Below, one piece after another: positions 1 to 32,308 of a DNA stretch of 32,308 nt; the stretch's first letter is position 1, and every line of letters starts with the position of its first letter. Origin of the DNA: Clostridia bacterium. Lineage in GTDB: Bacteria > Bacillota > Clostridia > Oscillospirales > CAG-272. The DNA is taken from NCBI GenBank assembly GCA_017961575.1, contig JAGCXA010000030.1:1-32308 (forward strand). Direction: 5' to 3'. Under the pieces are notes generated by a model. It did not search any database, was not told where the DNA came from, and saw nothing but the letters and a program-made list of their open reading frames with translations. Both the position numbers and the translations under genes were made by a program.

Positions 1-237
1 GACGTAATTCGCCACGTGCGGAAAGGTCGCGCGCGCCGAAACGTTCATATCGAAAAACGCGTTGTGGTTGCCGAGCAGGACGTAGGGCGGCTTTACGCCC
101 TTCATATTGATCTTTTCGATCTTCGTTCTGTGTTTCCACGTCCCGAAAAACGCGAGCATCCAGACGATCGGCTTCAAAAACCACTTGCATTTTTTCGGCG
201 GCAGCCGCTTGTTGAATCTTTCAAAGGTGTCGTTCAT
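1..237 (-). CDS. PlsC-type 1-acylglycerol-3-phosphate acyltransferase, 3' part cut by window edge
   Basis: Only the first 79 codons are inside the window; the gene runs off the left edge. The translation starts MNDTFERFNKRLPPKK and reaches the motif GNHNAFFDM near residue 60. This fits the H-x4-D catalytic motif of the PlsC/LPLAT acyltransferase family, which moves an acyl chain from acyl-ACP or acyl-CoA to lysophosphatidic acid at the inner face of the membrane. The start is the ATG at 237; the upstream purine stretch AAAGAGAACG is a weak ribosome binding site, but a good promoter lies upstream. The other motifs of the family (FPEGTRS, the third block) are outside the window, so the exact substrate cannot be judged. 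Confidence 0.7.
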   Translation of the reverse strand, partial: MNDTFERFNKRLPPKKCKWFLKPIVWMLAFFGTWKHRTKIEKINMKGVKPPYVLLGNHNAFFDMNVSARATFPHVANYV

Positions 238-362
238 TTCGTTCTCTTTTACTGCGTTTTTTGTATACGGCGCGTCTTTGAGGGTGCGCCCGCAAACGGG
301 AGGGGTCGAGGCGTCGGGGCTCTCTCTTTCTCCGCCGGCGTTGGCGCGCCGCAACTTATGAC

Positions 363-391
363 ATTATAACACATTATCCGAACGATTGCAA
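363..391 (-). promoter_or_regulatory. Sigma-A promoter of the acyltransferase gene
   Basis: Read on the minus strand it is TTGCAA, 17 bp, TATAAT. It lies about 125 bp upstream of the acyltransferase ATG, so the transcript would have a leader of roughly 120 nt. No known leader motif is seen in 238-362. Confidence 0.7.
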
Positions 392-455
392 CCGCAAATC
401 AAAACACTTTTCGTCAAAAGGCGTCGCCCGAAGCAAGAAATCGCGGCGGGCGGCT

Positions 456-521
456 GTGCTGCACGCCACGGACGACTATGCGACGGTGACAGGGACGAGG
501 GTGGAGATTACCGAGAAGTAA
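456..521 (+). pseudogene. Possible orphan C-terminal coding fragment
   Basis: A 21-codon stretch followed by TAA reads VLHATDDYATVTGTRVEITE plus a final Lys in the plus frame. It has the look of the last beta-strands of a secreted or lipoprotein domain, but there is no start codon, ribosome binding site or recognisable upstream coding sequence. It sits just outside the distal end of the tRNA-Ser module. It may be a stranded gene end left by rearrangement, or chance. The rest of 392-523 holds nothing I can identify. Confidence 0.2.
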
Positions 522-523
522 CA

Positions 524-721
524 AGAGGGTGGGATTCGACGTCCCCGCAAGCGGGGACTACCCCCGGCTCTCGCCTGAATAAGAGAAACGGGCGGCTCGA
601 TCGGATGGCGAGCGCCTTAGAGTTTCCGCGCCTCCGGCGCGGAAACTCGGTGGGTTCGAAGCGGCGCTTCGTCTCCGTCAAACAGGGCGGGCACCCCCTC
701 ACGAGGGTGCCCGCCCTGTTT
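524..721 (-). mobile_element. tRNA-Ser 3'-end module (structured repeat of unknown kind)
   Basis: This segment lies between tRNA-Ser and a 16-nt exact copy of part of its 3' end (524-539 equals 727-742). In plus-strand order it holds: the 3'-end copy; hairpin H1 (541-558, GTCCCCGC arms); TACC; CGGCTCTCGCC (565-575); 24 variable nt; a 22-nt core (600-621, containing GGATGGCGAGCGCCTTAGA); hairpin H2 (619-647, loop CTCCG); a copy of the tRNA T-arm in the opposite orientation to the tRNA (650-660, GTGGGTTCGAA); and a 17-bp terminator-like hairpin touching the tRNA. The same order at the same spacing is found beside tRNA-Gln (29895-30094). It contains no plausible ORF and no transposase. The mobile-element class is an inference; it could instead be a structured non-coding RNA. 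Confidence 0.6.
680..721 (-). terminator. Strong hairpin terminating tRNA-Ser
   Basis: A perfect 17-bp stem (AAACAGGGCGGGCACCC and its complement) with an 8-nt loop starts at the last base of the tRNA CCA. The stem ends in TTT on either strand, so it may act in both directions. Confidence 0.75.
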
Positions 722-809
722 GGCGGAGAGGGTGGGATTCGAACCCACGTGGGCTTGCGCCCAAACTGATTTCGAGTCAGCCCCGTTATGACCGCTTCGA
801 TACCTCTCC
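721..809 (-). tRNA. tRNA-Ser (anticodon CGA)
   Basis: Type II tRNA of 89 nt on the minus strand. The acceptor stem GGAGAGG/CCTCTCC pairs perfectly, the discriminator is G and the 3' CCA is encoded. The anticodon loop is CTCGAAA, so the anticodon is CGA and it reads UCG. The long variable arm TTTGGGCGCAAGCCCA and the T-loop TTCGAAT are clear. It decodes a serine codon that is common in a GC-rich genome. Confidence 0.97.
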
Positions 810-840
810 GTACTGTCCGCACGATTGTGCGAACGCAAGT

Positions 841-869
841 ATTATAACACAAGTTTTTTTGCTTTGCAA
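841..869 (-). promoter_or_regulatory. Sigma-A promoter of tRNA-Ser
   Basis: Minus strand TTGCAA, 17 bp, TATAAT, ending 31 bp before the mature tRNA. The hexamers and spacing are the same as for the promoter at 363-391. Confidence 0.8.
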
Positions 870-902
870 GTCTTTTTTTCAAAAAGAAAAAGAAAAAGAG
901 CA

Positions 903-936
903 AACGGGGGCGCCGTCAAACGACAGTACCCCCGTT
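903..936 (-). terminator. Rho-independent terminator after the pyrophosphatase gene
   Basis: Read on the minus strand, an AACGGGGG / CCCCCGTT hairpin is followed by a T-rich run with three blocks of five Ts. It lies 18 bp beyond the pyrophosphatase stop. Confidence 0.75.
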
Positions 937-954
937 ATTTCCCGTTTTCCCGCC

Positions 955-1485
955 TTATTCCCCGAACTTTTCGTCGTAGGCGCGCATCGACTTGGCGATG
1001 ACTTCGCGCGCGGCGACGTGTCCTTCGATCTTCGAGACGTAGGTCTTTTTCCCTTCGAGTTGCTTGTAGACGGTGAAGAAGTGTTCCATCTCGTCCATCA
1101 CGTGCGTGGGCAGATCGTGGATCGACTTGTAGGACGAGTAGGACGGGTCGCTGTACGGGAGGGCGATGATCTTCTCGTCCATTTCTCCCCCGTCCTCCAT
1201 CGAGATCACGCCGATCGGGAAGCAGCGAACGAGCGAACAGTTCAGGATCGATTCCGAACACAGCACCAGAACGTCGAGCGGGTCGCCGTCCTCCGAGAGC
1301 GTGCGCGGAATGAACCCGTAGTTCGCGGGATAGTGCGTGGAGGTGTAGAGGACGCGGTTCAGGATCAGCATCCCGGTCTCTTTATCGAGTTCGTACTTCT
1401 GTTTCTGCCCTTTCGTGATCTCGATATACGCGATAAAATCGTTCGGTGAGATGCGGTCGGGCGATACGTCGTGCCAGATGTTCAT
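955..1485 (-). CDS. ppa: Inorganic pyrophosphatase, family I
   Basis: Soluble enzyme that splits pyrophosphate to two phosphates, pulling nucleic acid, tRNA charging and other PPi-releasing reactions forward. The 176 residues match the usual length of bacterial family I enzymes. The metal-binding signature D-G-D-P-L-D is at residues 66-71, the substrate-side motif YPANYGFIP at 52-60, and a further acidic/lysine stretch (DEKIIA) at 103-108. The ATG at 1485 follows the stop of the upstream membrane protein gene by one base, with AAGGAA ahead of it, so the two are co-transcribed and perhaps translationally coupled. A terminator follows. The family call is firm. Finding this enzyme with a small membrane protein is not a known standard pairing. 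Confidence 0.95.
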   Translation of the reverse strand: MNIWHDVSPDRISPNDFIAYIEITKGQKQKYELDKETGMLILNRVLYTSTHYPANYGFIPRTLSEDGDPLDVLVLCSESILNCSLVRCFPIGVISMEDGGEMDEKIIALPYSDPSYSSYKSIHDLPTHVMDEMEHFFTVYKQLEGKKTYVSKIEGHVAAREVIAKSMRAYDEKFGE

Positions 1486-1486
1486 T

Positions 1487-1948
1487 TTATTCCTTGTCTT
1501 CTTTTTCCGTCGGCGCCGCGTTCTCGGCTTTCTCCGCTTTCCCGGCTTTCTCCTTCGCGGCGTGGCGTTCGTCGGAATCGGCGGCGAACTCGATGAAGAG
1601 CAGGTCGCCGAGAAGCGCGAAGAGATAGATGCAGAACGGGATCACCTGCGCGACGACCGGCCACTTGACCGTCTCGGGACGCAGGGCGATCACGACCATA
1701 CCGATGACGAACTCGACGAGGCAGTAAGTCCCCGAGATCAGGGCGAGGGTGATCTTGTAGACCGGGCCGTTCTCGGTGCGTCTTGCAAGCCAGGGCGTGG
1801 CGATCAGAAGCACGAAGGCGAGTTGGATCCACGCGAAGGAGATCCAGACCGAGCTTGGATGTACCGATCCCGCGATCACGAAGAACAGGACGTTGAACAG
1901 GATCAGGGGGATCGCGAAAAACCCGCAAAGAAGCGCTCTTTTTCTCAT
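1487..1948 (-). CDS. Small integral membrane protein of unknown function
   Basis: The start is set at the ATG at 1948 (MRKRALLCGFF), which has GAGG 8 bases upstream. Earlier in-frame Met codons fall inside the promoter and cannot be used. The 153 residues contain four hydrophobic segments (about residues 6-26, 35-53, 67-87, 93-115), then a charged tail rich in Lys, Glu and Ala (AKEKAGKAEKAENAAPTEKE) that should be cytoplasmic and unstructured. I do not recognise a family. It is the first gene of a two-gene operon with inorganic pyrophosphatase, which hints at a housekeeping role but does not define one. Confidence 0.75.
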   Translation of the reverse strand: MRKRALLCGFFAIPLILFNVLFFVIAGSVHPSSVWISFAWIQLAFVLLIATPWLARRTENGPVYKITLALISGTYCLVEFVIGMVVIALRPETVKWPVVAQVIPFCIYLFALLGDLLFIEFAADSDERHAAKEKAGKAEKAENAAPTEKEDKE

Positions 1949-2000
1949 ATTGTTTTCCTCACTTTTGTTTGAAGCGTTCGGGATTTTTTCCCTTATCTTC

Positions 2001-2029
2001 ATTGTATCTTCGTTTCTCCCTTTTGTCAA
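2001..2029 (-). promoter_or_regulatory. Sigma-A promoter of the membrane protein-ppa operon
   Basis: Minus strand TTGACA, 17 bp, TACAAT. The expected transcription start near 1994 lies about 45 bp before the chosen ATG. Confidence 0.85.
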
Positions 2030-2057
2030 GGGGGCGCGGGAATTTGCCGGGGCGCTT

Positions 2058-4073
2058 TTACTCCTGCGCCCTTTCCTCGACGCGGAATTCGAGATTGACG
2101 ATCGTCAGGTCGTCGGAATAGTCAAGACCGACGATATAGCGTACCGTCGAGTTGTCGACCGTTTCGTCGCGGAAGAACTTGTACGGCTTGTTGACCGTCA
2201 CGTCGTCGTCCGGCGTCGCCGGCGCGAACCCGGCGGGGATCAGCGTACCGTCGAAGAGTCCGTCGAGGAAAGCGCGGGCGGTCGCCGATTCGGCGGCGTC
2301 GGGCGCCTTTTCAAACGAGAGCGAAACGCCGAGACAGAGCGACAGGTCCTTTCCGTACATCACTTTCTGGAATCTTCTCAAATCTCTTGCGGACTCGTAG
2401 TTCCCGTCGGGTACGTCGAACGCCGGGAAGCCCGCGGCGGCGGTCCGGCTCTCACATTCGTCCGCCAGAACGTACTTTTCGGATTTGAAGAGGAGATCGA
2501 CTCCCCCTTCGCCGAAGCGGAAGCGGAACGTCTGCAACCCGGTCGCCGACCGACGCTTGTAGTAGTTGTCCTCGTCGGGCAGATACGTGAGGAGCGCCGC
2601 TCTTCCGACCTCGGGGCGCGACGCGCCGACGCCGTCCGGATCGAACGCGCCGTAATCCCCCTCTTCCTCGTTGTACGCGAGCGCAAATCCCGCTTCTTCG
2701 AGCGCCGCGATATAGGCGGACAGGTATTCCTCGGCGGCGGCGCGGTCGTCATAACGGAACGAGACGTAAAGATCCGCGTCGTAATCGAAGAAATAGAGCC
2801 AGGATTCGATCAGTTCGTACGCGCGATCAACCCCGCTGAAATCCGAGAGCGCCGCGTTTTCAGGCAGCGCGGGGTAGCCGAGCGGGGTGATTTTCCCGTT
2901 GATCGCGGCAAGTCCCTCGCAGGTCGGGAAATCGTAACTCTTGCGGGCGACGACCGTCACGCCGCCGTCGTATTGCAACGCAAGTTCCGAGGAACAATGA
3001 TAGTCCTCCCGAAGCATTTTCCGGTAGATCCCGCCCCCGGAACCCTCGACCGGGGCGAACCCCGCCGCGGTCAACTGCCCGATATAGTCCTGAAGATCCC
3101 GCTCGGTCGCGCGACAGTCGCGGAGCGTGACCTCGTCGTCCGAGAGGATGCGGGTAATATCGAGAACGAACGCATAGGTCGCAAAGCACGGGAAGGGAAC
3201 GGCGGTCATCCCGTAGTCGGGAAGAAAGACGGCGTTGAGGTTCATTCCGTCGGTCTGCGTCCATCCGGTTTTCGCCGCGGGGACCTCCCGGTCGGGATCG
3301 TTCATCCACGCGCTTGCCCGCGCCTCCGCCGTCGCGCCGCCGAAGGTGATCGTGATATCGACGTCGGGGATCGGGGTAAGCCCGGACGCAAACGACGTTT
3401 TCAGGTGCGCCTCGGTCGGGTCCGATCCGTTCAGTTCCAGATAAATCTCCTGCATCCGTCCCATCGCGTTATCGCCGATCCCGGCGATGATCTGCATCGA
3501 ATCCGCCATCACGCCGGCGTAATCGGTGGCGACGAAACGGTAGGGATTCTCGGGGTCGTTTGTAAACAGGTTCCAGATATTCCCCTCCGCCACGGCGGGG
3601 TCGTTCCAATAATCGGGGAGTCTCGTGGCGACGTATTGCGATCCCTTCCCCGCGCTCGTCAGTTCACGCGCCTTGCCCTCTCCCGAAAAGAAGACCTGTT
3701 TCGCGCCGCGTTCACCGTAAAAAAGGTTGAAGGTCTCGCGCCCGTTGACCGTCGCGATCGCCATCTCGTAATACGCGATCCCGTCGCCGAAGCCGATCCC
3801 GTAGTCTTCGCCGTATTCGTAAACGACGAGGTCCTCGGACACGACCGAGATCTTCACGTGATCCTTAAATTCCATCACGTAGTTCCCGGCGGCGATCTTT
3901 GAAAAGAAATTCGTCAGCGCCGTCTCGGACAGTTCCGCCGAGGATCCGCCGAAAGCGCCCGCCGTCGTGGACGCGGGGGAAGACTTCTTCCTTCCGCAGG
4001 AACCGAGCGCAAGGACGGCGGCAAGCAGAAGAACCGACAGCACGAGGTTTCGGATGCACAGCAGTTTTTTCAT
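2058..4073 (-). CDS. Large secreted lipoprotein of unknown function
   Basis: The 671-residue product starts MKKLLCIRNLVLSVLLLAAV and has a lipobox LGSC near residue 25, so it should be exported, lipidated and anchored on the outer face of the membrane. A short Ser/Ala/Thr linker follows. The rest is acidic and rich in Tyr and Phe, with two stretches of alike pattern (around 330-370 and 440-480: a helix of type EYLSAYIAALEEAGF, and DLQDYIGQLTAAGF), which suggests a repeated alpha/beta unit. I recognise no named domain. The second of two close ATGs was chosen because GGAG lies 8 bases ahead of it; the first (4079) has only 2 bases of spacing. It has its own promoter and appears monocistronic. 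A solute-binding or envelope role is possible but unproven. Confidence 0.85.
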   Translation of the reverse strand: MKKLLCIRNLVLSVLLLAAVLALGSCGRKKSSPASTTAGAFGGSSAELSETALTNFFSKIAAGNYVMEFKDHVKISVVSEDLVVYEYGEDYGIGFGDGIAYYEMAIATVNGRETFNLFYGERGAKQVFFSGEGKARELTSAGKGSQYVATRLPDYWNDPAVAEGNIWNLFTNDPENPYRFVATDYAGVMADSMQIIAGIGDNAMGRMQEIYLELNGSDPTEAHLKTSFASGLTPIPDVDITITFGGATAEARASAWMNDPDREVPAAKTGWTQTDGMNLNAVFLPDYGMTAVPFPCFATYAFVLDITRILSDDEVTLRDCRATERDLQDYIGQLTAAGFAPVEGSGGGIYRKMLREDYHCSSELALQYDGGVTVVARKSYDFPTCEGLAAINGKITPLGYPALPENAALSDFSGVDRAYELIESWLYFFDYDADLYVSFRYDDRAAAEEYLSAYIAALEEAGFALAYNEEEGDYGAFDPDGVGASRPEVGRAALLTYLPDEDNYYKRRSATGLQTFRFRFGEGGVDLLFKSEKYVLADECESRTAAAGFPAFDVPDGNYESARDLRRFQKVMYGKDLSLCLGVSLSFEKAPDAAESATARAFLDGLFDGTLIPAGFAPATPDDDVTVNKPYKFFRDETVDNSTVRYIVGLDYSDDLTIVNLEFRVEERAQE

Positions 4074-4130
4074 TTTCATATCTCCGTTACGGTTTTTTCA
4101 GGGCAATCCCAAAGGGATCGCTCCACGTTT

Positions 4131-4159
4131 ATTATAGCCAAAAAAAGGGTTTCTGTCAA
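4131..4159 (-). promoter_or_regulatory. Sigma-A promoter of the large lipoprotein gene
   Basis: Minus strand consensus TTGACA, 17 bp, consensus TATAAT, about 55 bp before the ATG. Both hexamers are perfect, so strong expression is expected. Confidence 0.9.
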
Positions 4160-4221
4160 GTAAAGCCCCGAACGCCCGACGCCTCCGCCGCCCGGATCCG
4201 CGCGACCCCGCACGGTAAAGA

Positions 4222-4255
4222 AGAGCGCCGCCTGCCGCGGCAGGTGGCGCTCTTT
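4222..4255 (-). terminator. Hairpin after the AraC-type regulator gene
   Basis: A 15-bp stem with one mismatch (AGAGCGCC, CCTGCC arms) ends in CTTCTTT on the minus strand, starting 6 bp past the regulator stop. The short T-run makes it a likely but not ideal terminator. Confidence 0.6.
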
Positions 4256-4261
4256 ATCGGA

Positions 4262-5068
4262 TCAAAGCCGTGCGTCCTGGGGTTGCTTGTTGTCCCGGCG
4301 CGCCGGGGTCTCGGAAAAGAACTTCTTATACATCTTGTAGAAGTTCGCGTAGTTGTCGTAGCCGATCGAGCGCGCCGCCTCCTTCGCGGGGACGCGGTTG
4401 CGGATCAGATCGGCGGCGAAGACGATCTTTTTCTGCAAAATGTACTGCTTGACCGAAATGTTCATCTTCCGACGGAAAACGTGGCAGAGCGTCGATTTCG
4501 AGAGGTAGAGATAGCGGGCGATGTCGTCGAGAACGATCTGCTCGTGAATGTGCCGGTCGATGTACTCGGAGATCTGATGGATCATCGGGTCGGATTCGCC
4601 GAGCGAGCCGACCGAACTGTACATGATCCGATGATAGAGGATCTGGATGAGAAGACTCTCGGCGAGAGGACCGTAGCGTTCGGGGGTCGGCATCTGCATC
4701 ACCTCCGCCAGGGGGTCGAGCACCTGTTTTAAGAAGGGATGCACGTAGAAGGGTTCCTGCCCGATCGCCGCGATCACCTCGTCCCGGATCTGTTCGGGGA
4801 TGAGATCACGGTCGAAAAGGATGGTCACGCGGCGATAGTTTCCGCTCTTGACCGAAAACACGCTGTGATAATGATGGGGCGGGATAATCGCCATGTGGTA
4901 AGGTTGCAGTTCCATCCGCTGCCCCTCGACGATGATATGGATCGCTCCCTCGTACACGGCGATCAACTCGAACGACAGATGGCAATGCGTGTCGAAAATG
5001 CGTTTTGATCCCGTGATTTCTTCCCGGTAGGTAAACTCGGTCTTCCCCGTTTTCAGCAAATTTTGCAT
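4262..5068 (-). CDS. AraC/XylS-family transcription regulator with cupin-like sensor domain
   Basis: DNA-binding regulator of 268 residues. The N-terminal half (to about 150) looks like the cupin (AraC-binding) fold: FDTHCHLSFELIAVYEG, then GQRMELQPYHMAIIPPHHYHS, the usual His-rich strand. The last ~100 residues hold two helix-turn-helix motifs: DIARYLYLSKSTLCHVFRR and the AARSIGYDNYANFYKMYKKF block typical of the family. The start is the ATG at 5068 with GGAGG ten bases upstream; an upstream in-frame ATG overlaps the leader. It is divergent from the three-gene redox operon at 5232-9111, separated by about 160 bp that hold both promoters. It most likely activates that operon in response to the operon's substrate or product. 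Confidence 0.93.
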   Translation of the reverse strand: MQNLLKTGKTEFTYREEITGSKRIFDTHCHLSFELIAVYEGAIHIIVEGQRMELQPYHMAIIPPHHYHSVFSVKSGNYRRVTILFDRDLIPEQIRDEVIAAIGQEPFYVHPFLKQVLDPLAEVMQMPTPERYGPLAESLLIQILYHRIMYSSVGSLGESDPMIHQISEYIDRHIHEQIVLDDIARYLYLSKSTLCHVFRRKMNISVKQYILQKKIVFAADLIRNRVPAKEAARSIGYDNYANFYKMYKKFFSETPARRDNKQPQDARL

Positions 5069-5099
5069 CGCGTCGGCGCCTCCGAAAAACATTTTCTTT

Positions 5100-5128
5100 A
5101 TTATAGCAGATGTTCGCAAGAAAAGCAA
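5100..5128 (-). promoter_or_regulatory. Promoter of the AraC-type regulator
   Basis: Minus strand TTGCTT, 17 bp, TATAAT. The -35 is off consensus at two positions. Confidence 0.7.
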
Positions 5129-5149
5129 CATTTTTCACAAAAAAAAGAA

Positions 5150-5177
5150 TTGACGGATAAAACAGGTATGTTATAAT
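5150..5177 (+). promoter_or_regulatory. Promoter of the OYE-SDR-flavoprotein operon
   Basis: Plus strand TTGACG, 16 bp, TATAAT, back to back with the regulator promoter (22 bp between the -35 boxes). The AT-rich stretch between them is the natural place for AraC-type operator half-sites, though I could not define one by eye. Confidence 0.75.
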
Positions 5178-5231
5178 AGAATATAACGATACTTCAAAAA
5201 TACGGATTTTGATGGAAATGTGGGTTGAAAA

Positions 5232-6431
5232 ATGCTGAATGATTCTTTGCAATTCGGTCGTCTGACGATCCCGAACCGCGTCGTCTTCCAACCGATGGAG
5301 GGCTGCGACTGCCGGGAGAACGGAGCGCCGGGCGAGCTGACCGTAAAGAAGTACATAAACGCCGCGCGGTCGGGCGCCGGGCTGATCTGGCTGGAAGCGA
5401 CCGCCGTCACCCCCGAGGGGCGCACCAATCCGCGGCAGATGATGCTGACCGAGGAGAACCTTTCCGATTTTTCCGCTCTGGTCACGGATATGCGGCGGGA
5501 GGCGGAGGAGACGGCGGGGATCCGCCCGGTTCTCATCCTGCAACTGACCCATTCGGGGCGGCAGAGCATCGTCCCGATGATCGCCTACCGCCATCCGTTC
5601 TACGAGGCGACGCGGCCCGTATCCGACGCGAACATCGTCACCGACGAATATCTTGACACCCTGCCCGCCCTCTACGCGAAGGCGGCGGCGCTGGCGGTCG
5701 AGGCGGGCTTCGACGGCGTGGACGTCAAGTCCTGCCACGGATACCTGTTTCAGGAACTGCTCTCGTCGTTTACCCGCCACGGCAGATACGGCGGCAGTTA
5801 CGAAAACCGCACCCGGCTCTATTTCGACGCGATCCGCGCGGTGAAGGCAGCCGTGCCGAAGGATTATCCCGTCGTGACGCGGCTGAGCGTTTCGGACGTG
5901 ATCCCCTACCCCTACGGATTCGGAACCGACCGGGACGGGAACCCCGACCTTACCGAGCCCGACCGTCTGATCGCCGACCTCGTAAAAGAAGGGGTCTCGA
6001 TGCTGAACGTCACGATCGGGAATCCCTACTACAATTCCTTCGTCAACCGTCCCGCCCGCGCGCCCGAGGCGCCCGAGACGCCCGAAACGGGGCTTCGCCG
6101 TTTCGAGGAGATCGAAAAGCATATCAAAACGCTCTTCCCCGCCCTTCCGCTCGTCGGATCGGGACTGTCGTTCTACCGCGCCGACCTGATGGAGAAGGCG
6201 GAGGAACAACTTGAAACGGGGATCTGCGACCTCGTCGGGTTCGGGCGGATGACGCTCGCCTACCCCGCTTTCTACCGCGACTGGCTCGCGGGGAAATTCG
6301 ACCCGAAAAAGACCTGCGTCGCCTGCTCGAAATGCACGGCGCTGATGCGGGCGAAGTGCGTCGCGGGCTGCGCTGTTTTCAACGAATATTACAGAGAACT
6401 CTATAAGGAGAAAGTAGCATGCAAAAAGTAG
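5232..6431 (+). CDS. NADH:flavin oxidoreductase (old yellow enzyme family) with C-terminal Fe-S cysteines
   Basis: A 399-residue FMN TIM-barrel of the Oxidored_FMN family, which reduces activated C=C bonds (enones, enoyl-CoAs, steroid enones). Barrel signatures include PNRVVFQPMEG near residue 15, HSGRQ (start near 112), the segment FDGVDVKSCHGYLFQELLS (about 160-180) and the phosphate-binding end GFGRM. At 362-380 lies the pattern C-x2-C-x2-C-x7-C-x3-C, resembling the 4Fe-4S segment of 2,4-dienoyl-CoA reductase and the bile-acid enzymes BaiCD/BaiH. Those enzymes carry a further FAD/NAD domain of ~280 residues that is absent here. Electrons would then have to come from a partner, perhaps the flavoprotein at 7225. 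The canonical His-Gly in the barrel is present as CHGYL. It heads an operon and overlaps the next gene by 13 bp. Confidence 0.9.
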   Translation: MLNDSLQFGRLTIPNRVVFQPMEGCDCRENGAPGELTVKKYINAARSGAGLIWLEATAVTPEGRTNPRQMMLTEENLSDFSALVTDMRREAEETAGIRPVLILQLTHSGRQSIVPMIAYRHPFYEATRPVSDANIVTDEYLDTLPALYAKAAALAVEAGFDGVDVKSCHGYLFQELLSSFTRHGRYGGSYENRTRLYFDAIRAVKAAVPKDYPVVTRLSVSDVIPYPYGFGTDRDGNPDLTEPDRLIADLVKEGVSMLNVTIGNPYYNSFVNRPARAPEAPETPETGLRRFEEIEKHIKTLFPALPLVGSGLSFYRADLMEKAEEQLETGICDLVGFGRMTLAYPAFYRDWLAGKFDPKKTCVACSKCTALMRAKCVAGCAVFNEYYRELYKEKVACKK

Positions 6432-7153
6432 CCGTCGTCACGGGTTCCTATCAGGGGATCGGAAGGGGGATCGCGGACGCCCTCAAATCCGCGGGATACA
6501 AGGTCGTTTACTCCGACGTTCACGAATCGATGGAGGGCGAACTCTACTGCAAGTGCGACATCTCGAAAGCCGCCGACCGTGAGAACCTCGCCGATTTCGT
6601 CGAGCGCGAGTGCGGACGGATCGACCTGCTCGTCAATAACGCCGGCGTCGCCTGCAAGGTGCGGCTCGACATCCTCGAAACCACCGAGGAGAGTTTCGAC
6701 CGCGTGGTGGGCATCAACACGAAGGGCACCTTCTTCATGTGCCAGACCTTCGCGAACCGGATGATCGCCGAGCAGAAGAAGGGGCTGGAAGACTACTGCC
6801 CCCGGATCGTCAACATCGCGTCCAATTCGAGTTACACGTCGAGCACCAGCCGCGGCGAATACTGCGTCTCGAAGGCGGGCGTCTCGATGATCACGACGCT
6901 GTTCGCCGACAAACTCGCCGAGTTCGGGATCCCGGTCTTCGAGGTCCGTCCCGGCATCATCAAGACCCCGATGACCGAGGTCGTCTCGGCAAAGTACGAC
7001 AAACTCATCGCGGAGGGGATCACCCCGATCCGCCGTTGGGGCACGCCCGAGGACGTGGCGAACTGCGTCCTTGCCGCCGCGAGCGGGCTGATCGACTTCG
7101 GGACCGGGACGGTTCTGAACGCCGACGGCGGTTTTCACATCCGTCGCCTCTGA
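6419..7153 (+). CDS. Short-chain dehydrogenase/reductase (3-ketoacyl-ACP reductase type)
   Basis: Classical SDR of 244 residues that would interconvert a ketone and a secondary alcohol using NAD(P)H. The cofactor motif TGSYQGIG is at 8-15, NNAG at 73-76, the catalytic serine in the block NIASNSS (133-138), and the Tyr-Lys pair Y148-x3-K152. The substrate lobe begins PGIIKTPM. A perfect AAGGAG lies upstream of the ATG, inside the end of the preceding gene. FabG-like sequences are common, but the overlap with an old-yellow enzyme gene and the divergent AraC regulator argue for a catabolic or detoxifying pathway and not fatty acid synthesis. Confidence 0.92.
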   Translation: MQKVAVVTGSYQGIGRGIADALKSAGYKVVYSDVHESMEGELYCKCDISKAADRENLADFVERECGRIDLLVNNAGVACKVRLDILETTEESFDRVVGINTKGTFFMCQTFANRMIAEQKKGLEDYCPRIVNIASNSSYTSSTSRGEYCVSKAGVSMITTLFADKLAEFGIPVFEVRPGIIKTPMTEVVSAKYDKLIAEGITPIRRWGTPEDVANCVLAAASGLIDFGTGTVLNADGGFHIRRL

Positions 7154-7162
7154 TGACGAAAT

Positions 7163-7189
7163 CGTCCGCCGTCCGACACGCGGCGGACG
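7163..7189 (+). other. Hairpin between SDR and flavoprotein genes
   Basis: A 9-bp perfect stem (CGTCCGCCG / CGGCGGACG) with a 9-nt loop, followed only by AACTTTT. The T-run is too poor for a strong terminator, so it more likely tunes read-through or protects the 3' end of the upstream message. Confidence 0.5.
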
Positions 7190-7224
7190 AACTTTTACCA
7201 CGATAACGAACGGGAGAAAGAAAT

Positions 7225-9111
7225 ATGAGAACCGAATCCTTCGACGCCGTGGTGATCGGGTCGGGCTGCGCGGGTTACAACTGCGCCGACTGGCTCTATG
7301 ATCTCGGGTACAAGAATATCGCGCTCCTGACCGAGGGGCGTCTGCTCGGCACCTCGCGCAACACGGGAAGCGACAAGCAGACCTACTACAAACTCTCGCT
7401 CGCGGGGAACGAGGGCGACAGCGTGATGAATATGGCAGAGACGCTGTTCTCGGGCGGAGCGATGGACGGCGACGTCGCGCTCGCCGAGGCGGCGAACTCG
7501 GCGCGCTGCTTCCTGAAACTCGCCGGGCTGGGCGTGAAGTTCCCGACCAACGAGTACGGGGAATTCGTCGGATACAAGACCGACCACGACCCCTTCTGCC
7601 GCGCGACCTCGATCGGCCCCTACACGTCCAAGGAGATGACCGAGGTGCTGGAAGCGGCGGTCGAACGGAAGGGGATCCGCATCCTTGACCGTACGCAGGC
7701 GATCTCGATCCTGACCGAGGGCGGGCGCGCGATCGGCGTGCTCGCGCTCGATACCGAAAAACCGGGCAAACCCGGCTTCGTCGCCATCTCTTCCCCGCAC
7801 GTCGTGCTGGCGACGGGGGGACCCGCCGCCGTCTACTTCGATTCGGTCTATCCCACGTCGCAGACCGGGAACTCGTCGCTCGCGCTCGAAGCGGGGGCGG
7901 CGTTCGGCAACCTGTCCGAATGGCAGTACGGGCTTGCCTCCACCGATTTCCGCTGGAACGTGTCGGGGACCTATCAGCAGGTGCTTCCCCGCTATATCTC
8001 GGTCGACGAAAACGGCGTGGAACGCGAATTTCTCTGCGACTATTTCGACGATAAGAGCGAGATGCTGAACCGCGTCTTCCTGAAAGGGTACGAGTGGCCC
8101 TTCGACGTGCGGAAACTGCACGGCTCGTCCTATATCGACCTCATCGTTTACCGCGAGAGCGTCGTCCTCGGACGGAAGGTCTACATGGACTTTACCCGCG
8201 AGCCGAGCGGGATCGGCGAGAACTTCTCCGGTGTCGGGGAGGTCGCGCGGAAATATCTTGCGAACTCCGACGCCCTGATCGCGCGTCCGATCGAACGGCT
8301 CTACAAGATGAATCCCGGCGCGATCTCGCTCTACGCCGAGCACGGGATCGACCTCTGGCACGAACCGCTCCGGGTCGCCGTCTGCGCCCAGCACAACAAC
8401 GGCGGAGTGCGGATCGACGCGAACTGGCAGACCACCGTCAAGGGGCTGTACGCCATCGGCGAGGCGGCGGGCAGTCTCGGCATCTTCCGTCCGGGCGGAA
8501 CCGCTTTGAACTCCTGCCAGGTCGGGGGACTCCGCGCGGCGCAGCACATCGTCTACGACAGCGACGCGAAACCCTCCCCGAACTTCGGCAAGATCGCCTC
8601 GGATGCGATGGCGAAAGCCGAGGCGCTGATCGAGAAGACCAAGGGCGAACGCTCGACCGTCGACGCGACGCGGGCGCGCTACGCCTCCCGGATGAGCGGG
8701 AACTTCGCGTTTCTCCGCAACATCCCCGAAATGAAGGCGGCGATGCCCAAAATCGAGGAGGATCTCGCGCGTTTCGCCGAGAAGAACAAATGGGCGACCC
8801 CCGACGAGATCCCGGGGCTCTTCAAGAACCTCGATATTATCCGCACGTCGCGCGCGATCGCGGCGGCGATCCTCTACACCGCCGAGCGGTTCGGCTCTCG
8901 CGGGTCGGGCTTCGTGCTCGACGGCGGGGACTTTATGGAGCGGAATCTCCGTCCCGAGGACGAAAGCGGAAGGGAGCGGATCGTGACGGTACGAAAGGAC
9001 GGCGAAGACCTGAAAATCGAGGTCGTGCCCGTCCGTCCGATCCCCGCCGACCGCGACCTCTGGTTTGAGAAGGTGTGGGCGAAATACAGGAAGAGGACCG
9101 AGAAAAAGTGA
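7225..9111 (+). CDS. FAD-binding oxidoreductase of the fumarate reductase/succinate dehydrogenase flavoprotein family
   Basis: A 628-residue flavoprotein. The ADP-binding fold starts at once with VVIGSGCAGYN (GxGxxG at 12-17), a mid-protein HVVLATGG closes the second FAD strand (about 190), and GLYAIGEAAGSLGIFRPGG (about 410-430) is the C-terminal FAD contact typical of FrdA/AprA/L-aspartate oxidase-type proteins. A C-terminal helical region (450-590) follows. No signal peptide, haem-binding motif or FMN-binding domain is present, so it is a soluble enzyme and not a respiratory fumarate reductase. It has GGGAGAAAG ahead of its ATG and closes the operon before a strong terminator. It may be an alkene/alkane redox enzyme or the electron feed for the old-yellow enzyme; the substrate cannot be read from sequence. 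Confidence 0.85.
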   Translation: MRTESFDAVVIGSGCAGYNCADWLYDLGYKNIALLTEGRLLGTSRNTGSDKQTYYKLSLAGNEGDSVMNMAETLFSGGAMDGDVALAEAANSARCFLKLAGLGVKFPTNEYGEFVGYKTDHDPFCRATSIGPYTSKEMTEVLEAAVERKGIRILDRTQAISILTEGGRAIGVLALDTEKPGKPGFVAISSPHVVLATGGPAAVYFDSVYPTSQTGNSSLALEAGAAFGNLSEWQYGLASTDFRWNVSGTYQQVLPRYISVDENGVEREFLCDYFDDKSEMLNRVFLKGYEWPFDVRKLHGSSYIDLIVYRESVVLGRKVYMDFTREPSGIGENFSGVGEVARKYLANSDALIARPIERLYKMNPGAISLYAEHGIDLWHEPLRVAVCAQHNNGGVRIDANWQTTVKGLYAIGEAAGSLGIFRPGGTALNSCQVGGLRAAQHIVYDSDAKPSPNFGKIASDAMAKAEALIEKTKGERSTVDATRARYASRMSGNFAFLRNIPEMKAAMPKIEEDLARFAEKNKWATPDEIPGLFKNLDIIRTSRAIAAAILYTAERFGSRGSGFVLDGGDFMERNLRPEDESGRERIVTVRKDGEDLKIEVVPVRPIPADRDLWFEKVWAKYRKRTEKK

Positions 9112-9116
9112 CTTTC

Positions 9117-9156
9117 AGAGCGGGGACCCCGACGGTTCCCCGCTCTTCTTTTTTCT
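9117..9156 (+). terminator. Rho-independent terminator of the redox operon
   Basis: A 12-bp stem with a bulge (AGAGCGGGGACC / GGTTCCCCGCTCT), followed by TCTTTTTTCTT. It starts 6 bp after the stop codon. Its T-tract abuts the -35 of the next promoter. Confidence 0.9.
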
Positions 9157-9185
9157 TGACAAGTCCGCACGGAATGCGGTATAAT
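9156..9185 (+). promoter_or_regulatory. Sigma-A promoter of the spermidine-synthase-like gene
   Basis: TTGACA, 18 bp, TATAAT, both hexamers perfect, 31 bp ahead of the ATG at 9217, which has AAAGGA upstream. Confidence 0.9.
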
Positions 9186-9216
9186 CGAAACATAAAATCC
9201 GAAAGGACGTTGCCCG

Positions 9217-10785
9217 ATGATCCGTAAAAAATGGTTTCTCTATCTGACCGAATTCTTTGCCGGGATGAGCGTGATGGCGGTCGAACTCGGCGCGTCGCGC
9301 CTGCTCGCCCCCTATTTCTCGTCGAGCCAGATCGTCTGGACGATCATCATCGGGACGATCATGATCGCGATGGCGCTCGGCAACGTGCTGGGCGGGCGGC
9401 TGGCGGACAAGAACAAGCCCGACCGGCTCTTTCTTCTGCTTCTTTTCGACGCGGTCTGGATCGGGGCGATCCCCTTCGTCGGGAAGTACGTGATCGCGGG
9501 GATCAGTTTCCTGTTCGCGCTCTTCATCAAGACGAATTTTCTCATCTGGGCGTCGCTCGTCTCGTGCCTCGTCCTTTTCGTCGGTCCGTGTCTTATCCTC
9601 GGGATGATCACGCCGTCGCTCATCAAATACGCCGTCCGGAGTCTGGAAAACAACGGGCGGATCGTCGGAGAACTCGAAGCTTTGCAAACCATCGGGAGCA
9701 TCATCGGCACCTTCATTCCGACCTTCGTGACCATCCCGCTCTTCGGGACCGCCGTCACCTTCCTCATCTTCGCGTCGATCCTTCTGACCCTCGCCCTGAT
9801 TTACCTTATCGCCGGGCGGCGCAAATATCTGCCGCTTCTCGCGACCCCGCTTCTCTTCGCCGTTCTCTTTACCTTCGCGCCGCGCGTGTCCTACTCCTTC
9901 TGGGGCGACGATATCGTGTACGAGGACGAGTCGGTCTACAACTATCTCCGGGTGGAGGACACCGAGGACGAAACCATCCTCTCGACGAACGTCCTCTTCG
10001 GCGTGCAGTCGATCAAGCGCAAAAACGTCGACTTAACGGGGCTCTACTACGACTACGCGCTCGGCGCGAACTATATGATCGACGCGGACGAGCCGACGAT
10101 GCTGATCCTCGGGATGGGGAGCGGCACCTTTGCGAGTCAGACGCTGAAATACGATCCGCGCTTCTTGGTCGAGGGGGTCGAGATCGACCGCAAGATCATC
10201 GACCTGACCTACAAGTATTTCGACCTCGATCCCGCCGTGCGCGTCGTCGAGTACGACGGGCGGGCGTACCTTTCGGACGCGGGCGTCTACGACGTGATCA
10301 TGGTCGACGCCTATCAGGACATCACGATCCCGTTCCAGATGTCGAGCGTCGAGTTCTTCTCGCTCGTCTCGAAGCACCTCGCCCCCGGCGGGGTGATGGT
10401 CGTCAACCTGAATATGGTCGCCGACGTGAAGGACAACATCAACGACTACCTGAAAGACACGATCAACCGGGTGTTCCAGGTCGTCTACGAGTGCCCGACC
10501 GACGGGACCAACTGTATCCTCTTCGCCTCGGATAACGAGGGGATCTTCGACGTGTTCGACGCGCGGGTCGCGACGCTCACGGGTCCGATCCGTTCGATGA
10601 TGGGGCGGGTGCGCGAGCGATCGTCCCTCACCGAGAAGGGCGATCGCGTCCTGACCGACGACCGCGCCCCGGTCGAGCTGCTCGGAATGAAGGTGCTCGA
10701 CGCGATGATCCAAGAGGAACTCGCCGATCTGCGCGAACAGTTCCGCGGCAAGAATCTTGCCGAGTTGATCCGGCTGCTGCATTGA
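9217..10785 (+). CDS. Membrane-anchored fused MFS/spermidine synthase-like protein
   Basis: A 522-residue two-part protein. Residues 10-225 form six to seven transmembrane segments of the kind seen in fused MFS/spermidine synthase proteins (ELGASRLLAPYFSSSQIVW near 23, LILGMITPSLI at 126-136). Residues 230-500 form a SpeE-like Rossmann domain facing the cytoplasm: LGMGSG at 298-303 binds the aminopropyl donor, VEID at 321-324 follows, and an acidic DAYQD motif comes near 360. True spermidine synthases use decarboxylated SAM and putrescine; membrane-fused members are often not proven polyamine synthases. It is followed by the HAD gene with 14 bp between them, so the two form an operon. Confidence 0.88.
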   Translation: MIRKKWFLYLTEFFAGMSVMAVELGASRLLAPYFSSSQIVWTIIIGTIMIAMALGNVLGGRLADKNKPDRLFLLLLFDAVWIGAIPFVGKYVIAGISFLFALFIKTNFLIWASLVSCLVLFVGPCLILGMITPSLIKYAVRSLENNGRIVGELEALQTIGSIIGTFIPTFVTIPLFGTAVTFLIFASILLTLALIYLIAGRRKYLPLLATPLLFAVLFTFAPRVSYSFWGDDIVYEDESVYNYLRVEDTEDETILSTNVLFGVQSIKRKNVDLTGLYYDYALGANYMIDADEPTMLILGMGSGTFASQTLKYDPRFLVEGVEIDRKIIDLTYKYFDLDPAVRVVEYDGRAYLSDAGVYDVIMVDAYQDITIPFQMSSVEFFSLVSKHLAPGGVMVVNLNMVADVKDNINDYLKDTINRVFQVVYECPTDGTNCILFASDNEGIFDVFDARVATLTGPIRSMMGRVRERSSLTEKGDRVLTDDRAPVELLGMKVLDAMIQEELADLREQFRGKNLAELIRLLH

Positions 10786-10799
10786 CGAAAGGAAAACCG

Positions 10800-11519
10800 A
10801 TGCTGAAAACCATTCTGTTCGACCTTGACGGGACGCTGCTCCCGATGGAGGAGCCGCGCTTCCTCGAAGGGTACTTCGGACTTCTGACGCGGGCGATGGC
10901 GCCGCACGGATTTGACGGGAAGGAACTGGTCGCCGTTCTCTGGCAGGGGGTCGCCGCGATGGTCGCAAACGACGGAGCGAAAACCAACGAAGCCGTTTTC
11001 CGCGACGTTTTCGCCCGCGCCTATCCCGACCGGGACGCCGACGACGCCCTCGCGCTGCTCGAAACCTTCTACCGCACGGATTTCAACCGGGCGGCGGCGT
11101 GCTGCGGGTTCAATCCAGCGGCGGGGGAGACGGTCCGGGAACTGAAACGGCGGGGGTTTTCGCTTGTTCTCGCGTCGAACCCCGTCTTTCCGCGCTTCGC
11201 GCAGGAGGCGCGACTTCGCTGGGCGGGGGTCGATCCCGCCGATTTCTCCCTCTTTACTTCCTACGAGAACTTCTCCTTTTCCAAGCCCAACCCCGACTAC
11301 TACCGGGCGATCCTGTCATTGCGCGGACTCGCCCCCGACGAGTGCCTGATGGTCGGGAACGACGCCGCGGAGGACGCGACGGCGGCGGGGGAAGCCGGGA
11401 TCCCGGTCTTCCTTCTGACCGACTGTCTCATCAACCGGAAGGGGAAAGACGTCACGAGGTGGCGACGCGGGAGTTTTCCAGAGTTGATGCGCGTGATCGA
11501 CGAGGCGACGGGAAACTGA
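10800..11519 (+). CDS. HAD-superfamily phosphatase
   Basis: A 239-residue hydrolase starting MLKTILFDLDGTLLP, with the nucleophile Asp in the DLDGT motif near residue 9. Motif II Ser is in VLASNP (about 130), the motif III Lys in SFSKPNPDYY (about 165) and the acidic motif IV is GNDAAED (about 190). The helical cap between residues 17 and 110 places it with subclass I HADs that act on small phosphorylated metabolites. The start is the ATG at 10800 with AAAGGA seven bases upstream; an in-frame TTG 18 bp earlier has no such site. It is the second gene after the spermidine-synthase-like gene and is followed by a clear terminator. The substrate is unknown. Confidence 0.9.
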   Translation: MLKTILFDLDGTLLPMEEPRFLEGYFGLLTRAMAPHGFDGKELVAVLWQGVAAMVANDGAKTNEAVFRDVFARAYPDRDADDALALLETFYRTDFNRAAACCGFNPAAGETVRELKRRGFSLVLASNPVFPRFAQEARLRWAGVDPADFSLFTSYENFSFSKPNPDYYRAILSLRGLAPDECLMVGNDAAEDATAAGEAGIPVFLLTDCLINRKGKDVTRWRRGSFPELMRVIDEATGN

Positions 11520-11531
11520 ATCCGAAAAAAG

Positions 11532-11565
11532 AAACAGCCGGGCGAACGGTTCGCCCGGCTGTTTT
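11532..11565 (+). terminator. Terminator after the HAD phosphatase gene
   Basis: A perfect 15-bp stem (AAACAGCCGGGCGAA and its complement) with a 3-nt loop and a following TTTT. Its AAA/TTT base makes it potentially bidirectional. Confidence 0.85.
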
Positions 11566-11633
11566 GACGCTCTGTCGCGCGCCGCCGCGTTCCGGCATAT
11601 CCTGTATATGACGGAAAAACGCGGGAAGGACGT

Positions 11634-12425
11634 GTGAAACGAAAGATGGTTCAAGCGATCCCGGGGCTTCTGCTCCCTTTTCTCGGTACGGCGGCGGGCG
11701 CCGCCTGCGTTCTCTTTCTCCGGGGGACGCTCGGACGGGGCGTCTCGCGCGCCCTGACCGGGTTTGCCGCCGGAGTGATGGTGGCGGCATCGGTGTGGAG
11801 TCTTTTGCTCCCCGCGATCGAGCAGTCGGCTACGTGGGGACGCTTCTCTTTCTTCCCCGCTCTGATCGGGTTCTGGGGCGGGGTGCTTTTCCTGCTTCTG
11901 CTCGACCGGGTGATCCCGCACCTGCACGCCGGGGCGAGCCGCGCCGAGGGGCCGCACAGCCGCCTGACCCGCGTGACGATGACCGTGCTTGCCGTCACGC
12001 TCCACAATATCCCGGAGGGGATGGCGGTCGGCGCGGTGTACGCCGGGCTGATCTCCGGCTCGCCCGAAATCACGGCGGGCGGGGCGTTCGCGCTCGCAGT
12101 CGGGATCGCGATCCAGAACTTCCCGGAGGGGGCGATCGTCTCACTTCCCCTCTCCGCCGCCGGACGGTCGAAGGGACGCGCGTTTCTCTCCGGGGTGCTG
12201 TCCGGGATCGTCGAGCCGATCTTCGGGCTGTTCACGATCCTTGCGGCGGAGCAGTTCGTTCCCGCGATGCCGTATCTGCTCGCCTTCGCCGCCGGGGCGA
12301 TGATCTACGTCGTGGTGGAGGAGTTGATCCCCGAAGCGTCGGCGGGCGAACATTCGGACCTCGGCGTGCTGTTCTTCTCGGTCGGTTTTACCGTGATGAT
12401 GATCCTCGACGTGGCGCTGGGGTAA
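11634..12425 (+). CDS. ZIP-family metal transporter (ZupT-like)
   Basis: A 263-residue transporter with about eight transmembrane segments that would import Zn2+ or other divalent metals. The two diagnostic metal-site helices are present: HNIPEGMAVG at 124-133 and QNFPEGAIVS at 161-170, with an EELIPEA motif near 224 and HSD after it. A charged, His-containing loop (PHLHAGASRAEGPHSR, 95-110) lies between segments 3 and 4, as usual for the family. The start is a GTG at 11634 just after GGAAGGA; an ATG 12 bp later is an alternative. It lies in a neighbourhood with a manganese exporter and a Zn/Cd ATPase but has no visible metal-responsive operator. A hairpin array follows it. Confidence 0.92.
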   Translation: MKRKMVQAIPGLLLPFLGTAAGAACVLFLRGTLGRGVSRALTGFAAGVMVAASVWSLLLPAIEQSATWGRFSFFPALIGFWGGVLFLLLLDRVIPHLHAGASRAEGPHSRLTRVTMTVLAVTLHNIPEGMAVGAVYAGLISGSPEITAGGAFALAVGIAIQNFPEGAIVSLPLSAAGRSKGRAFLSGVLSGIVEPIFGLFTILAAEQFVPAMPYLLAFAAGAMIYVVVEELIPEASAGEHSDLGVLFFSVGFTVMMILDVALG

Positions 12426-12480
12426 AGGGGACGCGCGCCCGCTTTCCTTACCATCACCCGCGCCAAACGCCGCGGCTGTT

Positions 12481-12734
12481 ATATCGAATGGCGCTCCGCG
12501 CCCCATCCTTCTGTCTCTTTCGCGCGGCGTAGGGGGCATCGGGGGTTCCAAAAACGAGCGCGTCGAGTTTTTGGGATTCCCGGTGCGAGGGGTCCCCCGC
12601 CGCATATCACGTTCCGCGCAGTTGCGCGGAACATATCGTGTCCGCCGCGTGCGGCGGACATATCGCGAGAGCCGACCGTCGAACACGGTCGGCTCTCATA
12701 TCGCGAACGGCGGCGGATCACTCCGTCGCCGTTC
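12481..12734. repeat. Hairpin array A (CATATCGCG linkers)
   Basis: Lies between the convergent ZIP and GNAT genes. From 12603 onward, four hairpins with unrelated arms are joined by an almost constant linker: CATATCACG (12603), hairpin GTTCCGCGC; CATATCGTG (12632), hairpin with TCCGCCG arms; CATATCGCG (12659), hairpin GAGAGCCGACCGT; CATATCGCG (12697), hairpin GAACGGCG. The last base(s) of each linker start the next stem. The left part (12488-12575) holds two further hairpins (ATGGCGC arms; CCAAAAAC / GTTTTTGG) with only a trace of the linker (TATATCGA). There is no ORF and no T-run, so it is not a set of classic terminators. Nothing else is seen in 12426-12480. Confidence 0.8.
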
Positions 12735-12757
12735 CTATCAACAGGGCGCCCGCATCT

Positions 12758-13237
12758 TTACCGCAAGACTTGCTCCATTCCGGTTTTCTGCACCTTCATC
12801 CCGCACTTGCGGTAGAAGGCGAGGGCGGCGTCGTTGCCCTCCCAGACGTTCAGGGTCACGTTGTGACAGCCGCTCTTTTTCGCGTAATCGAGAACGAAGC
12901 GGTAGAGAGAGGCGCCGATCCCTCGCCCGCGCGCGCCCTCGTCGACGCAGAGGTCGTCGAGGTAGAGCGTTTTGCCGTCGACGAGATTATTGTCGTTCTC
13001 ACGTTTCTGCACGATACAGAAGGCGTAGCCGACGACGGTCCCGTCCGCCTCGCAAACGAAGACGGGGGTATTCGGGTCGGCGAAAATGGCGCGCAGTTCG
13101 TCGTCGTTATACTTGCGGGAATTGGTCTTGAACAGGTCGGGGCGGATTCTGTGATGCACCTCGTTTACCTGCAACAGCAGGTCGCCCACGCGGGGAATAT
13201 CGCGCTCCTCGGCGCGGCGGATGATCGGTTCTTGCAT
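12758..13237 (-). CDS. GNAT-family N-acetyltransferase
   Basis: A 159-residue single-domain acetyltransferase that would move an acetyl group from acetyl-CoA to an amine. Strand beta-4 and the acetyl-CoA pyrophosphate loop read LYLDDLCVDEGARGRGIGASL (91-111, motif A RGRGIG). A second block NVWEGNDAALAFYRKCGM near 135-150 is the usual C-terminal motif B. The ATG at 13237 has AAGGAG at a good distance. It has its own promoter and appears monocistronic. The substrate (small amine, antibiotic or protein N-terminus) cannot be told from sequence. Confidence 0.92.
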   Translation of the reverse strand: MQEPIIRRAEERDIPRVGDLLLQVNEVHHRIRPDLFKTNSRKYNDDELRAIFADPNTPVFVCEADGTVVGYAFCIVQKRENDNNLVDGKTLYLDDLCVDEGARGRGIGASLYRFVLDYAKKSGCHNVTLNVWEGNDAALAFYRKCGMKVQKTGMEQVLR

Positions 13238-13265
13238 GGGCGTTCTCCTTTCCTTTTACGCGAAT

Positions 13266-13294
13266 AGAATAGCACGGTTTTCGCGTTTTGTCAA
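13266..13294 (-). promoter_or_regulatory. Promoter of the GNAT gene
   Basis: Minus strand TTGACA, 17 bp, TATTCT, about 28 bp before the ATG. The hairpin array D begins 15 bp upstream of its -35. Confidence 0.8.
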
Positions 13295-13309
13295 TTGAAA
13301 AAACTGTGA

Positions 13310-13497
13310 GTTATGTTTCTGCGGCAGAAGTTATGAGTTTGGCTTGCGCCAAACGTTATGGATTCGGCTGCCGCCGAACGTTATGATATGATCGCCGGTC
13401 ATTTCCAACGTGCCGTCAGGCACTCATAACTGCGCGAAGCGCATCAAAACTCATCACTTGCCGCAGGCGATCATAACTGATCCGAAAAAGTCGGATC
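13310..13497. repeat. Hairpin array D (GTTATGA / TCATAAC linkers, mirrored halves)
   Basis: Fills the space between the divergent GNAT and mntP promoters. Left half: GTTATG at 13310, 13330, 13355 and 13380, each next to a short hairpin (TTCT..AGAA; GTTTGGC..GCCAAAC; TTCGGC..GCCGAA). Centre: ATGA tcgccgg TCAT at 13388-13402. Right half: hairpins GTGCC..GGCAC, TGCGC..GCGCA and TTGCC..GGCGA followed by TCATAAC (13424), the degenerate TCAAAAC (13444) and TCATAAC (13471). The right linker is the reverse complement of the left linker, so the array is mirrored. It ends in a GATCCGA / TCGGATC hairpin (13479-13497). Confidence 0.75.
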
Positions 13498-13581
13498 CGT
13501 CGCCGCCCTTTTTCGCGCGTTTGCGTCCTCCCCCGCGTGGTATAATCGGGAAGCGAAAGGGGGCGGGTACGTACGTTTCAG

Positions 13582-14166
13582 GTGTTTTTGATCGGCGTGG
13601 GGCTCTCGATGGACGCCTTCGCCGTCGCGGTCTGCCGGGGGTTGGCGCTCCGGCGTCCCTCGCCGGGGGAGTATCTTGCGGTCGCGCTCTGGTTCGGCGG
13701 GTTTCAGGCGCTGATGCCGCTTCTCGGCTCTCGGTTGGGGGCGGAGTTCGGGCGGCATATCGACGGGGTGGATCATATCCTCGCCTGCCTGATCCTCTCT
13801 CTGATCGGGTTCAATATGATCCGCGAGGGGCTCGCGAAGCCCGACGGGAAAGGAAACGCCGCCCCGCCGACAAAATCGGGGGACGGCGAAATTCTACCCG
13901 CGAAGCGCGGCGTGCTTTCGCTCTTTTTGCTCGCCGTGGCGACCAGTATCGACGCCTTCGCCGTCGGGATCTCGTTCGGGGTGATGGGGAACGTGAAGAT
14001 CCTTCCGTCCGTGTGCCTGATCGGCGCGACCACCGCCGCCCTCTCCGCCGTCGGGCTCGGGATCGGGTCGCTCTTCGGCGCGAAGGCAAAGTCCCGCGCG
14101 GAACTTTCGGGCGGCGTCCTGCTCGTCCTTGTCGGGGTGAAGATCCTCGTCGAGGGGTTTCTATAA
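13582..14166 (+). CDS. mntP: Manganese efflux pump MntP
   Basis: A six-helix inner membrane exporter of Mn2+, 194 residues. The two inverted halves each carry the family signature: GLSMDAFAVAVCRG at 7-20 and TSIDAFAVGISFG at 121-133, whose Asp residues (11 and 124) are the ion-handling ones. A charged loop (84-110) links the halves. The start is a GTG at 13582, with GGGGGC rather far upstream, so the true start may differ by a few codons. A TATAAT at 13541-13546 gives a very short leader, and the -35 is weak. The yybP-ykoY Mn riboswitch that precedes many mntP genes does not fit in this leader, so control must be different here. Confidence 0.92.
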   Translation: MFLIGVGLSMDAFAVAVCRGLALRRPSPGEYLAVALWFGGFQALMPLLGSRLGAEFGRHIDGVDHILACLILSLIGFNMIREGLAKPDGKGNAAPPTKSGDGEILPAKRGVLSLFLLAVATSIDAFAVGISFGVMGNVKILPSVCLIGATTAALSAVGLGIGSLFGAKAKSRAELSGGVLLVLVGVKILVEGFL

Positions 14167-14167
14167 C

Positions 14168-14313
14168 GCCGCCCGTGCAAAAGCACGGGCGGCATATCGC
14201 GCGGAGTGCCAACGGCACTACGCATATCGCGTCCGCGTCTGCGGACATATCGCGTTGCGCGAAGATCGCGCAACATATCGCGCGAAACGCCGGGGTTTCC
14301 CCCGGCGTTTCGC
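14168..14313. repeat. Hairpin array B (CATATCGCG linkers)
   Basis: Fills the space between the convergent mntP and thioredoxin genes. Five hairpins are separated by four perfect CATATCGCG linkers (14193, 14223, 14246, 14274). The arms are GCCGCCCGTGC (loop AAAA), AGTGCC, GTCCGC, GTTGCGCG and GCGAAACGCCGGGG, each followed by its complement. The linker's last GCG usually begins the next stem. It starts 2 bp after the mntP stop and ends 4 bp before the thioredoxin stop, so it would form the 3' untranslated region of both transcripts. Confidence 0.85.
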
Positions 14314-14317
14314 CTAT

Positions 14318-14632
14318 TCAGCGCGCTTTCAGTTCGGCGATCTTCGCCGTCAATTCGGGCTTGCGCTGTACGCCGAGCGTGCGGGTGACTTCCTCCCCGT
14401 TTTTGAGAAAAACGAGCGTCGGGATGCTCATGATCCCGAAGCGGCGGGAGAGTTCGGGCGCCTGGTCGACGTCGATCCGGAAAAACTCGACGCCCTCGGT
14501 CTCCTTTTCCACGCTTTCCAGGATCGGGGCGAGCATCTTGCAGGGTCCGCACCAGGTCGCGAAAAAGTCGACCACGGCGAGGGGGGCGGCGGAGATCGCC
14601 GCGTCGAAGGTTTTGTCGTTCAGTTCGGGCAT
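14318..14632 (-). CDS. trxA: Thioredoxin
   Basis: A 104-residue cytoplasmic thiol-disulfide reductant. The redox motif WCGPCK is at 27-32, preceded by VVDFFAT, and the cis-proline loop is SIPTLVF near 75. Its length and architecture are standard for thioredoxin 1. AGGAGG stands 8 bases before the ATG. No consensus promoter is obvious in 14633-14727. It would receive electrons from thioredoxin reductase, which is not in the window. Confidence 0.96.
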   Translation of the reverse strand: MPELNDKTFDAAISAAPLAVVDFFATWCGPCKMLAPILESVEKETEGVEFFRIDVDQAPELSRRFGIMSIPTLVFLKNGEEVTRTLGVQRKPELTAKIAELKAR

Positions 14633-14727
14633 GTTTTCGTCCTCCTGTCGGTTATTTTCAGTATGGCGTGTTCGGGCGGGCGTTATACGCGGGGCGGCGA
14701 AGTTCCCGCCGCGCGTGGGAAACGGTC

Positions 14728-15074
14728 AGAGGTCTTTCAGCGCTTTCTCGATCTCCGCGATGCGGTCGCGCGCCTGATGGCGCAGGATCAGCGCGGGACA
14801 GAACGCAGCGCGCGAGAGCGATTCAACAAAGAATCAAAAACCTGTACGGCGCGTCTGTTCTTGAAAAAATCAGAGGTCTTTCAGCGCTTTTTCGATCTCC
14901 GCGATGCGGTCGCGCGCCTGATGGCGCAGGATCAGCGCGGGACAGAACGCAGCGCGTGAGAGCGATTCAACAAAGAATCAAAAACCTGTACGGCGCGTCT
15001 GTTCTTGAAAAAATCAAAGGTCTTTCAGCGCTTTCTCGATCTCCGCGATGCGGTCGCGCGCCTGGTGGCGCAGG
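14728..15074 (-). repeat. Tandem 144-bp repeat built from the 3' end of the LRR gene
   Basis: Two nearly identical 144-bp units (14728-14871 and 14872-15015) follow the LRR gene; I count two base differences between them. Each begins with the same ~57 bp as the gene's own last codons (15016-15072, encoding RHQARDRIAEIEKALKDL and the stop), then adds 87 bp not found in the gene body, including a GATTC tttgtt GAATC hairpin. The unit length is exactly 48 codons, yet each unit carries the stop, so read-through would not extend the protein far. The near identity points to recent duplication. Confidence 0.85.
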
Positions 15075-18000
15075 GCGCGCGCCTTGGAGGAGACGATCAG
15101 GCGGAGACCGGAGTTGTTGCGGATGGTCTCGTTCTGATTCTGCAATTCGCGGAGCAGCGCTTCGCGCTCGATGTCGCGGCGGCGCTCGGCGTCCTCTTTC
15201 TCGCGGCGCTCGATCTCGTAGTCGGCGATCAGGGTCGCCGCCTCGTTCGAGGCGCTTTGCATCAAGTCGGACGAAGCCGCGCGGCGGGCGGCGTCGTCGC
15301 GGTCCTTCGCCATCGCGGCGCGGATCGCGGCAAGCTGTTCGCGGTCGGAGGCGGAACGGTTCCCGACGTCGCGGGTGATCACGTCCAGATCGGTATGCGA
15401 GAACGCCGACGCGACCTGCGACGGAACGTAGACGGTTCGCAGGGCGGTGCAGGACAGGACGGCGAATTTGCCGATCTCCTCCACCGAGTCGGGGATCGTC
15501 AGCGTCTCGATCGCGGTGCGGTAGAAGGCGCTCTTGCCGATCCGGATCAGCCCGTTCCCGAGCGTCAGGACGTTCAGGTCGATGCAGCGCGAGAAGGCGT
15601 CGTCGCCGATCACCTGCACGGTGTCGGGCAGAACGACCGATCTGAGCCCGCGGCAATCGTAGAAGGCGCGCTCGCCGATCACGGTGACCGGCAGGTCGCG
15701 GAACTCGGCGGGTACCTCGACGTCGGTCAGCGCACCGCGAATGAAGGCGCGCACCGTGACGCTCTTACCGTCCTTGTTCTCGACCATATCGAAGTGAGCG
15801 TTTCTGAGTTCTTCCTCTTTCTTTTCCTCTGTGATCTCGGAAACCGAGAAGACGCGCACCGACATCGGGACCGACTCGAAGCCCTTATCGGTCTTCTCAA
15901 ACCGGCTCGGGCGGATGGTCGGGACGAGGGCGGTCGGCGCGAGGATGACCGACAGGTTGCGGTTGTCGTCGAAGGCGTTCGGCGCGACGTCGGTCACGCC
16001 CTCCGGCAGGATCAGCGAGACGAGGCGGCAGCGGTCGAAGGCGTGTTCGCCGATCGAAACCAGCCCGGAGCCGAACTTGACCTCGGCGACCGTCCCGGCG
16101 GCGAAGGCGTAACCCTCGATCGTTTTCACCGAGTCGGGGATCGTCACCGACACGGGACCCGTAATATAACGGAAGGCGGAATCGCCGATCTCTTCGAGCA
16201 TTTCGGGCAGGATCATATCGGCGACGGCGTACCCGTCGGCGTAGGCGTAGGGTCCGACCCGCTTGACGGGCAGTCCCCGGTAACTCGCGGGGACCGAGAC
16301 CGAATCCCCGGTCGGGAACCCGAGCAGGACTTCGTAGCCCGAGCCGTCGCGGAGCAAACGGTAGACCTCGTTGGCGCCGGGCTCGCGCGGGATCGTCACA
16401 AGTTCGATCTCGCTGCCGAGCAGGCGGCTTTCGATGGTCTTTTTCAGCGCCGAGCGCCCCTCGTGCAGGAAGATGCGGCGCAGATTGTCGCATCCGCGCA
16501 CGATCCCGCCGTACCCGACCGAAACGGTCGTCACCGGAACGGTCAGCGTTTCGAGCGCGTCAAGGTGATCGAACGCGAAGGAGTCGATCCGTTCCACGCC
16601 CGGCATTTCGACAGCGGACAGCGACGGGCAGTCGTGGAAGGCGCAGGAGTGGAGCCGGGTCACGGTGTCGGGCAGAACGACGGTTTGCAGTTTGGAAAGA
16701 CCGCGGAAGGCGTTGGTGCCGACGGCGATCACGGGTTTCCCGCGATACTCGGCGGGGATCTTCACGGTCGGGGCGTCGAGGATGCAGACGCCGAGACGGT
16801 AGGCGTCCTCGTCGGTCAGATAGTCGAAGCGCAGACGGCAGGAAGCGAAGAGGTCGCCCTCCTCCCCGGGCTGTCTGACGTGGGTGGCGTACTTGCAGTC
16901 GCGGAAGGCGTCGGCAAGACGTTCGGGGATCGAGATCATAAAGTCGCGCCGCATCGTGACGAACAGGTTCTGTCCCACCTGCTCCACCGAATCGGGGATC
17001 AGAAGATCGGGCAACGAACGGCAGTTATAGAAGGCGAAATCGCCGATATACCGGAGCGAGTCGGGCAGTGAGATCGTCGAGAGCGAAAGGTCGCCGTAGA
17101 AGGCGCCGGCGCCGATCGAGGTCACGCGGTCGCCCATCCGGATCATCTCGATCCGATCGCATCCGCGGAAGGCGTTCATCCCGATCAGTTCGACCGAATC
17201 GGGCAGGATCACCGTCTTCACGCGCTCCATTTCGTCCGCCGGGAAGGAACAGCAGATGTTGCGCACGCCGTCCGGGATCCGCAGAACGCCGTTGTCGTCG
17301 GGATGCGGATGCACGCGGAGCAGAAGCCCCTCGCCCTCGACCGTCATCTCCTTGCCGTCGTCCATTCCCCAGTCGGTGTAGACGAAGGCGTCGGGTTCGA
17401 CGTATTCGAGCGTTTCGGGGAACACGACCTTACGGATCCTCGGCGAATCGCGGAACACGCAGCGGATCGCCTTTAACTTCTTCGGAAGGATCAGCCGCTC
17501 GATTTGCAGAACGGCGACGTTATTGATACTGCGGAAGGCGCTGGGTCCGATCTCGGTCACGGGCAGATCGTTGCAGACCGAAGGGATCGTAACGGTGCGG
17601 CTGGCGCCCATATAGTAGGTCAACCGATAGCCCTTTCCGTCCTCGGTCAACTCGAACTCGAAGTCGCCGACGTGCGCGTAGCGCAGATCGTCGCCGTAGA
17701 TCGAGCCCTCGGCGTAGGGCGTCGCCTCGTCGCTCTCCTCGTCGAGCGCGGGAATCGTTCCGTCGTCCCGGACGATCGGCGCGTTTGCGTCGGCTTTCGC
17801 CGCGGGGACGGGCTCCTCTGCGGGCTCTTCGGAGGGTTCTTCCGCGACCGGTTCTTCGGTGACGGGTTCTTCGACGGCAGGGGTCTCCACGACCTCCGCC
17901 GTTTCCGCCGCGGGTTCCGCGGCCGGCTCTTCGGCGGTGGGTTCTTCGGCGATCGGGACGACCGGCTCTTCGACGGCAGGGGCGGCTTCTTTTACGACCG

Positions 18001-18505
18001 TTTCGGCGACCTTGGCGGTCTGTTTTTCGGCGGGCGCGTCGAAGTCGTCGGTGTCCTCCTCGGGGCGGATCACCTCGTCGGGGCGGCGTTCGCGCAGAAC
18101 GCCGGCGTTTTTCAAAATCTGTTTCGCCGTGCGCATCTTTTTCCGCGCGAAATAGGAGAGATCGTCGCGGAACGCCGCCGCCTGATACAGGCAGACGATC
18201 CCGTCGGGGAACGCCTCTTTCAGACGTGCGATGAGATCTTCATAAGTTCCGTGCGAGTCGGTCTTCTGTTTCAGAGCGTTGACGTAGGTGAACCCGAAAT
18301 CCGCAAAAAAGCGCTCGTTGTCCTCCCCGTAACCGGCAAGACGGCGAAGTTCGGTTCCCCTCTCCGCCAGTTTCTTGTGATCGCGGTTGAAATGGATGAC
18401 CACCTTGTCGGGATAGCTCTCCGCCAGACGGTCAAAAAAGGTGTTGAGCCGCTTTGTGAGCGCCGGGGCAAACTCGATCCCGCTCGCGGGACGCCACTCT
18501 GCCAT
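15014..18505 (-). CDS. Cytoplasmic BspA-type leucine-rich repeat protein
   Basis: A 1163-residue protein in four parts. Residues 1-150 form an unknown globular domain (HFNRDHKKLAERGTELRRLA). Residues ~165-250 are a Glu/Pro/Ala/Val-rich linker with repeated EEP. Residues ~270-1040 carry some 20 or more BspA-type (LRR_5) repeats, recognised by units such as VVLPDTVTRLHSCAFHDC and LTIPDSVEEIGKFA. Residues ~1060-1163 are a charged helix, probably a coiled coil. BspA repeats are usually on secreted adhesins, but here there is no signal peptide, lipobox, transmembrane segment or sorting signal. It has a consensus promoter and is monocistronic, with its 3' end repeated downstream. A scaffold or protein-binding role is an inference. 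Confidence 0.88.
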   Translation of the reverse strand: MAEWRPASGIEFAPALTKRLNTFFDRLAESYPDKVVIHFNRDHKKLAERGTELRRLAGYGEDNERFFADFGFTYVNALKQKTDSHGTYEDLIARLKEAFPDGIVCLYQAAAFRDDLSYFARKKMRTAKQILKNAGVLRERRPDEVIRPEEDTDDFDAPAEKQTAKVAETVVKEAAPAVEEPVVPIAEEPTAEEPAAEPAAETAEVVETPAVEEPVTEEPVAEEPSEEPAEEPVPAAKADANAPIVRDDGTIPALDEESDEATPYAEGSIYGDDLRYAHVGDFEFELTEDGKGYRLTYYMGASRTVTIPSVCNDLPVTEIGPSAFRSINNVAVLQIERLILPKKLKAIRCVFRDSPRIRKVVFPETLEYVEPDAFVYTDWGMDDGKEMTVEGEGLLLRVHPHPDDNGVLRIPDGVRNICCSFPADEMERVKTVILPDSVELIGMNAFRGCDRIEMIRMGDRVTSIGAGAFYGDLSLSTISLPDSLRYIGDFAFYNCRSLPDLLIPDSVEQVGQNLFVTMRRDFMISIPERLADAFRDCKYATHVRQPGEEGDLFASCRLRFDYLTDEDAYRLGVCILDAPTVKIPAEYRGKPVIAVGTNAFRGLSKLQTVVLPDTVTRLHSCAFHDCPSLSAVEMPGVERIDSFAFDHLDALETLTVPVTTVSVGYGGIVRGCDNLRRIFLHEGRSALKKTIESRLLGSEIELVTIPREPGANEVYRLLRDGSGYEVLLGFPTGDSVSVPASYRGLPVKRVGPYAYADGYAVADMILPEMLEEIGDSAFRYITGPVSVTIPDSVKTIEGYAFAAGTVAEVKFGSGLVSIGEHAFDRCRLVSLILPEGVTDVAPNAFDDNRNLSVILAPTALVPTIRPSRFEKTDKGFESVPMSVRVFSVSEITEEKKEEELRNAHFDMVENKDGKSVTVRAFIRGALTDVEVPAEFRDLPVTVIGERAFYDCRGLRSVVLPDTVQVIGDDAFSRCIDLNVLTLGNGLIRIGKSAFYRTAIETLTIPDSVEEIGKFAVLSCTALRTVYVPSQVASAFSHTDLDVITRDVGNRSASDREQLAAIRAAMAKDRDDAARRAASSDLMQSASNEAATLIADYEIERREKEDAERRRDIEREALLRELQNQNETIRNNSGLRLIVSSKARALRHQARDRIAEIEKALKDL

Positions 18506-18556
18506 ATCGTCCTCCTTCGGAAAAAGTCTTCCTTATAAAGATAATATTTCGAGTCT

Positions 18557-18585
18557 ATTATAACGATTGCGAACGGCATTGTCAA
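18557..18585 (-). promoter_or_regulatory. Sigma-A promoter of the LRR protein gene
   Basis: Minus strand TTGACA, 17 bp, TATAAT, both perfect, about 50 bp before the ATG. Confidence 0.9.
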
Positions 18586-18683
18586 GAGGAAAGCGCGATT
18601 TTGTCCGAATTTTTCTTGTTTTTTGAAAACGCCCCCCTCTCGTTTCGGACGCAAAAAAAGGGAAAACGGGCGCCTCCGTCCCC

Positions 18684-18712
18684 TTGCTTTTTTCGAAAAA
18701 ACGAAGTATAAT
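18684..18712 (+). promoter_or_regulatory. Promoter of the apbE operon
   Basis: TTGCTT, 17 bp, TATAAT, 24 bp before the ATG at 18737. The divergent LRR promoter lies 98 bp away; the sequence between (18586-18683) shows nothing recognisable. Confidence 0.8.
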
Positions 18713-18736
18713 AGAAGAAAAAACGGAGGGACAGGT

Positions 18737-19798
18737 ATGCGCGAGAAGAGTCGTTTTACCCGGGCGGGCGCCCTGATTCTGTCCGTTTTTCTTTTGTGTC
18801 TTGCGCTCGCGCTTCCCTCCTGTTCGCTCCCGGCGCAAAAGAAATACACGACGGTGATCGACGGTCCCTTCGATACGATGACGCAGCTCGTGATCTACGC
18901 GAGGAAGAAGGGGAATGCCGACGCTTTCTTTGCACGGTTTGAAAACGAACTCCGCAAGTGGGACAGATTGGCGGATATTTACTACGAATACGACGGGATG
19001 AACAACCTGCGGACGCTGAACCTCGCGGCGGGCGGCGCGCCCGTCGAACTCGACCCGGCTCTCCTCGACCTGCTCGAATACGGGCTGGCGGCGCGGAGTC
19101 TCGGCGGGGGGCGGATCGACCTGCTCCTCGGTCCCGTACTTTCGCTCTGGCACGAGTGCCGGACGGCGGGGCTTGCCGATCCCGAAAACGCGCGGATCCC
19201 GACCGACGCGGAACTTTCGGCGGCAGCGGAGATCGCCCGGCGCGCGACGCTCGAGATCGACCGGGACGCCGGAACCGCGTTCCTTCCCGTTCCGGGCTCG
19301 TCGGTTGACGTCGGCGCCTTCGCGAAGGGCTACGCGACCGAACGGATCAGCGCGGAACTCGAGTCTCTCGGCTACACCGACTTCGCCGCGAACGTCGGCG
19401 GGAATCTCCGCGTTTCGGGGGAAGCCGGGAAGGATCCCTGGACGCTCTCGGTGCGCGACCCGATCGCGGGCGGCGTCGTCGGGCGGTTCGGGCAAAGCGG
19501 AAAAAAAGCCCTCGTTACAAGCGGCTCCTACGAGCGTTACTATACCGTCGACGGGGTGAAGTATCATCACATCGTCGACCCCGACACGTCCTTCCCCGCC
19601 GCCTTCGGCTGGGCATCGATCTCGGTCCTTACGGACGACGCGGGACTTGCCGACGTTCTCTCGACCGCCCTGTTCTGTCTCGACCGAGAGGCGGGGGTTT
19701 CCCTGATTTCCGGTCTGTCATCCCCCGTTTCGGTACTCTGGATCGCCGAGAACGGCGAGCGGTACGGGACCGGGATCTTTGAAGGAGGCGGATCGTGA
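18737..19798 (+). CDS. apbE: FAD:protein FMN transferase (ApbE), lipoprotein
   Basis: Exported flavin transferase that attaches FMN from FAD through a phosphoester bond to Ser/Thr of target proteins such as RnfG/RnfD or FMN-binding domain proteins. It has 353 residues. A signal peptide ends in the lipobox LPSC near residue 29, so it is anchored outside. Family motifs are DTMTQL (about 46), DVGAFAKGYA (about 195), NVGGNLRVSG (about 222), and the signature TSGSYERYYTVDG followed by KYHHIVDP (about 255-277), with the metal-binding Asp/Thr region near the end. The start is the ATG at 18737 after GGAGGGA. The next gene starts inside its stop (GTGA), so the three genes are translationally coupled. 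No target flavoprotein is in the window. Confidence 0.93.
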   Translation: MREKSRFTRAGALILSVFLLCLALALPSCSLPAQKKYTTVIDGPFDTMTQLVIYARKKGNADAFFARFENELRKWDRLADIYYEYDGMNNLRTLNLAAGGAPVELDPALLDLLEYGLAARSLGGGRIDLLLGPVLSLWHECRTAGLADPENARIPTDAELSAAAEIARRATLEIDRDAGTAFLPVPGSSVDVGAFAKGYATERISAELESLGYTDFAANVGGNLRVSGEAGKDPWTLSVRDPIAGGVVGRFGQSGKKALVTSGSYERYYTVDGVKYHHIVDPDTSFPAAFGWASISVLTDDAGLADVLSTALFCLDREAGVSLISGLSSPVSVLWIAENGERYGTGIFEGGGS

Positions 19799-20157
19799 AA
19801 CGCTTCTGGCGGCGCGACGCCGTTCTTTTCTTGTCCGTATTACTGATCGCGGGCGCGCTGTTCCTTCTGCTTTTCCTGCTGCGCGGGAAGGGCGAGGGCG
19901 AGCGCGACGTCGTGATCTCCTATCACAATAAGGTGGTCGCGCGTCTGCCGCTGGAAGTCGACACCGAATACCTGTTCGAGTGCGACGAGGGGTATAACCG
20001 CATCGTGATCGAGGGCGGCGCCGTCCGGGTCGCGGAAGCGGATTGCCCGACGCAACGATGCGTGCGCCACGGCGAGTTGATTCCGGCGGACGTCGTTCCG
20101 ATCTTTTGTATTCCGCATTATCTTGACGTCAAGATCGTGAGGAGGGGAAACGAATGA
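19795..20157 (+). CDS. NusG domain II-like membrane-anchored protein
   Basis: A 120-residue protein with one N-terminal transmembrane segment (about 10-30) and an outside domain of the NusG domain II family. The core reads VVISYHNKVVARLPLEVD and VIEGGAVRVAEADCPTQRCV, matching the family pattern in which a Cys pair (DCP...CV) closes the fold. It starts with GTG overlapping the apbE stop by 4 bp and itself overlaps the next gene by 4 bp. The family has no transcription role; it travels with Gx transporter and flavin-transferase genes in anaerobic Firmicutes and is thought to belong to membrane redox systems. The exact function is unknown. Confidence 0.88.
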   Translation: MKRFWRRDAVLFLSVLLIAGALFLLLFLLRGKGEGERDVVISYHNKVVARLPLEVDTEYLFECDEGYNRIVIEGGAVRVAEADCPTQRCVRHGELIPADVVPIFCIPHYLDVKIVRRGNE

Positions 20158-20687
20158 AAAGAACGCCTCTTCCCGTCGCGCGGCGCGTCGTGCTCTCCGC
20201 CGTGCTCTGTGCCGTTTCGCTTCTCTTCTCGTATCTGGAAACCTTTATCCCGATGCCGATGCCGGGAATGAAGATCGGGCTTGCCAATCTGATCCCGCTT
20301 CTTTTGATCCCGACGGTCGGGATCCCGGACGCCGCCTGCGTCTCGCTTCTCCGGATCGGGCTGTCGGCGCTGCTCTTCGGGTCGCCCTTCTCGTTCCTCT
20401 ACTCGCTCGCGGGGGGCGTCGTCAGTTTCGCCGTGACGGTGCTTCTGTTCCGTCTCCGCTTCTTCGGTCTGCCCGGGATCAGTATTCTCGGCGCCGTCGC
20501 GCACAACTGCGGACAGATCCTCGTCGCGATCTTCGCGCTCGGGACGGCGCGGATCACCGTCCTGCTCCCGTGGCTGATCCTCTCGGGGTGCGTCGCGGGG
20601 CTTGCCGTCGGACTGCTCGCTTCCCTGACCCTGCCGCGCCTGCGGCGCGCGGGCGTTTTGCCGGGGGAAGAGACCAAAAAAGAATAA
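20154..20687 (+). CDS. Gx transporter family protein (HepS1/heptaprenyl diphosphate synthase component I-like)
   Basis: A 177-residue membrane protein with five to six hydrophobic helices. It carries the family hallmark PMPMPGMKIGLANLIPLLLI near residue 33 and the block GAVAHNCGQILVA near 113, which resembles S-components of ECF transporters. Databases often name it heptaprenyl diphosphate synthase component I, but the sequence is a transporter-like membrane protein and has no prenyl transferase motifs. The 4-bp overlap with the NusG-II gene and the shared promoter upstream of apbE show a single unit. It may bring in a quinone precursor or a flavin-related substrate; this is inference. Confidence 0.85.
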   Translation: MKRTPLPVARRVVLSAVLCAVSLLFSYLETFIPMPMPGMKIGLANLIPLLLIPTVGIPDAACVSLLRIGLSALLFGSPFSFLYSLAGGVVSFAVTVLLFRLRFFGLPGISILGAVAHNCGQILVAIFALGTARITVLLPWLILSGCVAGLAVGLLASLTLPRLRRAGVLPGEETKKE

Positions 20688-20696
20688 GGCGCAACG

Positions 20697-20737
20697 AACA
20701 CGCCGCCTGCTGGAAACCGCAGGCGGCGTGTTTTTTT
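20697..20737 (+). terminator. Terminator of the apbE-NusG-Gx operon
   Basis: A 14-bp perfect stem (AACACGCCGCCTGC and complement), 8-nt loop and a run of seven Ts. It could also stop the facing ATPase gene transcript less efficiently. Confidence 0.92.
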
Positions 20738-20747
20738 ACGCAAAAGG

Positions 20748-22619
20748 TCAGAGGCGCTTGACGCGCAGGGCGCGCATCGCGTTCAGGATGGCGATCACGG
20801 CGACGCCGACGTCGGCGAAGACCGCGAGCCACATACTCGTATTGATCCCGGTCGCCGAGAGAATCAGGATCGCGAGTTTGACCGCAAGGGCGAAGACGAT
20901 GTTCTGCCGCGCGATCGAAACGGTGCGGCGGGCGATCCGGATCGCCTTCGGGAGTCGGTCGAGTTTATCCGACATGATCACGAGGTCCGCCGCCTCGATC
21001 GCGGCGTCCGACCCGACCCCGCCCATCGCGACGCCGACGTCGGCGAGGGCGATGACCGGCGCGTCGTTGATCCCGTCGCCGACGTAGAGGACCGAACCGT
21101 TCCGTTCGGCGATCAGGTCCTCGACGGCTTTGTACTTGCCGTCGGGGAGAAGCGAGGCGCGAACGAAGTCAAGCGAGAGCGCGTCGGAGACCGGCTTGGC
21201 GTTTTCTTCGGTATCCCCGGTCAGCATCCCGATCCGTCTGACGCCGTGTCGGCGGAGGCGGGCGACGGTATCGCGGCTCTCCTCCCGAACGGCGTCGCCG
21301 ACCGTGAGACTGCCGAGATACTGTCCGTTTGACGCGACGAACACCGACCCTTGCGCGCCGTCGGGCATCGAAACCCCCTCTTCGGCGAGCAGTTTTTTCG
21401 ACCCCACGAGAACGCGGCGACCGTTCACGTCGGCGACGATCCCGCGTCCCGCGCGTTCCTCAACCGAGGCGGGCGACGGAGCGGCGGGCGCAAGTTCGCG
21501 GATCGCAGCGGCGATCGGATGGGTGGAGTTTCGCTCCGCCGAGGCGGCAAGCGAGAGCAGCGTTTCGCGTTCGACCCCCTCCGCCGGGGTGATCGCGCGC
21601 ACTTCAAACTTCCCCTCGGTCAGCGTCCCGGTCTTGTCGCAACAGACGGTCTTCACGTGCGCGAGCGCGTTCATCCGGTTGCCGCCCTTGAAGAGGATGC
21701 CCTCCGAGGCGGCGCCCCCGATCCCGCCGAAGAAACTGAGCGGCACCGAGATCACGAGCGCGCAGGGGCAGGAAACGACGAGGAAGGTCAGGGCGCGGTG
21801 GAGCCAGTCGGTCCAGCCGGGCGCGTGTCCCGTCCAAAGAAGGATCAGCGGAACGCCGATCCCCATCAGAAGCGCCGCCAGAACGACGGCGGGGGTATAA
21901 ACGCGGGAGAAACGAGTGATGAAATTCTCCTGCCGCGACTTCGCCTCGTTCGCGTCCTCGACGAGCGAGAGAACGCGCGACGCCGCCGATTCGTCGGCGA
22001 CGCGCTCCACGCGGGCGATCAGGCGTCCGTTTCGGCAGACCGTACCGCTCGACAGCGCGCTCCCCGGTCCGACCTCGACCGGGACCGATTCCCCGGTCAG
22101 CGACGCGGCGTCGATCAACGCTCTGCCGTCCAGCACCGCGCAGTCGACCGGGACCCGATCGCCCGGACGGATCACGACGGTATCTCCGAGTGACAGGTCG
22201 TCGGCGTCGATCTCTTCCTCAATCCCGTCAGAGAGCCGGATCGCCCGGTCGGGGCGCACGTCCATCAGGGCGCGGATCGATTTCCGCGAGCGGGCGACCG
22301 CCTGATGCTCGAAATACTCCCCCGCAAGGAAGAAGAGCATCACGGCGACGCCCTCGGCGTAACTGCCGATCACGAACGCGCCGACCGACGCGACGGTCAT
22401 CAGAAATTTCTCGTCGAGGAGATCCCGGCGCAGAATGCCCTTGATCGCGTCAAGCCATACGGTATATCCCGCTACGGCGAGCGCGACGAGGAAGACGGCG
22501 AGCACGGCGGGACCCGGCGCGCCGAAGCGCTCGGCGAGCACCCCGGCAAGGAGCAGAAGTCCCCCGAAAAGTACCTGCCATACCTCGTGCGTGAGGTAGG
22601 GCGACAAACGCTTTTTCAT
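20748..22619 (-). CDS. Heavy-metal P1B-type ATPase (Zn/Cd/Pb class), without its own metal-binding domain
   Basis: ATP-driven metal exporter of 623 residues. The signatures are TGES at 175-178, the transmembrane metal site SCPCALVIS at 283-291 (CPC type, Zn2+/Cd2+/Pb2+), the phosphorylation loop DKTGTLTEGKF from 328, the nucleotide-binding HP in STHPIA (about 365), and GDGINDAPV (about 525). Eight transmembrane helices are expected. The protein starts directly at the first helix; the N-terminal HMA domain that most family members carry is absent and is supplied by the separate 72-residue gene 4 bp upstream. Regulation by the CadC-type repressor at 23179 is very likely. The name zntA/cadA would fit by function, but I do not assign one. 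Confidence 0.94.
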   Translation of the reverse strand: MKKRLSPYLTHEVWQVLFGGLLLLAGVLAERFGAPGPAVLAVFLVALAVAGYTVWLDAIKGILRRDLLDEKFLMTVASVGAFVIGSYAEGVAVMLFFLAGEYFEHQAVARSRKSIRALMDVRPDRAIRLSDGIEEEIDADDLSLGDTVVIRPGDRVPVDCAVLDGRALIDAASLTGESVPVEVGPGSALSSGTVCRNGRLIARVERVADESAASRVLSLVEDANEAKSRQENFITRFSRVYTPAVVLAALLMGIGVPLILLWTGHAPGWTDWLHRALTFLVVSCPCALVISVPLSFFGGIGGAASEGILFKGGNRMNALAHVKTVCCDKTGTLTEGKFEVRAITPAEGVERETLLSLAASAERNSTHPIAAAIRELAPAAPSPASVEERAGRGIVADVNGRRVLVGSKKLLAEEGVSMPDGAQGSVFVASNGQYLGSLTVGDAVREESRDTVARLRRHGVRRIGMLTGDTEENAKPVSDALSLDFVRASLLPDGKYKAVEDLIAERNGSVLYVGDGINDAPVIALADVGVAMGGVGSDAAIEAADLVIMSDKLDRLPKAIRIARRTVSIARQNIVFALAVKLAILILSATGINTSMWLAVFADVGVAVIAILNAMRALRVKRL

Positions 22620-22623
22620 TGTC

Positions 22624-22842
22624 TCAGAGCGCGTCGATCGTCACCTTATCCGGGAACGCCTTCGCCGCCTCGCGGATCGCGGCGAGCAGATCCCCCGCCG
22701 GAAGATCGGATTCGACGGTCAGTTTCTCGGAGAGAAAGTTGATCTTCGCGGAGTCGATCCCCTTGACTTTCCCGATCAGCCCCTCCAACTTGGCGGCGCA
22801 GTTCGGGCAGTCGAGTCCGGTGACGGAAAATTTGGTTTTCAT
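22624..22842 (-). CDS. HMA-domain metallochaperone (CopZ-like)
   Basis: A 72-residue stand-alone heavy-metal-associated domain with beta-alpha-beta-beta-alpha-beta pattern. The metal-binding loop is GLDCPNCAAKLE (Cys 12 and Cys 15), followed by the helix LEGLIGKVKGIDSAKINFLSEK. It is co-transcribed with the P-type ATPase, whose ATG follows its stop by 4 bp. It either delivers metal to the ATPase or acts as its missing regulatory domain. Asp before the first Cys (DCPNC) is typical of Zn/Cd-handling domains, while copper chaperones more often have T/H-C-x-x-C. That agrees with the CPC ATPase. Confidence 0.92.
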   Translation of the reverse strand: MKTKFSVTGLDCPNCAAKLEGLIGKVKGIDSAKINFLSEKLTVESDLPAGDLLAAIREAAKAFPDKVTIDAL

Positions 22843-22885
22843 GGTTGTATCCTCTTTTCTATTTGATAACGTATGGAAATCTCAC

Positions 22886-23007
22886 GCCGCGAACGCGGCA
22901 TATCGCGTTTGCCGCCTGTCGGCAAACATATCGCGCCACCGCAAAGGCGGTGGCATATCGCGCGGGACGGCGGTCCCGCATATCGCGCGAAACGCGGAGC
23001 GATTCGC
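22886..23007. repeat. Hairpin array C (CATATCGCG linkers)
   Basis: Lies upstream of the metallochaperone gene and directly against the stop codon of the partial arsR copy. Five hairpins (arms GCCGC, GTTTGCCG, GCCACCGC, GCGGGAC, GCGAA) are joined by four perfect CATATCGCG linkers at 22899, 22927, 22954 and 22979. The last hairpin ends at 23007, one base before the stop. Because arsR, the chaperone and the ATPase are on the same strand, the array would lie inside the operon mRNA, where it could separate the expression of the repressor from that of the export genes. Confidence 0.85.
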
Positions 23008-23124
23008 TCAGTCCTCCTCCGACAGATGCTCGACCGCGATCTCGATGACGTCGCGGACGTGATCGTCGGCGAGCGAGTAAAAGATGTTCTTCTCGCTCCG
23101 GCGCGAGGCGTCACGGCGCGACAT
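23008..23124 (-). pseudogene. Partial second copy of the arsR 3' end with a small open frame
   Basis: The segment 23009-23108 repeats the last ~100 bp of the intact arsR gene (23180-23279) at a distance of 171 bp (57 codons), with about six base differences. In frame, an ATG at 23124 opens a 38-residue peptide, MSRRDASRRSEKNIFYSLAD then DHVRDVIEIAVEHLSEED. Most differences are silent or conservative (Ile to Val, Gly to Glu). In ArsR proteins this part forms the last wing strand and the C-terminal dimerisation helix. No ribosome binding site is visible, so expression is doubtful. It is either a decaying duplicate or a small partner peptide. Confidence 0.7.
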
Positions 23125-23178
23125 TATCGCGAGCGCGGGCAAAGTAGGAAAACCTTCTCCGGGATGTTCCCGCTCGGT

Positions 23179-23571
23179 TCAGTCTTCCTCCGACAGATGC
23201 TCGACCGCGATCTCGATAATGTCGCGGACGTGATCGTCGGCGAGCGAGTAAAAGATATTCTTCCCGCTCCGGCGGGAGGCGACGAGGTGATTCGTACGGA
23301 GGAAGCGCAGTTGATGCGACACCGCGGACTTGGTCATCCCGAGCGCCGCGGAAAGGTCGCAGACGCAGAGTTCCCTTCTGTCGAGGGCGAACAGGATCCG
23401 CATCCGCGAACTGTCGCCGAAGACCTTGAAGAAGTCGGAGAGATCCGCCGTCACGTTCTCGTCGGGCATCTCCGCCCGAACCTCGCGCACCGTCTCGGGA
23501 TGCTCGTGTTCGCACCCGCACAGCATCGCGCGTTCCTGTTCCAACTCTTTTTCGTGCTTGCTCTGACTCAT
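23179..23571 (-). CDS. ArsR/SmtB-family metal-sensing repressor (CadC-like)
   Basis: A 130-residue winged-helix repressor that leaves DNA when it binds a toxic or excess metal. The N-terminal segment has metal-type ligands CGCEHEHPE (about 18-26). Helix alpha-3 carries ELCVCDLSAALGMTKSAVSHQL, whose Cys-x-Cys is the classical alpha-3N site of CadC/ArsR sensors. The wing reads LVASRRSGKNIFYSLADDH, and the final helix VRDIIEIAVEHLSEE provides the dimer contact. The ATG at 23571 has GGAGG five bases upstream; the longer open frame would start inside the operator. It is the first gene of the operon with the HMA chaperone and the Zn/Cd ATPase, so a Zn/Cd/Pb sensor is the best reading. Confidence 0.95.
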   Translation of the reverse strand: MSQSKHEKELEQERAMLCGCEHEHPETVREVRAEMPDENVTADLSDFFKVFGDSSRMRILFALDRRELCVCDLSAALGMTKSAVSHQLRFLRTNHLVASRRSGKNIFYSLADDHVRDIIEIAVEHLSEED

Positions 23572-23581
23572 TTCATCCTCC

Positions 23582-23640
23582 AAACAGTTGAGCAACCGTT
23601 CAACTGTTTATAGTATAATCCGGTCAGACGGATTTGTCAA
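23582..23640 (-). promoter_or_regulatory. Promoter and palindromic operator of the arsR operon
   Basis: The promoter on the minus strand is TTGACA (23635-23640), 17 bp, TATACT (23612-23617). Directly after the -10, at 23582-23609, is an inverted repeat AAACAGTTGA, 8 nt, TCAACTGTTT that spans the transcription start and lies 11 bp before the start codon. Such a site fits autorepression by ArsR/CadC-type dimers, which bind imperfect dyads with TGA...TCA cores. Confidence 0.88.
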
Positions 23641-23772
23641 GAGGTTTTTTGAAAAAAGTGCGGCGGAAAAACGCCGTTTTGTTTTCGGACGCAAGGAAAA
23701 ACCTTTGCCGCGTTCGTCAATCGAAACGCACGCCCTTCGCTTCCCCGCGTTTTCCCCTCGGCGCCCGGCAAA

Positions 23773-23801
23773 TTGACTTTTTTGCGCGCGTGTGGTAAAA
23801 T
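23773..23801 (+). promoter_or_regulatory. Promoter of the small lipoprotein-pepT unit
   Basis: TTGACT, 17 bp, TAAAAT, 46 bp before the ATG. The sequence between it and the arsR promoter (23641-23772) holds only a short GGCG..CGCC hairpin with a T-rich side. Confidence 0.7.
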
Positions 23802-23847
23802 TGGAATGAAAAACCGCGTAGGCGACCGACCCGGAAAGGAGTTTGCA

Positions 23848-24390
23848 ATGAAGAAGATCCTGTCGTTTTTCCTTCTGTTCGCTGCGCTGTTTCTCCTCGC
23901 TTCCTGCAATAAACTGCACGCGACGGCGTGCGACGTCGCGGTCTTTTACAACGAAGATCGAAGTAAGAATACGTACGTCGGGAAAAGTCTTTCCGATCAA
24001 AGCGTTTTTCGGGAGTCGTTCTTATCGGAAACGACGGTTTCCGGCGAGTGGAACGAATACGCCGAAATCAACGATCCCGACGCTCTCCCCTCGTCCCGCA
24101 CGATTTTAATTGACAATCAGGAAGACTTTGACGCGGCGTTCGCCGATTGCCCGGTCGAGGTCGATTTTGACGACGAAATGATCGTCGTTTACACAACGAC
24201 TTCCGTAAATCGAAGGGAAACCAAGGTCAAAGGGACGAAGATCGACGACGGCGTACTCTCCGTGGAGTTATATAACAGGCGTCCCAAAAATCGCGGTGGG
24301 GATACTTGTCTCCCCTATCAAAGATACGTAATCGTCAAGTTGGACAGACGCGACGTCACCGAGGTCAAGGTCGACTACACGTTCCGATAA
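23848..24390 (+). CDS. Small secreted lipoprotein of unknown function
   Basis: A 180-residue product starting MKKILSFFLLFAALFLLASC: a signal peptide ending in the lipobox LASC at 17-20. The mature part has a DUF-like mixed pattern with ILIDNQEDFDAAFADCPVEV (about 91-110) and a central MIVVYTTTSV strand, features seen in small lipoproteins that carry a protease-inhibitor or stress-domain-like fold, but I cannot name the family. AAAGGAG stands at the proper distance. The codon use is more AT-rich than in its neighbours, which may reflect recent gain. It is followed after 36 bp by pepT, with no terminator between. Confidence 0.8.
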   Translation: MKKILSFFLLFAALFLLASCNKLHATACDVAVFYNEDRSKNTYVGKSLSDQSVFRESFLSETTVSGEWNEYAEINDPDALPSSRTILIDNQEDFDAAFADCPVEVDFDDEMIVVYTTTSVNRRETKVKGTKIDDGVLSVELYNRRPKNRGGDTCLPYQRYVIVKLDRRDVTEVKVDYTFR

Positions 24391-24426
24391 ACCGCCCGGG
24401 GCGACCCGGAGAAAGAGGACTTTTTT

Positions 24427-25650
24427 ATGCGCGCATACGAACGGCTGCTGAACTACGTGAAGATCCACACGGCGAGCGCCGACGACGCGGAATGCGTCCC
24501 GTCGACCGAACGCCAGTTCGATCTGGCGCGTCCCCTGTGCGACGAGTTGAAGGCGCTGGGGCTTACCGCCGAGGTAGACGAGCATTGCTACGTTCGCGGC
24601 TGGCTGCCCGCCACGCCCGGACGTGAGGACGCGCCCTGCGTCGCCTTCATCGCGCACGTCGACACCGTGCCCGACTTTCCGGGCGAGGGGGTGAAGCCCC
24701 GCGTGATCGAAAACTACGACGGGGGCGACCTGCCGCTCGGGGAGAGCGGCCGTGTTCTTACGGTCAAGGCGTTTCCGCATCTGCCGAAACTCGCCAGACG
24801 GACGCTGATCGTCAGCGACGGCACGACGCTTCTCGGCGCGGACGACAAAGCCGGAGTCGCCGAGGTGATGACCCTGCTGGAAGAATTGAACGAAAAGAAG
24901 ATTCCGCACGGAAAGGTAGCCGTCTGCTTCACCCCCGACGAGGAGGTCGGGCGCGGCACGGCGTTCTTCGACGTTTTGCGGCTCGGCGCCGACTTCGGCT
25001 ATACGATCGACGGGGGATTCGAGGGCGAGGTCGTGTGCGAGAACTTCAACGCCGCCGCCGCGACGGTCTCGGTCGAGGGCTTCAACGTCCATCCGGGCGA
25101 GGCGACCGGGATCATGAAGAACGCGGCTCTGATCGCCGCCGAGTTCGCCGCCGCGCTCCCCGCCGACGAGACCCCTGCCACCACCGGCGGGCGCAAGGGA
25201 TTCTATCATCTGACCGACCTTTCGGGCAACGTCGAAACGGCGACCCTGCGCTATATCCTGCGCGACCACGACGCGGGGAAACTCGAAGAGAAGAAGGCGA
25301 CGTTCGAGCGTCTTGTCGCGTCCTGCAACGAAAAGTACGGCGCGGGAACGGTCAAAGTCGAGATCCGCGACCAGTACCGCAATATGAAGGAAAAGATCGA
25401 CGAGACGCCCTTTGTCGTCGACCTCGCGCTCGAAGCGACGAGGGAATGCGGCGTGACGCCGATATGCGATCCGATCCGGGGCGGCACCGACGGGGCGACC
25501 CTGACCCGGATGGGGCTTCCCTGTCCGAACCTCGGCACCGGGGGATTCGGGTTCCACGGTCCCTACGAGCATATCACCGTCGAGGGGATGGACGCGGTTG
25601 TCAGAATCCTGCACGCGATCGTGCGGCGGGTCTCGGAGATGAAAAAGTAA
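24427..25650 (+). CDS. pepT: Peptidase T (tripeptide aminopeptidase)
   Basis: A cytoplasmic M20B zinc peptidase that removes the N-terminal residue of tripeptides; 407 residues, the family's usual length. Metal and catalytic residues are visible: AHVDT at 76-80 (His 77, Asp 79), GADDKAGVA at 137-145 (bridging Asp 140), DEEVGRG at 171-177 (general base Glu and metal Glu), and the peptidase T marker block VIENYDGGDLPLG at 93-105. The dimerisation domain lies about 200-310, with GRKGFYHL near 255. The ATG is preceded by GAAAGAGG. It feeds amino acids from imported peptides into metabolism. A bidirectional terminator follows. Confidence 0.96.
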   Translation: MRAYERLLNYVKIHTASADDAECVPSTERQFDLARPLCDELKALGLTAEVDEHCYVRGWLPATPGREDAPCVAFIAHVDTVPDFPGEGVKPRVIENYDGGDLPLGESGRVLTVKAFPHLPKLARRTLIVSDGTTLLGADDKAGVAEVMTLLEELNEKKIPHGKVAVCFTPDEEVGRGTAFFDVLRLGADFGYTIDGGFEGEVVCENFNAAAATVSVEGFNVHPGEATGIMKNAALIAAEFAAALPADETPATTGGRKGFYHLTDLSGNVETATLRYILRDHDAGKLEEKKATFERLVASCNEKYGAGTVKVEIRDQYRNMKEKIDETPFVVDLALEATRECGVTPICDPIRGGTDGATLTRMGLPCPNLGTGGFGFHGPYEHITVEGMDAVVRILHAIVRRVSEMKK

Positions 25651-25660
25651 AACGCAAAGA

Positions 25661-25696
25661 AAAGCCCCGCTCGAACGAGCGGGGCGCTTTTCGTTT
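25661..25696. terminator. Bidirectional terminator between pepT and the CmpB-type gene
   Basis: A hairpin with GCCCCGCTCG / CGAGCGGGGC arms extended by AAA..TTT sides and a following CGTTTTT. It lies between two convergent genes (pepT stop 11 bp before it; the facing gene's stop touches it), so it can serve both. Confidence 0.88.
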
Positions 25697-26449
25697 TTAC
25701 TGCTTGTCCTGTTTCTCTCTCCGCCACCATTTTTTCACCTGGCGGATCGATTCGACGTGACGGCGGATCACGTCGCGAAGCGTGTCGTTCACGCGGAAGA
25801 TCGCGACGATCGTCCCGTAGAAGCGGCTGTTCTCGGAGCGCTCGAGCGCCTCGCGTTTCAGGTCGAGTTTGAATTGCTCGTAGCGGACGACGAACTGATC
25901 CGCCGCCGCGCGGATGCGGATGCCGAGCCGGATCGAATAGCAGGTATCGACGATCATCATTCCGACGACAAGCCCGACCGAATAGGAATAGATCGGGTTC
26001 TCTCCGAGCCATTCGATCACGCCGACGAGCCGTGCGTTCAAAAAGAAGTAGTAGCCCGAACCGAGCAGAAACCACAGGAACGAGAAGAGCGGGCAGATCA
26101 CGCCAAGGACGTTGCCGAGGCGGTCGGAGTAGTCCCAGAGTTTGATGTGCAGGACGCGGATGAAGATCACCCCGGTCACAAGTTCGATCAGGGTAAGCGA
26201 CACGCCGATGCAGACCACCCGCACGATATGCTCCCCGACTCCGGACAGACCGAAGGACAGAAAGTCGATATTCGAGAGCCCGTAGAGCAGCATCACGCCG
26301 AAGCCGTAGAGCGGGATATAGGGTCCGACGAGAAATCCGGGATTGATCCATTTCTTCGCCGAGAAGAAGCGGCGGTACAGCACCTCAAGCGCGTACCCGG
26401 CAAGCGAGCCGAGAACGAAGAGGGTCGAAAGAACGACGAGCCGGTTCAT
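25697..26449 (-). CDS. Membrane protein of the CmpB-type 'putative ABC transporter permease' family (PF06541-like)
   Basis: A 250-residue protein with five or six transmembrane segments. The first ~45 residues show the family's marks: a short helix, GYALEVLYR, then FFSAKKWINPGFLVGPYIPLYG, with the Glu-x-x-Tyr/Asn-Pro-Gly-Phe-Leu pattern shared by this Firmicutes group. The last ~70 residues are soluble and basic (QFKLDLKREALERSEN). The family is named ABC permease by database inheritance only; no ATP-binding partner is in the window, so the transporter role is doubtful. It lies 8 bp after galT and probably shares its transcript. Confidence 0.8.
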   Translation of the reverse strand: MNRLVVLSTLFVLGSLAGYALEVLYRRFFSAKKWINPGFLVGPYIPLYGFGVMLLYGLSNIDFLSFGLSGVGEHIVRVVCIGVSLTLIELVTGVIFIRVLHIKLWDYSDRLGNVLGVICPLFSFLWFLLGSGYYFFLNARLVGVIEWLGENPIYSYSVGLVVGMMIVDTCYSIRLGIRIRAAADQFVVRYEQFKLDLKREALERSENSRFYGTIVAIFRVNDTLRDVIRRHVESIRQVKKWWRREKQDKQ

Positions 26450-26457
26450 GGCGCCGA

Positions 26458-27966
26458 TCAGCCGTTCACGGCGTCGATGAAGCGCATCATGCCCTCTCTG
26501 CCGTCGTCGGTCGCGGGATAGACCCCCGCGTCCTCGAGCACGCGGACGAAGACCGCGCCGATCTCGCGGAAGAGGATTTCGTTCACGTTCTCGCGCGTGA
26601 AGGCGTAGCGGGTTTTGAGCTCGTCCACCCAGTCGGCGTGCTTTTCAAGCGTCGGGTCGGCGCGAAGGTCGGCGCCCGCAAGGATCGCCTCCGCCGTGTC
26701 CGCCATCTCGGTTTTCAGCCGGGCGGGCAGAACGGCAAGCCCCATCACCTCGATCAGCCCGATGTTCTCCTTCTTGATATGGTGCAGTTCCTTGTGCGGA
26801 TGGTAGAGACCGAGCGGGTGTTCGGGGGTGGTCAGATTGTTGCGGAGAACGAGGTCGAGTTCGTATTCCCCGTCGCGCACCCGGGCGATCGGGGTGATCG
26901 TGTTGTGGGGTTCGCCGTCGGTTTCGGCAAAAATCATCCGATCCGGGTCGGAATAACCCCTCCATTTTTTCAAGATGCGGTCGGCAAGGTCGACCATCGC
27001 GTCCCGGTCGACGCCCGACAGACGGATCACCGAGAGCGGCCAGTCGACGATCCCGCACCGGATCCCGTCGTAGCCGCGGAAAGCGACCTCGCGGGCGATC
27101 TTCGCCCGCTCCATCGGGAAGACGTGCCGCCCGCCCTGCATATGATCGTGCGAGAGGATCGAGCCGCCGACGATCGGCAGATCGGCGTTCGAGCCGATGA
27201 AATAATGCGGGAAGCGCGAAACGAAGCCGAGCAGTTTAAGAAACGTTGAGCGATCGATCTTCATCGGCTCGTGACGCTCGGAGAGCGCGATGCAATGCTC
27301 GTTGTAGTAGACGTAGGGGGAGTATTGCAGGTACCAGAGCGAGCCGTCCATATCGAAGGGAATCTGCCGGAGATTCTGTCTTGCGGGTTTCGCCTCGTTG
27401 CCGGCGTAGCCCTCGTTCTCGTGGCAGAGCAGGCATTTCGGATAACCGCTCTGCGGCAGGAGTTTCGCCGCCGCGATCGCCTTCGGATCCTTTTCGGGTT
27501 TGGAGAGGTTGATCGAGAGTTCGATCTCGCCGTAGCGCGAGTCGACCGTCCAGCGCACGTCGCGCGCGATCCGGTCGCGCCGGATGTAGTTGCAGTCGCA
27601 GGAGAGCCGGTAGAAGTAGTCGGTCGCCTTCTTCGGATCTGTCTTCGCGAGTTCTTCAAAACGCGCGATCACCTCCGAGGGGCGCGGGGTCAGGATCCCC
27701 ATCAGATCCGTGTCGAACAGATCGCGATAGGTTACGGTATCCTCCCGAATGAAACGGTTCTCCGCCGCGTAATCGCACAGACCCCCGAGAATTTCGGAGA
27801 GCGGCAGTTCGCGCGGCGCGGGAAGCCCCCCGTCGAGGGCGACGGCGAGTTTGTCGGCGAGTCGGTTCGTGAGATAGGCGCGATCAAGAGGGGACGTCAG
27901 TCCCGTCCTCTCCCCGTAGGCGATCAGATCCGCAATCAGCTGTACCGCGTTTACTTTTTCTTTCAT
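26458..27966 (-). CDS. galT: UDP-glucose--hexose-1-phosphate uridylyltransferase (Firmicutes type)
   Basis: Leloir pathway enzyme that swaps UMP between UDP-glucose and galactose-1-phosphate. The 502 residues match the long, Gram-positive GalT class. Visible are the zinc/cluster-like segment YPKCLLCHENEGYAG, the nucleotide-contact block YVYYNEHCIALSERHEPMKI, and the catalytic region GGSILSHDHMQGGRH with the nucleophile His in the H-x-H. A later HNTITPIAR and LYHPHKELHHIKKENIGLI also belong to the class. The ATG at 27966 has AAGGAA eight bases upstream and a promoter 49 bp further up, so it is expressed on its own, yet the reading frame is open without a stop back into bioY. No galK or galE lies nearby. 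Confidence 0.94.
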   Translation of the reverse strand: MKEKVNAVQLIADLIAYGERTGLTSPLDRAYLTNRLADKLAVALDGGLPAPRELPLSEILGGLCDYAAENRFIREDTVTYRDLFDTDLMGILTPRPSEVIARFEELAKTDPKKATDYFYRLSCDCNYIRRDRIARDVRWTVDSRYGEIELSINLSKPEKDPKAIAAAKLLPQSGYPKCLLCHENEGYAGNEAKPARQNLRQIPFDMDGSLWYLQYSPYVYYNEHCIALSERHEPMKIDRSTFLKLLGFVSRFPHYFIGSNADLPIVGGSILSHDHMQGGRHVFPMERAKIAREVAFRGYDGIRCGIVDWPLSVIRLSGVDRDAMVDLADRILKKWRGYSDPDRMIFAETDGEPHNTITPIARVRDGEYELDLVLRNNLTTPEHPLGLYHPHKELHHIKKENIGLIEVMGLAVLPARLKTEMADTAEAILAGADLRADPTLEKHADWVDELKTRYAFTRENVNEILFREIGAVFVRVLEDAGVYPATDDGREGMMRFIDAVNG

Positions 27967-28611
27967 TCGGTCGTTTCCTTTTCCGTTCGGATCTTCGTCC
28001 GATCCAACAAACGTATTATAACACAGAGTTTCGTTTCTGTCTACGGGCGCGGGTAAATGCCGCGCAATTTTTTTCGCTTCCGTGGGAAGGATCCGCGCGA
28101 GCGCCCGCTTGATCGGCGGGAGCAGAAGGCAGGCGGCAACGATCTTCCCCGCGTCCGGGAGCAGGAACGGGAGAACGGCGAGACGAAGGACCGCCGCCGG
28201 GGCGTTTCCGGTCACAAGACCGAACTGCAACGCGCCGAAAAGGTAGCAGGCAAGAAGCCCGGCAAGGAAGAACAGAGGGCGGAGCCGCGCGCGTCTGCGT
28301 CCGAGCCCGGCAAGAAATACGCAGGGGAGATAGCCGAGCAAAAAACCGCCGCTCGGACCGATCAGCACCGCATACCCCCCTCGGAACCCGCTGAAAACCG
28401 GGACCCCCAGGATCCCGACGGCAAGATAGACCGCCACCGCGATCAACCCGTCGCGGGGTCCGAGCAGACCGCCGCAAAGGAAGAGAAAAAGCACGGATAG
28501 GGTGATCGGGATCGGTCCCACGGGGATGGTCCAGGGGGCGGCGACCGCGAGGAGCGCGGCGAGGGTAGCGCATAAGGTGACGCGCCGGAGCGCCCGGCTT
28601 CGTCCGTTCAT
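27967..28611 (-). CDS. bioY: BioY-type biotin ECF transporter S-component, no stop codon before galT
   Basis: Substrate-binding membrane subunit of the energy-coupling-factor biotin transporter. Six hydrophobic helices span about residues 10-170. The family pattern reads AAPWTIPVGPIPITLSVLFL (24-43) and YLAVGILGVPVFSGFRGGY with GPSGGFLLGYL (62-95). A normal BioY ends near residue 180, but here the frame stays open through KKIARHLPAPVDRNE and on into the galT start at 27966. Ribosomes would either make a BioY-GalT fusion of 717 residues or the stop has been lost recently. It overlaps birA by 4 bp (ATGA), so birA and bioY are coupled. The energising EcfT/EcfA genes are not in the window. Confidence 0.88.
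28015..28043 (-). promoter_or_regulatory. Promoter of galT inside the bioY-galT open frame
   Basis: Minus strand TAGACA, 17 bp, TATAAT. It lies in codons that encode the odd BioY tail, which suggests that this tail is really promoter and leader DNA that happens to lack stops. Confidence 0.75.
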
Positions 28612-29582
28612 CGCTCCGCCTCCGGGAGGCGAACGCTGACCTCGCCCGAGGAGAGCGCTTCCCTTTTTCCGTTTTCGTATTCGACGACGAGTTCGCCGCG
28701 GTCGTTGATCCCGATCGCGTGCGCCGGCGTTGCGGTTTCACCCCGCAAAACCGTCACGCCGCGGCCGAGCAGGACCGAGCGGCGGCGCGATTCGGAGAGG
28801 ATTTCGGGGGAGAGCGGCGACGGCGCGACCGACTCGATCTCGCGGACGGCGCGGGCGATCAGCGTCGCGCGATCCGGGACGCGCCCCCCTTCTCCCTCGA
28901 CCGTCGCAGCGATCCCGGATAGTTCGGGCGGGAGGGTCCCCGTCAGGTTGATCCCGACCCCGACGATCACGTATTCGGGCGTTCCGGTTTCGAGGTCCGC
29001 CGTCGCCTCGCAGAGGATGCCGACCGCTTTTTTCCCGTTCAGGAAAAGGTCGTTGACCCACTTGATCCCGACCGAAAGCCCGGTTTCGGCTTCCAGCGCG
29101 CGCGCGACGGCGACCGCGACCGCCCCGGTCAGAGACGAGACGTCGGAGAGCGGCAGAGCCGGACGAAGCAGCAGACTGAAATAGGCGCCGCCCGCGGGGG
29201 AAGCGAACGAGCGACCGCGCCGCCCCCGTCCCCCGCTCTGCCGTTCGGCGACGGCGAGGGTTCTCGTCGGCGCGCCCGCCGCGGCGAGCGCGCGGAGATC
29301 GGTGTTCGTCGAGCCGGTCTCGAAAGAGAAAATCACGCGCCGCCCCTCCGGCGAAAACGCCCGGAGAAGCGAAACTTCGTAGGCGCGCGCGCCCGTTTCA
29401 AGAAGGCGGTAACCGCTCCGGGGATCCCCCGGGATCGCGTAGCCGTCCGCCCGGAGCGAATTGATCTGCTTCCAGACCGCGGCGCGCGTCACGCCGAGCG
29501 CGGAGGAGATCTCCTCCCCCGACACGACCTCCCCCGCCGCCAAAGCGGCGAGGATTCTTTCACGGTTCGTTTTATCCCGCAC
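28608..29582 (-). CDS. birA: Bifunctional biotin--protein ligase / biotin operon repressor
   Basis: A 324-residue enzyme that attaches biotin to carboxylases and, through its N-terminal winged helix, represses biotin genes. The helix-turn-helix is SGEEISSALGVTRAAVWKQI (about 21-40). The biotin/ATP site reads ERQSGGRGRRGRSF (about 120), with KWVNDLFLNGKKAVGILCE later (about 175-193). The C-terminal small domain ends GELVVEYENGKREAL. The start is a GTG at 29582 with AAGGGGGG upstream; the longer frame upstream reaches into the tRNA-Gln module and is not used. As a BirA with a DNA-binding domain that leads bioY, it probably controls biotin uptake. No dyad operator was clear to me in 29583-29615. 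Confidence 0.93.
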   Translation of the reverse strand: MRDKTNRERILAALAAGEVVSGEEISSALGVTRAAVWKQINSLRADGYAIPGDPRSGYRLLETGARAYEVSLLRAFSPEGRRVIFSFETGSTNTDLRALAAAGAPTRTLAVAERQSGGRGRRGRSFASPAGGAYFSLLLRPALPLSDVSSLTGAVAVAVARALEAETGLSVGIKWVNDLFLNGKKAVGILCEATADLETGTPEYVIVGVGINLTGTLPPELSGIAATVEGEGGRVPDRATLIARAVREIESVAPSPLSPEILSESRRRSVLLGRGVTVLRGETATPAHAIGINDRGELVVEYENGKREALSSGEVSVRLPEAER

Positions 29583-29615
29583 GGGCGCGCCCCCCTTCCC
29601 TTTTCTTCCGCGACG

Positions 29616-29644
29616 ATTATAGCACGCCGAAGGCAATATGTCAA
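29616..29644 (-). promoter_or_regulatory. Sigma-A promoter of birA-bioY
   Basis: Minus strand TTGACA, 17 bp, TATAAT, both perfect. Its -35 lies 47 bp from the distal end of the first tRNA-Gln module. Confidence 0.9.
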
Positions 29645-29691
29645 CCAAAAACGAAAAAAGGTTGACAAAAAGAAATTGCCCCGCGCACGGG

Positions 29692-29894
29692 GCGCGGGAC
29701 GGTATTTTTGGCTGGAGTAGCTGGATTCGTGACCAAGGGCGACAGGTCGCCCCTGAAAACGCTTTCACTTTCGTCCCCGTTTATGACGATGAAAAAGCGG
29801 AAGCACAGTTTTCGCACGAACGGCTTTTCGTTTTCGCTGGTCCGGGAAAGCGTACCCAGCCAAAGAGGGGCACGGCTTGTGCCGCGCCCCTCTT
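29692..29894 (-). mobile_element. tRNA-Gln distal module (unit 1)
   Basis: The distal of two tandem modules behind tRNA-Gln. It opens with 38 nt (29692-29729) that repeat 30078-30115 with one mismatch: half of a terminator stem (GCGCGGGACGGTATTTTT) plus the tRNA 3' end in antisense. Further on, the stretch 29795-29862 resembles tRNA-Gln itself in the opposite orientation to the real gene: AAGCGGAAGCACAG near its start, GCTGGTCCG (29836-29844) and TACCCAGCCA (29853-29862) at its end. A hairpin with AAAGAGGGGC arms (29862-29895) closes it. It lacks the 22-nt core found in unit 2 and in the tRNA-Ser module, but it keeps the same plan. No ORF is convincing. Confidence 0.55.
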
Positions 29895-30094
29895 TGGCTG
29901 GGGTAGCTGGATTCGGACGCGCGTCTTTCGTCGCGCTACCGGCGGCTCTCGCCCCACGGAGACGAATGAACAGCCACATCGGATGGCGAGCGCCTTAGAC
30001 TTTCCAACGCTCCGCGTCGGAAACTCGGCTGGTCCGAATTACACTTTCTCAATCAAAAATACCGTCCCGCGCGCGAGGCGCGGGACGGTATTTT
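29895..30094 (-). mobile_element. tRNA-Gln proximal module (unit 2), homologous to the tRNA-Ser module
   Basis: It begins with 23 nt identical to the tRNA-Gln 3' end (29895-29917 equals 30095-30117), then H1 hairpin (29919-29936), TACC, CGGCTCTCGCC (29943-29953), 24 variable nt, the 22-nt core (29978-29999), H2 hairpin (30000-30024, loop CTCCG), and a copy of the tRNA T-arm GCTGGTCCGAAT in the opposite orientation (30028-30039). It closes with an 18-bp hairpin. From H1 to the T-arm copy it aligns with 541-660 without a single gap; by my count 71 of 96 positions in 565-660 agree. Between the two modules the hairpin arms differ in sequence but still pair, with one mismatch each in the Gln copies. 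It could be a mobile element, a structured RNA, or both. Confidence 0.65.
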
Positions 30095-30095
30095 T
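30055..30095 (-). terminator. Strong hairpin terminating tRNA-Gln
   Basis: A perfect 18-bp stem, arms AAAAATACCGTCCCGCGC and complement, loop of 5 nt. In the tRNA direction the hairpin ends in TTTTT. It begins at the CCA end of the tRNA. Confidence 0.85.
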
Positions 30096-30169
30096 GGCTG
30101 GGGTAGCTGGATTCGGACCAGCGAGTGCAGGAGTCAAAGTCCTGTGCCTTACCGCTTGGCTATACCCCA
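30095..30169 (-). tRNA. tRNA-Gln (anticodon TTG)
   Basis: 75 nt on the minus strand including an encoded CCA. The acceptor TGGGGTA/TACCCCA has the U1-A72 end typical of bacterial tRNA-Gln, the anticodon loop is ACTTTGA (anticodon TTG), and the T-arm is GCTGG TTCGAAT-type with CCAGC. Both glutamine codons can be read by this wobble anticodon. Confidence 0.97.
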
Positions 30170-30181
30170 TCGAACGGAAGT

Positions 30182-30210
30182 AGTATAACACATCTTCGGG
30201 GGAAAGTCAA
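30182..30210 (-). promoter_or_regulatory. Promoter of tRNA-Gln
   Basis: Minus strand TTGACT, 17 bp, TATACT, 12 bp from the mature tRNA end. Confidence 0.8.
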
Positions 30211-30232
30211 GGAAAAAGTGAAGGCGGCAAAC

Positions 30233-30266
30233 GGAAAAAAGAAAGGAACGCCCGACAAGGCGTTCC
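30233..30266 (-). terminator. Terminator after ung
   Basis: Minus strand hairpin GGAACGCC / GGCGTTCC with a 6-nt loop, followed by TTTCTTTTTT. It lies within 40 bp of the ung stop and just upstream of the tRNA-Gln promoter. Confidence 0.88.
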
Positions 30267-30271
30267 GGTTA

Positions 30272-30955
30272 TTATTCGCGGGGCGTTACGATCGACGACC
30301 AGTTGATCGGGGCGACGCCGTGCGACGATAGAAACTCGTTCGCGCGGGAGAAGTGGCGGCAACCGAAAAAGCCGTTGTACGCCGAAAGCGGACTCGGGTG
30401 CGCCGCCTCGAGGATCAGGTGATTCGGGTTTTGGACGAGCGCCTTTTTCGAGCGGGCGTTCGCCCCCCAGAGCAGGAAAACCATCGGTTTGTCCGACTCG
30501 TCCAGCGCGCGGATGATCGCGTCGGTGAGAGTCTCCCATCCGTGCCCCTTGTGGCTTTGGGGTTGCCCCTCGCGCACCGTCAGGGTCGTGTTCAGGAGCA
30601 AAACCCCCTCTTTCGTCCACGGCGTCAGGTCACCCGTCGGCGGTTCCGGCATACCGACGTCGGTTTTCAGTTCCTGAAAGATGTTTTTCAGCGACGGGGG
30701 CGGTTCGACCCCCGGCCGCACCGAAAAACAGAGCCCGTGCGCCTGCCCCGCTCCGTGGTAAGGGTCCTGCCCGAGGATCACGCACTTGACGGCGGCGTAG
30801 GGGGTCGATTTCAGGGCGTTGAAGATGTCGTACATTCCGGGATAGACCCGATGCGTGCGATACTCTTCCTTCAAGAATTCACGGAGTTTCAGGTAGTAGG
30901 GGGACGAAAACTCGGAGGCGAGGATCCCGTCCCAATCGTTGCCGATATTGACCAT
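30272..30955 (-). CDS. ung: Uracil-DNA glycosylase, family 1
   Basis: Base-excision repair enzyme that removes uracil from DNA. It has 227 residues, the normal length. The catalytic water-activating motif GQDPYHG is at 62-68 (Asp 64), the uracil-recognition Asn is in LLNTTLTVR (about 122), and the minor-groove loop HPSPLSA is at 186-192. AAGGAGGG stands before the ATG. It has its own promoter that overlaps the end of the S1-domain gene and its own terminator. Confidence 0.97.
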   Translation of the reverse strand: MVNIGNDWDGILASEFSSPYYLKLREFLKEEYRTHRVYPGMYDIFNALKSTPYAAVKCVILGQDPYHGAGQAHGLCFSVRPGVEPPPSLKNIFQELKTDVGMPEPPTGDLTPWTKEGVLLLNTTLTVREGQPQSHKGHGWETLTDAIIRALDESDKPMVFLLWGANARSKKALVQNPNHLILEAAHPSPLSAYNGFFGCRHFSRANEFLSSHGVAPINWSSIVTPRE

Positions 30956-30976
30956 TTTTCGCCCTCCTTTTTCTTT

Positions 30977-31005
30977 ATTGTACCACGGAGGGGCGGAAAA
31001 AGCAA
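30977..31005 (-). promoter_or_regulatory. Promoter of ung
   Basis: Minus strand TTGCTT, 17 bp, TACAAT, placed between the S1-domain gene stop (31009) and the ung start. Confidence 0.75.
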
Positions 31006-31008
31006 CCG

Positions 31009-31962
31009 TTACGCGAAACTCGTCTCGATCACGCGCGGGCAGACGGCGGGAGAATAGCGCCAGGCGTCGATATGGGAGACCCGTTTCGGGTCGGTGAAAT
31101 AGCGCGGCGGGCGGTGCGGCAGCGCGTCGCGCCCGAACGCCTCGTGCCCCGCGTCGATGATGATGAGCTTCACCTTCATTTTTTCGGGGATGATGCTCTT
31201 GATGAAGACGGCGACCGAACGGTCGACGGCGACCCCTTCCTTCGGCTCGGCGAGCCCCGCGAGGTTCGGGGTCAGTTCGACGAACACGCCGTAATTCTCA
31301 ACGCTCCGAACGATCCCTGTAACGGTTTCGCCCGTCGTAAAGAGCGCGGCGTTCTCCTCCCACGTACCGTAAAGTTCACGCTGTGAGACGAAGATCCGCC
31401 CATCGGCGTCTATGTTCTTCACCACGACGGGAACGCGGTCGCCGGGCGCAAAACGGACGCGGGGATGCGAGATGCGCGAGACCGAGATCGAGTCGATCGA
31501 GAGCAGCGAGACGATCCCGCAGCCGACGTCGCAGAACGCCCCGAAACATTCAAGATGCGTGACGGCGGCGGGGATCACGTCGCCCTGCGTGAGGGCAGAC
31601 ACGTACTCCCGGTGGCACTCCTCCTGCGCGAGCCGCCGCGAGAGGATCGCCACGGGCTCGCCGTCCTCGCCCCGCCGGAATCCGGTAATCATAAAGCAGA
31701 CCGGCTTCCCCACCCTCGTGAGTATCGCGACGTCCTTGACAGGATCCCCCGCGGGCGACCACACGACCTCCTCCCGCGGCATGATCCCGGACACGCCGCC
31801 GAGGTCGAAATGCAGGTTGAAATCGCCGTCCGAGAGCAGAGCGAAGGACTCTAAGATTTTTCGTTTTTCGTGCGCGCGTTCGAGCGCGCGGAAGGAGGAC
31901 AGGCATTCGCGGTTTTCATAGTCCCGGATCAGTTCGCCCTCGGGCAGGTATCGGTTGTTCAT
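31009..31962 (-). CDS. S1 RNA-binding domain protein (ribosomal protein S1-like)
   Basis: A 317-residue protein with S1-type OB folds. One lies about residues 45-112 (GVSGIMPREEV), a second about 124-195 (GDVIPAAVTHLECFGAFCDVGCGIVSL, then GRIFVSQREL), and a third about 212-270 (GETVTGIVRSVENYGVFVEL then NLAGLAEPKEG). The third is the most canonical. This resembles the shortened S1-like proteins of Firmicutes that lack the long repeat series of RpsA from E. coli. It probably binds mRNA or the 30S subunit. GAGGTG is placed before the ATG. The C-terminal ~45 residues (GRDALPHRPPRYFTDPKRV) are outside any S1 fold. No consensus promoter was found upstream. Confidence 0.87.
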   Translation of the reverse strand: MNNRYLPEGELIRDYENRECLSSFRALERAHEKRKILESFALLSDGDFNLHFDLGGVSGIMPREEVVWSPAGDPVKDVAILTRVGKPVCFMITGFRRGEDGEPVAILSRRLAQEECHREYVSALTQGDVIPAAVTHLECFGAFCDVGCGIVSLLSIDSISVSRISHPRVRFAPGDRVPVVVKNIDADGRIFVSQRELYGTWEENAALFTTGETVTGIVRSVENYGVFVELTPNLAGLAEPKEGVAVDRSVAVFIKSIIPEKMKVKLIIIDAGHEAFGRDALPHRPPRYFTDPKRVSHIDAWRYSPAVCPRVIETSFA

Positions 31963-32009
31963 ATCGCACCTCTTTTTTCTTTCCTCGTTTTTTCGGGTCG
32001 CCCCGTGCG

Positions 32010-32051
32010 GTACATCCTATGCGGGGAAGCGGCGAGGTAGACCCTATGCGG
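32010..32051. repeat. Short direct repeat upstream of the S1 gene
   Basis: GTACATCCTATGCGG (32010-32024) and GTAGACCCTATGCGG (32037-32051) agree at 13 of 15 positions with a 27-bp period. On the minus strand each gives a CCGCATAGG(A/G)T block that could hold a -10 (TAGGAT) for the S1 gene, but no -35 fits. Confidence 0.45.
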
Positions 32052-32061
32052 ACGCCCGATC

Positions 32062-32090
32062 TTGACTTTTCCGCTTTCGCACGCTATAAT
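32062..32090 (+). promoter_or_regulatory. Upstream promoter P1 of tRNA-Tyr
   Basis: TTGACT, 17 bp, TATAAT. Transcription would start near 32097 and cover a small hairpin (ACATTTTT / AAAAATGT, 32130-32146) before the second promoter. Confidence 0.75.
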
Positions 32091-32147
32091 AAAAACGGAG
32101 ACGCGAAAGACGCCGCCCGTAATTCCGAAACATTTTTGAAAAATGTC

Positions 32148-32176
32148 TTGACAATTCCCGCGCCGTCTGCTATAAT
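32148..32176 (+). promoter_or_regulatory. Proximal promoter P2 of tRNA-Tyr
   Basis: TTGACA, 17 bp, TATAAT, both perfect, 31 bp before the mature tRNA. A GTTCC gaaa GGAAC hairpin (32183-32196) sits in the leader. Confidence 0.9.
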
Positions 32177-32207
32177 CCTATTGTTCCGAAAGGAACCAAC
32201 CGAATAC

Positions 32208-32292
32208 GGGGGAATTCCCGAGTGGCCAAAGGGGGCAGACTGTAAATCTGTTGTCTCTGACTTCGGTGGTCCGAATCCACCTTCCCCCACCA
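32208..32292 (+). tRNA. tRNA-Tyr (anticodon GTA)
   Basis: 85 nt, type II with a long variable arm as in bacterial tRNA-Tyr. The acceptor GGGGGAA/TTCCCCC pairs fully, the discriminator is A, and CCA is encoded. The anticodon GTA is at 32242-32244 in the loop CTGTAAA. The last 16 bases of the window after it begin a G-rich stretch like the first arm of the tRNA-Ser terminator. Confidence 0.97.
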
Positions 32293-32308
32293 ACAAGGGC
32301 GGGCGCCA

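Follow-up and report, generated by a model that had tools for sequence, protein, structure and literature searches.

The two structured modules beside tRNA-Ser and tRNA-Gln in the window, the whole 32,308-nucleotide stretch of Clostridia bacterium DNA analysed here, are the tip of a larger family of units of about 190 nt, which follow tRNA genes and the tmRNA gene, share a covarying core, and carry antisense and sense copies matched to the tRNA that they follow. The units are real and, within the open-access literature searched, in which no description of such a trailer family was found, undescribed; their mechanism is one that we infer. Tentatively, with a confidence that falls a little short of even, they are read here as a family of structured trailer RNAs that would continue the tRNA or tmRNA transcript and act in cis as a switch or attenuator of their own tRNA gene, with the loop of one core hairpin (C) putatively docking a shared factor.

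Anatomy of the units in the window

An earlier note on this DNA had aligned positions 541-660 with 29919-30038, without gaps, beside different tRNAs. The alignment was borne out, with 79 of 120 positions identical, and the neighbours were confirmed as tRNA-Ser(CGA) and tRNA-Gln(TTG). The next best ungapped match of the first copy within the window reaches 55/120 on the same strand and 53/120 on the other, and a 20-nt core pattern (at most 3 mismatches) occurs twice in the window against none in 100 dinucleotide shuffles. The hairpins H1 and H2 of that note are likewise present and pair as it claimed, both being parts of a larger fold on the tRNA-sense strand; left out of its anatomy were the long hairpin C, the closing stem A, and a third, diverged unit spanning about 29709-29861. 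The minus strand, on which both tRNAs lie, is the one that suits the units best; their parts, from the tRNA downstream, are the following.

721..809, minus strand: host tRNA-Ser(CGA)
680..720, minus strand: hairpin T of the Ser unit, adjoining the tRNA 3' end, without a U-tract (longest T run 3)
672..677, minus strand: anti-acceptor segment of the Ser unit, CGGAGA, complementary to the tRNA acceptor 3' strand
650..660, minus strand: antisense T strand of the Ser unit, 11 nt, against the host T-stem 5' strand and T-loop
620..648, minus strand: core hairpin B of the Ser unit (H2 of the earlier note)
566..616, minus strand: core hairpin C of the Ser unit, with the conserved loop start ATCCGAT
558..565, minus strand: copy of the T-stem 5' strand plus TAG in the Ser unit, closing stem A with the antisense strand
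540..557, minus strand: hairpin D of the Ser unit (H1 of the earlier note), at the split in the T-loop copy
524..539, minus strand: sense copy of the Ser unit, 16 nt, covering the host T-loop, T-stem 3' strand and part of the acceptor strand
30095..30169, minus strand: host tRNA-Gln(TTG)
30055..30094, minus strand: hairpin T behind tRNA-Gln, ending in T5, terminator-like by the fold-plus-U-tract rule
30027..30038, minus strand: antisense T strand of the Gln unit, 12 nt
29998..30026, minus strand: hairpin B of the Gln unit
29944..29994, minus strand: hairpin C of the Gln unit
29936..29943, minus strand: copy of the T-stem 5' strand plus TAG in the Gln unit
29918..29935, minus strand: hairpin D of the Gln unit
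29895..29917, minus strand: sense copy of the tRNA-Gln 3' end, including CCA
29862..29894, minus strand: second hairpin T of the Gln array, 3' of the copied 3' end
29709..29861, minus strand: second, diverged unit of the Gln array, with a different core, missed by covariance model R2
29853-29861, 29836-29844 and 29710-29729, minus strand: anti-acceptor, antisense T and 3'-end copy of the diverged Gln unit

The host-specific ends that had been claimed for both copies were also recovered, with antisense runs of 11 nt for Ser and 12 nt for Gln and sense 3' copies of 16 and 21 nt, respectively, out of 26 nt compared without the CCA.

At about 425-490 of the window lies another dispersed repeat, GTCGCATAGTCGTCCGTGGCGTGCAGCACAGCC...CTCCTTGCTTTGGGCGACACC, with a short perfect hairpin behind it in most cases; it stands after several units or inside hairpin D, and is also present at loci L010, L021, L028, L263, L265 and L267. 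In the last stretch of the window, 32208-32308, the contig stops just after tRNA-Tyr, and another contig of the same genome (C18, locus L014) has at its end the 3' end of a tRNA-Tyr and a unit bearing a Tyr-type antisense strand, which makes it probable that the assembly broke at these repeats.

Family, core structure and distribution

In the source genome (G000), the core pattern, again with at most 3 mismatches, was found at five places against none for a reversed control. Two of them are those of the window; two more follow tRNA-Ser(GGA) and the tmRNA gene, respectively, and the fifth, close to a contig end, has no tRNA called beside it. Covariance model R1, built from these five sites, gave 27 matches in G000 at E ≤ 1e-3 and was positive in 4 of 79 relatives, G000 included. 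Model R2, built from 77 matches, was positive in 8 of the 69 genomes of the genus, namely G000 and seven other species, with 31 matches in G000, 19 in G021, 17 in G098, 16 each in G031 and G090, 14 in G044, 10 in G099, and two weak ones in G025, these counts including a few opposite-strand overlaps of another match (C27 in G000, C103 in G090). Many covariance-model matches had been predicted from the two copies, and those obtained lie mostly just 3' of tRNAs or at contig ends; the spread is confined to part of this one genus and is not Clostridia-wide.

The distribution is narrow, at 8 of 69 species of one genus. In a sample of 295 genomes at the level of the order, only G000 was positive (0 of the 294 others), the search being a coarser one with 13 candidates scored per genome; it recovered 13 of the 31 G000 matches, so weak copies would be missed. 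Judged by a 1163-aa protein of the window, the carriers tested are the nearest relatives in the search with that protein (G098 and G099 being outside it), with identities of 85-88% over the longest piece in G021, G031, G044 and G090 and 79-83% in shorter pieces, and with a single short piece of 67% identity in G025. An exact-pattern scan of GTDB species genomes returned 7 contigs only, five of them from three MAGs, and a wide spread of the family was rejected on this ground. One of the pattern contigs (L139) had no R1 match at E ≤ 5e-4, and another, from a Rhodobacteraceae MAG (L142), is probably a chance match. A phage origin was likewise set aside, the exact core pattern having no matches in viral contigs.

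The covariation foreseen by the earlier note for its hairpins extends over the whole core. In alignment A2 (77 copies from four genomes, 76 distinct rows), 94.8% of cells are standard pairs, 26 of the 27 core pairs have changed on both sides, and the covariation score is 0.580, whereas shuffled versions score 0.134 and slid ones no more than 0.098. The held-out alignment A3, from G090, G098 and G099, gave 92.6% paired cells, 26 of 27 pairs, and a score of 0.530 against 0.137 shuffled; both alignments were fitted to the model and lean towards its structure, and row L075 of A2 (plus strand), probably a spurious reverse match, was kept, as were several such rows in A3. On the tRNA-sense strand, G-U pairs outnumber A-C pairs by 71 to 27 in A2 and by 57 to 21 in the held-out set, counts in which related copies are not independent; the excess favours the tRNA strand as the folded molecule, and it equally fits single-stranded DNA hairpins or their recognition. 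While the stem of hairpin C varies, its loop (ATCCGAT, then pyrimidine-rich) is largely kept.

A same-strand tRNA or tmRNA lies within 900 nt upstream of 53 of the 77 A2 copies, and within 80 nt in 42 of these; first units stand on the tRNA strand, 52-74 nt past the tRNA end. Of the 24 copies without a tRNA in reach, 18 begin at most 400 nt from the contig start in reading direction and six do not. In the held-out G090, G098 and G099, a host was assigned for 34 of 48 matches, 32 of them first units. The hosts comprise 24 kinds of tRNA as well as the tmRNA, and in G000 alone 16 of the 42 tRNA genes plus the tmRNA gene. In tandem arrays, a tRNA 3' end is followed by hairpin T, the antisense, the core and hairpin D, and then by another tRNA 3' end. 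The copied CCA is retained in internal units of certain arrays, and last units are often without acceptor copy and CCA. Many tRNAs of the carrier genomes are without units and some units have decayed, which indicates that the units are not needed everywhere. For 23 of the 47 units that have a counterpart at the same tRNA elsewhere, the most similar core of another species stands behind that same host (shuffles expect 2.2, with a maximum of 9), a pattern that suggests part vertical descent and part turnover.

Matching to the host tRNA and properties of the trailers

The flanks track the neighbouring tRNA, as had been predicted, across 74 first units compared with permuted hosts. The antisense run against the T arm averages 9.2 nt versus 5.9 nt for permuted hosts (sd 0.15, top permutation 6.6), the anti-acceptor run 5.07 versus 3.83 (sd 0.12), and the 3' copy 12.9 versus 6.2 (sd 0.24). 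In the same units, the spacer that faces the T-stem 3' strand is not complementary to it beyond the permuted level (2.50 versus 2.46). The antisense is thus directed at the T-stem 5' strand and T-loop, and in some units at the acceptor as well, with the T-stem 3' strand skipped, and the unmatched spacer argues for selective pairing as opposed to a simple inverted duplicate. The antisense run is merely 5-7 nt in 11 of 42 first units.

Where T stems differ between species, the unit fits its own tRNA better in 16 of 20 cases, with 2 ties and 2 worse. The better fits comprise all 12 units at Ala(cgc), Ala(ggc), Ser(gct) and Ser(tga), one of two at Lys(ttt), and three of six at Met, a set that combines two different Met tRNAs. 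The T arm of tRNA-Ala(ggc), for example, varies by species (ACGAG versus AGGGG; G000 L026, G031 L128, G021 L015), and the antisense of the first G000 unit fits the G000 arm, its 3' copy fitting the other form. A preference of the antisense for the host over the unit's own copy was rejected as not robust, since the strict form of the test gave 14:0 with 21 ties and the form allowing one-base shifts 9:2, or 4:3 in the held-out set; antisense-stem tests requiring the TAG core end omitted 7 of 42 and 9 of 32 first units. In a comparison of trailers, the antisense signal is 7.29 versus 5.36 in the four carriers (98 trailers), little in G025 (4.71 versus 4.46, sd 0.14, 24 trailers), and at chance level in G036 and G097 (4.62 versus 4.58, 40 trailers). 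By eye, G025, G036 and G097 have T-loop-split 3'-half copies around a different core, GGAGCGGTACAGAG...GACCGCGAGCGACCAAG (L177, L242, L256, L257), and at Thr(ggt) of G036 the whole tRNA 3' half is copied (L236).

Matching that follows the tRNA could in principle arise as a by-product of template switching, in which a quasi-palindrome of inverted and direct copies of the tRNA end is repeatedly corrected against the tRNA during replication and the match would require no function. Such correction would account for the tracking itself and for hairpins T, B and D, which change in sequence and mostly stay paired. However, it should copy the spacer opposite the T-stem 3' strand too, and this is unmatched; nor does it explain the loop sequence of hairpin C, largely kept across units with different stems, or one common core at many unrelated tRNA genes. 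This explanation is considered highly improbable.

Hairpin T adjoins the tRNA end and is near-perfect in most units. By a simple fold-plus-U-tract rule, 22 of 74 trailers with units are terminator-like versus 42 of 63 without (P = 1.8e-5), the latter being last-of-operon trailers from the four carriers, G025, G036 and G097. A stricter rule left 18 of the 74 unit trailers terminator-like, and T runs of at least 6 occur in 3/74 unit trailers versus 25/63 unit-less ones. The lower frequency of terminator-like unit trailers suggests readthrough into the unit.

In free-energy folds, thermodynamic predictions that take no account of base modification, proteins or the order of folding during transcription, the host T-stem 5' strand pairs mainly with the antisense strand in 47 of 71 transcripts and with its native partner in 13. 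With swapped hosts it pairs with the antisense in 20 of 213 and with the native partner in 114 of 213. A transcript ending before the antisense strand forms the native T stem in 50 of 71 cases, the same as the tRNA body alone, and since that body has its native T stem in no more than this number, the folding is rough. Folded singly, six of seven transcripts have the T arm captured, the exception being the tRNA-Ser(CGA) of the window; two of the six, Ser(GGA) and Arg(acg), fold with the copied T arm formed and with post-core sequence paired to the tRNA body, amounting to a predicted 3'-half exchange.

Proposed mechanism and relation to known systems

The RNA proposed here would begin with a tRNA with encoded CCA, followed by the near-perfect hairpin T, mostly without a long U-tract. 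An acceptor-complementary stretch (in part of the units) and a spacer not complementary to the T-stem 3' strand would lead to the antisense strand, typically 10-12 nt, against the host's own T-stem 5' strand and T-loop. The covarying core with hairpins B and C would then be enclosed by stem A, formed of the antisense strand and the copy of the T-stem 5' strand, and variable hairpin D would precede the copy of the T-loop and of part or all of the tRNA 3' half. Since the tRNA's own strand and its copy are both possible partners of the antisense strand, two folds would compete in the precursor: in one, the tRNA would be free and the unit closed on itself, and in the other the antisense would capture the T arm of the tRNA. 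The loop of hairpin C may serve as the docking site of the shared factor.

The main contender to this scheme is a small integrative element that would insert at the T-loop of tRNA and tmRNA genes and bring a gene-restoring 3' half, leaving the displaced 3' half downstream; arrays would then be repeated insertions or tandem duplications. With the islands and phages of tRNA and tmRNA genes (phage Ms6, for instance), the units share their hosts, a boundary in the T-loop, and direct copies of the tRNA 3' half that flank them. T-loop attachment and displaced 3' fragments have been reported (PMC1762012, PMC4383910). Many units indeed lie between two copies of the stretch from T-loop to 3' end (the fragment at both ends of the unit being partial in many), tandem arrays are formed, tRNA and tmRNA genes are both used, and a unit may be present in one species with none seen at the same tRNA elsewhere (Tyr in G021, Pro(tgg) in G000). 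Units flanking gene cassettes would also agree with it, as would the T-loop-split copies seen by eye around other cores elsewhere in the genus. On the other hand, no integrase gene lies inside the units, which at about 190 nt are too small for one, and they are without any recombinase gene. The Y1 (IS200-type) transposase PF01797 is missing in six of the seven species with at least 10 matches, being found only in G090 among these main carriers (genomes 81-97% complete). The units further differ from islands and phages in being geneless, in having the T-loop copy split by a hairpin, and in their host-specific antisense and covarying core. Integration alone leaves unexplained an antisense strand that follows each tRNA, its selective reach and its upkeep, as well as the compensatory changes that keep the structure at orthologous loci. 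We regard the integrative origin as a serious possibility but one that is on balance improbable as the explanation of the units, and a mobile origin with a later role would make the two readings compatible.

The earlier note had offered two alternatives, an element targeting tRNA 3' halves and an RNA that pairs with its host tRNA. The evidence leans towards the latter, on account of the G-U excess over A-C, the scarcity of U-tract terminators, the skipped T-stem 3' strand, and the co-evolution with the tRNA.

The cis-acting trailer has its closest anatomical parallel in the RtT (RttR, RF00391) repeats of the E. coli tyrT trailer, where four RtT matches were found. RtT units likewise stand in tandem directly 3' of a tRNA, close with a copied tRNA 3' end that includes CCA, and run in the order antisense T3/acceptor, antisense T-stem 5', sense T-stem 5' plus T-loop, insert, and sense 3' half plus CCA. 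By reading, without a score, the antisense and sense T-arm strands come in the same order in RtT and in the present units. The antisense T-stem 5' strand of RtT is clear in the tyrT-tyrV copy and the Rfam consensus, and has one base changed in the other three copies. Hairpins B and C of the present units are replaced in RtT by a 4-nt loop, and RtT was examined at tRNA-Tyr of E. coli K-12 only, whereas the units have host-specific ends at 24 kinds of tRNA and the tmRNA. The RF00391 model had no match at E ≤ 1 in 10 unit loci, was positive in 0 of 40 genomes, and among 14 controls recognised E. coli alone; model R2 in turn found nothing at E. coli tyrT. With no model match joining the two, the units are RtT-like in anatomy and are not RtT.

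Bosl and Kersten reportedly linked RtT, released during tRNA processing, to the stringent response, and the role of the E. coli tyrT/RtT repeats is, to our knowledge, unexplained. An open-access literature search on tyrT/RtT gave no title on the repeats among the matches listed, and PMC2658671 names rtT RNA once. By analogy with RttR, the units could be a source of trans-acting small RNA, a piece between two CCA ends that tRNA processing would free. The order of parts is as in RtT, the annotated E. coli RttR ends at the copied CCA, and internal units of some arrays keep that CCA; yet acceptor copy and CCA are often missing from last units, and a host-specific antisense would be superfluous for a shared role in trans. 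This reading is judged very unlikely. The same frequent lack of a copied CCA end in last units disfavours its use as a spare part for damaged tRNAs.

Other known systems are more distant. The units may resemble REP/RAYT (IS200/IS605-type) repeats in the GTAG before the GC-rich hairpin D and as short dispersed palindromes, and differ from them in their position 3' of tRNAs with host-matched ends; transposition of the IS200/RAYT kind was rejected, as PF01797 is missing from most carriers. T-box and other tRNA-sensing leaders are regulatory RNAs that read a specific tRNA, as the units would. The units, in contrast, lie downstream of a tRNA and not upstream of an mRNA, and their pairing partner would be the T arm instead of anticodon and CCA end. 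A scan of 10 unit loci gave no T-box match at E ≤ 1. At the gathering score, Rfam 15 recognised only tRNAs in the window, and in the 10 unit loci at E ≤ 1 the core had no match at that score, the sub-threshold matches falling on tRNAs and hairpin T; a known Rfam family for the unit was rejected accordingly.

The usual view of a tRNA gene is that a terminator or a short trailer closes it. In the carriers, a covarying, host-matched trailer that stays in register as the tRNA changes stands behind many tRNA genes and the tmRNA gene; if the cis-acting reading is right, tRNA supply would be individually controllable in cis. The unit family also provides a comparative set for the E. coli tyrT/RtT repeats, and may represent an RNA family that is portable between tRNAs through a re-derived short antisense strand. 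A bolder and rather unlikely extension is a gene-by-gene riboregulatory layer for tRNA and tmRNA supply, many tRNA genes of the clade having their own antisense trap and spare 3' half and one factor reading hairpin C throughout. The readthrough transcript would then switch between functional tRNA and a captured, sometimes 3'-half-exchanged dead form, and units of the RtT kind would be a general class.

Several minor observations concern sequences around the units. A box, GGTNACTTTT, stands behind some last 3' copies (L012, L042 and L099, for example), and a loose pattern for it, run without a control, lies within 330 nt of 23 of 77 cores. Cassettes directly after a tRNA CCA or a copied CCA were seen at G031:C152 (L263), G090:C40 (L265), G000:C24 (L069), G021:C51 (L110), G044:C15 (L090) and G031:C97 (L136). 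Their left ends are similar, a TGAAAGAAACCTGATTTGTCTACC hairpin followed by palindromes, and two have the right end TACGTTTGTACGCT, the cargo of these two being a 2-hydroxyacid dehydrogenase and a NUDIX protein. At G021:C10 (L267), two equal-scoring Ser(gct)-type units 2.1 kb apart flank DUF3990 and DUF3791 genes.
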